In this document: positions 1 to 64,000 of the stretch, in pieces | How positions within the stretch are numbered: position 1 is the first letter of the stretch | How the letters are laid out: every line of letters starts with the position of its first letter | Assembly (NCBI RefSeq): GCF_019649055.1 | Contig: NW_026570261.1 | Span: forward strand, 868,001 to 932,000 | DNA from: Paramacrobiotus metropolitanus | Taxonomy: Eukaryota; Tardigrada; Eutardigrada; Parachela; Macrobiotidae | Reading direction: 5' to 3' | DNA: 64,000 nucleotides | Position numbers and translations under genes: made by a program | The notes under the pieces: generated by a model | Databases searched by the model: none | Seen by the model: only the letters and a program-made list of their open reading frames with translations | Told to the model about the DNA's origin: nothing

Positions 1-150
1 CTGCGCGAGCGATTGCACCGTCGGTTCCGGAGCTTCCGCGTCGCTCGCTGTGGTGGGGGGCTTACTGGCGGCGGTGGTCCGTTTCGCTCTGTTGGATGTC
101 GCGGGCGCGCTCTTCGCTGGCTGCCGTCCTCGGTTGCCACGTCCAGTCAT
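1..150 (-). CDS. N-terminal exon of an unidentified basic, Ala/Thr/Pro-rich protein (cut by window edge)
   Basis: Reading the minus strand from the ATG at 150-148 gives 50 codons that stay open to the window edge. The peptide starts MTGRGNRGRQPAKSA and continues rich in Ala, Thr, Pro, Lys and Arg. A CCCAG acceptor-like sequence sits just upstream of the ATG, so the preceding DNA may be a 5' UTR intron. The segment is much GC-richer than the DNA beside it, as the exons of CCDC22 and TMEM184C are, which supports real coding. The composition resembles a disordered chromatin- or RNA-associated tail, but I do not recognise the protein and no domain is visible in this part. Confidence 0.45.
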   Translation of the reverse strand, partial: MTGRGNRGRQPAKSAPATSNRAKRTTAASKPPTTASDAEAPEPTVQSLAQ

Positions 151-867
151 TTCTGGGGTGTAAGAAATGAGCGTTAAATTTGCTTGAAATAATCGGATGT
201 GGGTTTGGGGATCAGAAGTTTTTTCCGCTGAAGGTCACTGAGTACTTGATTGATATGCTATTGCCTTAGGTGCGGTGTGCAAAACATCGAGCAATTAGTC
301 AAGTAATCAGGTCGGAGGAAAATTTCGACTGAAAGTCACATCAATGCGGTTGTGAGCATTAGACAGTTGGCTGATGGATAGCTAGCGTGATACGTAAATA
401 GGTCAAGACAAGGATCTGATTACATTTTTCTTGTGCCATAAAGGTGTCTGTCGGCAAGATTAATTTCCTTGATAAGGTCTAGGACAGTTGCTGCGAGAAC
501 CGTACTTGATATAAACGTTTTCTAGCTCCAACAGGTTGATATATCGCGTGACAGCAAACATATCGCGTGACAGCTCTGCCTACAAGCAGTCTAGCCCTGC
601 AAGCCACACACCATTTTATCAAATTGTTGAATCTTCCTGGAAAGCACACTTTGCACGGTACACTAAAAAACTCCGGAAACTGAAAAACTCCGGTAGCGAT
701 GTATTAATTAATTTTAGTGACTCACTTAAGATGACGACAACAGAAAACTGTAACAACACTTCGCGGTTGCAGGGCCGGCTTAATCATATCTACAGATTAC
801 AGTCAGTGGCGAAACAGGGTAATTATATAATTTTTGCGACACTTCGCACAGTTCGCAGACTACTCCG
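151..867. other. Intergenic DNA, no gene seen
   Basis: AT-rich sequence with no coding pattern I can support. A 111-codon open frame at 536-871 has no recognisable motif and runs into the kelch pseudogene out of frame, so I treat it as chance. Confidence 0.5.
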
Positions 868-1326
868 GTAACCGGTATGACACCGCGACCAACAACTGGG
901 AATTTCTACCGGATTTGCCAGAATGGCGAAAGAGATTTGCTATGGTTGCGGTGAACGGCTATTCTGGGCGGGAAAGTATACATTTCTGCTGTTAACGTTG
1001 CGACTACTTTCACGGCTGACTGTATTCGTTTGAATAACTGAATCTAGAGACTGCTGCATGGGAATAAATGAAGCCGCTTCAACAGCCGCGGAGTTATCAT
1101 GTTAGCCTGCTTTGCCGAGAACAGAATATACGTATGCGGTGGCATAGACGTTGTGGAAAGACACGCTTTAATACTAAAATTATACACGGTTAACCGGAAA
1201 ACAGGGTGGTCGGCCGTCGCGGTCTTGGAAAATGGGGCTTAAATGCTGTCGGACTACACGGCAAAAACTGATAGAATGTTACTAGCCGCCATTTCTGTCA
1301 ACTTGTATGGCGACATTTCTCAATGA
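868..1326 (+). pseudogene. Kelch-domain fragment of the kinase-kelch family
   Basis: Translated pieces match the C-terminal propeller of the intact family member at 2220-5403. In order they are YDTATNNWEFLPDLP then KRFAMVAVNGY, an IRLNN piece, MKPLQQPRSYHV, ENRIYVCGGID, TGWSAV, and a tail ending VNLYGDISQ-stop. The pieces lie in different frames: the reading breaks near 960-985, there is a stop after IRLNN, and another in-frame stop follows the LENGA segment. No kinase part is visible upstream. It is a decayed 3' fragment of a family copy lying about 0.9 kb in front of the intact gene in the same orientation. Confidence 0.8.
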
Positions 1327-2219
1327 ATTTCTAAACAACACCGATTCTGAAGGATAAAAAATGAAACCAGTGGGTATCCATTTCCCACGAATGTTTCAGT
1401 TCCTTTATCTAGGATTCCAAGCAGGCTCATTGCTTTCAACTGATTTGCATCCTACAGGCGAAAAGCTTAGTCGCATTTGACAGTTCCTTGCTCAAATCAC
1501 TGATGCGGAGACAAGGCGATGCCCTTCGTCGCTTACGAGTTCAAACTACCGTTTTTACTTTCAACTTTTAGTAGCTGACTTTCTGTTACTGTATTGTAAT
1601 TTTTCAACCGTGCAGCTCATTTTACGATACGGAAGCTGCGTAATGGTGCGTCCAAATGGACAACATGGCACGAAATAAACAATGCAAATTGTCCCAAACC
1701 GAAGTGTCCCAGCGTTAAAATGTCCCCCGACGAAATGTCTTCGCGGCGAAAAGTCGTGCGTCGAATTTAACTGCGGCGAAATGTCACGCTCCCAAATGTC
1801 CGGGTTCGGCTTCACTTGCAGTATAATCAAAAAAGCTAAAAGTACAGTAGTATGTGAATTCTGAACGGAGACTGAGCGCGCTCGTACAACGTTCGCCAGG
1901 CTGAGCCACTGAAACTTTCGACAAGTGCAGGGTAACAGTACAGTACTGTGGGTCTATGGGCATTGTTATCTGCTGCATGTTTCCGAGATAATGTTGTTTG
2001 ATTAATGATTGCATACTTTGTTTGCTTTCCACTGCAACATCGCAAGGCAAAATGTATACAGTCCATAATACGAGTAGTAGTAGTCCATATTACGCGTATA
2101 TTCAAGTAGGCTTATTGACAGCGTTAAAAATTAACTCATTTGCAAACGTACGGTAGCGTGTCTAACTGGATTTGCGAGCAAAATTTAAACTTTTCCTTTA
2201 TTTCCTCACCGGACTGAGA
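1327..2219. other. Intergenic DNA upstream of the intact kinase-kelch gene
   Basis: No gene is seen. Around 1685-1805 the sequence repeats short degenerate words of the type (c)gaaatgtc or aaatgtccc about six times. The last part, up to 2219, should contain the promoter and 5' UTR of the gene that follows, but I see no convincing TATA box. Confidence 0.4.
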
Positions 2220-5200
2220 ATGGGAAACAACGCGTCCGACACGGTGAGATCCGTCCAAAATTTTGGCCGTACTGTGCAATATCACTATTCTCACGCGGAT
2301 TTAATTGGAAGAGGATCGTTTGGCGCTGTTTACAAAGCCAGGGTCACGAAGCGTGGCGATTATACAGGAGACACTGTTTTAGCTGTTAAAGTGATCCAAA
2401 CCTGCGCTCCGTCCCAAAAAGCCGCTGATTCCGAAGGCATGGTGCGAACCGTGGAGAGGTTAAGTAAACTTACTAAAATTACACATGCAAATCTCGTAGT
2501 CTATCACAAAGTGTCCATCATTGAAACTTCTGGCGGAGCCACAATCGAGCTAGCGATGGACTATCATGCAGGTGACTAATGTGTTTATTATGTTACTATC
2601 AAAAATTTTTGGCTAGGGCTATTTTCCCGCATTATTCTTCGGCGCGTGTAAATAGTCTTCGAGCATCTTCCTGCGCCTTTATTGCTCAGAAATTAAAACA
2701 AACTTTTACTTAACTTAAAGAAATCAAATCTAAAAATTCTAAGAAGTAAAAAATATTTAAAAAGAACAAAGAACTAAGAAGTAAATATTCTAAAGAGCTC
2801 CGCGGTAAAGTATCACGAATCTCGGGAACTCTGAGATATCAGGAATCTAAGTTATCAGGAAAGGATGAGGACTCGTTCAAGTTATTAATCGAGGCCAAGA
2901 CTGCGGCAAAACTGTAGTGTGCGGTTGCATAGCCAAAGGCTTGAAGGCCATTTTGGCGACCTCAGTGCGGTGTTATAGCCAGTGCCTAAGTACACCCGCT
3001 GTGTGTGACCCGCACAACTTTGAGTATTCATTTCGTCGCATTATAACTCACGCAGAACTTCTCCTCGCACAGGCATGTCGCGCGAGACATTTTGACGCCA
3101 ATGAAAGTTGTGACCGTCCAAAACGTGCAGAAGTGTAAGACCTCCGCCGGACGTTTTGGCCTTTAAACCGTCCTAGAACGAACGTATTATCCTAGTTAAA
3201 ACTTCTGGATAAGAATTTACCGTGCAGACTGTGAATTTGCCATCTTCTTCACGATTAACAGCGGAAAAAACTGGGTGGGCAAAATGTATGGCAGTCTTCT
3301 GGCGATTCCCGGACGTTTTGGAATTTCGACGGTTTAAGAGCCAAAACGTCCGGACGTCTTGACGGGACGTTAGACATGCTGTCGTTTTTGGGATTTACTG
3401 CACCTTATTGCTCACCTTACTGCACTTAACTCAAAACTCACGTTTCAAAAGTTTGCAACCGTTGTTACATCCCATGATGCTTGTACTATCACATCTGATC
3501 TCCGTCTGTCGCAGTGGCCAGTACAGCAAATATGCAGCAATAACAAGTGTGATGAGATTTAAAACAAAAGGCAAACAAAAAGTATAAAAAGTTGGTGTTG
3601 GATCCAATGGATTGAGTGCAATGGTTTGGATTGGTAGTGGAGAAAGGGAGAGAGGCGATCATAAATGAAAAAAAAAACAATTAAATAAAGAATATTAAAT
3701 TATATAAAAAAACAATTAAATAAAAAAAAGCGTTTTGCATTACTTTTCGGATGGCTTGTTACAGTAGAGAAAAATCTGTCCAGGTGATATGGCTGCTTTT
3801 CTGCGGGAAGCCAGGCAAAACCAAAATCTGCTTAACGGTTACAAAAAGATTGTTAATTTCGTGGAATCCATAGCTGAAGGACTAGACTTCTTGCATAACA
3901 TTGGCATCATCCATGGAGACCTTAAGCCGGAAAACATTCTTGTAAAAGTCGCAGGAAGTGGTTGCAAAACGTTCGTGATCAGTGACCTGGATGATACAGT
4001 TCAACTGGAAGGGAGCGTAACTCGTTCTGCTGACATATCGCAACTGCGCGGCACGATACGCTACATGTCACCGGAAGTGCTCAAGAAGTTAACCCAATTA
4101 GAAGCAGAGGCACCCGGGCGAAAAACCGATATTTGGAGCCTGGGTTGCATAATTCTGGAGTTGGCACAAATATCAAGTGGTGAGCGTAGGAAACGACTCA
4201 TTAAGAGCGGGAACGTCGTAGATATTGAGGACAACCTTACCGAAAACCAGTATGCCGCCAAAATCATCGAAGGTTTCGTGCCCTACGTTAGCGAAGACAA
4301 TGCACCCCTCTTTGCCGGTCTTATCCGAAAATGTTTGAACGACATTGCTGCGGAAAGGATATCAGCAAAAGAAATACTATTTAGTATGTTAAAAGAAAAG
4401 GAAGTTATTGTATTTTTTGCCTACGGCTGTAAAGTTGATCGCACTTTCCTCGTTTTATTACTCGACCCTGCCACTGGATCTCTAAACGCTCAGATAGCGG
4501 CCACGAAACTATCGCCATTCATTTGGCTTTCGACCGAATTCCGTCAGTTATCAGATACAGAAATTCTGTTTGCTGAGCGAGTAGATCTTCCAAACAGTCA
4601 AATTACGAAGTTGCATTTCTGGAATGCAGGAGAAGGAACATGGCGTGAACTGACGCTTTCATCAGGCATGCATCTGGACACACGTTTGGTAATGGTAAAC
4701 CGAAAGGGTTACTACTGGGATCGCAATGGACACTTCACAGAACTGGATACTTACACGGGCAGGACTGTTACTCTGAACAGTCCTCTTGCAAAGACTGGGT
4801 ACGTCTTAAAAGCTAATGCGTTTTCTTAGCGCAAGCAGACCATGAGCCATTCTAATTCAACCTTTGATTTGTAGCGTGGATTTCTCTGTATCAGCAGCGG
4901 CAAGATGTGGCAAGCGGATATATTATGGTACACCGTTCAGCTTGCATCAATACGATACGGTAGCCGACGAATGGGAAGCGTTACAAAAATTGCCAATTTG
5001 GCTGACGGAATTTGCAATGGCTGTAGTAAACAGCTACGTATACATTATAGGCGGACGTGTGTCGGGCGATGCACGTGCCTCAGCAGGCTGCATTCGTCAG
5101 AACATGAATAATCGGTTGTGGGAAGAGATGAAACCACTTAGACAGCCGAGGTATCGCCATGCTGCTTGCGTTATCAAGGAGAAGATATACGTCTGCGGTG

Positions 5201-5403
5201 GTATAGGTGCTAAAGGTGAGCACGCGCTTACAGTAGAGTTTTACGATACCAAATGCGACGAAGGATGGTCGACTGTCGGTCTGCGGAAAAAGGGCATTCA
5301 GCTGTTGTCGGACTTGGTGTCCAAATGTACTGAACATTTCGAGTTTATGAGCGCCATGTCGGTTCATCTGGATGGCGACATTGCTGCAGTTATTACTCAA
5401 TGA
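2220..5403 (+). CDS. Kinase-kelch fusion protein, intact copy (3 exons, 631 residues)
   Basis: Exons are 2220-2571, 3784-4798 and 4875-5403, with GT-AG junctions in phase 1 and phase 2; together they give exactly 632 codons with the stop. Residues 1-6 (MGNNAS) fit the N-myristoylation pattern, Gly2 and Ser6. The kinase domain (about 28-318) shows the glycine loop GRGSFGAVYKA at 30-40, Lys57 in AVKV, HGDLKPEN at 161-168, DLD at 185-187 where DFG is expected, RYMSPE ending at 215, and DIWSLG at 233-238. The catalytic Asp163 and Asn168 and the metal-binding Asp185 are therefore present, but HRD is HGD and the DFG glycine is Asp. The rest has the pattern of kelch blades, clearest at YVYIIGG and IYVCGG in exon 3. 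The kinase resembles the MAP3K/STE type. Myristoylation would place it at a membrane; substrates are unknown. Confidence 0.88.
2572..3783 (+). other. Intron 1 of the kinase-kelch gene, with repeat-like core
   Basis: This 1,212-bp intron separates the kinase N-lobe from the catalytic lobe. Around 3110-3380 it holds several copies, in both orientations, of words around ggacgttttgg, resembling sequence in the equivalent intron of the minus-strand kinase (8270-8680). It also has an A-rich stretch at 3665-3735. Confidence 0.7.
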
Positions 5404-6579
5404 AATACGTGCATTATTATTCAAAAAGCTTTTCAATGTGGATAATGGATATATTCCAAACTGTACTTACAGTCAAGTGGACGGATTAAATAACTGCGCT
5501 CGATTTATTGACTAGTTGAACAACTTGAACGATTCTACTTGAGACTATCTGGACATCTTTTCCTACAAGTTAATTGCTTAAGAGAGGTCATGCGGTACAT
5601 ACTCTGTAGTATCAAATAGTACATCAACTGAAACTTGTACATCAACTGAAACTTACGTTTTCGCTGTACTTACTGTACATCAACTGAAACTTACGTTTTC
5701 GCTCACTCCGACACAGATTTTGCGTCGCTTTATGACATTCTGCAGCCAAATAAGTTGTTCACGTAGGCGTGAAATTCGTTTGCGCGCGCAACATTCGGTT
5801 GGGTAGTTATGGGTGAAACGAAGGTCCAAAAAGTAAAAAAATGCACTCAAGTGTTCATAAAATGCACTCAAGGTTCATAAAATGCACTCAAGTGTACAAG
5901 AAAAGGGATTGCAAGTGTACTTTACTTAACCAGACGTAATGCCGAGTTACTTTCTCCCTGCAATAAATTGCGTATCTGCCGCGCGCACAATGGACAGAGC
6001 TGTTGACTTTGCCGAAAAACCACGGCAAACATGATCACCGATTCGGCGATTCACCGTTCCGTTTTAAAGCGATGATCGATCAATACAGCACTCACTCATC
6101 GCAAACGCTTAGAGCCGCCCCTTGTAGCAGGGGCAACGATGCCCCGGGTAGCTTTAATATGCAGAATGGGGTAAACCAAGCGCCTGCACTCATTTGCCTA
6201 TGCTGATACCATCACGCTGCTAGAATATGACATTGTGGCAGTACATAATTTATGGTTAAAATAGGCGCGGTACATCAGCGGTGTAATTCCACAACATCCC
6301 GTTCCAACCGGTGACGGCAACGAGTACAGCAGAAATTGCTAATCAACTATTACATCAATGGCAAATAGCGCCAATCGGAATGGTAAGGCAGCAGGGGTTA
6401 CCCGATGCACCATGGCCGTATTAGTTCGCATTTTCGCATTTAATTATAATTATAAAAAATATATCTACCTTTTCATTTTCTTTTAGAAGTAAGTTATTGA
6501 ATACTCCGCTAAAATGATTTTGCAGACCTTGGTTAAGGGCGTTTTCTAGCAAAATTATTGTTAATACGCTATATGTACT
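5404..6579. other. Intergenic DNA with two small tandem repeats
   Basis: No gene is seen. At about 5620-5703 the unit gtacatcaactgaaact is repeated three times, twice followed by acgttttcgct. At about 5837-5895 a roughly 20-bp unit containing aaaatgcactcaag occurs three times. The rest is unremarkable. Confidence 0.6.
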
Positions 6580-7177
6580 CAGGGCCGTAGCGAGGTCCGT
6601 GGGATGGGGTAGGCGCAATTTGGCTGCGCCATTTGCGCCCGCTTCGAAGGTCAGTCTGAGCCACTGCGCCCATAAATTTCGAAGCATGCGCCCGTTGCGC
6701 CCGTATAAACAGGCCGCGCTTTACTACTTTAATTAATATAAAATATAGTTTAATTATTATAGTTCTTGATCGCCGTACCTCAGACCAAGGCACATCGGCC
6801 AAAGTCCACTCTGCGCCCTGCGCCATTTGCGCCCGCTTCGAAGGTCAGTCTGAGCCACTGCGCCCATAAATTTCGAAGCATGCGCCCGTTGCGCCCGTAT
6901 AAACAGGCCGCGCTTTACTACTTTAATTAATATAAAATATAGTTTAATTATTATAGTTCTTGATCGCCGTACCTCAGACCAAGGCACATCGGCCAAAGTC
7001 CACTCTGCGCCACGGGCGCATGGCCAGTGGCGCCCGTGCGCCCTTTGAAAAATCCAGAAATTTTGCGCCCGTGCGCCTGTGCGCCAGTTTCGGGCGCAAA
7101 TATTATTCAAAAGTTGGCCGAGGAGGGGTAGGCGCGCGCCAGTGCGCCTATACCCTCGCTACGGCCTTGTATGTACT
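6572..7177. mobile_element. hAT-type MITE with 8-bp target site duplication
   Basis: The element spans 6580-7169. Its ends are imperfect terminal inverted repeats: the left starts cagggccgtagcgagg and the right ends cctcgctacggccttg. The 8 bp on each side are identical (tatgtact at 6572-6579 and 7170-7177). An 8-bp duplication and CAGGG-type ends are hallmarks of the hAT superfamily. There is no transposase. The interior is GC-rich and contains a 194-bp unit present almost exactly twice in tandem (6626-6819 and 6820-7011), so this copy has undergone internal duplication. It lies just downstream of the minus-strand kinase at 7527-9130. Confidence 0.9.
6626..7011. repeat. 194-bp tandem duplication inside the MITE
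   Basis: Two adjacent copies, 6626-6819 and 6820-7011, look identical on reading. Each begins gcgccatttgcgccc and ends in cactctgcgcc. The near absence of differences implies a recent duplication. Confidence 0.9.
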
Positions 7178-7526
7178 TGCTGAAATGGCGCAGCAATATC
7201 GGATTTCACTAGTCTTCTCTTGCAGAAAGGCCACTGAAAGTCTTTTGAAGAAGCAATTCTCAGCAAAAAGTATTTTAATTTCAGACAAAAAAGTGCTTGA
7301 GAGGGCTAACAAGATAAGTTTCGAATGTCCATAAATGATAAATTTATTAAACTGGTAATATGCATGAATGAGCCCATATTTTCCTGCACTTGGCTGCTGA
7401 TTTCTCATCTCGGGAAAAGTATATCGCTTTAAGAGGTTCCGTAGCCTTTTCTGGCGTTAGTTTATTAAAAACAGGTTAGGATTCAGTGATTCGGCAGGGT
7501 TTAACAGTCCAACCAGCGTCGCTGTT

Positions 7527-9130
7527 TTACCCAGGAAACATTTCCATCAGGTTTCTTGCTGATATTCTGACAGTGCTGGGGACACCAAAACAAGGGACAA
7601 TAAAGTTAGCGAGGTCGCTCGGAACACTAGCATCCACATGCGGGATATCACCATCGATAATTAGTATCTGGTATTGCTCAGGTGTCTTGTCAGTTGTATC
7701 TAGAACTGTATCGTTGTGCTTCAAGGACATGCGACTTATGCCAGCATGACAATTTGCTAACTGCAACATAATGCACCCCAAGCTCCAGACATCTGTTTTG
7801 CGTCCAAGTGGTTCTGTTGGCTGTTGAGCAAACTTTTTCAGCATTTCCGGTGACATATACCAAGGCGTACCGCGCAAGTGCGTGATGGGCCCGGATGACA
7901 TTTCTTCTTGCTGCGTGACCACAAAGTCATCTAAGTCGCCAATCAACAACGATTTCCTGTTACCGCTCACATGCTTAACCAACACATTTCCGGGTTTTAA
8001 GTCTCCATGAATCATATCTTTTTCGTGCAAAAAGTTCAATCCGCTAGTCAACTCTTTCATATATCGCACGACGGTTTCCTTATCCAGTGCTGCTCCAACT
8101 GCTCGTAGCATTTGCAGAACTGAGCCGAGGTCTTCGTCTACAAGCAACAGTAAAACATTATTATTCTCCAAAACAAGGAACATATATGAAGCGCCTGTTT
8201 TCAGCTTTTAAAGCCTTGCAACAAGAAGCCGAAGTTCTCAATTAAGTAAGGAATGCAATGCAGATCGAACAAAATGTCCAAACGAAAAAGACGTCCGATG
8301 GCATGGTCTGGAAGCAGACCAAAACTTCCGGGGCCAGGAATGTCCGTCGCAGGCTTTATCTAACCAGATTTTTCAAATTTTCCTCACAGGCTTCCTTAAT
8401 GGATTTAAATTTCGTACTGTGAACTTTTATTGGCATACAACCAGTCTCAGCATCACGTCGTTTACAGACCACGAAACGAATAAAATGTAACGCCGTCGCT
8501 CGCCGCACCGTTGTCGGTGACTTGAGAATTTAAAATTACTCAAAAAGCGACTGATGCATCAAAAAAGTAAATAAAACATGGGTGGGCTTACGTAGAACGG
8601 ATTTATTTTGTCCCGGACGGGGTGGCAGGTTTAACGACCTAAACGTCCGCCGGCTGTCTTTGTCATCCGGACTTTTTGTTCGGTTACATGTCTTCTACTA
8701 CTGGCGCTATGCTGAACGTAGCTTCGATTGATGATTGCGTAAACTAGAGTGGTGCTTCGCAAGTTATTAACGGTGTTAGGAACTCACCCCGATAGTAGTC
8801 CATTACAATTTCAATGCAGACGCCACCCAGTGCCTCCGTCACGGTAATTTTATGGTATGCAACCACGTTAGGGTGCCGAAGTTCCAGTAGCTTTTCCAGT
8901 TTAGCATACAAAGTTTTGTAGCTTTCTTTTGTAGGAAATTGTTTGCTAGATATTGGGACAACTTTCACCGCTACGATGTCGTCTCCATTAAAGCTGTTGC
9001 GTTCTGCAACCGTTGCTTTGTAAACTGTGCCACAGGAGCCCCTCCCGATGAAATCTCCATTTCCATAGCGGCATTTCAGCTTAGTCCCAAAAACACGGCT
9101 TTTCGTGTCCTTTGCATGCCGATCGTAAAT
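7527..9130 (-). CDS. Kinase-only member of the kinase-kelch family (no start codon found)
   Basis: Exons read on the minus strand are 9130-8788 and 8137-7527, with a GT-AG intron in phase 1 at the same place as in the intact gene. Exon A encodes YGNGDFIGRGSCGTVYKATV then VAVKVVP, ending MDYYRG. Exon B encodes MIHGDLKPGN, GDLDDF, WYMSPE and DVWSLGC, and ends RISARNLMEMFPG followed by TAA. Key kinase residues (Lys, HGD Asp, Asn, DLD Asp) are present. No in-frame ATG lies between the upstream TGA (near 9190) and the glycine loop, but an AG acceptor just before 9130 could join an upstream exon. The frame also ends at a GTAAAA donor-like site, and no kelch exon follows before the MITE. It is either a kinase-only gene with an unseen first exon or a truncated copy. 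Confidence 0.68.
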
Positions 9131-9993
9131 CTGGAATTTTGTGTAAATTAAGCACGCATGAGTACTATACTTCGATGAACCTCATATTCCGGCACCCCTT
9201 TGTCTTCGTTTACAGCATTTTTGGGGCTGTCATACTTCTGCGAAAGTCTCTTCGATTACTTCTATGTTTTTGTTCACAACACCTCATTTTGGCCGAAAAG
9301 GATAGAGTATACGTATATAACAAACCTAAAGTGCTTATTTTGTCATTGGTATCCCCATAGAGCTGGCTCAATCGGTACTGTTAGTGTTGGAACCGCATCT
9401 TTTACTTCGCTGTCCCCGGAAGAGATACCAGTGAAACAACCAAAAGTCTAACGAACCGAAGGAACCGAGAGAACCAGAAAAAATATAGGAAGCCTAACAA
9501 ACCTATGAAACTCGAAAATCTGAAAAAACAGAAAAATTTATGACGGTTCCAACAGCAACAATATTAATGAACTTCGCTAAAGTTTATATAGGGGGCAAAT
9601 CTAAACGCGGTCTACCGTTCCCCTCTACTGCTGCCGTCACCCGGCTGGAGTGTGACGTTGTGGCTGAACATGACGCAACGTTGTGGCTGAACTGAACACC
9701 GCGCTTGATGTAGCCATATGTGCTGCCGTTCTGCCCCTTGTATGTTCCAGCGGTGTCATTTCAGATCAGAAAAATAGCCAGAAGCGATTCTATCAGCTGC
9801 GCTCAGTTCCGACAGCACTGGAACTGATAAACTAACGGAACTACAGGAATTATAGAACCAGTGGAACTCTGAAGAAACAGCTGTATTGTTTTCATGTTTG
9901 AGTATAGTGGAGAGACTGTGCAGTGTGATAATCATGTTTTAGCGTCCAAGCCAAGGTGCTGCCCAATTTTTAAGCAGAGCAGAGAACAGAAAT
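9131..9993. other. Intergenic DNA between two kinase copies
   Basis: No gene is seen. At about 9585-9665 lies a copy of a short module that begins with a TATA-like string (tatatagggggcaaa) and contains ctgctgccgtcacccggctgg; two further copies flank the LINE at 16.3 and 19.7 kb. Confidence 0.5.
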
Positions 9994-11086
9994 TTATAGT
10001 GCACTTACTTTTTTAAGTTCGATATAGACTTCTTTAGCCGATGGTCTCTGTTGGACTTTATGTTTGGGTAGCAGGCATCGTCGCATAAATACAGCCAGAT
10101 CAGCTGGTACATCATCGCTCACAAACGGGACGTGGCCGGCTTTAATCAATTCCCTGTAGCGTTTATCAGATATGTTATCTCCTGATTCTCTGACTCCTTT
10201 GGTGTCGCTGTAGAAAAGCAGCTTGCCATAGTTCTTCGTGAAACAGCACGCAAGATCCAGAATAATGCAGCCTAAGCTCCACACATCGCCTTTTGGACCA
10301 GGCATTTCTCTTGTTTCACGATCGAACATCTCGAGTGTTTCCGGCGACATATAGCGAACAGTCAACGAACCTCCCAAGTCAACGCTACATGTTGCGTCAT
10401 TCCGGGATTTAGCAAAGTCGTCTAGGCCACTTATTTTTAGTTTGTACGAGTATTCATCGTTATTCAAGCGCTCTAACAGCACAATTTTCGGCTTCAGGTC
10501 TTTATGCACAATTTCTTTCCTGTGCAAGAAGCTAATTCCATCTGCAAGCTCAATAGAATAACGCAGTAATGTTTCGAGTTTGAATGTACTTCTGCGTTTC
10601 TCAAGGTTGTCCAAGTAACTTGCTAAATCGTCTCCTGTTAAGAAATAAGCACAATTTCATGAACTTTGCATTGGTAGTAGTTTAGACAAACTGCTTACCT
10701 TCTACATAATCCATCATTAATTCAATGGTCGCGCCTCCTTTCGAAACTTTGGAAGGGGTTATAGTTATTTTATGATAAGTAATTAGATTTTCGTGGTGAA
10801 GTCCAATTAAGAGTTTCAGCTTGTGCCGCAGTATATCAACGTATATGGGATTGGCGGAAAGTTCCCTGTCACTCAAAATAATTTGCTTCACGGCGACAGT
10901 TTGTTGCGGCAGCTCTGGCCGTCGATGTCCCCAGCAAGCCACGAATGTATCCAAAACACCGCGATTGTTGATGACCGTTGCTTTATAAACGGCACCGAAG
11001 TGGCCTCGTCCGATACAGATGTTGGTATATCTGTACGTGCAGTTGCTGCCGAATTCTTCATGTTGCAACTGCGTGTGTCGCTCCAT
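9994..11086 (-). CDS. Kinase-only family member with degraded catalytic motifs (342 residues, probable pseudokinase)
   Basis: Exons on the minus strand are 11086-10699 and 10634-9994, joined by a 64-bp GT-AG intron in the family's conserved phase-1 position; the total is exactly 343 codons with the stop. The N-terminus (MERHTQ) lacks the myristoylation motif of the other copies. Visible motifs are GRGHFGAVYKA (26-36), Lys67 in VAVKQ, HKDLKPKI (173-180), GLD at 199-201, VRYMSPE and DVWSLGC. The Asn after the catalytic Asp is Ile180, and the metal-binding DFG Asp is Gly199, so ordinary phosphotransfer is unlikely even though the reading frame is intact. The frame ends ELKKVSAL-stop, overlapping a good GTAAGT donor, so a further exon cannot be excluded. 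No kelch sequence is found downstream. Confidence 0.8.
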
Positions 11087-12153
11087 CCTGTAAAAGGTGA
11101 CGAGAAAATTGACACAACGGTTTAACTTTAATCAATATCGCCGCTATTCCAACTGTTACCAGTGCATTAGAGTTACCCTTATACAAGTTTCTGTGGTCTC
11201 TTAAGACTTCGAAAAAATCTTGTTTCACATCGCCGGCAGATATAAACCCATCCAATGGGTTCGCTGCTCCACCATACGATTAAATCTGGCAACGACACGT
11301 GTCACGCAAGTTTTATGAAACTCGAGTTCTGGTGCAGGATAAGTTCTAACTGTTAATACTGGTTGATCATAGAAGTGTCTTCATATCTTCGACTGTTAAT
11401 CTTGGTCATTAAAATTGAATTGTTTCTCTGCCGGCTTATCGCTGGCTCTAAACAATTACTTCTTTCAAAAAGGTAAGTTTAAATTACAGTCAAACACCAA
11501 ACTTATACCAAACTTCTCCCACGGAGAGTAATGTGAAACTAACTGCTTCCAACTTTACACAACAACTGCAATGGCCTGTGGCTTTTTTTCCGCGTATACA
11601 GTAAATCGGCAAAATAAAACAAAAAAATTAATAAAATTATCTCTTTATAGATTATGTACCTCTTTAGTAGGCTTCTGTAAGTGAATTCTCGCGGAAAAAT
11701 TCTTTCGTTGCAGCAAAGAAAGGATTTCATATCAGAAGAGTCATAACGGTTATCAGGGGTAAATACTGATACACGCGTATAGCAGCCGCTGGCACATTAT
11801 TTCACAAGCTAAACGCGTAAATGCTAAACGTGTTTGCGCTTCTTCAATATCTAATGCAACTAAAAGATTTACGGCCACACTCCACAGTAGTTCTACAGCT
11901 AATGCAGTTATGCTTAGGTATCTTATCGGGTGCGCGCACTATGTTGTTGAAGTACATCGCCACAGCGCATCTTTCCGTTACGATCGCGCTACATGGTCGC
12001 GTTCAGTCTAACTAATTTTTTTCTCAATTCCACGTACTTATCAACAGGCTGTCTCACCGAGGGAAGCTCAATAAACGAAACCGAAAACATCATCCCATTT
12101 TCTTGAGCTATTCGCCCTTTTCAAACGCCATTGTGATTTTTACTGGGTTTGTG
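11087..12153. other. Intergenic DNA between divergent kinase copies
   Basis: This lies between the 5' ends of a minus-strand kinase (11086) and a plus-strand pseudogene (12154), so promoters would be here. No gene is supported. A 65-codon minus-strand frame at 11058-11255 has a short hydrophobic stretch but no recognised domain. Confidence 0.45.
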
Positions 12154-14190
12154 ATGGGGAACATCAGTTCCAGTGCAGTGGTAGATTCAGTTCCATTGGT
12201 ACGAGTGGAACAGACTGGTAGCAATATGCAGTACCGATTTTCACGTGATGATCTTATTGGAAAGGGAATGTTTGGAATCGTATACAAAGCCAGAGTTTCA
12301 AAACGTGGCGATTATACAGGAGAAAATGTTGTTGCTGTCAAAGTGGTACACCTTGATGCGAATTCTGAAGCTTTTTGCAACACAGAAAAATGGGCAAGAA
12401 TCCTGTCGGGATTAAAAAGGCTCATATATCTGCAGCATCAACATCTCGTAGTTTATCATAAAGTTTCGATTTTCAAAGATTCCCGCGGGGCTACATTTGA
12501 GCTGGCAATGGATTACTGTCAAGGTAACACGATACTCATGCATTAGATGCATAGCAGCTCTTCGGTAACCAGATTCGATATCATACGTAAACGTTTTCTA
12601 GACGATCTGGCTTCTTTTCTCGAAAACGCTGAACGAAACAGGAGCTTGGTAACAACTTATAGAAAAGTGGTTCGGCTCGCAAAGGACATTACCTGGCTTC
12701 TTCTCGAAAACGCTGAACGGAAACAGGAACCTGCAAATATTCTAGTGGTTCGACCACAAATGACAGGGAAATGCTTCTAATTTGCATCAAAATATTGGGC
12801 GACCTAAAACCTGCAAATATTCTAGGTAACAAATGGTGAAATGCTTACGTGATCAGGTTACATTGAAGTGCAAATGTTCTGGAACATAACCCACTTACAA
12901 AACCATGTCGCCGGAGAAAACTTTTACTTTGAAATTGATAATGCTGAATTTGAGTTTTTGCAATGCTGAAATAAAAATGGCGAGAAAATTTTTAAAAATG
13001 GCATTTTTGAGATAAATTCTCTTAATCAATCAACGTTTAATCATGTTACGTGCCATTTGTGAGCGCCGACATTCCTGAGCACTTAGCCGTTCTCATCCGA
13101 CAGTGTTGCGAGCTCTTGAATAAAGATTGAATAACCTAAGGAACAAAAAAGTTTTTGTTGTGCTTTTGTTAACCAGTTTGTTAATACTGGATCCCTTACC
13201 CAACTCTTTTAGAGTTCGGGTGTGTAACGTGCCAACGTCGATAAATTCACTGTCGGCCCATAATATTCAGTTTTCTAGTGCAGGAACCGAAATAATGTTG
13301 ATAGAGTGGGCGAATAATTCAGATTGCGGAAATGTGAAATGTCACTTCATAAACGTGAGCAATGGATCGCATCGCACACTACGGTCTTCTTTGCTGATAC
13401 GCCACATGCCAGCCGTTGTAGTCAAACCCAAGATTTATTTCTATGACGGCAGGTTCTTTGCGGAAATGGATATTCATGACGGGAGTGTTGTGCCCCTGAA
13501 GACTCCTCCTTTCAGAGCTAAGTACGCAGCAAATGTTTGCGTTGCACAATTATTATACATCACATAACGCAGCATACAAAGTGTAACAGTATTTTTTGTT
13601 GCAGCACTCGTTCATCTATAGAAGCAGCTGCAAAATGTCGCAAGCAGATATTTTATATAAAAGGTTTAAATTTGGAACGGTATGATACGAGATCCAATGA
13701 ATGGTATTCTTCTTTCCCACGTTTGGAAAAACGTCGACGGAAATTTGCTATGGCTGTGCCGAGCGGATACGTATACATCCTTGGCGGAGATTTCGGGACA
13801 GACTCTGAGTTTGTTCCCACAAATAACTGTATTCGTTTGAATATAAAATTTGCGACGTGGGAAGGGATAAAGCCGCTTCGATAGCCAAGATTTGAACACG
13901 TTGCTTTCGTAATCAGGGATAGAGTGTACGTTTTCGGCGGCAAAGATGCTGAAGGAGAACCGGCGACATCAGTGGAGTTCTACGACATTTACCGTGACAC
14001 AGGATGGACCGAGGTCGCATTATCAGATAAAGATAAGGGACTAATGGTAGATATGGCCGGTTTATGTCAAGGATTTTGGGCTAAAACAGCCACTGTATGT
14101 GTTACTCTGGATGACGATGCGTCAGCAGATGTTGTTAGCTCACCTGCACATTGGATCCAGCATCTTAAGCTTTCGACAGTTTTTCAGTGA
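12154..14190 (+). pseudogene. Kinase-kelch pseudogene with scrambled catalytic region
   Basis: Exon 1 (12154-12523) is intact and starts MGNISS, again a myristoylation pattern, with GKGMFGIVYKA and VAVKV and ending at the family's phase-1 donor. Exon 2 begins near 12601 (DDLASFLENAERN) but soon decays: LLLENAER is repeated, DLKPANIL appears twice in different frames (about 12730 and 12800), an MSPE piece appears near 12905, and the C-lobe end (PFVSADIPEHLAVLIRQC) is followed by TGA at 13126. The kelch part continues from 13127, crosses a GT-AG intron (13522-13604), and reads RRKFAMAVPSGYVYILGG. It then meets an in-frame TAG (13882-13884) exactly where the intact copy has Gln in KPLRQPRY. After that, VYVFGG and the tail to 14190 are intact. 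It cannot make the full protein. Confidence 0.87.
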
Positions 14191-16320
14191 TTTTAAACTG
14201 CAGAACGGAATAAAGTGGTGAAACTTTATTTTTGAAAATGTACAGTCGATTTATTTAAGGGAGTAATTTTTTTTCAGCACGCGAGAGGGTAAAGGTAATC
14301 TGTACCAGTACGGTGCATATGTGCGGTTGGCAATAAGCATTTGTTGTCGTCGTCGCTGCACTATAATGCACCACGGTGCAAACGTGTCTGTTTTAAACTA
14401 CTAATACCAAAAACTACTAATACAATCTGACTAAATGAGGAGGCTACGGTCTATGTTAAAAAGCCAGCGAACAGCCTTTTTTGCCCGCTGAGGCTGGTTG
14501 ATCAATGCAGCTTCTCTGCTATGACTATAAATAGACCGAAGACAGCGGATTCCAGTGCTGCCAAAAAGCGCAAGCTGAATGCTGCCTTGCTGTATCGATC
14601 GATCGGCACATGTGTGTGCGAGTGGGTTAATCCGCTCGCATTCACTTACACGCGTACGAGTGTGGCTGTCTGTGCGCGTACTAGCTGTACAAAGTCACTA
14701 CAAACCGGTTTTCGCTGTCTTCGCCAAACGCATTATCCTAAACCCGTAGCTTCCTTTCTTGCTCGCATTGTATGTCAGAAAAAAAGGACATAAAGTCTGC
14801 AGAACTTAGTGCACCCTTGTGCACGCATTGCACAGTACGGTGCAGTCTGTCTGTAGTGCAAAATAAACCGAGCATTAATGTCGTCCTCGTTGTTACCATA
14901 TTGCATTGCACTACTGTGTCCGTAACAATTGCCCACGGCTGCTTCTTGTGTGCAACAAAGACTTTGTCATTGCCGCCGTTGCCTTGCATAGCAACAAAGT
15001 TATTGCAACAATCATTTACGGGCGGTTCGCAATTTTCCGTAATTTTTTTTATATCACAGTACACCGTGCAAGCAGTTTGCAAGCTCGTAATTCTTATCTT
15101 TGGTATTATTGCGAGTACTATATTTTGTTTTGTCGTCGTAGCCGTGCCGCAACAAGCCCGTTATGTCGGCGTTCCAACACATATTCATAGCACTGTACGA
15201 TACTGCAAAGAACTATTTTGCAAAATAGTGTAAATTAAGTACTGCATTGCTTTTAAATGTCTCAGCGCTTGATCGTCTGTTTCGGCTTGTTCGGCGTTGT
15301 TCGGGAAGGTCCTTTTGAGGTGCTTTAGGACTTTGAGTATTTAAAGTATTGCACTTTAAAGTTTAAAGGCTAAGCCATACTTTAAAGTAAACAGTACTTC
15401 AAAGTTTTAAAATACAGCATGCCAAAGGACCTTCCCAACATTTTCAAAACAAAAAAGCTGAGACATTAAAATTGCAGTACTTTACTTTAAAGTACTGCAA
15501 TACTTTGAAATGCCTCAGCGCTTAATAGTTTGTTTCGGCTTGCTAAAGTGCAACAGTAATTTTAAAGTACTGCTGTACTTTTAAAGTACTGCAATACTTT
15601 AAAATCCCTCAGCGCTTGATCGTCTGTTTCGGCTTGTTCGGCGTTGTTCGGGAAGGTCACTTTGGCGCTGCAGTAATTGTATTTTGTACATCAGAGTATG
15701 TGACGTATAAAATACAGCGTACAATAGCCAGTACTTACTACTTAGCGTTAAGATCGACGATTTCTACACAACAATATAATACAAGTTACAGCAAATGTTG
15801 CTGCCAGCGGCTGCATGTGCTGTCACGGGTACTGTACCTGCATTCCTGATCACATTCCCCTTATTTTTACCAGGGGCGTGGGTAATACATGGTTGTGCAG
15901 TACCCAATATGGGCGCCTACCCGACGACGACGTAGTTCGACGAGAAAATACCAGTGAACTGCAACAAGGCCCACGGAGAGATGAGGAATCACAACATCAG
16001 TCAACAGTGCATTACTCGGCACATCCATAAATAAAGTAGTTGACAATAATACTTACATGCACTGATCTGACACGGCGACGATAAAATTAAATAAATTATT
16101 AGCGTTAACGTAAATACACAAAAACAATGGTGCATGCACCAAAAGCGCACATGCATGCACCAATGGTGCAAAAATGCATGCACCATTGGTACGGATCTTT
16201 ACTGGTGCCATTTAGGCCGTACAGACATTCGAACGTTATGACGGAAAGAGGATTATCTCGGAGAATTGACGTTACTTGACGGAGTGGTACTAGTATTAAT
16301 TTTCGCTCAATACGTTTCGG
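14191..16320. other. Intergenic DNA with direct and palindromic repeats
   Basis: No gene is seen. A roughly 55-bp sequence beginning ctcagcgcttgatcg and ending gttcgggaaggtc occurs at 15258-15312 and 15606-15658, with a partial third copy near 15510; the DNA between is dense in the palindromic words tttaaagt and agtacttt. At 16125-16190 the word gcatgcaccaatggtgca is arranged as overlapping palindromes. Confidence 0.6.
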
Positions 16321-16329
16321 AGGGAACCA

Positions 16330-16410
16330 TAAATAGGGGGAAAAAGCAGTCTAGCCGAACCATTCCCTGTACTGCTGCCGTCAGCCGGGTGGAGTTTTAC
16401 GTGTGTGGCA
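16330..16410 (+). repeat. TATA-containing module, copy 2
   Basis: Contains aaatagggggaaaaa, then cgaacc, then ctgctgccgtcagccgggtgg. The same order of words occurs at 9585-9665 (+) and, inverted, at about 19655-19745. Confidence 0.6.
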
Positions 16411-16470
16411 TTTAACCTTTAATAAGTATCATGGTACAAGTACAAACTATGCACCAGAACGAAACGACGT

Positions 16471-19322
16471 TTACAAAAGAAACACTTCCTCTATGCTATC
16501 CTGATCGGGGATCGTACCCATTACACAAATCGCGTTTCCCCGTTGTATTTGCATAGATATTCGCTGTTTAAAAACCTCTTTCGCCCGTTTTTGGCCAGTT
16601 GAAGTCGCTATACCGTTTCCAACCGTTTCTACTAGCTTTTTAGTACCCTCTCCATAAGGTCCGTAAATTTCGAAGGATGCAGCGACGAGATCGTATCTTT
16701 TTTGCATCCAAGCGTGTTTCGCTAGTTTCTTCCTTTCGGCGAGTTCGGCTGCGGCGCCGGCGTTCACGGAAGTACGGTCAATATACGAGGCTGCCAGCGT
16801 GTCCACGCAGGTAACATCCACTGCCAGCGGTTTTCCGCGCTTCCATGGGATGAGGGTGATCACGTCCGGCCTCTTCTTATCTTTCAGGGATAGACCTTTT
16901 GGTTCCATTCTTGAAGGAAAGCCAGCTGATTTCAGGCCCCGGGTGAATTCCGCGCTGATTCCGTCGTGTCGTGGTAATCTCCCGGCAGACCGCTTACAGC
17001 GAAGTCCGTGCCGGCCGAACTCGTCAACCAGCCCACCACAAACGCACACGTGTGGAGTGACGATCGGTGCTCCCAGACGCAGCGCGACACTTATGCGAAA
17101 AGCGTTGTCATCTAACAGATTACCGAGGCAAGCTGCCGGTAATGCATGGATCCACAGGCCTGCTTCCGGGACTGATACCGCCTTAAGATGCGCAACTTCC
17201 TCCTGGGATGTCCGTAGTGCCGTAAGCCTTGAATACGTCTGCAGGGTTGTGGGAGTGTCCCATGCTTTTTGAATGTGTCGGAAATTCCGGTGGAATTTCG
17301 TCGGTGTCAGCTTCTAACCTCCAGGCGCGCGTGGCGGTGATGACATCCGTTTCCGTCAGTGTGGGGCATAGTTTGCAAATCAGTGGGCGCAGCGAGGAAG
17401 CCGATGCCAGGTAAGCAGAAGGAGCTAGCTTCTCGGTTCGCCTGATCCCCAAACCCCCGAAACGAACAGGAAGGGATGCCTGGAGCCATGTTGGGTGGTC
17501 CATCTTCACGTTGGTAATCGTTTCCACAGCCTCGCGAAATACCTGGTCCAGTCTGTATAGCTCTTGTGGGAACATCCATGCGAGAGAGGTGCGCAAGGTA
17601 TGCACTATTTTTGGCACTCCTAGGCAATTCTTCAACAGGAATAACGCCTGGTGTTTAGGGATTAGCTGCAAGCGGCCGCTCATAATTCCCAACTGGCTGA
17701 TCTTTTCGTTGATCATCGGAATTACGGCGGCTGGTAGAAGAGGGGATCCGAGTAGGGATAGTTTATCAGCTGTCACTATAGCAATTCCGGGGAATAGGCT
17801 GGAGAAATCGTTAGCGGCTGATGTTCGCTGTGTTTCGCTGCCCCCGCACAAGAACACTTCGCACTTCGCGATGTTGACTTCCAGGCCGATTTTTTTAGCT
17901 TCAAGAATCAACAGCTGGAAGTTACGGATCACTTCTGATGGTGTCCCTCCTAATGTCCCATCGTCTATGTACCACGCGTTCAGGTAAGCGTTAAGTTTGC
18001 TGACGATGAACTGCAGAACCAAACAAAACAAAACGGGCCCCAGAGGATCCCCTTGCTGGACGCCGGACTGGGAGGAAATAACTGTTTCTTCTAAAAATAG
18101 GGAAGAATATGCACCGTAACACATTTTCACAAAGGCGTAATATTCCGGGATGACTTCGGCTGTTATCCGTAATACTTCCTCCCGTGACACGCAGTTGAAG
18201 GCGTTGGTAAAATCGATTTTGAGAAGAGCCTTAACGTCACTGCTGTATTGAAGCAGAAAGTATCGTGCAGCGTGGATAACTCCTTCCACACCCCTCTTTA
18301 CTCCGGAACCGAGCTGATGAGGTTGGAGGATCTCCGATGTTACTGATCGAATTCGGGTATCCACTGCCTTGGCAGCAATGCGACGGTATACGTTTCCGAC
18401 GGCGATTGGGCGCAGGCCTCCGTCTTTTTTTGCGTAGGGCAACGAGCCGAGCGCCACATAACAGGGGTATAATGTCCTGTGGTACTGTGCCTGCCAGGAT
18501 GAGGTTAAGCAGGTCCGTCAGGGTATCACACAGATCGGACGCGGCGTCATCCATTCTTGCGCCGATAAGGTCCAGCAAATGTTGTGGGCGTAGGTAATCT
18601 AGGCCGCCAGCGCTGCCACGTGGCATCGCCTCTAAAACTGACAAAACCTCTGCAGGAGTAAGCGGGACAAATGAAGAGGCTGGGGGATCGGTCGGGGGCG
18701 TAGGTAACGGAGCTGCTGGGTGTTTAAGCTTCATGGCCTCTATCACGGCTGGAGTCGTGTCAGCTACAGAGTCCGACGAAAGCAAGGTGCGTACAGCTCC
18801 GGTGACGTTAAAGTCATCGATTTGTATACCCATGCGTCGGGCAATCTCTTCATTAGGAGTAGCGCGCCGAGGCTTCCCGAGAGCATCAGGGTCTTTGCCG
18901 TTGAGCTCCCCGTTCTCAAATTTGGCGATCCGGTCACGGATGTGGGTGGTGATCGAAGTTTTCCGTGACTTTTTATTGGCACCTGGAAGGGAGAGTATCG
19001 CTGATGGGGCGGATAGCAGCTTCAGCCATGCAGAGGAATCATTAGCAGATACGGCGCTCCGAATCAGCTTTGTCAGAGCTATCGCTACGGAGGCGCGTGC
19101 TGCTTTCGGAATACGCCGCATAATTTTCCTCTTAGCGGGGATGAAAGGCGGTGCAGACATCCCGGCTGTATTCAGAGGGGGACCGTGTGCTTGGTTGGGG
19201 GCTTGTGGAGGACCGACAGCGTTCCCCAGTCTCTGCGCTTGGCGTTCCAGGCAGTTCCCACTGCCTAAATGGCTGCCCTGACGCTTGCAGATAAGCTGAC
19301 AGTCGGTGCAGGTCCACGTCAT
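16471..19322 (-). mobile_element. Decayed non-LTR retrotransposon (reverse transcriptase plus restriction-like endonuclease)
   Basis: One long ORF, now broken twice. The N-terminus (ATG at 19322-19320) has a Cys/His cluster, TCTDCQLICKRQGSHLGSGNC region. The reverse transcriptase follows: KKDGGLRPIAVGNVYRR, LLKIDFTNAFNCV, SGVQQGDPLGPVLF and the catalytic WYIDDG. The C-terminus has a CxCGG...GRHGLRC zinc-binding motif and a KRPD...PLAVDVT endonuclease core, and it ends near 16471. The first break is a seven-base T run at 18425-18431 (A7 on the coding strand): six bases would restore LRKKDGG. The second lies near 17270-17300, after which ALRTSQEEV and LGNLLDDNAFR continue in another frame. RLE-type LINEs copy themselves by target-primed reverse transcription. 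No poly-A tail or target duplication was identified. Confidence 0.88.
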
Positions 19323-19654
19323 CGCAGCTACAGAGGGAAACCGCAAGGCAGAATGGGGAGTTCAAAACCCGAGAGAAAGGAACTTACGTAGTACTGGACG
19401 GTGGGGGCCTGATAACTACGGGACGAGCTGCCACGACAGCCTCCGAAAGGATTCCAAAGAAATCCTTCGGACTAGGTCCCGTAGCCACCCATAATACACG
19501 GATGAGGGAAATTAATCATCCGGGGGCAATTGTAATAACCCAGCATCGAAAGATATTCGCAAAATATCCTTTAGACACACGCTCTGTCTAACTCTGTTCA
19601 ACTCGTTTGTGGCTAAACATGGTGCTTATATACCGCGACTGATTTAGCCGCATG

Positions 19655-19745
19655 TACTGCCGTAACATCACACTCCAGTCGGGTGACGGGGGCAGTGCCG
19701 TGAACTGGTTCGACTGATATGGTTTTCCCCCTTATATATATTTCA
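19655..19745 (-). repeat. TATA-containing module, copy 3 (inverted)
   Basis: On the minus strand it reads tatataagggggaaaacc, then cgaacc, then ccgtcacccgactgg, matching the copies at 9585 and 16330. With the 16330 copy it brackets the LINE in inverted orientation. Confidence 0.6.
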
Positions 19746-21083
19746 CATACTGCGCATCCCGCTTTACTGAAATCCAAGAAACTGAAACTCAAACGCCCAG
19801 GTATATCCCATCATATATCTGTACTCGTACCCAATTTCCGTGCATGCATTTGGTAGTAAATGTGAGCAACTATTTGCCGACAACAACCGCCACATTCATA
19901 TAGGGTTTTATCTTTTACGAAAGTGACCGCCATGGCGCTACGGTGTCTACGCAGACCTTCTGCAGTGCTTAAATTGGTCTATCCAAATATCTCGGAAGTC
20001 GGAAACCCGAATTTGTATGCTACGTACGTGCTACGAAACCAAAATTTGCATGTTACGTTTACGTCTTTCGGTCTTTGATAAACGATGGAACGTCACTTTG
20101 TTTACGCAAGCAACACCACACACACCAGAAGACATCACAGTTAAAAAGACTGAAAGAGCACCACAGTGCCAACAGCCAGCAGGAACATTGTGATGCGAAG
20201 CGCTTCAGCGACGCCCGGCTCACAGGAAAAAAGGTAAGTATCCCGGGTGTGGCAATTCCCACCGCTAATCGCACTGCCTTTTAAGAATCAATTCGAGTAC
20301 CACCTTTTGCAGTTCTTACATAATAAGCCAATAAAGGCTTGATGACATATTATCGTATTATCAAACAACCTTCGTCATAACGGCTCTTTCTTTACAATGG
20401 GGCCCCCGATGACCAGAAAAGTATGTAGAAGTACATAGTGTCTCCGTGTTGCAACCGGTCGCGAAATATTCTCGCTCCTTCTTATTGCTGAATTTTGCTT
20501 TTTTTGGTTGTCGATTGAATAATTTCGACCGCAAAAACAATGGGCAAACCGCCAGAGCCGTAACCATGTTTAAGCTCCATCGGCTGGTTTGCTTGAAATT
20601 CAGTAGCACAGTTGAAATGTTTGTAGCGGTTAGTAGTTAGTACTGGCAAATAATGCTGGCTTCTACAGGTAACGAGCGCATAATGTTATGCGAATATCAA
20701 TATGCATTCTGCTGCAATACAGAAATCGATTATTTTAGTTAATTTCAGTTCGAGAAGCCATTGTTCAGAAATAATGTGTGGTCTGTCTTACGATTACATA
20801 CCAGTCGATTATGCACTACGAACCGAAAGCCTTCCCGAAAGATCAGCATTTTCCTGATATAATACCGAAAGTAAAGGGAATGGGTCAACAGGAGAAATTG
20901 AATCCATGTATGTATGTAAATGGAATTTACAACGCTCCAAGCGCAGTGAGCCGGTAAAGGAAAGCCAATGCTGGTAAATAGTTCGTGTATTGTACATCAA
21001 ATGGATTTATCCAGCTTCTGACACAATACATGGCCACTCTCGAGTTAAGCCTTAACGTCATCGCAGGAAATTCTGGTCACCGG
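19746..21083. other. Intergenic DNA, no gene seen
   Basis: Several 60-80 codon frames exist on both strands but none shows a motif or a splice structure that I can support. Confidence 0.45.
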
Positions 21084-21580
21084 GATGAAAGTTATAAGGT
21101 TGGTACATCCGCTTTGGCGAACGCTGCTTATTGCACAATCAACCGGTAGCTGTCCAGGTGATATTTGGGCGATCAAGCAGTGGGTAGACGAAATCTGCGG
21201 GGACGAAAGAACGGTAGACGAAATCTGGGAGCGGCGATCATGTACTCTGTAGATCTACAAACAGGTACGCGTTCATTCATAATCTGTAACCATATTTAAA
21301 AAATTTAACGCAGTGCAGGCAGTTAAACTGTTTAGCGAAAAGCAAAAAATCTTCCAGATTACCCAGAAGTCAACAATTCAGCTGCATTCGAGCAACGCAA
21401 AGAACAGCTGAAGGCGGTGCGGCTACCTGTTTTACCTACAGAGTACCTGATTGCAGCTCCGATCCGGAAGATTTCGTCTACCCATTGCTTGATCGCCCAA
21501 ATATCACCTGTACAGCTACCGGTTGATAGTGCAATAAGCAGCGTTCGCCAAAGCGGATGTTCGAACCTTATAGCTTTCAT
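21084..21580. repeat. Inverted repeat with about 110-bp arms
   Basis: The plus strand at 21084-21195 and the minus strand at 21580-21470 encode nearly the same peptide (HPLWRTLLIA, GDIWAIKQWVDEI), so the DNA arms are about 90% alike in opposite orientation around a roughly 275-bp centre. The peptide has no family I recognise. The conserved frame suggests the arms come from a coding sequence, perhaps of a mobile element. Confidence 0.75.
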
Positions 21581-21950
21581 CCCGGTGTAATAGTTTTTAT
21601 CCTGTGACGATGCGATGATGCAGTTTCATTTTAAGAACTACTTTGCTAGGGATCTGACCAAGAAGACTTAAGCGTTGCCATAGAGGCGATGGCCCAACCA
21701 CCAATCCGCAACATAGTGGCAAATTAGCAAGATTTTGAGTTTTTGACAGGCAAACTCTAGCAGCCCGTTCGTGAACCAATTATCTGATTCCAGTTGAACA
21801 GTCTGAAGACCATTCCAGCCAACGGCAAACTGCGTGAAATGAGATTGATTTTTTTTTCTTTTATGTTTACACATATGTATTATTAATTTTGCTGTCATGT
21901 TCACAAGAACAATTTCACAATAACTCAGAAACGATCACGTTAAGCATCAA

Positions 21951-22491
21951 TCGACAGAGGCGGCCTAATCACAGAGAAAATTCGGTCTAAATTTGTCCCT
22001 ATCGGCCTCGCATCGGCCGGCTTCGAAAGCGAATTAGAACCACAAGGCATCTTCTCAACTGACGGTAAACGACCAGACGGTGTTACCTGACGCCTTGGTA
22101 GAGAGGACGAATGCTGGTATGGGACGCTACTTGCGTCAACACAATGGCCATATCGCACATTATTGCGACATCCGCACAAGCGGGAGCAGCAACAGCTCAG
22201 GCCGAGGAGGGCAAGATCGAGAAATATCGCGATATCGGCCAGGACTTCGTGTTTCGTGCTCTTGGCTTTGAGACGCTCGGACCGCCCGGTCCGGATGCTG
22301 CCCGCACGATAACCGAATTTGGACAGATGATACGACAGGAAACCGGCGAAAAACGAGCCACGGAATACCTTCGCCAACGGATCAGTATCGAAATCCAACG
22401 AGGAAATGCAGCATCGGTCTTGGGACAAATTTAGCGCCGATAGGGACAAATTTAGACCAAATTTTCTCTGTGATTAGGCCGCCTCTGTCGA
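21951..22491. mobile_element. Fold-back element with 56-bp terminal inverted repeats around a LINE fragment
   Basis: The left arm is 21951-22006 (begins tcgacagaggcggcc) and the right arm is 22436-22491. They are inverted copies with one mismatch seen. The inside is almost wholly a fragment of a restriction-like endonuclease LINE on the plus strand. No clear target duplication flanks the arms. Confidence 0.82.
21997..22434 (+). pseudogene. LINE endonuclease fragment
   Basis: The translation shows LASAGFESELEPQG, GKRPDGV, then after a frame break near 22090-22110 LVWDATCVNT, AGAATAQAEEGKIEKYRD, LGFETLGPPGPDA and ISIEIQRGNAASVLGQ. This is the same domain order as the C-terminus of the LINE at 16.5 kb (KRPDV, LAVDVTCVDT, ISMQIQRGNAICVMG), but diverged, so it comes from a related element. 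It lacks reverse transcriptase. Confidence 0.83.
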
Positions 22492-23319
22492 ATGAGATTG
22501 ATTAATTTGTTCGATTTCGAAGCGTATCAGTGTGATTCAGATCTGGCTAGTCAGCGAACGGATTTCAGTACTTCTACGAAGCTTCGCGTACTCACCATTG
22601 CTCGCTGTCGAACTGCATCTGGAAGCCGACAGCTTTTTTTATTTGACAGATCTTCGTGTGTTTTTGGTGGAATTATGGAGCCATTTTGACAGAAGACCCA
22701 CTCACTGCGATCTGGCTTTTGCACGGTATCGTGTGGGTATCCAAAACTCAGCACCTGATTTAAAATCGAACAGAAGGCAGTGTGTACAGTGTAGGATAAC
22801 GGACTAACTGGAAGTACAAACAAGATGAGCTTTTTCATTCGACTGACTGTAGCAGCAGGACCGCTCTGAGACCGTTCTAACCAAATACCTTGCTAAGAGG
22901 CATGCAGATCGCTAATACAAAGAAGTTCTGTTATTCGTCCGCAGTGGCATCAACGACGCGACGGAGTTTGAAGTTTGGATGTCTACTAACGTTTTAGAGC
23001 GCTTTGCATTTGTTGATGTTCAGTTCTTTTGTTATTAATGGGAAGCATGCATGATTGCGCCGAATATAATAGTAATACTGAATACACATGTACGGGCTTG
23101 CACGGCTAATGTCCATGCAGTCGAAAAAATTGTCAGCAGCATGAACGACAGACCGCAAAAAACGCCGTATCACCGGCCCGTATGTACTGTACGTACATAC
23201 TCTGTATGTCAGCATTTATTTATACATCTGCGCAGGGGCATTAAAGCTTGCTTTGTCTGTACGAGTATTAGTAGGTACATCAGCGAACACCACTCAGTAA
23301 ACACAATCGCCGCACAAAG
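22492..23319. other. Intergenic DNA, no gene seen
   Basis: Nothing supportable on either strand. Confidence 0.4.
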
Positions 23320-23799
23320 CTGTTGATCGGTGACCTGGATGACATTTTTCACATGCAAAGTACCCACACCGGTTCGGAGGCACACGGACGGAAAACTGAC
23401 ATTTGGAGTTTGGGGTGCATAATTCTGGAGATGGCCGAAATATCTTTTGGTGTAATTCGTCTAAGCACTGATACTGGAGCATGGGAGGAAATAGAGCCTC
23501 TTAAACTGCCCAGATATTACCATGATGCTTGTGTTGTCGGTGATCGAATATATGTCTGCGGTGGCAGAAACGGTGATTGGGCGTCTGCTGTAGAGGTTTA
23601 TGTCACTAAACACCCCACACAATGGTCCACTGTCAATTTGCGGCAAACGGACATCCAGTTGTTGTCGGATATTATAACAGAATCGGGGGCAAGGGTTCAG
23701 ACTATGTCGGTTTGCCTGGAGGAGGACTGGAGGACACTGCTCCAGAAACCAATCACCGATCACGCTTCTTACGGAAGCATGCAGCTTAAGAGCTCATAA
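23320..23799 (+). pseudogene. Internally deleted kinase-kelch fragment in a continuous frame
   Basis: The frame begins LLIGDLDDIFHMQS, jumps over part of the activation segment, continues AHGRKTDIWSLGCIILEMAEIS, and then passes directly into the kelch C-terminus (IRLSTDTGAWEEIEPLKLPRYYHDACVV, RIYVCGG), ending after KSS-stop. Against the intact copy, roughly 250-300 codons and the last intron are missing, yet the frame stays open across the junction. The glycine loop, lysine and HGD are absent. Most likely a deleted remnant; if transcribed it would encode a short kelch-rich peptide. Confidence 0.78.
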
Positions 23800-24753
23800 A
23801 TTTAGTGCAAAAGTACAACAAGACAGCTGACAGTTGATACCTAAAAAAGGCACTAACTCGTGCCAGTAGGCAATCTGACACGATTTATGCTTCCATAAAA
23901 ACGATGAAATATGGCAGTGTGACCCTTCTACTGTTTTCCTATGAACTACTGTTGCTGCTTGTTATCAGTGCTATGCTATGATGCTAACTGCTCAGCTTTC
24001 TAGTAACAGCGATAGCGCCAGGAAACTCAGAATAATAAAACGTTCTTTTAATGGGCGACAGCCAGCACGCGCATTAATACACTGCACATTTGCGCAGATA
24101 CTCGTACATAGCTAGATAAAAACATTAAACATTTTAATCGAAGCAAGCGGAATGGTGCGATGCGAAAGAAAATACAGCTGGAACGAAATAGCCGTGTCTG
24201 CCACAGATATCTGGCCAAGTGGAGGCTTCGCGGTGAACCGCCGTTTCGTCGACGGGATGCCGTTACCGCCGCTACGTCGTACAGGCACGATGTCGACTCG
24301 TCACGAAGTGAGTCAGAGCCAGTCTTTTGCCAGTCCGCCTTAGTTTTTCTTAGGCTTTCTTATGTTTCCAGGGTTTGATTCTTGGTTTTCTTATTTCTTA
24401 GGATCTTTTCTTGTTGTTTCTTTTCTTAACCGCCGCCCTCGTGACGGTCGACGTTGACGCAGTGTAAGCCGACATCATATCGGCTAGCCATATTTACGGC
24501 TTCGGACTTCCGTAGCGTTAGTAATGCATGCAGAAAAGGCGGTGATAACAATAACCAACATGCAACGAAGCAATACTGAAATTTCTCCATAAAGCCCATT
24601 TTTCACCTTCCTTTATAAATCAGCGTAACCAAATCTTTGGCGGAACACGGGCAAAAATAAAGCAATGAATCGCAGAGCAGTTAAAGTAGAAAATTACAAA
24701 GGAAATCGCAAACTATCACAGATTGCACTGAAGCTTCAACCAAAACAGTCAAA
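23800..24753. other. Intergenic DNA downstream of TMEM184C
   Basis: No gene is seen. It should contain the 3' UTR of TMEM184C near its right end. Confidence 0.4.
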
Positions 24754-28664
<3,911 letters not shown>

Positions 28665-29448
28665 GATGGGGAGGGGAGAAAGACCGAGGGGAGAGGAAAC
28701 GGGAAGATTCAGGGATGATTTTCTGGGAATTAGCGTCTGGATGACATCCTTGATTTCACGGTGATGATGCGATGGTAAAAAGTTTGACAGATGAGCGTTT
28801 CATCAGGATCTTGTATCCAGAATATTAAAAAACAGAAAGCAACGGTTCCTGGATGAAGGTTTCCACGAAATCAGAATAAATCAATGACAGATTTCATGGA
28901 CTGTCTGGATTTTCTGTACAAAGGTAAAAACTTGCTAGAAAACGCGGGGAATATCAAAACTGGGAGAAAGTATATCAAAAACAATACCACGGTTTAAAAA
29001 ATGAGCATCCTTGAGAGCTTACATTCCAGGAAATAGGAAAATATGATAAGAATGTGACTTTTTGAATTTGCTCCAAATTTCAAATCTGCAGTGACGAACA
29101 AAGTCGACGCGATAAAGTCTCGCTTGAAGATAGGTAAGTCGACCGTGAATAACATGAATCATCGTGTTCTACCAGCGACTGCGGGCGGCAGCCTGCTGAA
29201 CGGCGCTTTGCCGTAGTGGGTAGCACCCGCAGGCGGTGGTCTGAATGTATGCGACTTTCATCTTTGATCTTTGAGCTGTCGATGCGCATGTTTGGTTTTC
29301 GTTATGACGTTATAGTCGTTATTTTCCTAATTTCATTCTCCTGATTTTCCTCTCCGGAATATTTTCGCGTTGAAAGCCTCCTGGTTCCAACATGCTGGTT
29401 ATGTCATAATATTTGTTTCATACATTCAAACGTTTCTGAACGCAAAAC
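28665..29448. promoter_or_regulatory. Shared upstream region of TMEM184C and CCDC22
   Basis: About 785 bp separate the two start codons, which face away from each other, so this interval must hold both promoters. No TATA box is evident. The side next to TMEM184C is purine-rich (gggaggggagaaag). Confidence 0.55.
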
Positions 29449-32400
29449 ATGGCGGAAGTGGACGGGATTATCATCCAGACGCTGCGAAAACTTGGCTGGT
29501 AAGCAGCACTGCAGTTCCCATAACACCAGTAATCCGCGATTTTATTCGTTAAAAATTTGAATTTAATTTTCACACTGGTTATTATTTTTCGAAAAATAAT
29601 TTAAAAAATTCTACGATTAGTTAGCATTACTTCCAGCTATGGTAATGCGGTATTGCATTTCCCGTGTGTTGTAATCTTGCAGCGAAGTGGGCGACGATGT
29701 TCTGTCCATCCGCGATTTCCCCACGGAGCTCCTGGTGCAGTCGGCCGCCGTGTGCCTGCGCGCCATTAACCCGCAACTGCAGGTGCCCACCCGCCTGTCG
29801 GCCTCCATGGCCACCAAGTACCGCCAGGCCGCCGCGCTGGCCGATGCCTGCAAAGTGAGGAAACCCATCCGCCCCCGGGGTTGCCATTTTCCAGGGGTTT
29901 TTCTCTGTCTTAATCAGAAAAATTCGACTGTTGATTCGGATTGATTGCAGACGGTGGGGTATCCCGGGGAAATTGGGTATGAAGCGTTTCTGTACGGTGG
30001 GGAGAATGAAGTGCGGAAGCTGCTGCTGTTTTTAATGGATAAACTCCCCAAGGAGGAGAGCGGCGCGGTGGGCCTGGGCGTCAGTGCGCAGTGTGAGTTT
30101 GGATATATTTATTTTGCTGCTTTAACTTTAATTATTTTCAAAACAAAAATATTTCAAAACAGATCAAATAGATAGCATGTTATTAATATTATTAATCGTT
30201 TTTGATTTATATTTGGTTTTAGAATGAATGAAGCCGTATGTGGCAACTGGCAATTTTAGGTTTTTGAATTGTTTTTGATGTTTTCTTTAAATTTTACTTT
30301 TAATAGATTCTGAAGAAAACCAGCCATATTTGTTATTGAATTACTATACTAACTATCGTGAGATATGTCATTAGTAGCTAGACTCGAAACGCACTTTAAA
30401 TGCGTTCTGTACGATACAGAGCCGGAAGTTCTGTAACGTTTCGTTCACACCCCCCTACCGCTGATTGGACGACCGAGTTAAAAGTGTTCTGTATCTAAAA
30501 GGAACTCTCCTGGCTCCGTTACGATACAGAACTCGCATTTCTTGCTAGGTCAAATTCATTTTCTGATGTGGATGCACAGTCCGCTGTGCGTCTATAAGTC
30601 CTATTTTTAATTTTCAAGTTTTGAGGGTGTTTAATTGTTTCTATCGAATCAACATTTCCAGTCGTCTATAAGTCCTATTTTTAATTTTCAAGTTTTGAGG
30701 GTGTTTAATTGTTTCTATCGAATCAACATTTCCAGTTCTGCTTTGTTCACTGTTTTAGCTGCCTCAGACTGTGCATTTTTGCATTTGTATCGATGGCAAC
30801 AGGCAACTTCGCCATCAGCGTGAGGAATGATAAAATTCCACCTCGGCGTACTTTACGTGCAACTGCCTTTCGCTTTTTCACCAGTCGTTTGATTTCTTCA
30901 ACTGAACAAAACTTAAAATCGTCAGAAAAACAGAAAGGAAACTGCCACAACATTTTTGTGAAAAATAAATAAATTGTTGACCAATTCAGCCAGCTATGGT
31001 AACTGGGCGCTTTCAGAGTCCGAGGTCTCGTTGCTCTGTAACGCTCTATAAGATTCAGCGCTGCACCATTGGTAGATTCACTTTTACAGAACTCTCGGCT
31101 CTGTATCTTAAAAAACGCATTTAAAGTGCGTTTCGAGTAGTACTAGTGGAACATTGATTTCAGCGTGGCAACCGATAAAAGCTCTCTGTAACGAAAACTG
31201 GGACTATGTGTGCTTTATAATGGAACGTAGTGTAGTGGCATATTGGCTTTCGATAAATGGTGCCACGCCAATTTACCAGAATGTTGTAGATAATAATAAT
31301 AATTATATTAATTATTAGTATGTAGATAATAATAATTTTTTTGCGCGACGAATATGCAGATCATAAGAAAGCATTCGTGGCGACAAGCAAGCGTTTCGTT
31401 ACGAGAAATTTCGTGTTGATTTTTCTTTTTAACTTATGATGCACTCGTATTATTTCTATGTTGGTGTACGTATTTAACTGATGGTTAATTTTTTCTTTAA
31501 CTGACTTATGGTTAGCGTTAACCTTTTGGAGATTATTGAGCGTAGATTTTAAATGAAGATCTTCTGTATAATTTTTATGTGGATTTTTTAATTGTATTTA
31601 TTGTTGAATAATTCATGTTTTCCGTTTGAATTCCTACTGATTTGGTGGTATAACAGTGGCATTTCTTTTAATTTTAATATAGCTTACGGAACGGTATTCG
31701 CGCGGGATATTGAGCTGGCCGTGAAGCGGGAACTGCAGCGTCCCTGGCTGCCGATGGCCCTGTGGGATTACGCCGATCCTTCCTCTTCCTCGCTGCCCCA
31801 TTCCACAGCGGTACAGTTTCCCCTTTTTTACGTTTAATTTTTCGTTTACCGGCAGCTATTAGGGCCCACAGAGCAATAACGTGTTTTTGTATAGAGGTAT
31901 TTTATTATAATTATGCATACTAATATTTTTGTAATTAAATTTGCCTTGGACTTGTTTTCCGATTTTTAGCGTGTACAGATATAGAGGTATCAATTTTTAC
32001 TGCACTCCATAAAAGAAAATAAATAAAATAAATAAATAAATAAAAAGTGTTTTTTTCTGAAGAAAACAACAAAATAAAATAACAAAAAACGAAATAAATA
32101 AAACAAAATTCAAAACAAATAAAATTTCTTGGTTTCTGGAATTTTATTTTACATTATAAAGTTAGCTTAAGAATAGATGTGTCTAATTTATGAATACTTG
32201 TACCGAAAATTAATTGCATTAATGATGTTAAAAAAGATAAGTTGTAAACGTGATCGAATAATTGTCTTCTAATTATGATTAACCACAACCCAGCTGTGGT
32301 TATGGTCCGTTGTAGTAGAATGGCTCAAAAGTTTGAACAACGCCGAATCAAAATTGAGAGACTCATTTTGTACGGCCGGCTGTGACGTAGAATTTGAAAT

Positions 32401-35400
32401 TAATTTATTTTGCCTTTTTTATTTTATGTTTTGGTTATATTTGCATTGGCAATTTGATATTGGAGGTTTCCATTATTTTTTTTTAAATTTTCCCTCATTG
32501 ATATTCCTTTACAGTCCAGCGCCGTTGTGACGCCGTTCCGTTCCCAGCGCATCACCGTCCTGTCCACCGGTCCCGGTCAGCCGACAACCAGTGATAACGA
32601 TTTCCCTGTGATAACCCAACAAATCCACACCTCCGACCCGTCCGAGTATCCCGCCGCGTTGATCACCTCCATCGTGGAGTTCAACAGCCTCAGATTGGTC
32701 GGAGCTGCCGCATCGCGCTCCCGTGCTTCAGTAAGTGCAATAAGCAGCAAAACTTTTCAGAGTTTTGTAGATTTTTATTGCTGTTTAGGCCAAAGTGATG
32801 TCCAGCGTGAAGAAGGCGGTGGCCGAACAAATCCCCGCGGAAGCCCGGGCGGCGCGCCAGAAACCCGCGTTACCGCCGCGGAAACCGGTATTTTCAGCCT
32901 GTTACGATTTATTCTCGTTGTATTTCTTGGGTTTTTATTTTATTCTTTTTATTATTTGTTAATGCTGATTTTATTTGTTATTGTTTTAATTATTGATATA
33001 TCTTTTTGGGTATTATTTTGTTAATTTTGTTCGTATTCCCATATTTTTGTTACCGAGTTATTCTTATTTTATTCATAAAATTTTCTTTTGATTACTTTTT
33101 TTTGTTTTCTGCCCAAATGAAATGATAATTATTTTCTTCTCTTTTTTTCTTGTAGAAGTTGGGTAAAAGCGCTCCGGAAAAGGCCGAAGAGGTGATTACA
33201 AAATAAGAAAAATCAAAACCCCCAAATGCAGTCCGACATAAAACCTAGAAAATTAGGGCGTAATGATTTTAATAATTCATATTGATGACAATAATTATAA
33301 ACGCTTTTCCGTTGCGAATTTCGTCGTGGTGATTGCCGAATCAAAGTTGCAAGCGTTTCGTAAAGTGCGGATGTTGGGATTGGTATTTTCAAGTCACGCT
33401 GTGCATTAGTGAGTGTCTTTTAATGATACTATTTTGGTAATTTTTGCAGTTTGTAGAGTTGCTTTTGTTGTTATAAAGCAGTGTCAAGAGACAAGATAAG
33501 AATTTAGCAAAAACTATTATTATAAAATCATATAATTTTTCTCTTCGTTATTCTCAAGGCAACACCGAGTAGCCCGCCGGAAGTGGAGTTGACCGAAGAA
33601 GAAAAGGCCGCCGCGCTGAACAAGCAGGTGCAGCTGGCCACCGACAACATTCGCCAGCTGACCGGCCACATCGACGCCCTCTCGCAGAGCGTCAACAAGG
33701 TACGCGATTTATGTAGGAACTTAATGCGGCCACTACGCCGCAAAATTACTCGCAGAAAATTGAAGATAACGCAGTCACGAATTCACTGATCAGTCTGTGT
33801 TGGTGTTTGCATTTGGGTCGAATACCGTAGTAGCGTAGATGAGTGGCACTAACCAATTACCACGAGGCGCTTATTGAGTGCGTTTTTCTATTTAAAACAA
33901 GACCCCTAAAGTTGTGTGCTTTCCTCTTTGTTTGCGCTCACTGTAATACCGGCAGATCACATCAGATAGACGCCCTACATAATTCGAATTTCGTCTGCTT
34001 TCGTAACTGTTTGTTGGTGGAATCGGCGGGTCTGTGTATCTGTAACAAATTATTCTAAAAAGCAGCTGTGAAGGCCGATAGCTCCGCCTTCATGATTGGC
34101 CATTCGCCGTTGTGTTTTGCTGTTCTGGGGATTTCCATCCACACATTGCTGCTGTGTTTTGACGGACCTACAGCACAGCTGCGCTGGCTCTAGGATCCGA
34201 TCTCATTAGTCGGTGTTTGATGCGCCACGGTGCGCACCTTAGATTTCGGCATTAAAGCCTCAATCCGGGTTCGCCGCTGTTTCGCCGTCGAAGGTACATG
34301 GGCGCCCATAAGGCCCCACGTTACACAGCATACCGATGTCAGCGAGAAGCTCTACAACAGCGCACGGTGTTGTATAAGGACAGTGCTATAATTTCCGCGA
34401 TACGTCCCGTTGAAGAAATCATCATCCATAGAGAATTTAATATATGTTGCGCGCGTGATTTTTGATTGGTTTTATTACAGACGGAGTCGGCGATTCGTGA
34501 AGGCCAGGAATTCCTGCGGACGTTCGAAACGACGACCAGTGTGAAGCGGCAAGTGGCCGCGGAGAGCGCCGAGGGGGATGTCATCAGCGAGAATTCGGTC
34601 CAGGTAAAGAAAACGGTTCGCGGAATTGTTTAGTAAATTATTAATTATTTACTGGTTAATTCAAACGAAAAAATATACTCGGTTTAGAACGGCAGAATTT
34701 GGAAAATAATTATTGGTTTCTGTATCTTTTTGGCAGAAATCAATCGACGAGCTGAACAGCGCTCTGGAAAGTATGCATGAAGAATGGGAAGCCAGCCAAG
34801 TGCGGATGGCCAGCGAACTGACGCAGATCCGCCAACAATCACTGGCTAACGAAGTAAATACTTATCCAGTTAATTTAATTGTTAAAAAAGTATAATATAA
34901 TAAACTAATTCACGCGTTTTTTCTAATTTTTCACAGTTCCTGTAATTATATTATTTGTTATTTATTCCATATTTTTACGGGTCTATTTGACCGTTTCAGA
35001 AAATTGAATTGTAAATTAATGAATTTATTTAAATAATAAGCAATTAATATTAGTTTAAAGGTAAATTAATTTTTTGTTGAGCACATGACTTTTAACAATT
35101 ATCATAATTTAAGAATGTAAAGTGCAAGTAATTATCAGTTATCACTATAAGCGCAGGTTCGTTTCGTTTGACTGGCAATAAATAAACAAGAAATAAATTA
35201 AATTTTTTTCCGAATAAGAAAAATTGGATAAAGATATCGATGAGTTCTTATAAAAATTTTCGGTGTTTGTTTAGGGCTCGGCGGAGCGGTTGAAAGACGA
35301 GATCCGGCAGAGCAAGCAGACGGCCTCGCAGCTGCACAACGAGCTGGCCGAGCGCGACGACTACGTGGCGGCGCTGCGGAAGGAGTACGAGCGCGTGGCG

Positions 35401-36363
35401 GAGAATCCTTCGAGCAGTCGGACATCCTACACCAAGCGCATCCTGGAGATCGTGGCCAACATTAAGAAGCAGCGCGCCGAGATCGACAAGATCATCCGCG
35501 ACACGCGCCTCCTGCAGAAGGAGATCAACCAGCTCTCGGGGCGGTTGGACCGTGCCTTCACCGAGACCGACGAGCTCATGTTCCGCGATGCGCGCAACGA
35601 TGAGTTTGTTCGGCGCGCGTATAAACAGGTGCTGATCGTAGCTTCTGGAATTTTAAATTTTATTGGAGCTATTCGGTTATTTATTTGAGTTATTTATTTG
35701 GAATTTTATTTTTTTCAAATTTGGAGGTTTATTTGAGCCCTCCTCATTCATGGCGTGTTTATTCGGTTTGAATATCAGTTTTGCTCGCATTATAATTCCT
35801 GTCTGAATTCCTTTTTAATACTGATTTTATATAGGAATTTGTTTCGCGTACAGAAATTTATCTCGTAAATAAATCTTTGTTAACTAATTCTTTTTGAATT
35901 CTTATTATTTTTATTTTATTTCTCCCTTTTGTTTCTCGTTGTGATTTTTACATATTTGTTTTTTATTTTAACCGTTTATGTGAATCCTTATTTAATTTTT
36001 ATTTCAGTGGTTACTTTAAGCTTAATTTTAATTATTGTTTTAATTATGCTTTTTTTTAAAAATCGTTTTGATGGTGTGTCTTAGGTAGCCGCATTCCATG
36101 AGTTGTGTTCGTGTTTGATCGGCGCCGTTGAAACCACCGGGTTGATTGTGCGGGAAACCAAAGATTTGGAAGACGAGGTGGGTGTTTCCTTGTAGTTAGT
36201 GTGTACTGTATAGAGTAATTGCTGCATAGTTGTGGTTGAACGTTTCGTGCAGGTGGACGCGGAGATGAAGCGCGACAAGGAGACCAATCTGCAGCGGATC
36301 CGCGAGGATCTCGCGCAGGTCAAGAAGGAGAACGCCGCCATGACGGCGGCGCTCAAGCGATGA
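29449..36363 (+). CDS. CCDC22: CCDC22, subunit of the CCC/Commander endosomal complex (13 exons, 593 residues)
   Basis: Exons: 29449-29498, 29683-29854, 29951-30092, 31683-31810, 32515-32730, 32789-32887, 33156-33191, 33559-33699, 34481-34603, 34737-34853, 35275-35628, 36085-36177, 36253-36363. All junctions are GT-AG, frames agree, and the total is 594 codons with stop (human CCDC22 is 627 residues). The N-terminal NN-CH domain shows MAEVDGIIIQTLRKLG, FPTELLVQSAAVCLRAINP and GYPGEIGYEAFLY. The middle is linker, then coiled coils. The best conserved part is exon 11: RTSYTKRILEIVANIKKQ and LQKEINQLSGRLDRAF followed by TDELMFRDA. CCDC22 binds CCDC93 and COMMD proteins and works with Retriever and WASH in recycling membrane proteins from endosomes. 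Exon 7 is only 12 codons. Confidence 0.97.
30382..31137. mobile_element. Terminal-inverted-repeat element in CCDC22 intron 3
   Basis: The left end (actcgaaacgcactttaaat followed by gcgtt) and the right end (aacgcatttaaagtgcgttt followed by cgagt) are inverted copies, with a further matching gatacagagcc / ggctctgtatc pair inside each end. The interior (about 700 bp) encodes no transposase. The target duplication is not certain: flanks share only tag. It contains a 74-bp direct duplication. It explains why this intron is by far the longest in the gene. Confidence 0.8.
30589..30736. repeat. 74-bp tandem duplication
   Basis: Two adjacent copies (start points 30589 and 30663), beginning cgtctataagtcc and ending caacatttccag, inside the intronic element. 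They appear identical. Confidence 0.9.
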
Positions 36364-37157
36364 ACATGCTTTGCGCGCATTTCTTCCCCTTTTTGTATGC
36401 TGTTTGATTGTTAACCATTTTAGTTGTGATTTCTAATATGTATTGCTTTACCTTGCGATTACGTAGTCAAACATGCATGTTTGATGTTGGCCGGTTAATT
36501 CTTGGTATGACAAAAAACGGTCAAGGATTCAATACCCTAAATGCCGGTATTCGAACATGAACAGTATCTGTATCGTGGAAAGTGGAAACTTGAACCAGTT
36601 ATGTACTTTTCATTGAAAATTGCTTGTGCAGCAGCGCCCTCCAGTGCGCATAGTTGCCAAAACTAGGTACAGAAATTTATCCCGGATAAGTTGTAAGTAC
36701 TGTACAGAATTTCTCCCTAGGGTTTAATAGTGTACCATCTAAACATTTGCCGTGATAACAAAACTCAAATCGGAATCGTTGTTCTGAAACAACGAAGCCA
36801 ACGAAGCCTAAACATTCCAGGAGAATGGTCTGATTTTACAAATACCTACGTTTTTCCCTAAAAATTAGTATTATTAATAATTTATTTCCAAGTTGGAGAG
36901 CTAGTCTATTGCCGAGTATGCACTACGAGTCCTATAGAATTTTATTGATCACTGAAATAATGTGAAATAATTCGATTTCAGGAAAGGCAAGTTCGGCGAC
37001 GAAAAGGTACAATAAGTACTCTACCTTTTAGTAAAACTGCGGTGACAAAGTCCACTGGAGGCCGAATTACGTCGCTGATGAAAAGGTGCAGCGCGCTACC
37101 AAAGTTCTCACGCTCATAGAGGACAAGGTTGCAAATCATTCTTAACCTCTCACCAAA
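36364..37157. other. Intergenic DNA between CCDC22 and the LRR pseudogene
   Basis: Contains the 3' UTR of CCDC22 at its left end. No gene is seen in the rest. Confidence 0.45.
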
Positions 37158-38897
37158 TCAAACCGGTTGGAGCTGTTGGATATGGTTGAGGAAAGCTCGA
37201 TAGTTTTTCTGACAGGGATCATTCGGCGCTGCATAGTATGTCAGATGCATTTTCGCCGAACTTTCCGCATTGGATTCGGACAGGACGATTCGTCCGTGTT
37301 GACAGGCGGCTACAATGGACTCTTGGGAATTTCGGTATGCTACGTCATCCTGCACCATGGTCCCTTTGTGTTCCATTCAAGTATTTGTGGCAGTTAATCA
37401 CTAAGTTCCGGCAACGAAGGGAAGGATCACCACGAATGTGAAGAATGGTGGATCTGGTTTGGTTTAGGTCCTGCGAGAACACCACATTCCCGTTTGTGCA
37501 GTTGACAAACAAGGGAGCACCCAGCGGACATGTCAAATGGCTCTCTATCCACGTTTTTAGATGAATCGCTGACACGGCCGGTGATAGTGCGGTGCTGTTT
37601 CCTTCCCGGGGGTACAGCGCAGCGAAGTGTCGCTGGTGAAATGGATCATTAACGCGTCCGTTTGCTGGAAATTAGCGTCTGACAACAAGATGGATCCTTT
37701 CCTGCACTTAATTTGCAGTGGATCCGGCCACGCACACCTCGGACCTTGAAACGCGAAAGCCGGATTTGAGTTTAATTTGTGATAGGTATAATTAGCACAA
37801 TCAAAAACATTTACTAGTCAATGTTTGATTTCAAAAGGTCTTGCAAGAGAGGTGAAACGGGAAATTTAAGAGGTCTTACAAGATGGAAGAAACGGTGGAC
37901 GGCGACCGTGGCTTCCATATTCTACGGAGCCACAACTATAATAGAGAGAAGTAAGGTGGTCTGGTCTGCTTAGCAGCAGTTGCCGAAATGGTTCAGATTC
38001 GCAGCAGGAACAGTCGTCGACATCGCATAACTTATTTGCGAGCAGCTGTTTTAGTTTCGGCATCGATTGCATCATTTCGATTGGTATAAAAGTGATATTG
38101 TTTTCAGTTAGCGAAAGCCATGTCAACACGGGAAATTCAAAGCAGGGACCGTTTACGTGAAGCTTACGGATTGGAGGTTCTTGCTGACCGAGGTCCATAA
38201 AGCTGTGCAATCAGGCAATATCTGTCGTAATCTTCAGCAGTTTTCATAATCGGTGAAAAAATATTAACGATGATCTGCTATGAATTCCTTACTATGTTCT
38301 GCCGGAGCGGCTTGAATACTCCCAGATCGAGCTCCGGCAATGCGTTTCCTCGAAACCATATGGCTAACTCATCCTTCGCTGATTTTATATACTGGAAAGT
38401 ATCAGGCGATATATCATAGATATCATTAGTGGACAAATCAAGTGATCGCAGTTTTATGAATGGGCCAAGAAAATCCGAATCAAGATAACCAATTCTGCTG
38501 TGATAAATATCGAGGAGCTTAATTCTGTTGTGCATGTTTGTAAAAAAGTGCTTGAAGGGCGGTCGTTGGTTGCCTTCTCCAGTAACCCCCCTAGAATCAC
38601 TCCGATTAAGTGTTCCCTGTATGGAATACTCTTGTGGTCTGCTCGCAGAATGTTGCAGTACACGCGGACATCTCGATTTCCACTTAGACACATGAGGAAC
38701 AGTTCCTTTACGTCGCCCGGAATTTTATCCACGTCAAATGAACGCGGAAAATCTTAGTGCACTGTTGAATTGCAAGTGCACATGAATCTGGTACAAGATT
38801 TTACACACGGCTGATGGGAAGACGTTGCAGTTACAACGCAACAGACGAGGGAACATAATGTGGTCAGATAAAAACTGAAGCGCAGTGAGGCGAGCAT
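37158..38897 (-). pseudogene. Secreted leucine-rich-repeat protein, decayed tandem copy
   Basis: It is collinear with the better copy at 41268-43306. It starts MLASLRFSFYLTTLCSL, a good signal peptide, followed by CTCNSTVH and an in-frame TAA (38756-38754) just before DFPRSFDVDKIPGD. A frame break at a G run near 38585 separates VILGG from VTGEGNQRPPF. The repeats (IGYLDSDFLGPFIKLRSLDLS, NDIYDISPDTFQ) remain readable, and exon 2 retains NKLCDVDDCSCCESEPF. The third exon (CPRCAWPDPLQIKCRKG) has lost about 70 codons and is broken between CPLGAPLFVNC and the final part, which ends LNHIQQLQPV. Splice sites match the sister copy. Confidence 0.82.
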
Positions 38898-40069
38898 AGT
38901 AATGATTTGTACCACTGAAAAGCGCAGTGAATGTCGGCCTCGGGCTTCTACAAATAAAAGTGATAGTGCTGGACAAAAATCCACAATCAGTGGTTAGAAT
39001 CCGAACTGAAAATGAGAACTGGTTTTAGAAAAACGTAAAAGAGGCAGCGGTAGAACCGAGGACCAAAGGAGTTTCGCTTGCGGGTTTCGTAATATTCTTA
39101 TATCTGTATCACTGCATGCACGAGTACATCATTTCAAAAGTCAAACTCCACGCTCTGCAGAATTATCGCGCCACATGAGCGGCATTACATGCAGTAGGGC
39201 TCAGTAATTGTGGCAGTCAGCGATTTTGTCGTCAGAAATGATAGCGATCGGGGTTTGTTGTTTTTAATCTGATTCTAACTAAGTACAGTACATTAATCAC
39301 GCAACTGAATCAGCCGGTGAGATAAATTAAAAATGATCGGTAATAAGCAGGGTTGATATGTTTTCAGTTTCCATTGTAAGCACTTGCCGTATCAGTTTTT
39401 CTTGTTCGTGCTTACTTACTTCAACCGCAACCAAGCGGATGCCCGATTTCTATCGCGACGTAATCAGCAAAAGATTTAAGAAAAAATAAAGCATATAATT
39501 ATGCAAAAATGCTAACGTCAGCCTACGTGAATGGCAACACACACGATGGAGCGGTAGGTGCCAACCACATGGGCAAACGCAATCGAAACCATGGAGCGAG
39601 CTTTGGGAAAAAAATTATTGATCTGCCATTCCATTTTTCTAAACAATTTCTTTGTATATGACTATATACTGTACTATATAATGTATTGTAGCACCAGTAT
39701 CGATCTGGCTGAGTATTTATTGAGTAGTACCTTGTGTGCAATGTACATACTACAGATACGTAAGTACCGTCACAGCTGTCACGAGTACGACTGGTAGAAG
39801 TACATTATGTATGGACAGTCATACTGTGATGTGGTTTGCAACGGAAGGAAGTGGCAAGACAGTATCAGCCAGTTAGTAAAGTGTTAAGTGTACTTTGATC
39901 TCTCATAAAACAATCAATAAAATGTTGTCTCATGGTTTGTCTATGAGTGCTTTTAAGTTGAAGGCTTGTTCTGTCATCTTTCATATTTTGGATCAGAAAT
40001 CACTGTTGAAGTGCTTGAGGGAGAAGAACTTCTTGTAAATGAATCAATGTCATCTTGCATGGCTAGTAG
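38898..40069. other. Intergenic DNA, no gene seen
   Basis: No coding sequence is supported on either strand. Confidence 0.4.
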
Positions 40070-40070
40070 C

Positions 40071-41127
40071 TCTGGAATATCTTGTCTAGAAAGTGTTCTC
40101 TGGAATGTCTTCTTAGTCTTGATGTCGTTGCAGTGTTTGCTTCAATCAGTTTACATAAAGGTCAATGTTAGCAGAACGATTGGGTTAGCGTCGTGTCTGA
40201 GTTAGCTATTCAGTAAAGGTCACTCACCACCATAAACTATCAGTAGCCTTACGCTATCTGACACAGCATTACATAAAGGAAAAGAGTGGACATCTAATAT
40301 TTACATCAGTAGCCTTACGCTATCTGAGTTAGCTATTCAGTAAAGTTCACTCACCACCATAAACTATCAGTAGCCTTATGCTATCTGACACAGCATTACA
40401 TAAAGGAAAAGAGTGTCTTGATTCTTGTCGTTGTCTTGAAGAGAGTCTTGATGTCGTTGTCTTGATGTCGTTTCATAAAGATAAAATTGGCGGGTTTGGT
40501 AAAAAAATTTTTCATTTATCAGCGAGCCAAAAACCGTCCGTCGCTCTGGAATATCTTGTCTAGAAAGTGTTCTCTGGAATGTCTTCTTAGTCTTGATGTC
40601 GTTGCAGTGTTTGCTTCAATCAGTTTACATAAAGGTCAATGTTAGCAGAACGATTGGGTTAGCGTCGTGTCTGAGTTAGCTATTCAGTAAAGGTCACTCA
40701 CCACCATAAACTATCAGTAGCCTTATGCTATCTGACACAGCATTACATAAAGGAAAAGAGTGTCTTGATTCTTGTCGTTGTCTTGAAGAGAGTCTTGATG
40801 TCGTTGTCTTGATGTCGTTTCATAAAGATAAAATTGGCGGGTTTGGTAAAAAAATTTTTCATTTATCAGCGAGCCAAAAACCGTCCGTCGCTCTGGAATA
40901 TCTTGTCTAGAAAGTGTTCTCTGGAATGTCTTCTTAGTCTTGATGTCGTTGCAGTGTTTGCTTCAATCAGTTTACATAAAGGTCAATGTTAGCAGAACGA
41001 TTGGGTTAGCGTCGTGTCTGAGTTAGCTATTCAGTAAAGGTCACTCACCACCATAAACTATCAGTAGCCTTACGCTATCTGACACAGCATTACATAAAGG
41101 AAAAGAGTGGACATCTAATATTTACAT
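40071..41127. repeat. Tandem array with 347-bp period
   Basis: The word tctggaatatcttgtctag starts at 40071, 40545 and 40892; the last two are 347 bp apart, and the full unit reads the same in both. The shorter word aaactatcagtagcctta recurs at about 40234, 40365, 40711 and 41056. The first interval (474 bp) has an extra nested piece containing ggaaaagagtggacatc that also closes the array near 41099. A roughly 100-bp segment with repeated cttgatgtcgttgtcttg is present only in the two middle units. An identical 61-codon frame in two units is a by-product of the repeat. Confidence 0.88.
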
Positions 41128-41267
41128 GCTGAAATGCGAACATGTTTTCCGGCAAAATGTAGACATAACAAACGCTTAAATACGGAATTGTTGTGGGAAA
41201 GCCTCATTTGTGGAAAGTTAGAGAAGCGCACCACCAGTTGCTATTAAAAACAGAGCGGACAATATCG

Positions 41268-43306
41268 TCAATTCTGCATAGTCATTCGGCAAGATACTAT
41301 GTTGGTTAAACCTAATTTCAGTTTTTCGATAAAGTTGAGGAAATCTCGGTACTTTTGCTGGCAAGGATTATTTGGCACTGAATAGTACGTTAAATGCAGT
41401 TTCAATGAGCTTTCTGGACTCGACTCAGACAGGATAGTTCGTCCGCGTTGGCAGACAGCGACAATGGACTCCTGAGAATTGCTGTACATTTCATCATCCT
41501 GCACATTCGATCCTTCTTTCTGGATTAAGTAATTGTGACAGTTGCTAACGAATTCGCGACACCGAAGTGACGAATCGCCACGAATCTTGAGAACGGTTGA
41601 TCTCGTTTGGTTCTGCAGTCGTTGAGAATAGATCACCGCTCCTTTTATGCATCTCACAAATAAGGGAGCACCCAGCGGACATGCTAAATATTTTTCGATC
41701 CACGACTTGATGGGAATTACTGGCAGAGACACTGCGCGGGGGGCATGATCGGTGAAATACTCGTTTCGAATGAATTGTAGAAACTTCGTGCGTATATCGT
41801 GGCATGATGGAGTGAAATCCGTATCAACAATGACCTTTAGCGGATTAATAACTTGGGGATCTGGACCCCATACCGAAATCCAATTACCGCGACAGTATAA
41901 CGTTACCGCAGCGGAAGAGCCCGGTTGTGGCTGCGCGTCTTGCGACATGTTACCCAGTTCCAGAATCTGGTAATACAAGTCGTGAAAGACGGCGTTACAG
42001 CGCGTCGAAGTATCGCCCGTGAAACGGATCAGCAGAGCGTCTGTGACTTCCAGGTACATGTCAAACGATGAGATGGATCCTTTCCTGCACTGGATATCCA
42101 AAGGATCCGGGGGTGTACATTTCTGACCTTGAACGCACAATGTTTAAACGCATTCAGGTGTACCAAAAGTTTATTATAAACCGATCTCCAAATTGGGCTG
42201 GAAAACGCACATCGAGAAAAACTGACTTTTTGGCAGCACTTACAAGACGGAAAGTGCGGTGGAAAAAGCTTATAGTGGGTGAAGTCCTTGCTTTTATAAT
42301 CCGTAGAGCCGCATTTAAAGCTCGCGTTCAAGGAGCGATTTAAGCCAACTGGTGCATGCGCTATCATTTGCAGAAACGGCTCGATCTCGCAGCACGAACA
42401 GTCGTCGACATCACATAGCTTGTTTCCAGGAAGAGCCAGCCGATACAGTTGTGGCATAGTTTGTATAATTTCGGGTGGCATCCATGTGATATTGTTTTCA
42501 TCTAGCCAAAGTTCGTTCAGAGCGGCAAATTCAAAGCGGAATTCGCTTTCCTGAGTGTCATGAAGCTTACTCAGAGGTGGGTTTCAAAAAGAGAGATACA
42601 GTCGTACCTGCAAAGTGCAAACGAATGACGCTGGTTACTATTAAAGACAACATGAGAGGAAAAAAATAATCATTTTTTTGTGATAAAGTCGACGGAGTCT
42701 TACTAGTCGTTGGCCAAGTGGCTTAAATACTCGCAAATCCAGTTCCTGCAGGGCATTTTTCTCGAGGTTCACACGTAAATCTCCTACTTTCGATTCCAAC
42801 TGTTGGAAAGTGTCAGGGGATATATCATAGATGTCGTTATTCGATAAGTCAAGTCTAAGGAGTCTCTGGAAGGGACAAAAGAAATCCGCATCAAGATAGC
42901 CAATTTTACTGTACTGAATTGAAAGAAATTCGGTTGTGTTCTGCACGTGCTGTAGAAAGTTCTTGATTGGCGGTCTTTGCTCTCGTTCCCCAGTGAATCC
43001 CCACAGCCACAATCTGGTTAAGTGTTGCCTAAAAGGCAGAGTTTTGTGGTCATCTCGTAATATATTGCAGTGGACGGGAGGCGACTGCCACGGACAATCG
43101 AAGAACAATCCACTGATGTTGTCGGGAATTTTGTCAACGTCAAAGGATCGCGGTAAATCCAGCTGCGCCGTTGAATTGCAAACGCATTTGAAACCAGTGC
43201 CAGATCTTCCACACACTTGACAGGAGGATCCAGCGAACAGAATAAAGTACACGACAAAACATAATATTTCAATCGGTTTAGAACTGCAGTGGATGGAAGC
43301 AGCCAT
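41268..43306 (-). CDS. Secreted leucine-rich-repeat protein (3 exons) with one in-frame stop
   Basis: Minus-strand exons are 43306-42704, 42607-42244 and 42127-41268; the phases agree and the sum is 609 codons. Residues 1-31 look like a signal peptide (IEILCFVVYFILFAG then CQVC). A Cys-rich cap (GFKCVCNSTAQ) and leucine-rich repeats follow: FLSIQYSKIGYLDADFF, LLRLDLSNNDIYDISPDTF, LNELWLDENNITWMPPEI, then a C-cap KLCDVDDCSCCEIEPF. The last 285 residues are a Cys-containing domain (CPLGAPLFV, SSLRCREF, YSVPNNPC) that I do not recognise, with no membrane anchor. Codon 209, the eighth of exon 2, is TGA (42586-42584). It is either a recent nonsense change, a sequence error, or a sign that exon 2 starts elsewhere; no alternative AG restores the frame. 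Confidence 0.75.
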
Positions 43307-44259
43307 GGTGGATTAGAACAGCACACGATCGTAAAAAACCAGCTCTTTCCGATATTTCTGATGGCAGAAGCAGAAATCCGTTTGGACGAAGTCAGAAGAG
43401 ATGTCAAAAAGAGAAATGGAACATTTAAAAGTGTAAAAACGTTGTGAATCCACCGATGGCAGTTAGTACAATTTTGATACTACAGTCATTGGTCATATAC
43501 AGTACTCTACAGCGTTTGAAAGTTAAAAAGGTTCATTATGTAAAGACGGTGGTATTGTCGTTACGCTAGGCCGCACGAAGCAGTTGCAGTTGCTGTCCGA
43601 ATGTGTCGCAGCAACGTGCACGCGATAACAATCGAGCTTTTATTTGATGTTAATCTGATTCCGCCGGAAGAGCATCAGTAATGCAGTTTGCCGGCAACGC
43701 GACCGCTTTACTCGCCTAAAGCCTATTCGCGATCTTCTGCTGAATCTTACGGTAAGCAGGTAGACACCCAGTAAGACGGACAGAAACTCAAACACAATAG
43801 TGTGAATGCAAGTTGTAGGTTACCAATTAATTCCTGTATAGAACCCATCTGCGTAGCTGACGATCTAGGCACAAAAAGTTTTGCAGACATCGATATAGTC
43901 TGTAGTTAAGTTGGGCAACCAATATCGGCCCAGCTGGGGATTCATGTTTTCTTTTTTGAAAGTGTTTTCGTAACCTGCGCGACAGGTGGGACTGGGGTCG
44001 CAATGGACCTTACAAGATGTGCAGAAATCGCACCAAGTTGCACGGCGCATGGAACGGTCACAACAGAAGGCGACTTCAAAGGGGTCAGCACAGCGAAGGC
44101 CAGTGGGCAGCCGGATCTACCCCACTGGCTTGTTTAGTTCCGATGACCAGGAAGTCGCCTATGCTAGTCAGCCTGATCGGTACCGCAGTGGTTGCGCATA
44201 CAGCGTCGAAGATGATACGTCGACAGAACCCATGGTAAAAAAAATTCTACCGCCTAAAA
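43307..44259. other. Intergenic DNA, no gene seen
   Basis: The right side probably holds the promoter of the LRR gene. Nothing else is supportable. Confidence 0.4.
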
Positions 44260-44592
44260 ACTTAAAAGTTCATTGGTCGACTCACTTAACACCCCAAAGG
44301 TTTCGCATACAACAGGATAAAAGGAATATGGCGGCTGTAAGAAACGGAAGTGGTTCCGGCTGTAAGAAACGGAAGATTCAGCTACACGTGCCGCTGAATC
44401 CGCATGCCTTGCAGAACGGCCCACATAAGAAGACGCCACCGTACAGGAGAACGTAGCATCCCACACCACATACTGGCCGCCCCGCACAGGAACTAGAGTA
44501 GCACCATCCGGACGTTTGCCGTTCTGTCCATATATCCAACTGGCACGGAACGCCCGGTGCCGAGAACAATTTTTCCACAATCCTGTTCATTT
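44260..44592 (-). pseudogene. LINE endonuclease fragment
   Basis: The minus-strand frames read NRIVEKLFSAPGVPCQLDI, then after a shift GKRPDGATLVPVRGGQ, YVVWDATFSCTVASSYV, ADSAARVAE and FYPVVCETFGVL. This matches the order KRPD...VDVT...SYI...AAELAE...IYGPYGEG of the LINE at 16.5 kb. The C-terminal LQRGN-type block is missing. It is a third, independent remnant of this LINE group in the window. Confidence 0.75.
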
Positions 44593-45410
44593 CACAGTGC
44601 CGACTCCATCGTCCTTACTCCTTTATTGTACAAGAAAGAAAGACCATGATGTCCATTAGGCTGCACTCTGCTTCCTAGCAGTAGTATCTGGTTAATGCTG
44701 TCATAATTAAAAATCGAAACGAAGTATACTAACACTGCAGCCGTTTCCCGGCGGAATATAAATCATGCTAAAGAGAATTAAAATAACACGACAAAAAGTC
44801 TTACAACTGCACGTGTTTTCTATTTATACTTAAAAACGTATACGTTTTCTATTTGTATTTAAAAAAGTATGTGTTTTGTATTTATAAGTATGTTTTATGG
44901 TTTCTGTTTATATGTGTGAACGCCAGTGCACTGCATATCGCATAGTCAAAACGAGTACGAAACCTAAAATCAGTGAACTCAAAGCCAGCAAAGTTGCATC
45001 CCCTCATGCTACAACGGTTCCGTACTTTAACCTCGGCTTGGTAACGACAAGCGAAGCCGCTGCAGCTACAACACATCTCAAAATACCGCACTGCTACCTG
45101 CCATTTGCGGCGGTATTAATTGGGAAAGGCAATTTTCGATAATGCCACCGAGGAGTGTGTTAAAGATTGGGCAAAACGATTCCATGGTTCCCTTAGCGGC
45201 TCGAGGGACGCGGAGCCATTGAAGGATGAACAAGGATGCGGGACCATGATATTGCTTCCACCAGTTCAGTATTATATGACATTTAATGATTAACCAAATG
45301 GAATACAGGTTTTCAACAAAAAATTCGCAGACAGCAAATCTACCAATCCTGAAAACATGACAAACGAGATAAGCAGCAGTCTAAAAGACAGATTCCCCAC
45401 ATGTTGCACA
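44593..45410. other. Intergenic DNA, no gene seen
   Basis: No supportable feature. Confidence 0.4.
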
Positions 45411-45778
45411 AACTAGGTCACTGGTTAGCGGTCGAAACGCAAAGCGTTGAATTAATAACCCCAGATCACATCGTGCGCAACAAGCAGAAAATCCCGCTCC
45501 AGACTTCCACGTCCCATTCGCCAGTCCATAGAGCTCGGAAGATTCACCAGCCAGGAGGTTCGCGAAAATGACCACAGACAGTTGAATGAAACGAGCGAAG
45601 AAATGACGAAAATGCCAGGGTCCTCCAGGGTTCCCGAGTCCAGATCCACGGTTCGCACCCTCACCAAACACGAGGGAAGCCCACACGGAACGCCAAAGCA
45701 CTGCACTAGCTAGGTCACTGGTTAATGGTCGAAACGCAGAGCGTTGAATTACTAACCCCAGATCACATCGAGCACAGC
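45411..45778. repeat. Two direct copies of a roughly 65-bp unit, 300 bp apart
   Basis: The unit starts taggtcactggtta and ends accccagatcacatcg. Copies are at about 45411-45471 and 45711-45772, with about six differences. On the minus strand both encode CARCDLGL and FRPLTSDL within one open frame, but I see no protein family. Confidence 0.8.
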
Positions 45779-46955
45779 GCCCAGAAATCCCCCGCAGTCC
45801 GCCCCCATGGCCAGCTAAATTCTCCCCGTGGCCCCAACTCCAAGCCCCGCATGGCTCCATAAAACAGGCAGGAAAACAGTACGACATCAGAATCAGATCA
45901 ACAGTCATGAGTAAGAGCAGCAAAGAGTATCAAGGAATGAGAAATGTGCTGGAAGGCAGTAAGTGAGGTGATCCAGTACGATGGGCTCGTGGCGAACAGT
46001 TCCGCGATATGGTTTGTCCCTGCCAATCTGGTATGAACCAGAAATGGCAGGGCTTGTAATTTATTCGAAAAGGTTACCAAAAATAAAGTAAATCGTAAGG
46101 AAAAACAAGAACTCTAGACAAACCTGTCTAGAGGAAAAATTAGAGTACATATGACATTGTATGTATAAAAATTAGAGTACATATGACATCTATTAAAGTA
46201 TTAAATGGTTGCACTCAAGTGGAGTGTTGCTTATCCCACTATGGCATATCAAAAACCCGCCAGCGATCTTTTTTGACACCCACCGTGGCCCATGACCTTT
46301 TATCACTTTGCATAACTGAAAATATTATGATTTATACCGGATGTTTGAATTCCCGTTGATATTTTCCACTCGTATTCCCAGCTGTGAACGAAAGCGGCCG
46401 TAGATTTCGGAGATAAGCACCCCATCTCGTCATCATCTGCATTTGTCAGCGAAGTACAGTTGTACCATATTAAGGGGCTAGACGGCCGTGTATGTGTACA
46501 AATACATGGCAGTTTAGCCGCAACGCATGGTAAACTGTCCAAATGCCAGTCCAATAAATAGTACACAGAACACAGTTCAATCGTTTATTGAACACAGTTC
46601 AATAAATGCGCCGGTAGAAGAGTGGTGTATAAACGTCAGCGGCATTCTTATAAGATGGCGCTTGGTTCTAAGTAAGACGGTTCAAAAAATGTTTTGAACG
46701 AAGATCTGAATGACATATGTATTTGGGATATGAATGCCATTTTTCGAGATGAAAGGAGTCACGTCATGACTGTAAACCCATCCGGAAATAAAGGTGCGCG
46801 TGCCTTTTTCACCAAAACTCCTTACCTGCTGCGGCAAAATACGCAAAGGCTAAATACGTTAATAAATATGCACTATACAAATTATACAATATATAGACAA
46901 ACAGTGATTATAATAGGCTGTACGAAGTAAAGTAGACTACCACAGCACCGTTTAT
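45779..46955. other. Intergenic DNA with a small tandem duplication
   Basis: No gene is seen. The word aaaattagagtacatatgac occurs twice, about 34 bp apart, at 46135-46190. Confidence 0.5.
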
Positions 46956-46956
46956 G

Positions 46957-47122
46957 GGCAGGGTGTAAAACCTGGCAGCGGCACCTGCCAATGGCTTTGC
47001 CAATGGCATGGCAAGGGATAAAACCTGGAGACTCTGGCAAGTGGCAAACGATAAAACCTGGCAGATGCCGCATAAAATGGGGCACCATATATAACAAGGT
47101 TTTGAGTGTTTACCACCTATAA
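46957..47122 (+). repeat. Dispersed repeat, copy 1 (inverted partner at 50225-50380)
   Basis: It begins gggcagggtgtaaaacc. Inside, a 15-bp motif around ataaaacctgg recurs three times, and the repeat ends near gagtgtttacc. The opposite-strand copy 3.3 kb away has the same words in the same order. Confidence 0.8.
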
Positions 47123-50100
47123 ACGGTTCGCAGTGCTTGGCCAACTCAGACTCAACTGTATTTTTTCGAAGTATTTTTTGCCACTGCACAGTAATTTATT
47201 ATTGTAAAGTGTTAATAGTATTGGTTACGCACGAGGCTGGTAAGTAAGCTTCGGCATACTAAGGTTCGAAAAGGTCAAGTTCTATTTTGCCGTTTTGCGC
47301 ATAATACCACATTGTAAAACGATAACGCGGCGTATTTAAAATAAAATGCGGCACTTCCATATCTTATGTAGGGTTGCGCGGCTGGAACATGCTTGCCAAG
47401 CCAAGTGTGAACATAAGCATCATAGTTACGGTACTAGTTAAGTTCCTCCGCACACCTCTTTAGCGGCTTAGCTTGTGAAAATCGTTGCCGTAAGGTGATA
47501 CCAGCCATAAAGTACTTAAGGCTTCAGTCAAACCGAAGCAGAACGGGGATCATTTTTTAAAAAAATTTGTTAATATAAAAGCTCAGAGCAGGTTTACTGG
47601 TTTTCATCGAATTTTACCAATTTTTGGGATAGTCGTACTGCAGCACAGTAGCGCGTTTAATATAGTATGCAAAGGTTGTACGTAACAGACACGTAGAAAT
47701 CCCAAAGTTAAATTGTATAATTGCCACTCTCCTGTAGACTATTAATAATTCAGAAACAAACAAGCGGTTAATGCTGTCTGACTTTGTACTACTGCAGAGT
47801 GGCAACGTCGCAACGATTATGCCTAAAACCACACCGCTCACTAGTCAAGCGATTTTAGTATTCTATAATTTTTTCGTACGTACCCGGTTTGGCTTATTTA
47901 AATCAAAAATATATTCTCTGTAAAATATATTCTCTGTGCTCGTTTCCGCTTTTGGATAACAAATCTTAATAGCGAGATCCAGACTGCATCTCTGCCAGTT
48001 CAAACACTAATACTAAATGATCAAGGTGATGCTGCTTTTACGCGTAGAAGCAGCATCACCGTACGTTTACTGTAAACTACGTTATGCAATTGCTAGGCTG
48101 CTTAGTGCTAATTAAACATACCCAGTAACACTCCACGGCTTTCTACCAGTACTATATCATGAACAACAAACCTAATTTCGAACCGGAAATACATTAAAAT
48201 CGAGGGCTATAATCGCTTGTAACACACTTGATCATGTCTAGCTGCAGAGAAAAAATTTTTGTGAGTGTTTTGACTATTGACTGCAGGCACAGGCCCAGCA
48301 AGGAGGTAAAAAAGGCGCCATAATTTAGTCTTAATCTGCGAATAGTGTTTGTACTTTGTACTACGATACGTCAGTACCGGCTTGGCTTAACTGCTCGGTA
48401 AATGTGCACGTGAACTTTGCTGTTATGGCAAAAAAACCGGCGCCATGTATACGCCGATGTATACACCGGCGCCATGTATATCTTCTAGTTTTGTTAGCTG
48501 ATTATTTTGCTTTGTTGTACGTAACGGCGGAAGTAAGCCATGCGACACAAGCAGATGAACCCAAGCAATACGCGAATAGTACAGTATAACCTGCTTTGCG
48601 GTGTGTGTACGTTATCCGTGCGTTGAAGGGTTTACATCTGACTCCGAGTCTGGTGCTGTTTTTAGTGTTTAATAATGCCATCACCTGCCGTTACTCTCAC
48701 ATTCATGAAATGTATGGACTCCATTTAATAAGTTGGACAGGAATAATAGAACCAAAGTGAAGCGTCATGTGAATTCGTGTTAGTCTCTATCTGTGGTCTC
48801 GTTATTCGACTACGAGGTCAATTTGTGTAAGCAGTAAGTAGTTTAATTGTTATTTCTATTAGTTTTGCCAATATTATTATTGGCATTCGACAGTTTGACA
48901 ATTTTTTTAGTTGACACTTTGGTTTTTAATATTTAACACTTTTTTACTTAAAAGTTTGCGATATTTAACCTGCAAACAAATTTGTATTTTTATTGTACGT
49001 GTCACAACCGTATATGAAATTTTGTTGGTTCGCAGTTTAATTTAACAGATCACCATGATAACTTGTAAATTTTGTACAGAATTCTAGTTGCAAATATCTG
49101 TACTACAGATATTGGCAGATTTAGACGGGCAGCGCGATATTGCACATCATTGGCGTCAGTTTGCTACACCAACATTATAATATTGTCAGCGTCATTGTTT
49201 ATGTATAATTTTATATTTTTGGTCACATTTGTACGCCTGGTCATATTTTATTATTAGTTTCGATTGGTAAGGATGCAGTACTGATACGTATGGTTAATAA
49301 TATTAGTTTGCTATTCTCAAGTGTACAGTATATGCTTCATGGAAATTATTCAGACAATAATATTATTATGATGATAACTGCGCTGAAAACTGATAATTTC
49401 TATAGTGAATCAACAAGCAGCGAAAACGAGCGGTCTCATCACATAGCAGTTGCTCTAAATTAGCCGCAACAGGTTCCTTATGGCTCATGTAAAACAATAC
49501 ATATGTAAAATCGTATAACATACTAATGCAAATTTTGGATATGATCATTTTGCCTTTTTCCTTTAGTGCAACGTTATATAGCATGAATTCTTCTTCTTTC
49601 CGAATGAGTCCACTGGAGAGTGGGAAATGGGAATGATACAAATTTGAATTTAGCGTGTGTTCATGTGCGAATAATTTTGCTTGTAGTATTGCTGCACTGC
49701 GAAAGACGGCTATCAAAGAAATATTTGGTGAAACCAAATTAATAAGCTAGTAAACTGTTCTCAACGTTCTTTTTCCCAGCTGCTCTCATAGAGTCTTATC
49801 AGATTTGTTTTCAAGTAGACAAAAGTTATTCGCTTAATCCTTAATCGCTTGCGTTAACTTACGGTAGCTATCAAGTTAAACCACCAAATGAGTGTGCGGA
49901 AAATATTAAGAATTTATTGATTCATCAGTCAACCGTTCTTGACTAACCGATTAGCGTACTCGTATCACGCAGCTTCACGCTCAACCGCAAGTCATATTCC
50001 ATCGATTTGCCTTATGCAGATCAGGAACTGCCGCGATTGTACTTGTAATGCGCCCAATGATTCTGTTTTCTTGCGTTACTTTTTGCAAACGGCGAAATGC

Positions 50101-50224
50101 AGTGTGACCTTCTGAAATTGTGTATGCCAGTATGACTTTTTGCAAGTCCAGTAATGCTGTTAACACTTTACATGTAACGATGGCAGTGTACTGGCAAGAT
50201 TTTTCACAAATTATGCTGTTGACC
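47123..50224. other. Gene-poor DNA with one perfect hairpin
   Basis: No gene is supported. A perfect 13-bp stem (ggtgatgctgctt at 48025-48037 with its complement at 48048-48060) encloses a 10-base loop. At 48432-48478 ccggcgccatgtata occurs twice in a short palindromic cluster. Confidence 0.5.
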
Positions 50225-50380
50225 AAACACTCGAACCCGCTTGTTAGTTGCGCCATATTTTCTGTGGCATCTGCCAGCTTTTATCGGTCGCCAGTTGCCA
50301 GAGTCTCCAGGTTTTATCCCTTGCCATGCCATTGGCAATGCCACTGGCAGGTGCCGCTGCCATGTTTTACACCCTGCCCC
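50225..50380 (-). repeat. Dispersed repeat, copy 2 (inverted)
   Basis: Inverted counterpart of 46957-47122, about 85% alike by eye. Together they bracket 3.1 kb of DNA without a recognisable transposase. Confidence 0.8.
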
Positions 50381-53300
50381 GTTTATGGGCCTATGGCTAA
50401 TTTCACGACAATGTTTACTGTAATTTTAGAGCCGTCACTGATTCGACTTTTAATACCGATTTCGGGATATTGCATTTGTCTGTTATCCCGACAGTCTTTC
50501 TCGCTCTTTACCATCGGACACGAAAACGGCGACGATCAGAGGCAAAATACTATTCCCAGTTTATCAATAACGACATCCAAACGGTTTTTAGTAATCTTTC
50601 AATATTGACGATTACCGGAAATTTTTATCTGATGCAAGATAGAAGCAGCGCGCGACAGCAACCAGAGCATGGGACGAATCAGGAGTGGACAAGTTGTGTC
50701 CCGCTCGCACGATCGCGGATACTGTCAGGATGGTCACGAACTACTTTTGACGTAAGTAAGCGGTGATCGTCATAAAATCAAAATTAACTTGGACGCCCAT
50801 TGTATAACCGGCAGCTGTGCGGAACTTATGTTATCCAACCGTCAATGCGGATGAATTGTCCGAATTCTCCAAGGAAGCGTTTTCCCGTACGCATGTTGAC
50901 TCAAGAGCCGATGCTTTGGATCGTGTGCTGATAAAGCAGCTACGGCGCCACTGGAGAGCACTTAAGCCCAGCAAAAGCAAACTTCACTCGCCGGTGTATT
51001 CTTGGAAAAACACTGCAAATGCAGAAATACGCTGACGAAATGAAACTAAAAAATTATAGTTGTTACGTATGACAGTGATCTCACAAACTAAATCCAAGAC
51101 TGTAGATGTACCATTCCTGACTGACTGTACAAATACTGACTGTAGATGTATTTGCACTGAATGGATGTAAATAAGTGTCTTGGAACGTCAATGAGAGGCA
51201 AGTGACTTAAACGACAACCGTTATTACTCTCGTCGACATTTTATCAACAGTCACCGCTGATAAATGTCGACAATATGTCGACCAGAGTAATTAACAGTCT
51301 TTTCGAGTGGCTTGGTTACATCTACATCAGTTCTTTATCCAGCCTCCATTTTGCAATCTGTTACAACCTGACAAGTTGTTTCTTGTACAGTTGTACTGCA
51401 GACACTGCCATACTGGATACTGGAAGAACACTGCCAGAAAGACACAGAGACTGACTCATCATGTGCTTCACTTGTGAGCGATAAAGTGAACAATACCACG
51501 CAAAATGATTGCGGCACCGCTTGGATGCAGCTGCGAGGTTGGCAATCCAGTGAATGATGAGAGTACTGTACATACTACATACTGTACGTACTCGTACAAA
51601 CGGCAGCGAGTCACCTGAGCCGTTCAGCATGGAGTCGCTCGTAGGTACTGGATGCGCCTCATCTCAGGCAGAGCAGTGCTGGTTGGTTGGCGCGATAAAA
51701 GAAGCTCTGCGTAATCAGCGATGTATCGGCGCCAGTGATGTGGTTGCCACATGAATACGGGCGCTCAGAGCACAAACCGAGAAGCGTGACGAGCCACGAC
51801 AAGCAGCTCTTACAACACGGATTGTGCATTGTTTATCAGGATACGCTGCGCTTCTAGCGGCAAGAACGAGCGCTCGTGGAATTGTTCCTGTATAATCACC
51901 CGGAAAGGCTTCTGACGTGCCTTTTCTTAATTAGCCGTGCAGATCCACAAATTTGTTCTTGCATACTGTTATGTGTTTGGATTCCCGCTGACGCTTTTAA
52001 CTGCTTAACTGTTTACGCTTCCATGACGCTCTCGCCGTCTTACTATAAGTACCTATTCAACTGCAGATCTCAAAGATTTTCCTTCCTGACCATCGGTGTT
52101 AAAGAAAAGGGTGATCTTAACGTGAGAATTTATGGTGCCACTTGCACATGCGTCAGGGTTTTGTTTGGTGGAAACTGTTTTTTCGTCTTAGCAAATTACT
52201 GTAAAATTAAAAAGTCGACAACATGTCACCATTGTTTAGCACCTTCGGTTGGTGATCCATTTTATAGACGACGAGATTAACGCATGCGAACTGTCGCACC
52301 AGAAACAGCACAAAATTAAGAACCGCTGATCAAACACAGGAAGACGCCTAGCGCATCCTGTTTCTACAACCCCGTCCGTTAACCTCACCTCAGTTGCAGC
52401 AACCGCGGTCGGTACCGTTGATTGAGCCTGTCATACATATCCAGATGGCAAACATCCGTACAAGAATTTGCGAGCATACACCGGCGAGTGGAGTTTGGCT
52501 TATGCGTAGGCTGAATGCACAACATACCAGTTTCCGTTGTGTTTGCCGTGAATCGTGTGCGTGCGAATTGAGTATCAGCTTTCAACGTCAGCGAGAAGGA
52601 AGCGCATACAAGTTCACAACCTTTATTCCTCTGGTTGACTCATTGTCCGCATTTACTGCTGATAAACGTGGATAATACGTTAACCACAGTGATAATTGCC
52701 TTCTCGAAAGTCATAATTTTGTATGGGTCAATTTGCCGGTCATATTGAAACATATTCTGAAAAACCTACGTGGGAGGAAGTATTTACCGTCTAAATTACG
52801 GGCACGTCCTTCTGAGCCACCAGATGTTTGGTTTCACCGGTTATAGACGTGTTGCTGGACAATAATTAATGCGGTTTCCAAATTTCTTGTTTGGCGCATC
52901 GGTTAAAGTCTGGTTCTGTTTGTCGCACGCATTCTCATCCGCGAGTTCACCCGTCGCGTAGATGGCGGGAACTTTCCAGTTGTGACACGTTCTCGAGTGA
53001 TGAAAAACCTGCGTGAAACGGAGATCAGCATCGCTGAAAAAATGGACTCATAAGGCGTCAGATTACAGCGCTGTCACTCTTTTACTACAGTTTATACAAG
53101 CGCGCTAAGTGTTTCCGAGTATGTACGATGAGTGCGAGATGACAGCTTAAGTTCTATATAAACCCCTTTGAAGTTAACACTTTTACACCTACAGTGTTTG
53201 CATAAGTGGGAACTTTGTGTTTGCATGGGCTGCTTCTGCTGCTTTTTGTCCACAGGGATTCAAATTTGCAAATCATTGCGAACCGGATTTTCCTTCATTT

Positions 53301-53550
53301 TAGCCGGAGGAGTATTCGGCAACTTTCTGCAAATGTTATCGGTTACATCAACACTGTTCCTGTCGGACCTGGCAATTGGTTCCTGGACTTGTATCCGACA
53401 AATACATTACCTAGTGAACTCAGCGGCTTTGCTGACGATATTTCTGGTGATAGGCGCGCGTCTGCATGAATCAGTTATTGACTAATTTCAGTCCATTGTA
53501 CTTAACACATATTGATTTTGTATTCATAGGGTCACTCATAGAGATCAATT
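50381..53550. other. Gene-poor DNA; one weak small-gene candidate
   Basis: No gene is firmly supported. A TATA-like tctatataaaccc at 53153-53165 precedes an open frame (53206-53469) whose first part is hydrophobic (LLLLLFV), but the only in-frame start is GTG and a pyrimidine-rich acceptor-like site (tttttgtccacag) falls inside it. Confidence 0.35.
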
Positions 53551-53720
53551 TTAGGCCTTGTCCCGAATTCGAAGCGAATCTCGCTATGGTACGGTTGCTC
53601 AACCGCACGAGGTGGCTGTATGCAGTGGCCACGCCTACAGATACGGTACGCGAAGCCACCTCGCGAGGTGGAGTTGCTGTATCGCAACGAGATTCGCTTA
53701 GAATTCGGGACGAGCCCTTA
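53551..53720. mobile_element. 170-bp fold-back MITE
   Basis: The two halves are imperfect inverted copies over about 65 bp each: the left runs from taggccttgtcccgaattc to cacgaggtggct and the right from agccacctcgcgaggtgg to gaattcgggacgagccc. The central loop is about 40 bp. No target duplication could be assigned. Confidence 0.75.
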
Positions 53721-54394
53721 CTTAGCATGCACGTTTTTTGCTGGATATGATGCCCAGTGAATTTCAGGATAAAGATGCAACGGATGAGAGAAAGCTCGCA
53801 TGACAAGGTCAAGGCACTGAGATGCGCAGTTGTTGCTTGGTGGTCTGCTTTAGGAATTGTACCAACAGAAAATCGAGATGCTGCAGATCGAATCGAGATA
53901 AGTCTTGGCAAAGAGCTTTTTGTTGTACAATCGACTGCAAACCTGACCTGAAGTCTGACCACTGAATCACTGATTGGTTAGAAACACGCTTCTGTTCAAG
54001 TTCCGTGTTGCCCGTCGACCTTCGATACCTGAATACTCAAACATGATGCTTGCTGAAAGATTATGTTATATCTTTTACTGAGGAGCGCGAGTGCTAACAC
54101 TGGCATGCAAAACCCTGGAGAAACCAGTCGATAACCATAATCATGGGCCGATATGGCCAGGGTCTGCCACGGGGCCATCTACATGCAAACCGATGTACTC
54201 GTATTGAAACATTTTGCGGAACGATCGTTTAGGGAGTCGTCTGCTTCTTGTTAGTGACACTTTTCGCACACGGGTCTATGCACAGTCAGTTCATTCATAC
54301 GGCTGCTAAAGTTTCGGTCCATTGATTGATTGCCCGATGTCAAGTCAATATATCTGTAGACAGTTAACTGTAACCATGCTCACACATTTACATG
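53721..54394. other. Intergenic DNA, no gene seen
   Basis: No supportable feature. Confidence 0.4.
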
Positions 54395-54505
54395 TAGTGG
54401 TAACCCTCGGTCGGGAGAGTTTTTGCGTCAGAGAATCAGCATTGAAATACAACGTGGAAGTGCTGTGTCTGCCCTCGGAACATTTAATGAGATGCGGGAC
54501 AACGA
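54395..54505 (+). pseudogene. Short LINE endonuclease C-terminal fragment
   Basis: One frame reads EFLRQRISIEIQRGSAVSAL then GTF, nearly the same as the ending of the fragment at 22.4 kb (YLRQRISIEIQRGNAASVLG). Only this tail block is recognisable. Confidence 0.7.
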
Positions 54506-57089
54506 AGACGTTTTTTCAGCTTTTAGATTGGCTAATCGGGAATGATCGCAGCCCGATGTTGTATTTCTTAGCAGCTCCGCTGTGATTTTGTTATTATGCA
54601 ATAAACTAACTGATTTTATGTGTAGTTTCTGCAACTGTACAATAGAGACATCAGCGATTTCTGGCCATTGGCAACCATATAAGTTTAATTCTAACTTCTA
54701 GAGGATCGATTCAGTTGGACTGTGGACCGATTTAATTACTGCGCACCAGGAATGGCGAAACAAGGTAAAGACGTACAGATAGGTCATAAGGCAATTTCTC
54801 CATCCTTTCAGACTTGGTTGACACGGTGGAAGCTGGCACGTTTACTTAGCAAACTATGCAGCTGTAGAAGCAAAACTTTTCTAACTGAACTTTTGGACTA
54901 ATAATTACCGGGTAAAGGTTGCGCTATACAATTGCGCTAGCTACCTGGGATCACCTAACTATTTTTGCTTCTCTACAATGTTTCAGCAAGCGAAGCACAG
55001 CGTGGGAGATGTCACTTTATTGCTTTTCTTGCAAAAGCTTAGTCAAAAACTTTGGCCGGGTTTACAACCTTATCAAGAAGCACTGCTGTCACTGTAAGAA
55101 TATTCATTCTTTCGTATTCTTGGTACAGCTATTATTTTTTACGGAGACATTCATTTTCCGTTAAATATTCCAAAGTGCCGCATTCATACTCGACATTTCC
55201 CTTAATGGCAAACGGAATTTATTTAATTATTGACATGTTTTTACCTTTAGTAGTTTAGTGCATAGGGCCACAGGAATACACAGATGCGAGTCAACAAAAA
55301 TCGATACGTCATCTCGAAACACGCAAGCTCGGATAATGCACGAGTACCATATTAAGAGTACTTAGGAACTCGTAATGGTGTGATCTGAAGCGAATTTCAT
55401 TTTCAATTCTGCAAATGCTGCTCTGTATACGCTCCACTTTTCCTTATGTAATTTCACCTCTACTATTTTATAGCTGGGTTTTGCCTTTCTGGGATTTGCC
55501 GGGTTCTTAATGGAAAGGTCGGAAGATTTCCGAGGCGGGGAAATGGTTACTGAAATCCTGAAGAACTTGACACAAGGTGTTAGTGTTGGACAACCCAGCC
55601 CTGTCCGATGACCATATTCAATAACATAAACCACGAATGTACTTTGAAATAAGCTAGCTTGCTATGATTTCGAAAACCGTGCACTGAATGCGGTGTCTGA
55701 GATTAAATATTTATTAATTAAAAATGTCTGAGAACATATGCATGTACGAGTATATAATGATGTTTATTTAATTCGTTACTTTTGGCATATTCAGAGTGTT
55801 TTGTCGCGGAGTTTTGGTAGAGTATTCTCCACAGATCGCAGGACGGAAATAAACCTGAAATACTATGAAACCAGTAACTATGACATTTTTAAAAAGAAAC
55901 TGACGTGTACGGGCGTACTAGCCCCGTACATATCGGTACTACTTCTACTACTTCTACCCCGAGGCTTAGGCTTACTCCTTACTACAGCCCCTTCTCGAGT
56001 CATGGCCGCGAGTCTGTATTTCGACTTCTCAGAAATCTCCGGGAAAGAACTTTGACCGCGACTTGCCATTTCGACGTGACCGCGGTTCGATGACGTACCT
56101 CAACCTATTGTTCTAGTGTACTAGCTGACCTCATGTTCTTATTGGGCCACGTGTGTAGATGCTTTCTAGATGCTCTCATTAGATTAGTCCACGTGCATGC
56201 AGTCGTGTCTCATTGGCTTACGTTTAGATCTCTATTGTTCTCAGATCTATACCTGCGCGTACGAAGAGCCGCACCTACGAGTGCCCAGGGCTATATAAGG
56301 CGCTCGTCGCCCACAGAAATGTCAAGAGTCGTAATCCCAACAAAAGTAGAGGCTTGTACTCAATCTGATTAACTTCAGGCTTTTGCTCTGGTCTTCTCTT
56401 TCCAAGTGATGCTGTTCAAACTGACCTCTGGGTGACCTTTCACCTATTGTCAGGGGTCATCCCTCTATCTCGTCGACGTGCATTATCATCTTCGGATAGT
56501 CTCGTGACGTAACATGTTTCCAACTTGATCCCACTTGTTTGCCTTGACCTTTCGGTCTGTTCTTCGTTCTTCATGCCCTGTATCGCCAGGTTGATGGATA
56601 TTTCTCTTATCGCTTCTGCTAACATCTAGCGTCGGACAGGTAACGTATACTTCTCCGTCGTTTGTGTTTCTCGTGTTTCCAGGATCCGGACCTCTTTTCC
56701 TTTTCTACTTCTACCAGATCAACGTTATCTTCCTACCATCTTCCGCAACAGTTTGAGAAAGAGTCGCTCTATCCGATTGTGACGTGGTCGGACAAGTGGA
56801 GATAGTATCCACTTTATTGTGCAAGGTCTTTACTTCACGTCAAAACCTATTGCACTTGCATAAGAATTAGTGCTTTTTTCTTGCTCGCATTCAGCCCTGA
56901 AGGCTAGTAAACCAAACTCGTCTGCAATAACGACCGATGTCAACTGCACAAGCGTCGAGGTAAAGTTAATTGGCGGCGCACTTTGTGAATTTGCACCAAG
57001 CGCTCGTCACAGGATCGAGCATGACTTAGTCCTGAAGTCGTTTTTACCACTGACGCCGAACGGAACGCAAATCAAGCATACCGTCTCTC
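54506..57089. other. Intergenic DNA; possible promoter-like string
   Basis: No gene is supported. A TATA-like ggctatataaggcgc lies at 56289-56303, followed by pyrimidine-rich sequence that could be an LTR or UTR, but no partner LTR or ORF was found. Confidence 0.4.
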
Positions 57090-57305
57090 GTAGTGCTCGT
57101 AGTAGAGCTGGTATTCGGTTCGTTATAGTATGTTGTAAGCACTTTCGGATCAAACTGGCTAAGCCGGTCATTATGTCATTAGTGGTAAAAGGCGAAAACC
57201 CATTCATGATGAGAGTGGCGTACCGGTCACTAGGCAAGGTATTTTCGATAGCCACTGTATTTCCAATATGTATGAGCTGCTTTCTATTGGTACCCCTCCC
57301 CCCGC
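57090..57305 (-). pseudogene. Kinase C-lobe fragment of the kinase-kelch family
   Basis: The minus strand reads TNRKQLIHIGNTVAIENTLP, then SDRYATLIMNGF, then ASLIRKCLQHTITNRIPAL. This aligns without gaps to RRKRLIKSGNVVDIEDNLT, ENQYAAKIIEGF and AGLIRKCLNDIAAERISAK of the intact copy, residues about 253-312. Nothing of the N-lobe or kelch part is recognisable nearby. It shows that family debris extends 50 kb from the main cluster. Confidence 0.75.
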
Positions 57306-58659
57306 CAGCTTAAAGATTCAACAGCCTAAACTGTTTAATCTTTAAGATGCTGAAAATAGTCTGGGGTAGCTGTTATTTGTAGAAATGATTTAAAATGACG
57401 TTGAAAGTTGTGTGAGTTGTAGACATGACTGTAGGGTAGGGTCAAAGGAAACAGTTCGAATATACGTCGGGTTCGAGTTAATCTAATTCGATCCTTGCGG
57501 CAATATGAAATATGTGTATTTTTGTATTGTAACAGGTAAATAATAATGCTACAAAGTGCACATAAACAATGAACACCGCAGCTACCCTAAACTTTCAGAT
57601 GGCATGAAATAGGAAGTAAAACGGGACATACAGACACGTAAACGATAGAACTTTCATTAGATACTTGGCCCTTACGCTGGTTCGGCTGTTCGATATGGTA
57701 GAGGAACGCTACGGTAAGTGCATACACATTACACACGATTACATAACAGTCAGAATGTCATGATATCATTAGAAATTTTCGGGACCCAGAATGACTGCAT
57801 TCGTACAGGACTGCGCGTAAAAGAGAATCGTAACGTAAGTTTTTATTTATTATCAATGTCAGAACCTTTAAAATACTGAACTTGTCCATCAATGGTTGGC
57901 TGTACGGCTGACAGCAAATAAGCCTGCTTGGATTATTATCTGTAGACGTGAACTAACGTTCCAACTTCCAAGTCCAGCCATGGCACGTGTGCGTTAAGGC
58001 GCATGTGGAACAGTCGAGGTCGTTTGGCACACCGACAACATTTCGCACGGAAAGGCATACGCAGATTACATTTGCTTGCACGTGGCGCGCTTACAGGGCT
58101 TCAGGCGCAGTTAGAATGACGTATTTCATGCACAAGATTTGGCCGCGGGACAACCAAGAACAGCCTGCATTTTTAGCTGAGCGTGATTTAGCTATCGTGA
58201 GATTTGCTTTGTCTGCCGCCGTGGCGTTTTTATTGTCTACTTGCCGTATGTGTTTATTTGTTCAGGAGCTAACATAACACAATATGTCAACTGTTTTTAT
58301 TGCAATACTAGAGCGCGGTAAGCGCCGGTTAAGCATACACGTCGCGCCGAAAGCATCAACCTGGGCATTACAACGACCATAACTTTGAATTGATGGAGTT
58401 GTTGTCGTTGGAGCGTTACTCATAGAGAATTTTTTGCTTATAATGTCTGGATAATGGTCCACGTACTTGACCTAACACATGCTTCGTTGTTGCATAGTTG
58501 AAGCACCGGACGACAACGACAACAACTCCCTCAAAAGCCAAATTTATGGTCAATGAAATTCCAGCAGATTATTGCTCTTGGCGCGACTTGTACGATTACC
58601 CGGAGGCTGTCACGCGGCAGTCGTAAAGTAAAACAACTGACATGTTGCAATATGTCGAC
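57306..58659. other. Intergenic DNA with an orphan promoter-module copy
   Basis: At about 58190-58280 the plus strand carries cgtgatttagctatcg and tttttattgtctacttgcc, matching DNA upstream of the minus-strand cysteine-rich gene (62200-62300) in the same orientation. The expected minus-strand gene below it could not be found. Confidence 0.55.
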
Positions 58660-58840
58660 TCCGGGCAGCTCCTAAACAAATTAGACACCTAGCGCAATGG
58701 ACAGTCAAAACGCCTAGACGACCGACTCAATTCAAGAGGACTGCCTAATCACACTGTCGTACGATTATCGTGTAGCCGCTGACAGCGGTTGTTGTGGAAC
58801 GGCACCTTCCCACAACATGCTACCGGCGGCGGAAACATCT
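58660..58840 (+). promoter_or_regulatory. Orphan copy of the cysteine-rich gene promoter module
   Basis: Contains gctcctaaacaaattag, then ggttgttgtggaacggcacc, then taccggcggcggaaaca, in the same order as at 63560-63720 in front of the gene at 63946. No signal-peptide ORF follows it. Confidence 0.6.
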
Positions 58841-59464
58841 CGAAAATGCATGGTGACCTCGCTGACAAGAATTTTTACGCTATCGTCTGTTCCACAAAAT
58901 CCGGCGAGGCAACGTGGCTTCGGGTCTCGGAAACGTGGAGGGAGCGGCTAAGTTGGAAAAATTTTTGCTGTTATAAATATTATTCTGCTATTGAGAATTT
59001 TGTTTTTATTTCAAAACTTGTGCTGTGACTGGCTTGGTTTAATAAAGCATACTGCGCTCCTAGCTTTTACTTTTTTTGTCCATTTCTGAGTTTATAAGCA
59101 GATCTACGAGTGAGCTGGTTATAAATGTTAAATCTTACTGCACCATGCGGCAATTTGTATAACGATGTTTCCTACTAATAAATGCAAACTAAAGTCTAGC
59201 AGAAACAGTTTCTCCAAAAACATTGCCATTCGGTCCCTTTTGCATCTTGATTCGCTTGATATTCGGAGCAAATTATGCAAGAACAAAATAATCCCCTCAC
59301 TAGGTCGCTGCCGTCTGGATCTAACGGTTGCGCTTCTGATCAGTTTAACCAGGATCTGCAAGGTCATAGAACACTCACGAAAAAGGATGCAAAGGCAGCC
59401 GACTATCACGAGGCAACTGCTGATCACGCTTGTTTTGAAAACTGCTTACAATGGTAATCTTCGA

Positions 59465-59640
59465 GCAGTGACCGGCATTGCTCCAAACGCACCACCGGGG
59501 GGGGAAAACTATTCGCGAAAAACAGTACAGTTCTCGGAAGCGCTTCACTGTAACCGGTTATTCTTCGGCAAACTCCATCGACTGCGGCACTTTTGCAGCC
59601 ACAATAAAGCTGCCTTGATCATGGCTGTATATACAATGTT
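59465..59640 (+). promoter_or_regulatory. Promoter module of the small secreted gene at 59749
   Basis: It holds accaccggggggggaaaac, then cagttctcggaagcgcttca, then ggttattcttcggcaaact, each matched at 63700-63790 and, on the minus strand, at 62170-62050. A TATA-like gctgtatatacaatg lies at about 59625-59639, about 120 bp before the ATG. Confidence 0.65.
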
Positions 59641-59748
59641 GTATTAACGGCAGAACTTTAATATTCTGCAGTTGCCCGGGTTTTTCAACGAGTTGTGAGC
59701 TGTTTGTAATCAAGCGTAGCGTCTGGTCCAATGTTTTCTTGCCTCACC

Positions 59749-59874
59749 ATGCACGCACTCCTTATCGCTGCTTTGATGCTGGCCGCCGTCGACCGCAGTA
59801 TGACGCAGGATTGTGGCAGTGTCTGCCGAGATCCCATCTGTCGCATTGTATCAGACCGCACATTGCCGCGGTGA
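59749..59874 (+). CDS. Short secreted cysteine-motif peptide (41 residues; possibly truncated)
   Basis: The ORF starts MHALLIAALMLAAVDRS, a signal peptide, then CGSVCRDPIC, and ends at TGA 59872-59874. The C-x2-V-C-x4-C motif is the same as in the gene at 61656-61934 (CTNVCENPLC), and the promoter regions match. Compared with that copy, the second half with about ten cysteines is missing or out of frame, so this may be a truncated member. The function of the family is unknown. Confidence 0.55.
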   Translation: MHALLIAALMLAAVDRSMTQDCGSVCRDPICRIVSDRTLPR

Positions 59875-61655
59875 TACAATCAGAAGCTCATAGTAGGGAA
59901 CAGTCGCAGTGGTGCAGGGCTTTATGGATACACATATAACTTGGACAATGGACAAGAAAATTACTCATTCGAACAAAATCGATGCTCACTTTCCGGTCTG
60001 ACAACTGGGACAGACAGCTTTGCACAGTCCGTTAGCACTGCACGTGCTGCAGGTCGATGCGCAGAAGACATCGCCGGGTCCACCCGATTCTTTTCGCGTC
60101 AAAATGGCGAAATTAAAATAAATCTCAAGAAATTGTAATTTATATTCTTTGTTACAAAGTGTTTACATGCATGCATACAGATAATGTACTTACTTCGTTG
60201 CACGTACTTCATGGCATCATGTGCTTTAGCAGTAACTATAAGCCATTTACGGTAATGTGAACTGCGTATATGAAATACTACCAAATTTTGTGTAAATAAA
60301 ATACTGCCAAATTCGATCCAGTTATCCCTACACTAACAGAAACGTGCGCTGCATGTGACCTAAGCTCAATATTAGCTTAATACATTGTAGTTCCAGTACA
60401 AACATATTGATGAATCACAGTTCGTTCGAAACCCTACAACCCGCTACGGATAACCTGGCTTTGTGACGCAAAATGTTGTATAGCTTTGCGGGGCCGGCAA
60501 GTTGCATAGCCTATATCGTACTGTTAACGGAAAGCTGTTTTTGCGGGGTTCGCGGATATGGGAGAATGCCGTTATCTGTTCACTAATATCCATTGCCAGC
60601 GAGCTACTGGCGAGCAGACGGCCACCTGAGCAAGCCGTCGTATCATGTACCGAGACGGCGGTATTGGCATTTCTGTTGTCCGCTGCAGTAGGTGTTTACA
60701 TGCTTCCGGGGTGTCTGATTGGGATGCACCTCTCTCTTTTAGTGATTCACTCACAGCAACCGGTTCCGCCTGCCTGTGAACTGGCAGTTTGCCACGTTTA
60801 TAAGACAATGGGATGGGATGGCTTAGGCTAATTTTACCAGGAAATGACTCACGAATATTCGATGAATCATTAAAAGTTATACAGGCGATATACGAGTGTG
60901 TAATAATCTGCGCTGTATCAGTAAGAAAAACCGTGTAAGAAATACTAATGAAGGCAAATGTTCGACTGGTTGTTGGTTCCGATGGCTGTTGTTAAAGGAC
61001 CTGCGGTTGCTGTAGAATACGTACGAGTACGAACTTTTTTGCAGTTAAGGTTTTATTAATTACAAGGCTTTTAACTACGGCCAGCACTGCACAATTAAGA
61101 ATTAAAAAAAAAAACAATACAAAAAAAATTAGAAAACGAGTACAAATCCTAAAACGTCGAACGGCGCTAATGGTTCTGGTTGATGTTTTTACCGCCTAAA
61201 CTTGAATCACTCTAAGTATGCAATATCACGTGCCTTTGGTTGTATTGATGAAATTTTCCGAGTTCGAATTATGTCGACCTTTGACAAAAAATCTGATTTT
61301 TGTGACATGAAGTGTACAACTTTGCACCATGTACATGGAGCCTTCAACTGCCACAGTTAAGTTTTTATTACAATATAAGATTCAATATACGACAAGGACT
61401 TAATATATTAGTTATAATTTTAATAGTCTGGTGGGCAAAAAATCGGTCCTAGGAAAAACATTTATTTTTTACCGAACGCAGTTAAAAACTTAAAGTATGA
61501 AGAGCAACAAAATTACATGATAATATTCAGGTTGTAAGTACAAATGTCCGCTGTATCGAGGGATACTGGTTAAATCCCGCACATTGCCATATAAGCATTA
61601 CAAAAAGCAGTTCAGGAACAATGCGAGGGAATTCCGCCAGCGGGAATCCGTGGGC
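59875..61655. other. Intergenic DNA, no gene seen
   Basis: An open frame at 59941-60138 lacks recognisable motifs. A stretch at 60640-60720 weakly resembles the distal promoter module of the cysteine-rich genes. A-rich runs lie near 61105-61130. Confidence 0.4.
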
Positions 61656-61934
61656 TCACTTTCCGGGTTTACAAACGGCGCAGCTTTGTTGGCACGGGGC
61701 AGGACTGCAGAATTGTGGAAGGCAGACCAGGGTGCAGAGAAATTCGCCGTAGGCTCCCTGGCCGAGAATGCTGAGACAATTACACTATGTGCAGTTTGCT
61801 GGTGCGAGGGGCCGATAGCACAAAGGATTCTCGCAGACATTAGTGCAAACTGGATTCGGCTCACCCGTCGCCAGCTGCATTATACCGCTATGGACGGCCA
61901 CCAGAAGCAGTGCGGTGAGGAGAACGGCGCGCAT
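61656..61934 (-). pseudogene. Secreted cysteine-rich protein gene with an in-frame TAG
   Basis: The minus-strand ATG at 61934-61932 starts MRAVLLTALLLVAVHSG, a strong signal peptide, followed by CTNVCENPLC and ANCT, then TAG (61787-61785, codon 50). The same frame continues for 42 residues to TGA at 61658-61656, with CTLVCLPQFC and a CQQSCAVCKPGK tail. The whole chain would be about 92 residues with 14 cysteines and two C-x2-V-C-x4-C units. Since coding character continues after the TAG, it is probably a recent nonsense mutation; a 49-residue product is the alternative. No splice pair removes the stop. Confidence 0.68.
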
Positions 61935-62029
61935 GTTGGACAGGAAAGAGTAAAATAGGCGTTGCGATCACATAGAAAATTCACAGAGCTTTGCAAAAGC
62001 GGTAGGTTGATTTGCCGCAGTTTTCACAG

Positions 62030-62300
62030 GCTGCTTTTTATACAGCAAATTTTCATGGCTGCGGAAGTAGAGCAATAATCGGTTAAAGTATCGTCTTCCA
62101 AGAATTGGTTAGCATTATGCAGACTTGTTTTCCCCGCCGGTAACGTGTCCTGGGGAGATGCCGTTGTCGAAAAACAACCATTGTTGGCGTCTGAAAAATA
62201 GCTTTATCGCAGCGTGATTTAGCAGTTGTGTTTATTGGGTTTGTCGGCTTGGTGCTTTTATTGTCTACTGTGGTATGTGTTTATTTGCTTAGCAGCTACC
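62030..62300 (-). promoter_or_regulatory. Promoter module of the cysteine-rich gene at 61656-61934
   Basis: On the minus strand the order is distal block (gctaagcaaataaacac type words), acaatggttgtttttcgac, ttaccggcggggaaaac, ttcttggaagac, ttattgctctacttccgc, then a TATA box gctgtataaaaagcagc at about 62045-62030, about 100 bp before the ATG. The same order is seen before the genes at 59749 and 63946. Confidence 0.72.
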
Positions 62301-62691
62301 TGGAGCGTGTATATTATAATACGTCCAACTTTAAGTGCTCGAAGGCAGCGCGACAGCCTCCGGTCAACCACACAAGCCGCGCCGACAGCTTAAATCCGCC
62401 GGGCATTTTATCTTCCATAATTTAGGTTTGATGGATTTGCTGTCGTTGAAGCGTTATTCGCCGAAGCCGAGCATTTGGCATTTCTTGTATGGATATATTA
62501 ACATTCTATAGTATTCTGTTATGATTTCTTGTTATTACGATTCTCTAACAAGTGCAAAGGGAAACTAAGGAAAGAATAGCAAAGCCCTAGAAAAGCCGTT
62601 ACTTGCGGATAATGGTCAGCTAAAGCATAATCTTCAGAAAGCGTGCAAGAGAGGCCGTTTATGTGGAAAGAGACTTGTTTCCAAAAAACGC

Positions 62692-62762
62692 GCCACAGGC
62701 GGGAATCGAACCCGCGACAGCTGCGTCTATAGCCGAACGACTAACCACTGCACTACTGCGGC
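62692..62762 (-). tRNA. tRNA-like gene or tRNA pseudogene, internal promoter intact
   Basis: On the minus strand the 71-nt unit starts gccgcag and ends ctgtggc, which pair as a 7-bp acceptor stem (one G-T). The A box (tagtgcagtgg) and B box (ggttcgattcc) are excellent, the T stem gcggg/cccgc is perfect, and a T6 run follows as a Pol III terminator. The anticodon stem is poor: with U33 in place the anticodon would be AUA, but two of five stem pairs fail and the D stem is weak. It is therefore likely a decayed tRNA, or the head of a tRNA-derived SINE. Confidence 0.72.
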
Positions 62763-63540
62763 AAGCATCCTTTATCATACAAATCTCCTCACACTGTAGT
62801 GTAAGCGCCTTTCAAGCGCACACTTTATTCGCACACGAGGAGGAAAACTAATTTCTTCAACTTTTTTGTGGAATGGTGTCTCAGTGTGACCTTTCAATGG
62901 AACAGAATGGCTCGAAGGGTGGCAGATGAGAAGACATGAGCCCGGTTTCGGAAATCAAACATATTATAGGGAACGCCATGTTCTAGCGATACTGGAAACT
63001 GGCTCTGGATGCATGATGGGCGTTTTCAGAGAATGAGATGTCGAAAAAACGACAGGACAACAAAACAAAGCAAATGCGTAATTAAATAGTTTTGGTATTT
63101 TGTGCATGGTTATGTTGTATACAGCCATTTATTTTGGACATCTCAATAGCACCACGTTTTGTCTTAGGGGAAAAATTCAAAGCTGTGCTAATTAAAACTG
63201 GTTTTAGATGAAGTATTTTATTAAAAAAACTGAATTAAATTATTCTTGAACGTCTTCAGCTCATACTGGCGATTTTGCCAACACAACGAGTAGCAAAAAA
63301 CATATACTGATATTACAAATTCACTGACTTGTTTGACACAGACCATAGAGCAAATTCATAACATGTATGCGACGTTATTGTGCCATGCATTTACATAAAA
63401 TGTTAAGCGCCATCGGCAACCGCTCCATCAACCCAAAATAATGGACAGTTGATCATTAAAAAGTCCCGGGTGCTAAATTCCTTCGTCGCTGTTTGTGTGC
63501 TTCGACGCGCTGCAGCCGTGCCCTAAACCTGTGACCTCAA
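62763..63540. other. Intergenic DNA, no gene seen
   Basis: No supportable feature. Confidence 0.4.
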
Positions 63541-63549
63541 TATAATATG

Positions 63550-63830
63550 CAGGCTGTCTGCTCCTAAGCAAATAAGCACATAAAGGAATAGACAATAAAA
63601 GTGCCAAAGCGACAGACCAGCAAACACGATTATGCTGCGTTTGGGTTGCTTTGCAGACGCTGACAATGGTTGTTGTTGAACGGCACCAACCTATAACACA
63701 CTAACAGTGGCGAAAACAACCCTGGATAATGCAAAACAGTTCTCGGAAGCCGACACTTCAGCACGGTTATTGCTCGGTCAACTTCGCCAACGGCTTTACT
63801 TCCGCGGCCATAAATATAAGCCCCATATAA
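63550..63830 (+). promoter_or_regulatory. Promoter module of the secreted-protein gene at 63946
   Basis: Contains, in order, gctcctaagcaaataagcac, caatggttgttgttgaacgg, cagtggcgaaaacaa, cagttctcggaagccgacac, ggttattgctcggtcaactt and a TATA-like cataaatataag at 63809-63820. It is nearly collinear with the modules at 59465-59640 and 62030-62300. Confidence 0.72.
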
Positions 63831-63945
63831 GCTGCTTTTGCATGAATTTGGCAAGTCAGTCTACTGTTTGTCAGCGCTCAATTAACTGCATTGATATTCA
63901 GCCTGTTTAAAGTTTAAACGTTTAAATAACACACGGGAGACCAAT

Positions 63946-64000
63946 ATGCGCGTCATTCTCATCGCTTTTCTGCTGGTGGCCGCCATGGGCAGCGGCGTCA
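63946..64000 (+). CDS. 5' end of a secreted (probably cysteine-rich) protein gene, cut by window edge
   Basis: ATG at 63946 begins MRVILIAFLLVAAMGSGV, a typical signal peptide, close to MRAVLLTALLLVAVHSG of the minus-strand copy at 61934. The ATG lies about 130 bp after the TATA-like box of a conserved promoter module. The mature part lies outside the window, so its cysteines are only inferred. Confidence 0.65.
   Translation, partial: MRVILIAFLLVAAMGSGV

Follow-up and report, generated by a model that had tools for sequence, protein, structure and literature searches.

Proteins that unite a kinase and kelch motifs in a single chain have been described in Entamoeba (PMC5648430, PMC2939887) and in trypanosomatids (PMC1266030, PMC8519429), according to the available extracts of these reports. 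In the Entamoeba Src-like kinase EhSrc a protein kinase is joined to KELCH motifs, as it is in the gene analysed here; the extract of its description reports Src kinase activity assayed with an inhibitor as well as an interaction with actin, and indicates that the propeller could not be identified in the authors' model of the KELCH 1 domain (PMC5648430). EhSrc differs in being described as a Src homologue, and the same extract makes no mention of a large diversifying family (PMC5648430). Kinase and kelch also share one protein, as here, in the Leishmania major kelch kinase (PMC1266030) and in T. brucei Tb927.5.3150 (PMC8519429). However, each appears in the accessible portions of these papers as a single gene, and the T. 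brucei protein as a transmembrane kinase. Among the titles found by combining tardigrade terms with kelch or with an expansion of kinases, a partial coverage of the literature, none dealt with this family.

The kinase-kelch gene and its family

The gene lies in what we call the window, i.e. the whole stretch of 64,000 nucleotides under analysis (Table 1). Its three exons are joined in frame by GT-AG introns and code for a protein of 631 residues, and the spliced aligner that we wrote for this analysis recovers them exactly. A Pfam scan of the window protein identified a Pkinase domain (PF00069) at residues 24-316 (E 7.1e-32), and Kelch_1 (E 1.2e-11, above the cut-off) in two stretches, both coded by exon 3 and the best at residues 547-583. 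These results bear out an earlier note on this DNA, which had read a kinase and a kelch propeller in one 631-residue frame across three exons, and had suggested an HMM search of the joined protein for both domains.

Table 1. Exons, introns, and kinase motifs of the kinase-kelch gene, and other pieces of the same family in the 64-kb window
Feature	Position	Strand	Remarks
Kelch-half relic	861-1320	+	Related; two stops, a frameshift
Exon 1	2220-2571	+	MGNNAS start, glycine loop, invariant Lys57
Intron 1	2572-3783	+	GT-AG, phase 1, codon 118; position and phase common to 35/40 paralogous loci
Exon 2	3784-4798	+	Remainder of kinase domain and divergent first propeller half
Catalytic-loop HGD (HRD in ordinary kinases)	3912-3920	+	Gly in 37/40 loci, Asp in 40/40
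DLDD replacing DFG and the next residue	3984-3995	+	First Asp in 39/40 loci; Asp at the DFG glycine in 38/40
Intron 2	4799-4874	+	GT-AG, phase 2, codon 456; intron at 448-464 in 31/33 spanning models
Exon 3	4875-5403	+	Recognisable kelch blades 4-6, C-terminal tail, TGA stop; Kelch_1 and Kelch_6 matches
Related kinase	7545-9118	-	HGD and DLDD; modelled part without frameshift or stop; kelch half not detectable
Divergent related kinase	10009-11059	-	HKD; Gly replaces the DFG Asp; kelch half not found
Kinase-kelch pseudogene	12154-14127	+	Begins MGNISS; three frameshifts, two stops
Chimaeric fragment	23362-23727	+	Kinase piece, end of blade 5, and blade 6 in a single frame
Small kinase fragment	57055-57294	-	Same family

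Six further pieces of the family are present in the window, where 2220-5403 is the only full-length and undamaged kinase-kelch gene. The divergent kinase at 10009-11059 is probably catalytically dead, because of the glycine that replaces its DFG aspartate. Such a mix of gene and relics looks like birth-and-death evolution, and the locus itself is a functional-looking member of a large kinase-kelch family. Two repeats were also seen by eye: short near-identical units, acatcaactgaaacttacgttttcgct and aaaatgcactcaag, recur just 3' of the gene (5620-5900), and a unit of ~190 bases is present in two near-identical copies at 6625-7015.

We surveyed the family in the 169.8-Mb assembly that contains the window (at G000:C41:868001-932000). 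The window protein has at least 97 matches (70 of 967 candidates scored), and a kinase-exon query, consisting of a 202-residue stretch of the paralogue L006, has at least 150, down to E 1.4e-30 (150 scored out of 661 candidates). When these 150 kinase exons were paired with 104 of the 130 C-terminal kelch matches, 69 of them (67 distinct) were followed on their own strand by a kelch exon at a distance of at most 4 kb; in an opposite-strand control, a kelch exon lay that close to four of the 150. The fusion, which the earlier note had called unusual, is therefore not a one-off, being found in Entamoeba, in trypanosomatids, and in at least 67 loci of this genome, a lower bound that includes pseudogenes. 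Four loci that the pairing counted as devoid of kelch (L043, L047, L049, and L050) in fact carry divergent kelch exons, and that of L049 matches Pfam Kelch_1 at E 5.5e-16. Some near-identical pairs, such as L007/L032, may represent haplotype duplicates.

From the best matches of the window protein we modelled 40 paralogous loci, each model being guided by that protein. Spliced models are full length (start at residue 21 or before, end at residue 590 or beyond) and undamaged (no frameshift or stop) for 22 of the 40. A phase-1 intron at codon 117-118 recurs in 35/40 of these guided models, and at the same place in 14 of 15 additional loci with a kinase; an intron at codons 448-464 is present in 31 of the 33 models spanning that region, with phase 2 at 454-458 in 20 of the 33. 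Since these positions recur across loci, the fusion is older than much of the expansion. Kelch-bearing copies are found in both deep and shallow branches of a kinase-lobe tree of 56 sequences (midpoint root, without support values). The recurrence of the introns exceeds what is expected by chance, and on the evidence of the paired exons and of the gene models the kinase-kelch fusion is no artefact. One locus, L001, was considered as an intronless copy, its residues 2-625 aligning in one open frame, but this reading was dropped because the spliced aligner interrupts the copy by two short introns of 66 and 75 bases, both in frame.

A viral or a prokaryotic origin was also considered. The kinase profile on viral contigs gave 13 pattern matches and the propeller profile on prokaryotic contigs gave 21, none of them a relative; as these scans rest on one or two peptide patterns each, distant viral or prokaryotic relatives could be missed. 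As for tardigrade markers, two lipocalin families used to look for SAHS-type proteins retrieved no more than a fatty-acid-binding-like protein and two weak matches.

The kinase module also occurs in other architectures. In two minus-strand loci, L042 (G000:C85:93700-96700, frame 739-2778 on the reverse complement) and L046 (G000:C150:133000-136000), the HGD kinase leads in a single open frame into Hsp70 (PF00012, E 2.5e-89 and 3.4e-31, respectively), and from their predicted products both are kinase-chaperone fusions. Tandem two-kinase copies, with or without kelch, are found at L036 (C161), L037 (C1), L038 (C19), L047 (C171), and L015 (C65), the two domains being recognised by Pfam for L036 only, and by eye for L037, L038, and L047. 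Finally, the kinase copies L041 (G000:C55) and L045 (G000:C253) show by eye a hydrophobic, transmembrane-like stretch; a P-loop-like motif was likewise seen in L041, where Pfam gives no match beyond the kinase.

N-terminus and kinase domain

N-myristoylation follows a rule of glycine at position 2 and a small residue at position 6. The Gly2/Ser6 motif that the earlier note had pointed out is indeed present in the window protein, which begins MGNNAS, and from it we infer membrane tethering of this protein. An MG start is found in 10 models (the window gene and nine of the 40 loci), eight of which also have Ser6, including all four members of the window gene's own branch. Gly2 is absent from the start of many other family models; therefore lipidation, if real, would be limited to part of the family.

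Concerning the kinase, the window protein belongs to the Pkinase family by its fold profile, its invariant Lys57, and its catalytic Asp163 and Asp185; having HGD in the catalytic loop, it falls outside the RD kinases. These features extend to the paralogues. Lys57 is retained in 36 of the 37 loci covering that column, Asp163 and Asn168 each in 40/40, and Asp185 in 39/40, and the position of the HRD arginine is occupied by glycine (37/40), alanine (two), or serine (one), and by arginine in none of the 40 loci. Across the genome, the pattern HGD(L/F)KP has 177 matches against eight for the reversed pattern, and GD(L/F)DD has 118 against 18 for its reversed control, counts that may include proteins outside the family.

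A single-sequence search of solved structures with the kinase returned no kinase at E up to 1e-15. With the family profile, 24 solved relatives were listed, namely CDK6, CDK4, CDKL3, ULK1/2, MAP3K5, and one partly named PKR, all of which score between E 9.5e-23 and 9.5e-21; none of these 24 sequences (E up to 1e-20) bears the name Src. The label 'MAP3K-like' given to the kinase at first is thus not confirmed, MAP3K5 being one of several equally distant profile relatives.

The window kinase is a non-RD kinase that is probably catalytically active; the aspartate that replaces the DFG glycine could impair its activity. Being non-RD does not amount to being free of activation-loop control, since activation-loop phosphorylation is reported for a plant non-RD receptor kinase in the available part of one study (PMC8463890). 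Alternatively, DLD and HGD may be the marks of a pseudokinase with a role in binding nucleotide or partners, within a scaffold whose working part is the propeller. Such a dead or weak kinase could explain why aspartate takes the place of the DFG glycine in 38/40 loci, why the HRD arginine is missing from all 40, and why further residues have been lost in some loci, one of them inside the window. However, the near-complete retention of Lys57, Asp163, Asn168, and Asp185 would be unexpected were catalysis dispensable, and we regard a scaffold of this kind as unlikely.

Propeller and diversifying selection in one branch

Kelch_1 is matched at E up to 0.1 in all nine propellers searched (that of the window protein and of eight paralogues), and the solved relatives of the second propeller half are designed kelch propellers, Keap1, and KLHL proteins including KLHL12. 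We compared blade profiles made of up to 28 sequences each. The best of the 15 pairs were 5-6 (P 1.9e-6), 2-5 (1.1e-4), 2-3 (3.2e-4), and 4-6 (6.9e-4), their local matches being in register for the most part. Support for blade 1 is weak (P 0.004 at best, against blade 4), and three of the 15 pairs, 1-5, 1-6, and 2-6, gave no match (P 0.36 to 0.64). From these profiles a six-bladed C-terminal propeller is plausible. AF2 models of single exons from single sequences reached a pLDDT of 32.8 for exon 3 and 36.5 for exon 2, too low to confirm a full propeller at residues 320-631.

Kelch domains are best known for picking the substrates of ubiquitin ligases. The family could derive from a BTB-kelch protein and function as a ubiquitin-ligase adaptor, to which the kinase would have been added as a regulatory part. 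Among natural solved structures the propeller is indeed close to Keap1/KLHL, but neither a BTB nor a BACK domain was matched in the Pfam scan of the window protein, which by the missing BTB stands outside the BTB-kelch Cullin-3 adaptors, and such an origin is in our opinion highly improbable.

In KLHL20, the substrate surface is formed by the BC and DA loops, according to the accessible part of the structural report (PMC6720452). In one young branch of the family, C220/C232/C113, a conserved kinase is combined with a propeller under diversifying selection that is concentrated in these BC/DA loops. We applied codon site models (own implementation, IQ-TREE tree) to the 8-9 sequences of this branch. 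The kinase has an M0 omega of 0.30, and M2a is not favoured over M1a (2dlnL 2.55; p 0.49 in the strict set). For the first propeller half omega is 1.14 (2dlnL 21.19, p 2.5e-5) and for the second 0.66 (2dlnL 26.93, p 1.4e-6), with a favoured site class at omega 3.3 to 4.8, these models being without a term for gene conversion, which can inflate such tests. The propeller signal remains significant when the set of sequences is changed or the gap filter widened, in 6/6 such variants (p 2.8e-3 to 8.9e-8). In a list of the 40 closest pairs, the ones inside this branch have a dN/dS of 0.17-0.40 in the kinase and 0.32-1.00 in the propeller, and L006/L021, L012/L025, and L012/L028 show no contrast between the two.

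The favoured sites cluster on the predicted substrate face. With loop anchors that were assigned after the site list had been seen, and that we take to follow the kelch motif by likeness to Keap1, 12 of the 66 BC/DA loop positions have a posterior >0.8, against four of the 165 positions elsewhere (16 sites, Fisher 8.8e-5). None of these sites falls in the 35 opposite-face turn positions included in the 165. At a posterior >0.5 the counts are 22/66 and 9/165, and at >0.95 they are 6/66 and 1/165 (p 0.0025; top versus bottom p 0.072).

A separate observation concerns the pair L002/L003 (G000:C220), where the kinase is near-identical (dS 0.025) and the propeller ~nine times more diverged (dS 0.224). 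This contrast would reflect gene conversion, likely between tandem copies, or an exchange of halves.

The two other branches tested show no significant selection, either in the window gene's own branch (four sequences, p 1 and 0.11) or in a third one (six sequences, p 1 and 1), and our claim of selection is therefore confined to the C220/C232/C113 branch. In the window gene's branch, sites that evolve fast at the 0.8 level lie on both faces (13/59 top, 5/34 bottom), so that the concentration on one face does not recur in this branch. The proposal that the kinase carries its own substrate-binding platform is thus strengthened by the diversifying selection seen, in a sister branch, on the face predicted to bind the substrate, but not by the branch of the window gene. 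In pairs and branches outside C220/C232/C113 the propeller omega is 0.16 to 0.62, which indicates that the propeller is constrained there.

These data bear on whether the propeller might simply drift under relaxed constraint after duplication, in a family composed mostly of decaying duplicates. Pseudogenes and relics inside the window, an omega near 1 in the first propeller half of one branch, and two branches with no significant positive selection are what drift would leave behind. It would account poorly, however, for a favoured class at omega well above 1 whose sites lie in BC/DA loops and in 0/35 opposite-face turns, or for the constraint on the propeller elsewhere in the family, and we judge relaxed constraint alone to be quite improbable. 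Both it and a pseudokinase scaffold are less well supported than a kinase output with a variable face that chooses partners.

A further explanation is conflict-driven recognition, whereby the paralogues would sense, inside the cell, pathogens, parasites, or other ligands that evolve fast, the propeller serving for recognition and a shared non-RD kinase as the output. Large copy number, clusters, pseudogenes, and a kinase that is conserved while binding loops evolve fast in one branch are all consistent with such sensors, and kinases without the HRD arginine have been linked to innate immune signalling across kingdoms, as stated in the available part of one source (PMC8463890). Against this, two of the three branches tested give no significant selection, and reproduction or substrate specialisation can yield such patterns too. 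To our knowledge, immune recognition in tardigrades is poorly known. An immune role for the kinase-kelch family, the boldest of these readings, is possible, and conflict as its driving force seems to us conceivable but doubtful.

Proposed function and comparison with known systems

On balance, the reading that we favour, and regard as reasonably probable, is that of a non-RD kinase tethered to a membrane, with a propeller that selects the partner and paralogues that diversify in binding. The N-terminal glycine would be myristoylated and would hold the protein at the membrane. The kinase would be active and, lacking the HRD arginine, would be regulated unlike ordinary RD kinases. The BC/DA face of the C-terminal, probably six-bladed propeller would bind a partner or substrate and bring it to the kinase. 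Duplication would make gene copies, many of which end as pseudogenes, and the surviving ones would retain the output (the kinase) and change the input (the propeller face), at least in one branch. That the family might go as far as to represent a new class of animal intracellular receptor, defined by a myristoylated non-RD kinase, a diversifying kelch face, scores of genes, and a module also present on Hsp70, is a more speculative idea that we put forward with little confidence.

In this family of at least 67 fused loci, the face with which kelch domains select substrates seems to select the partners of a kinase. The contrast between kinase and binding loops in one branch leads to a testable claim, that of an arms race or of partner specialisation, and the HGD/DLD signature provides a handle for finding the family elsewhere.

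Among the systems most similar to this family, the KLHL/Keap1 propellers are sequence relatives of blades 4-6 and have their binding face in the BC/DA loops, but they are joined to BTB-BACK and not to a kinase. Plant non-RD receptor kinases, which also form large families, share with the window protein the missing HRD arginine and the joining of a recognition part to the kinase. They differ in being membrane receptors with other recognition domains, and we claim homology for the kinase fold only. The kinase-kelch fusion is known in protists; the scale that it reaches here and its pattern of selection are new.
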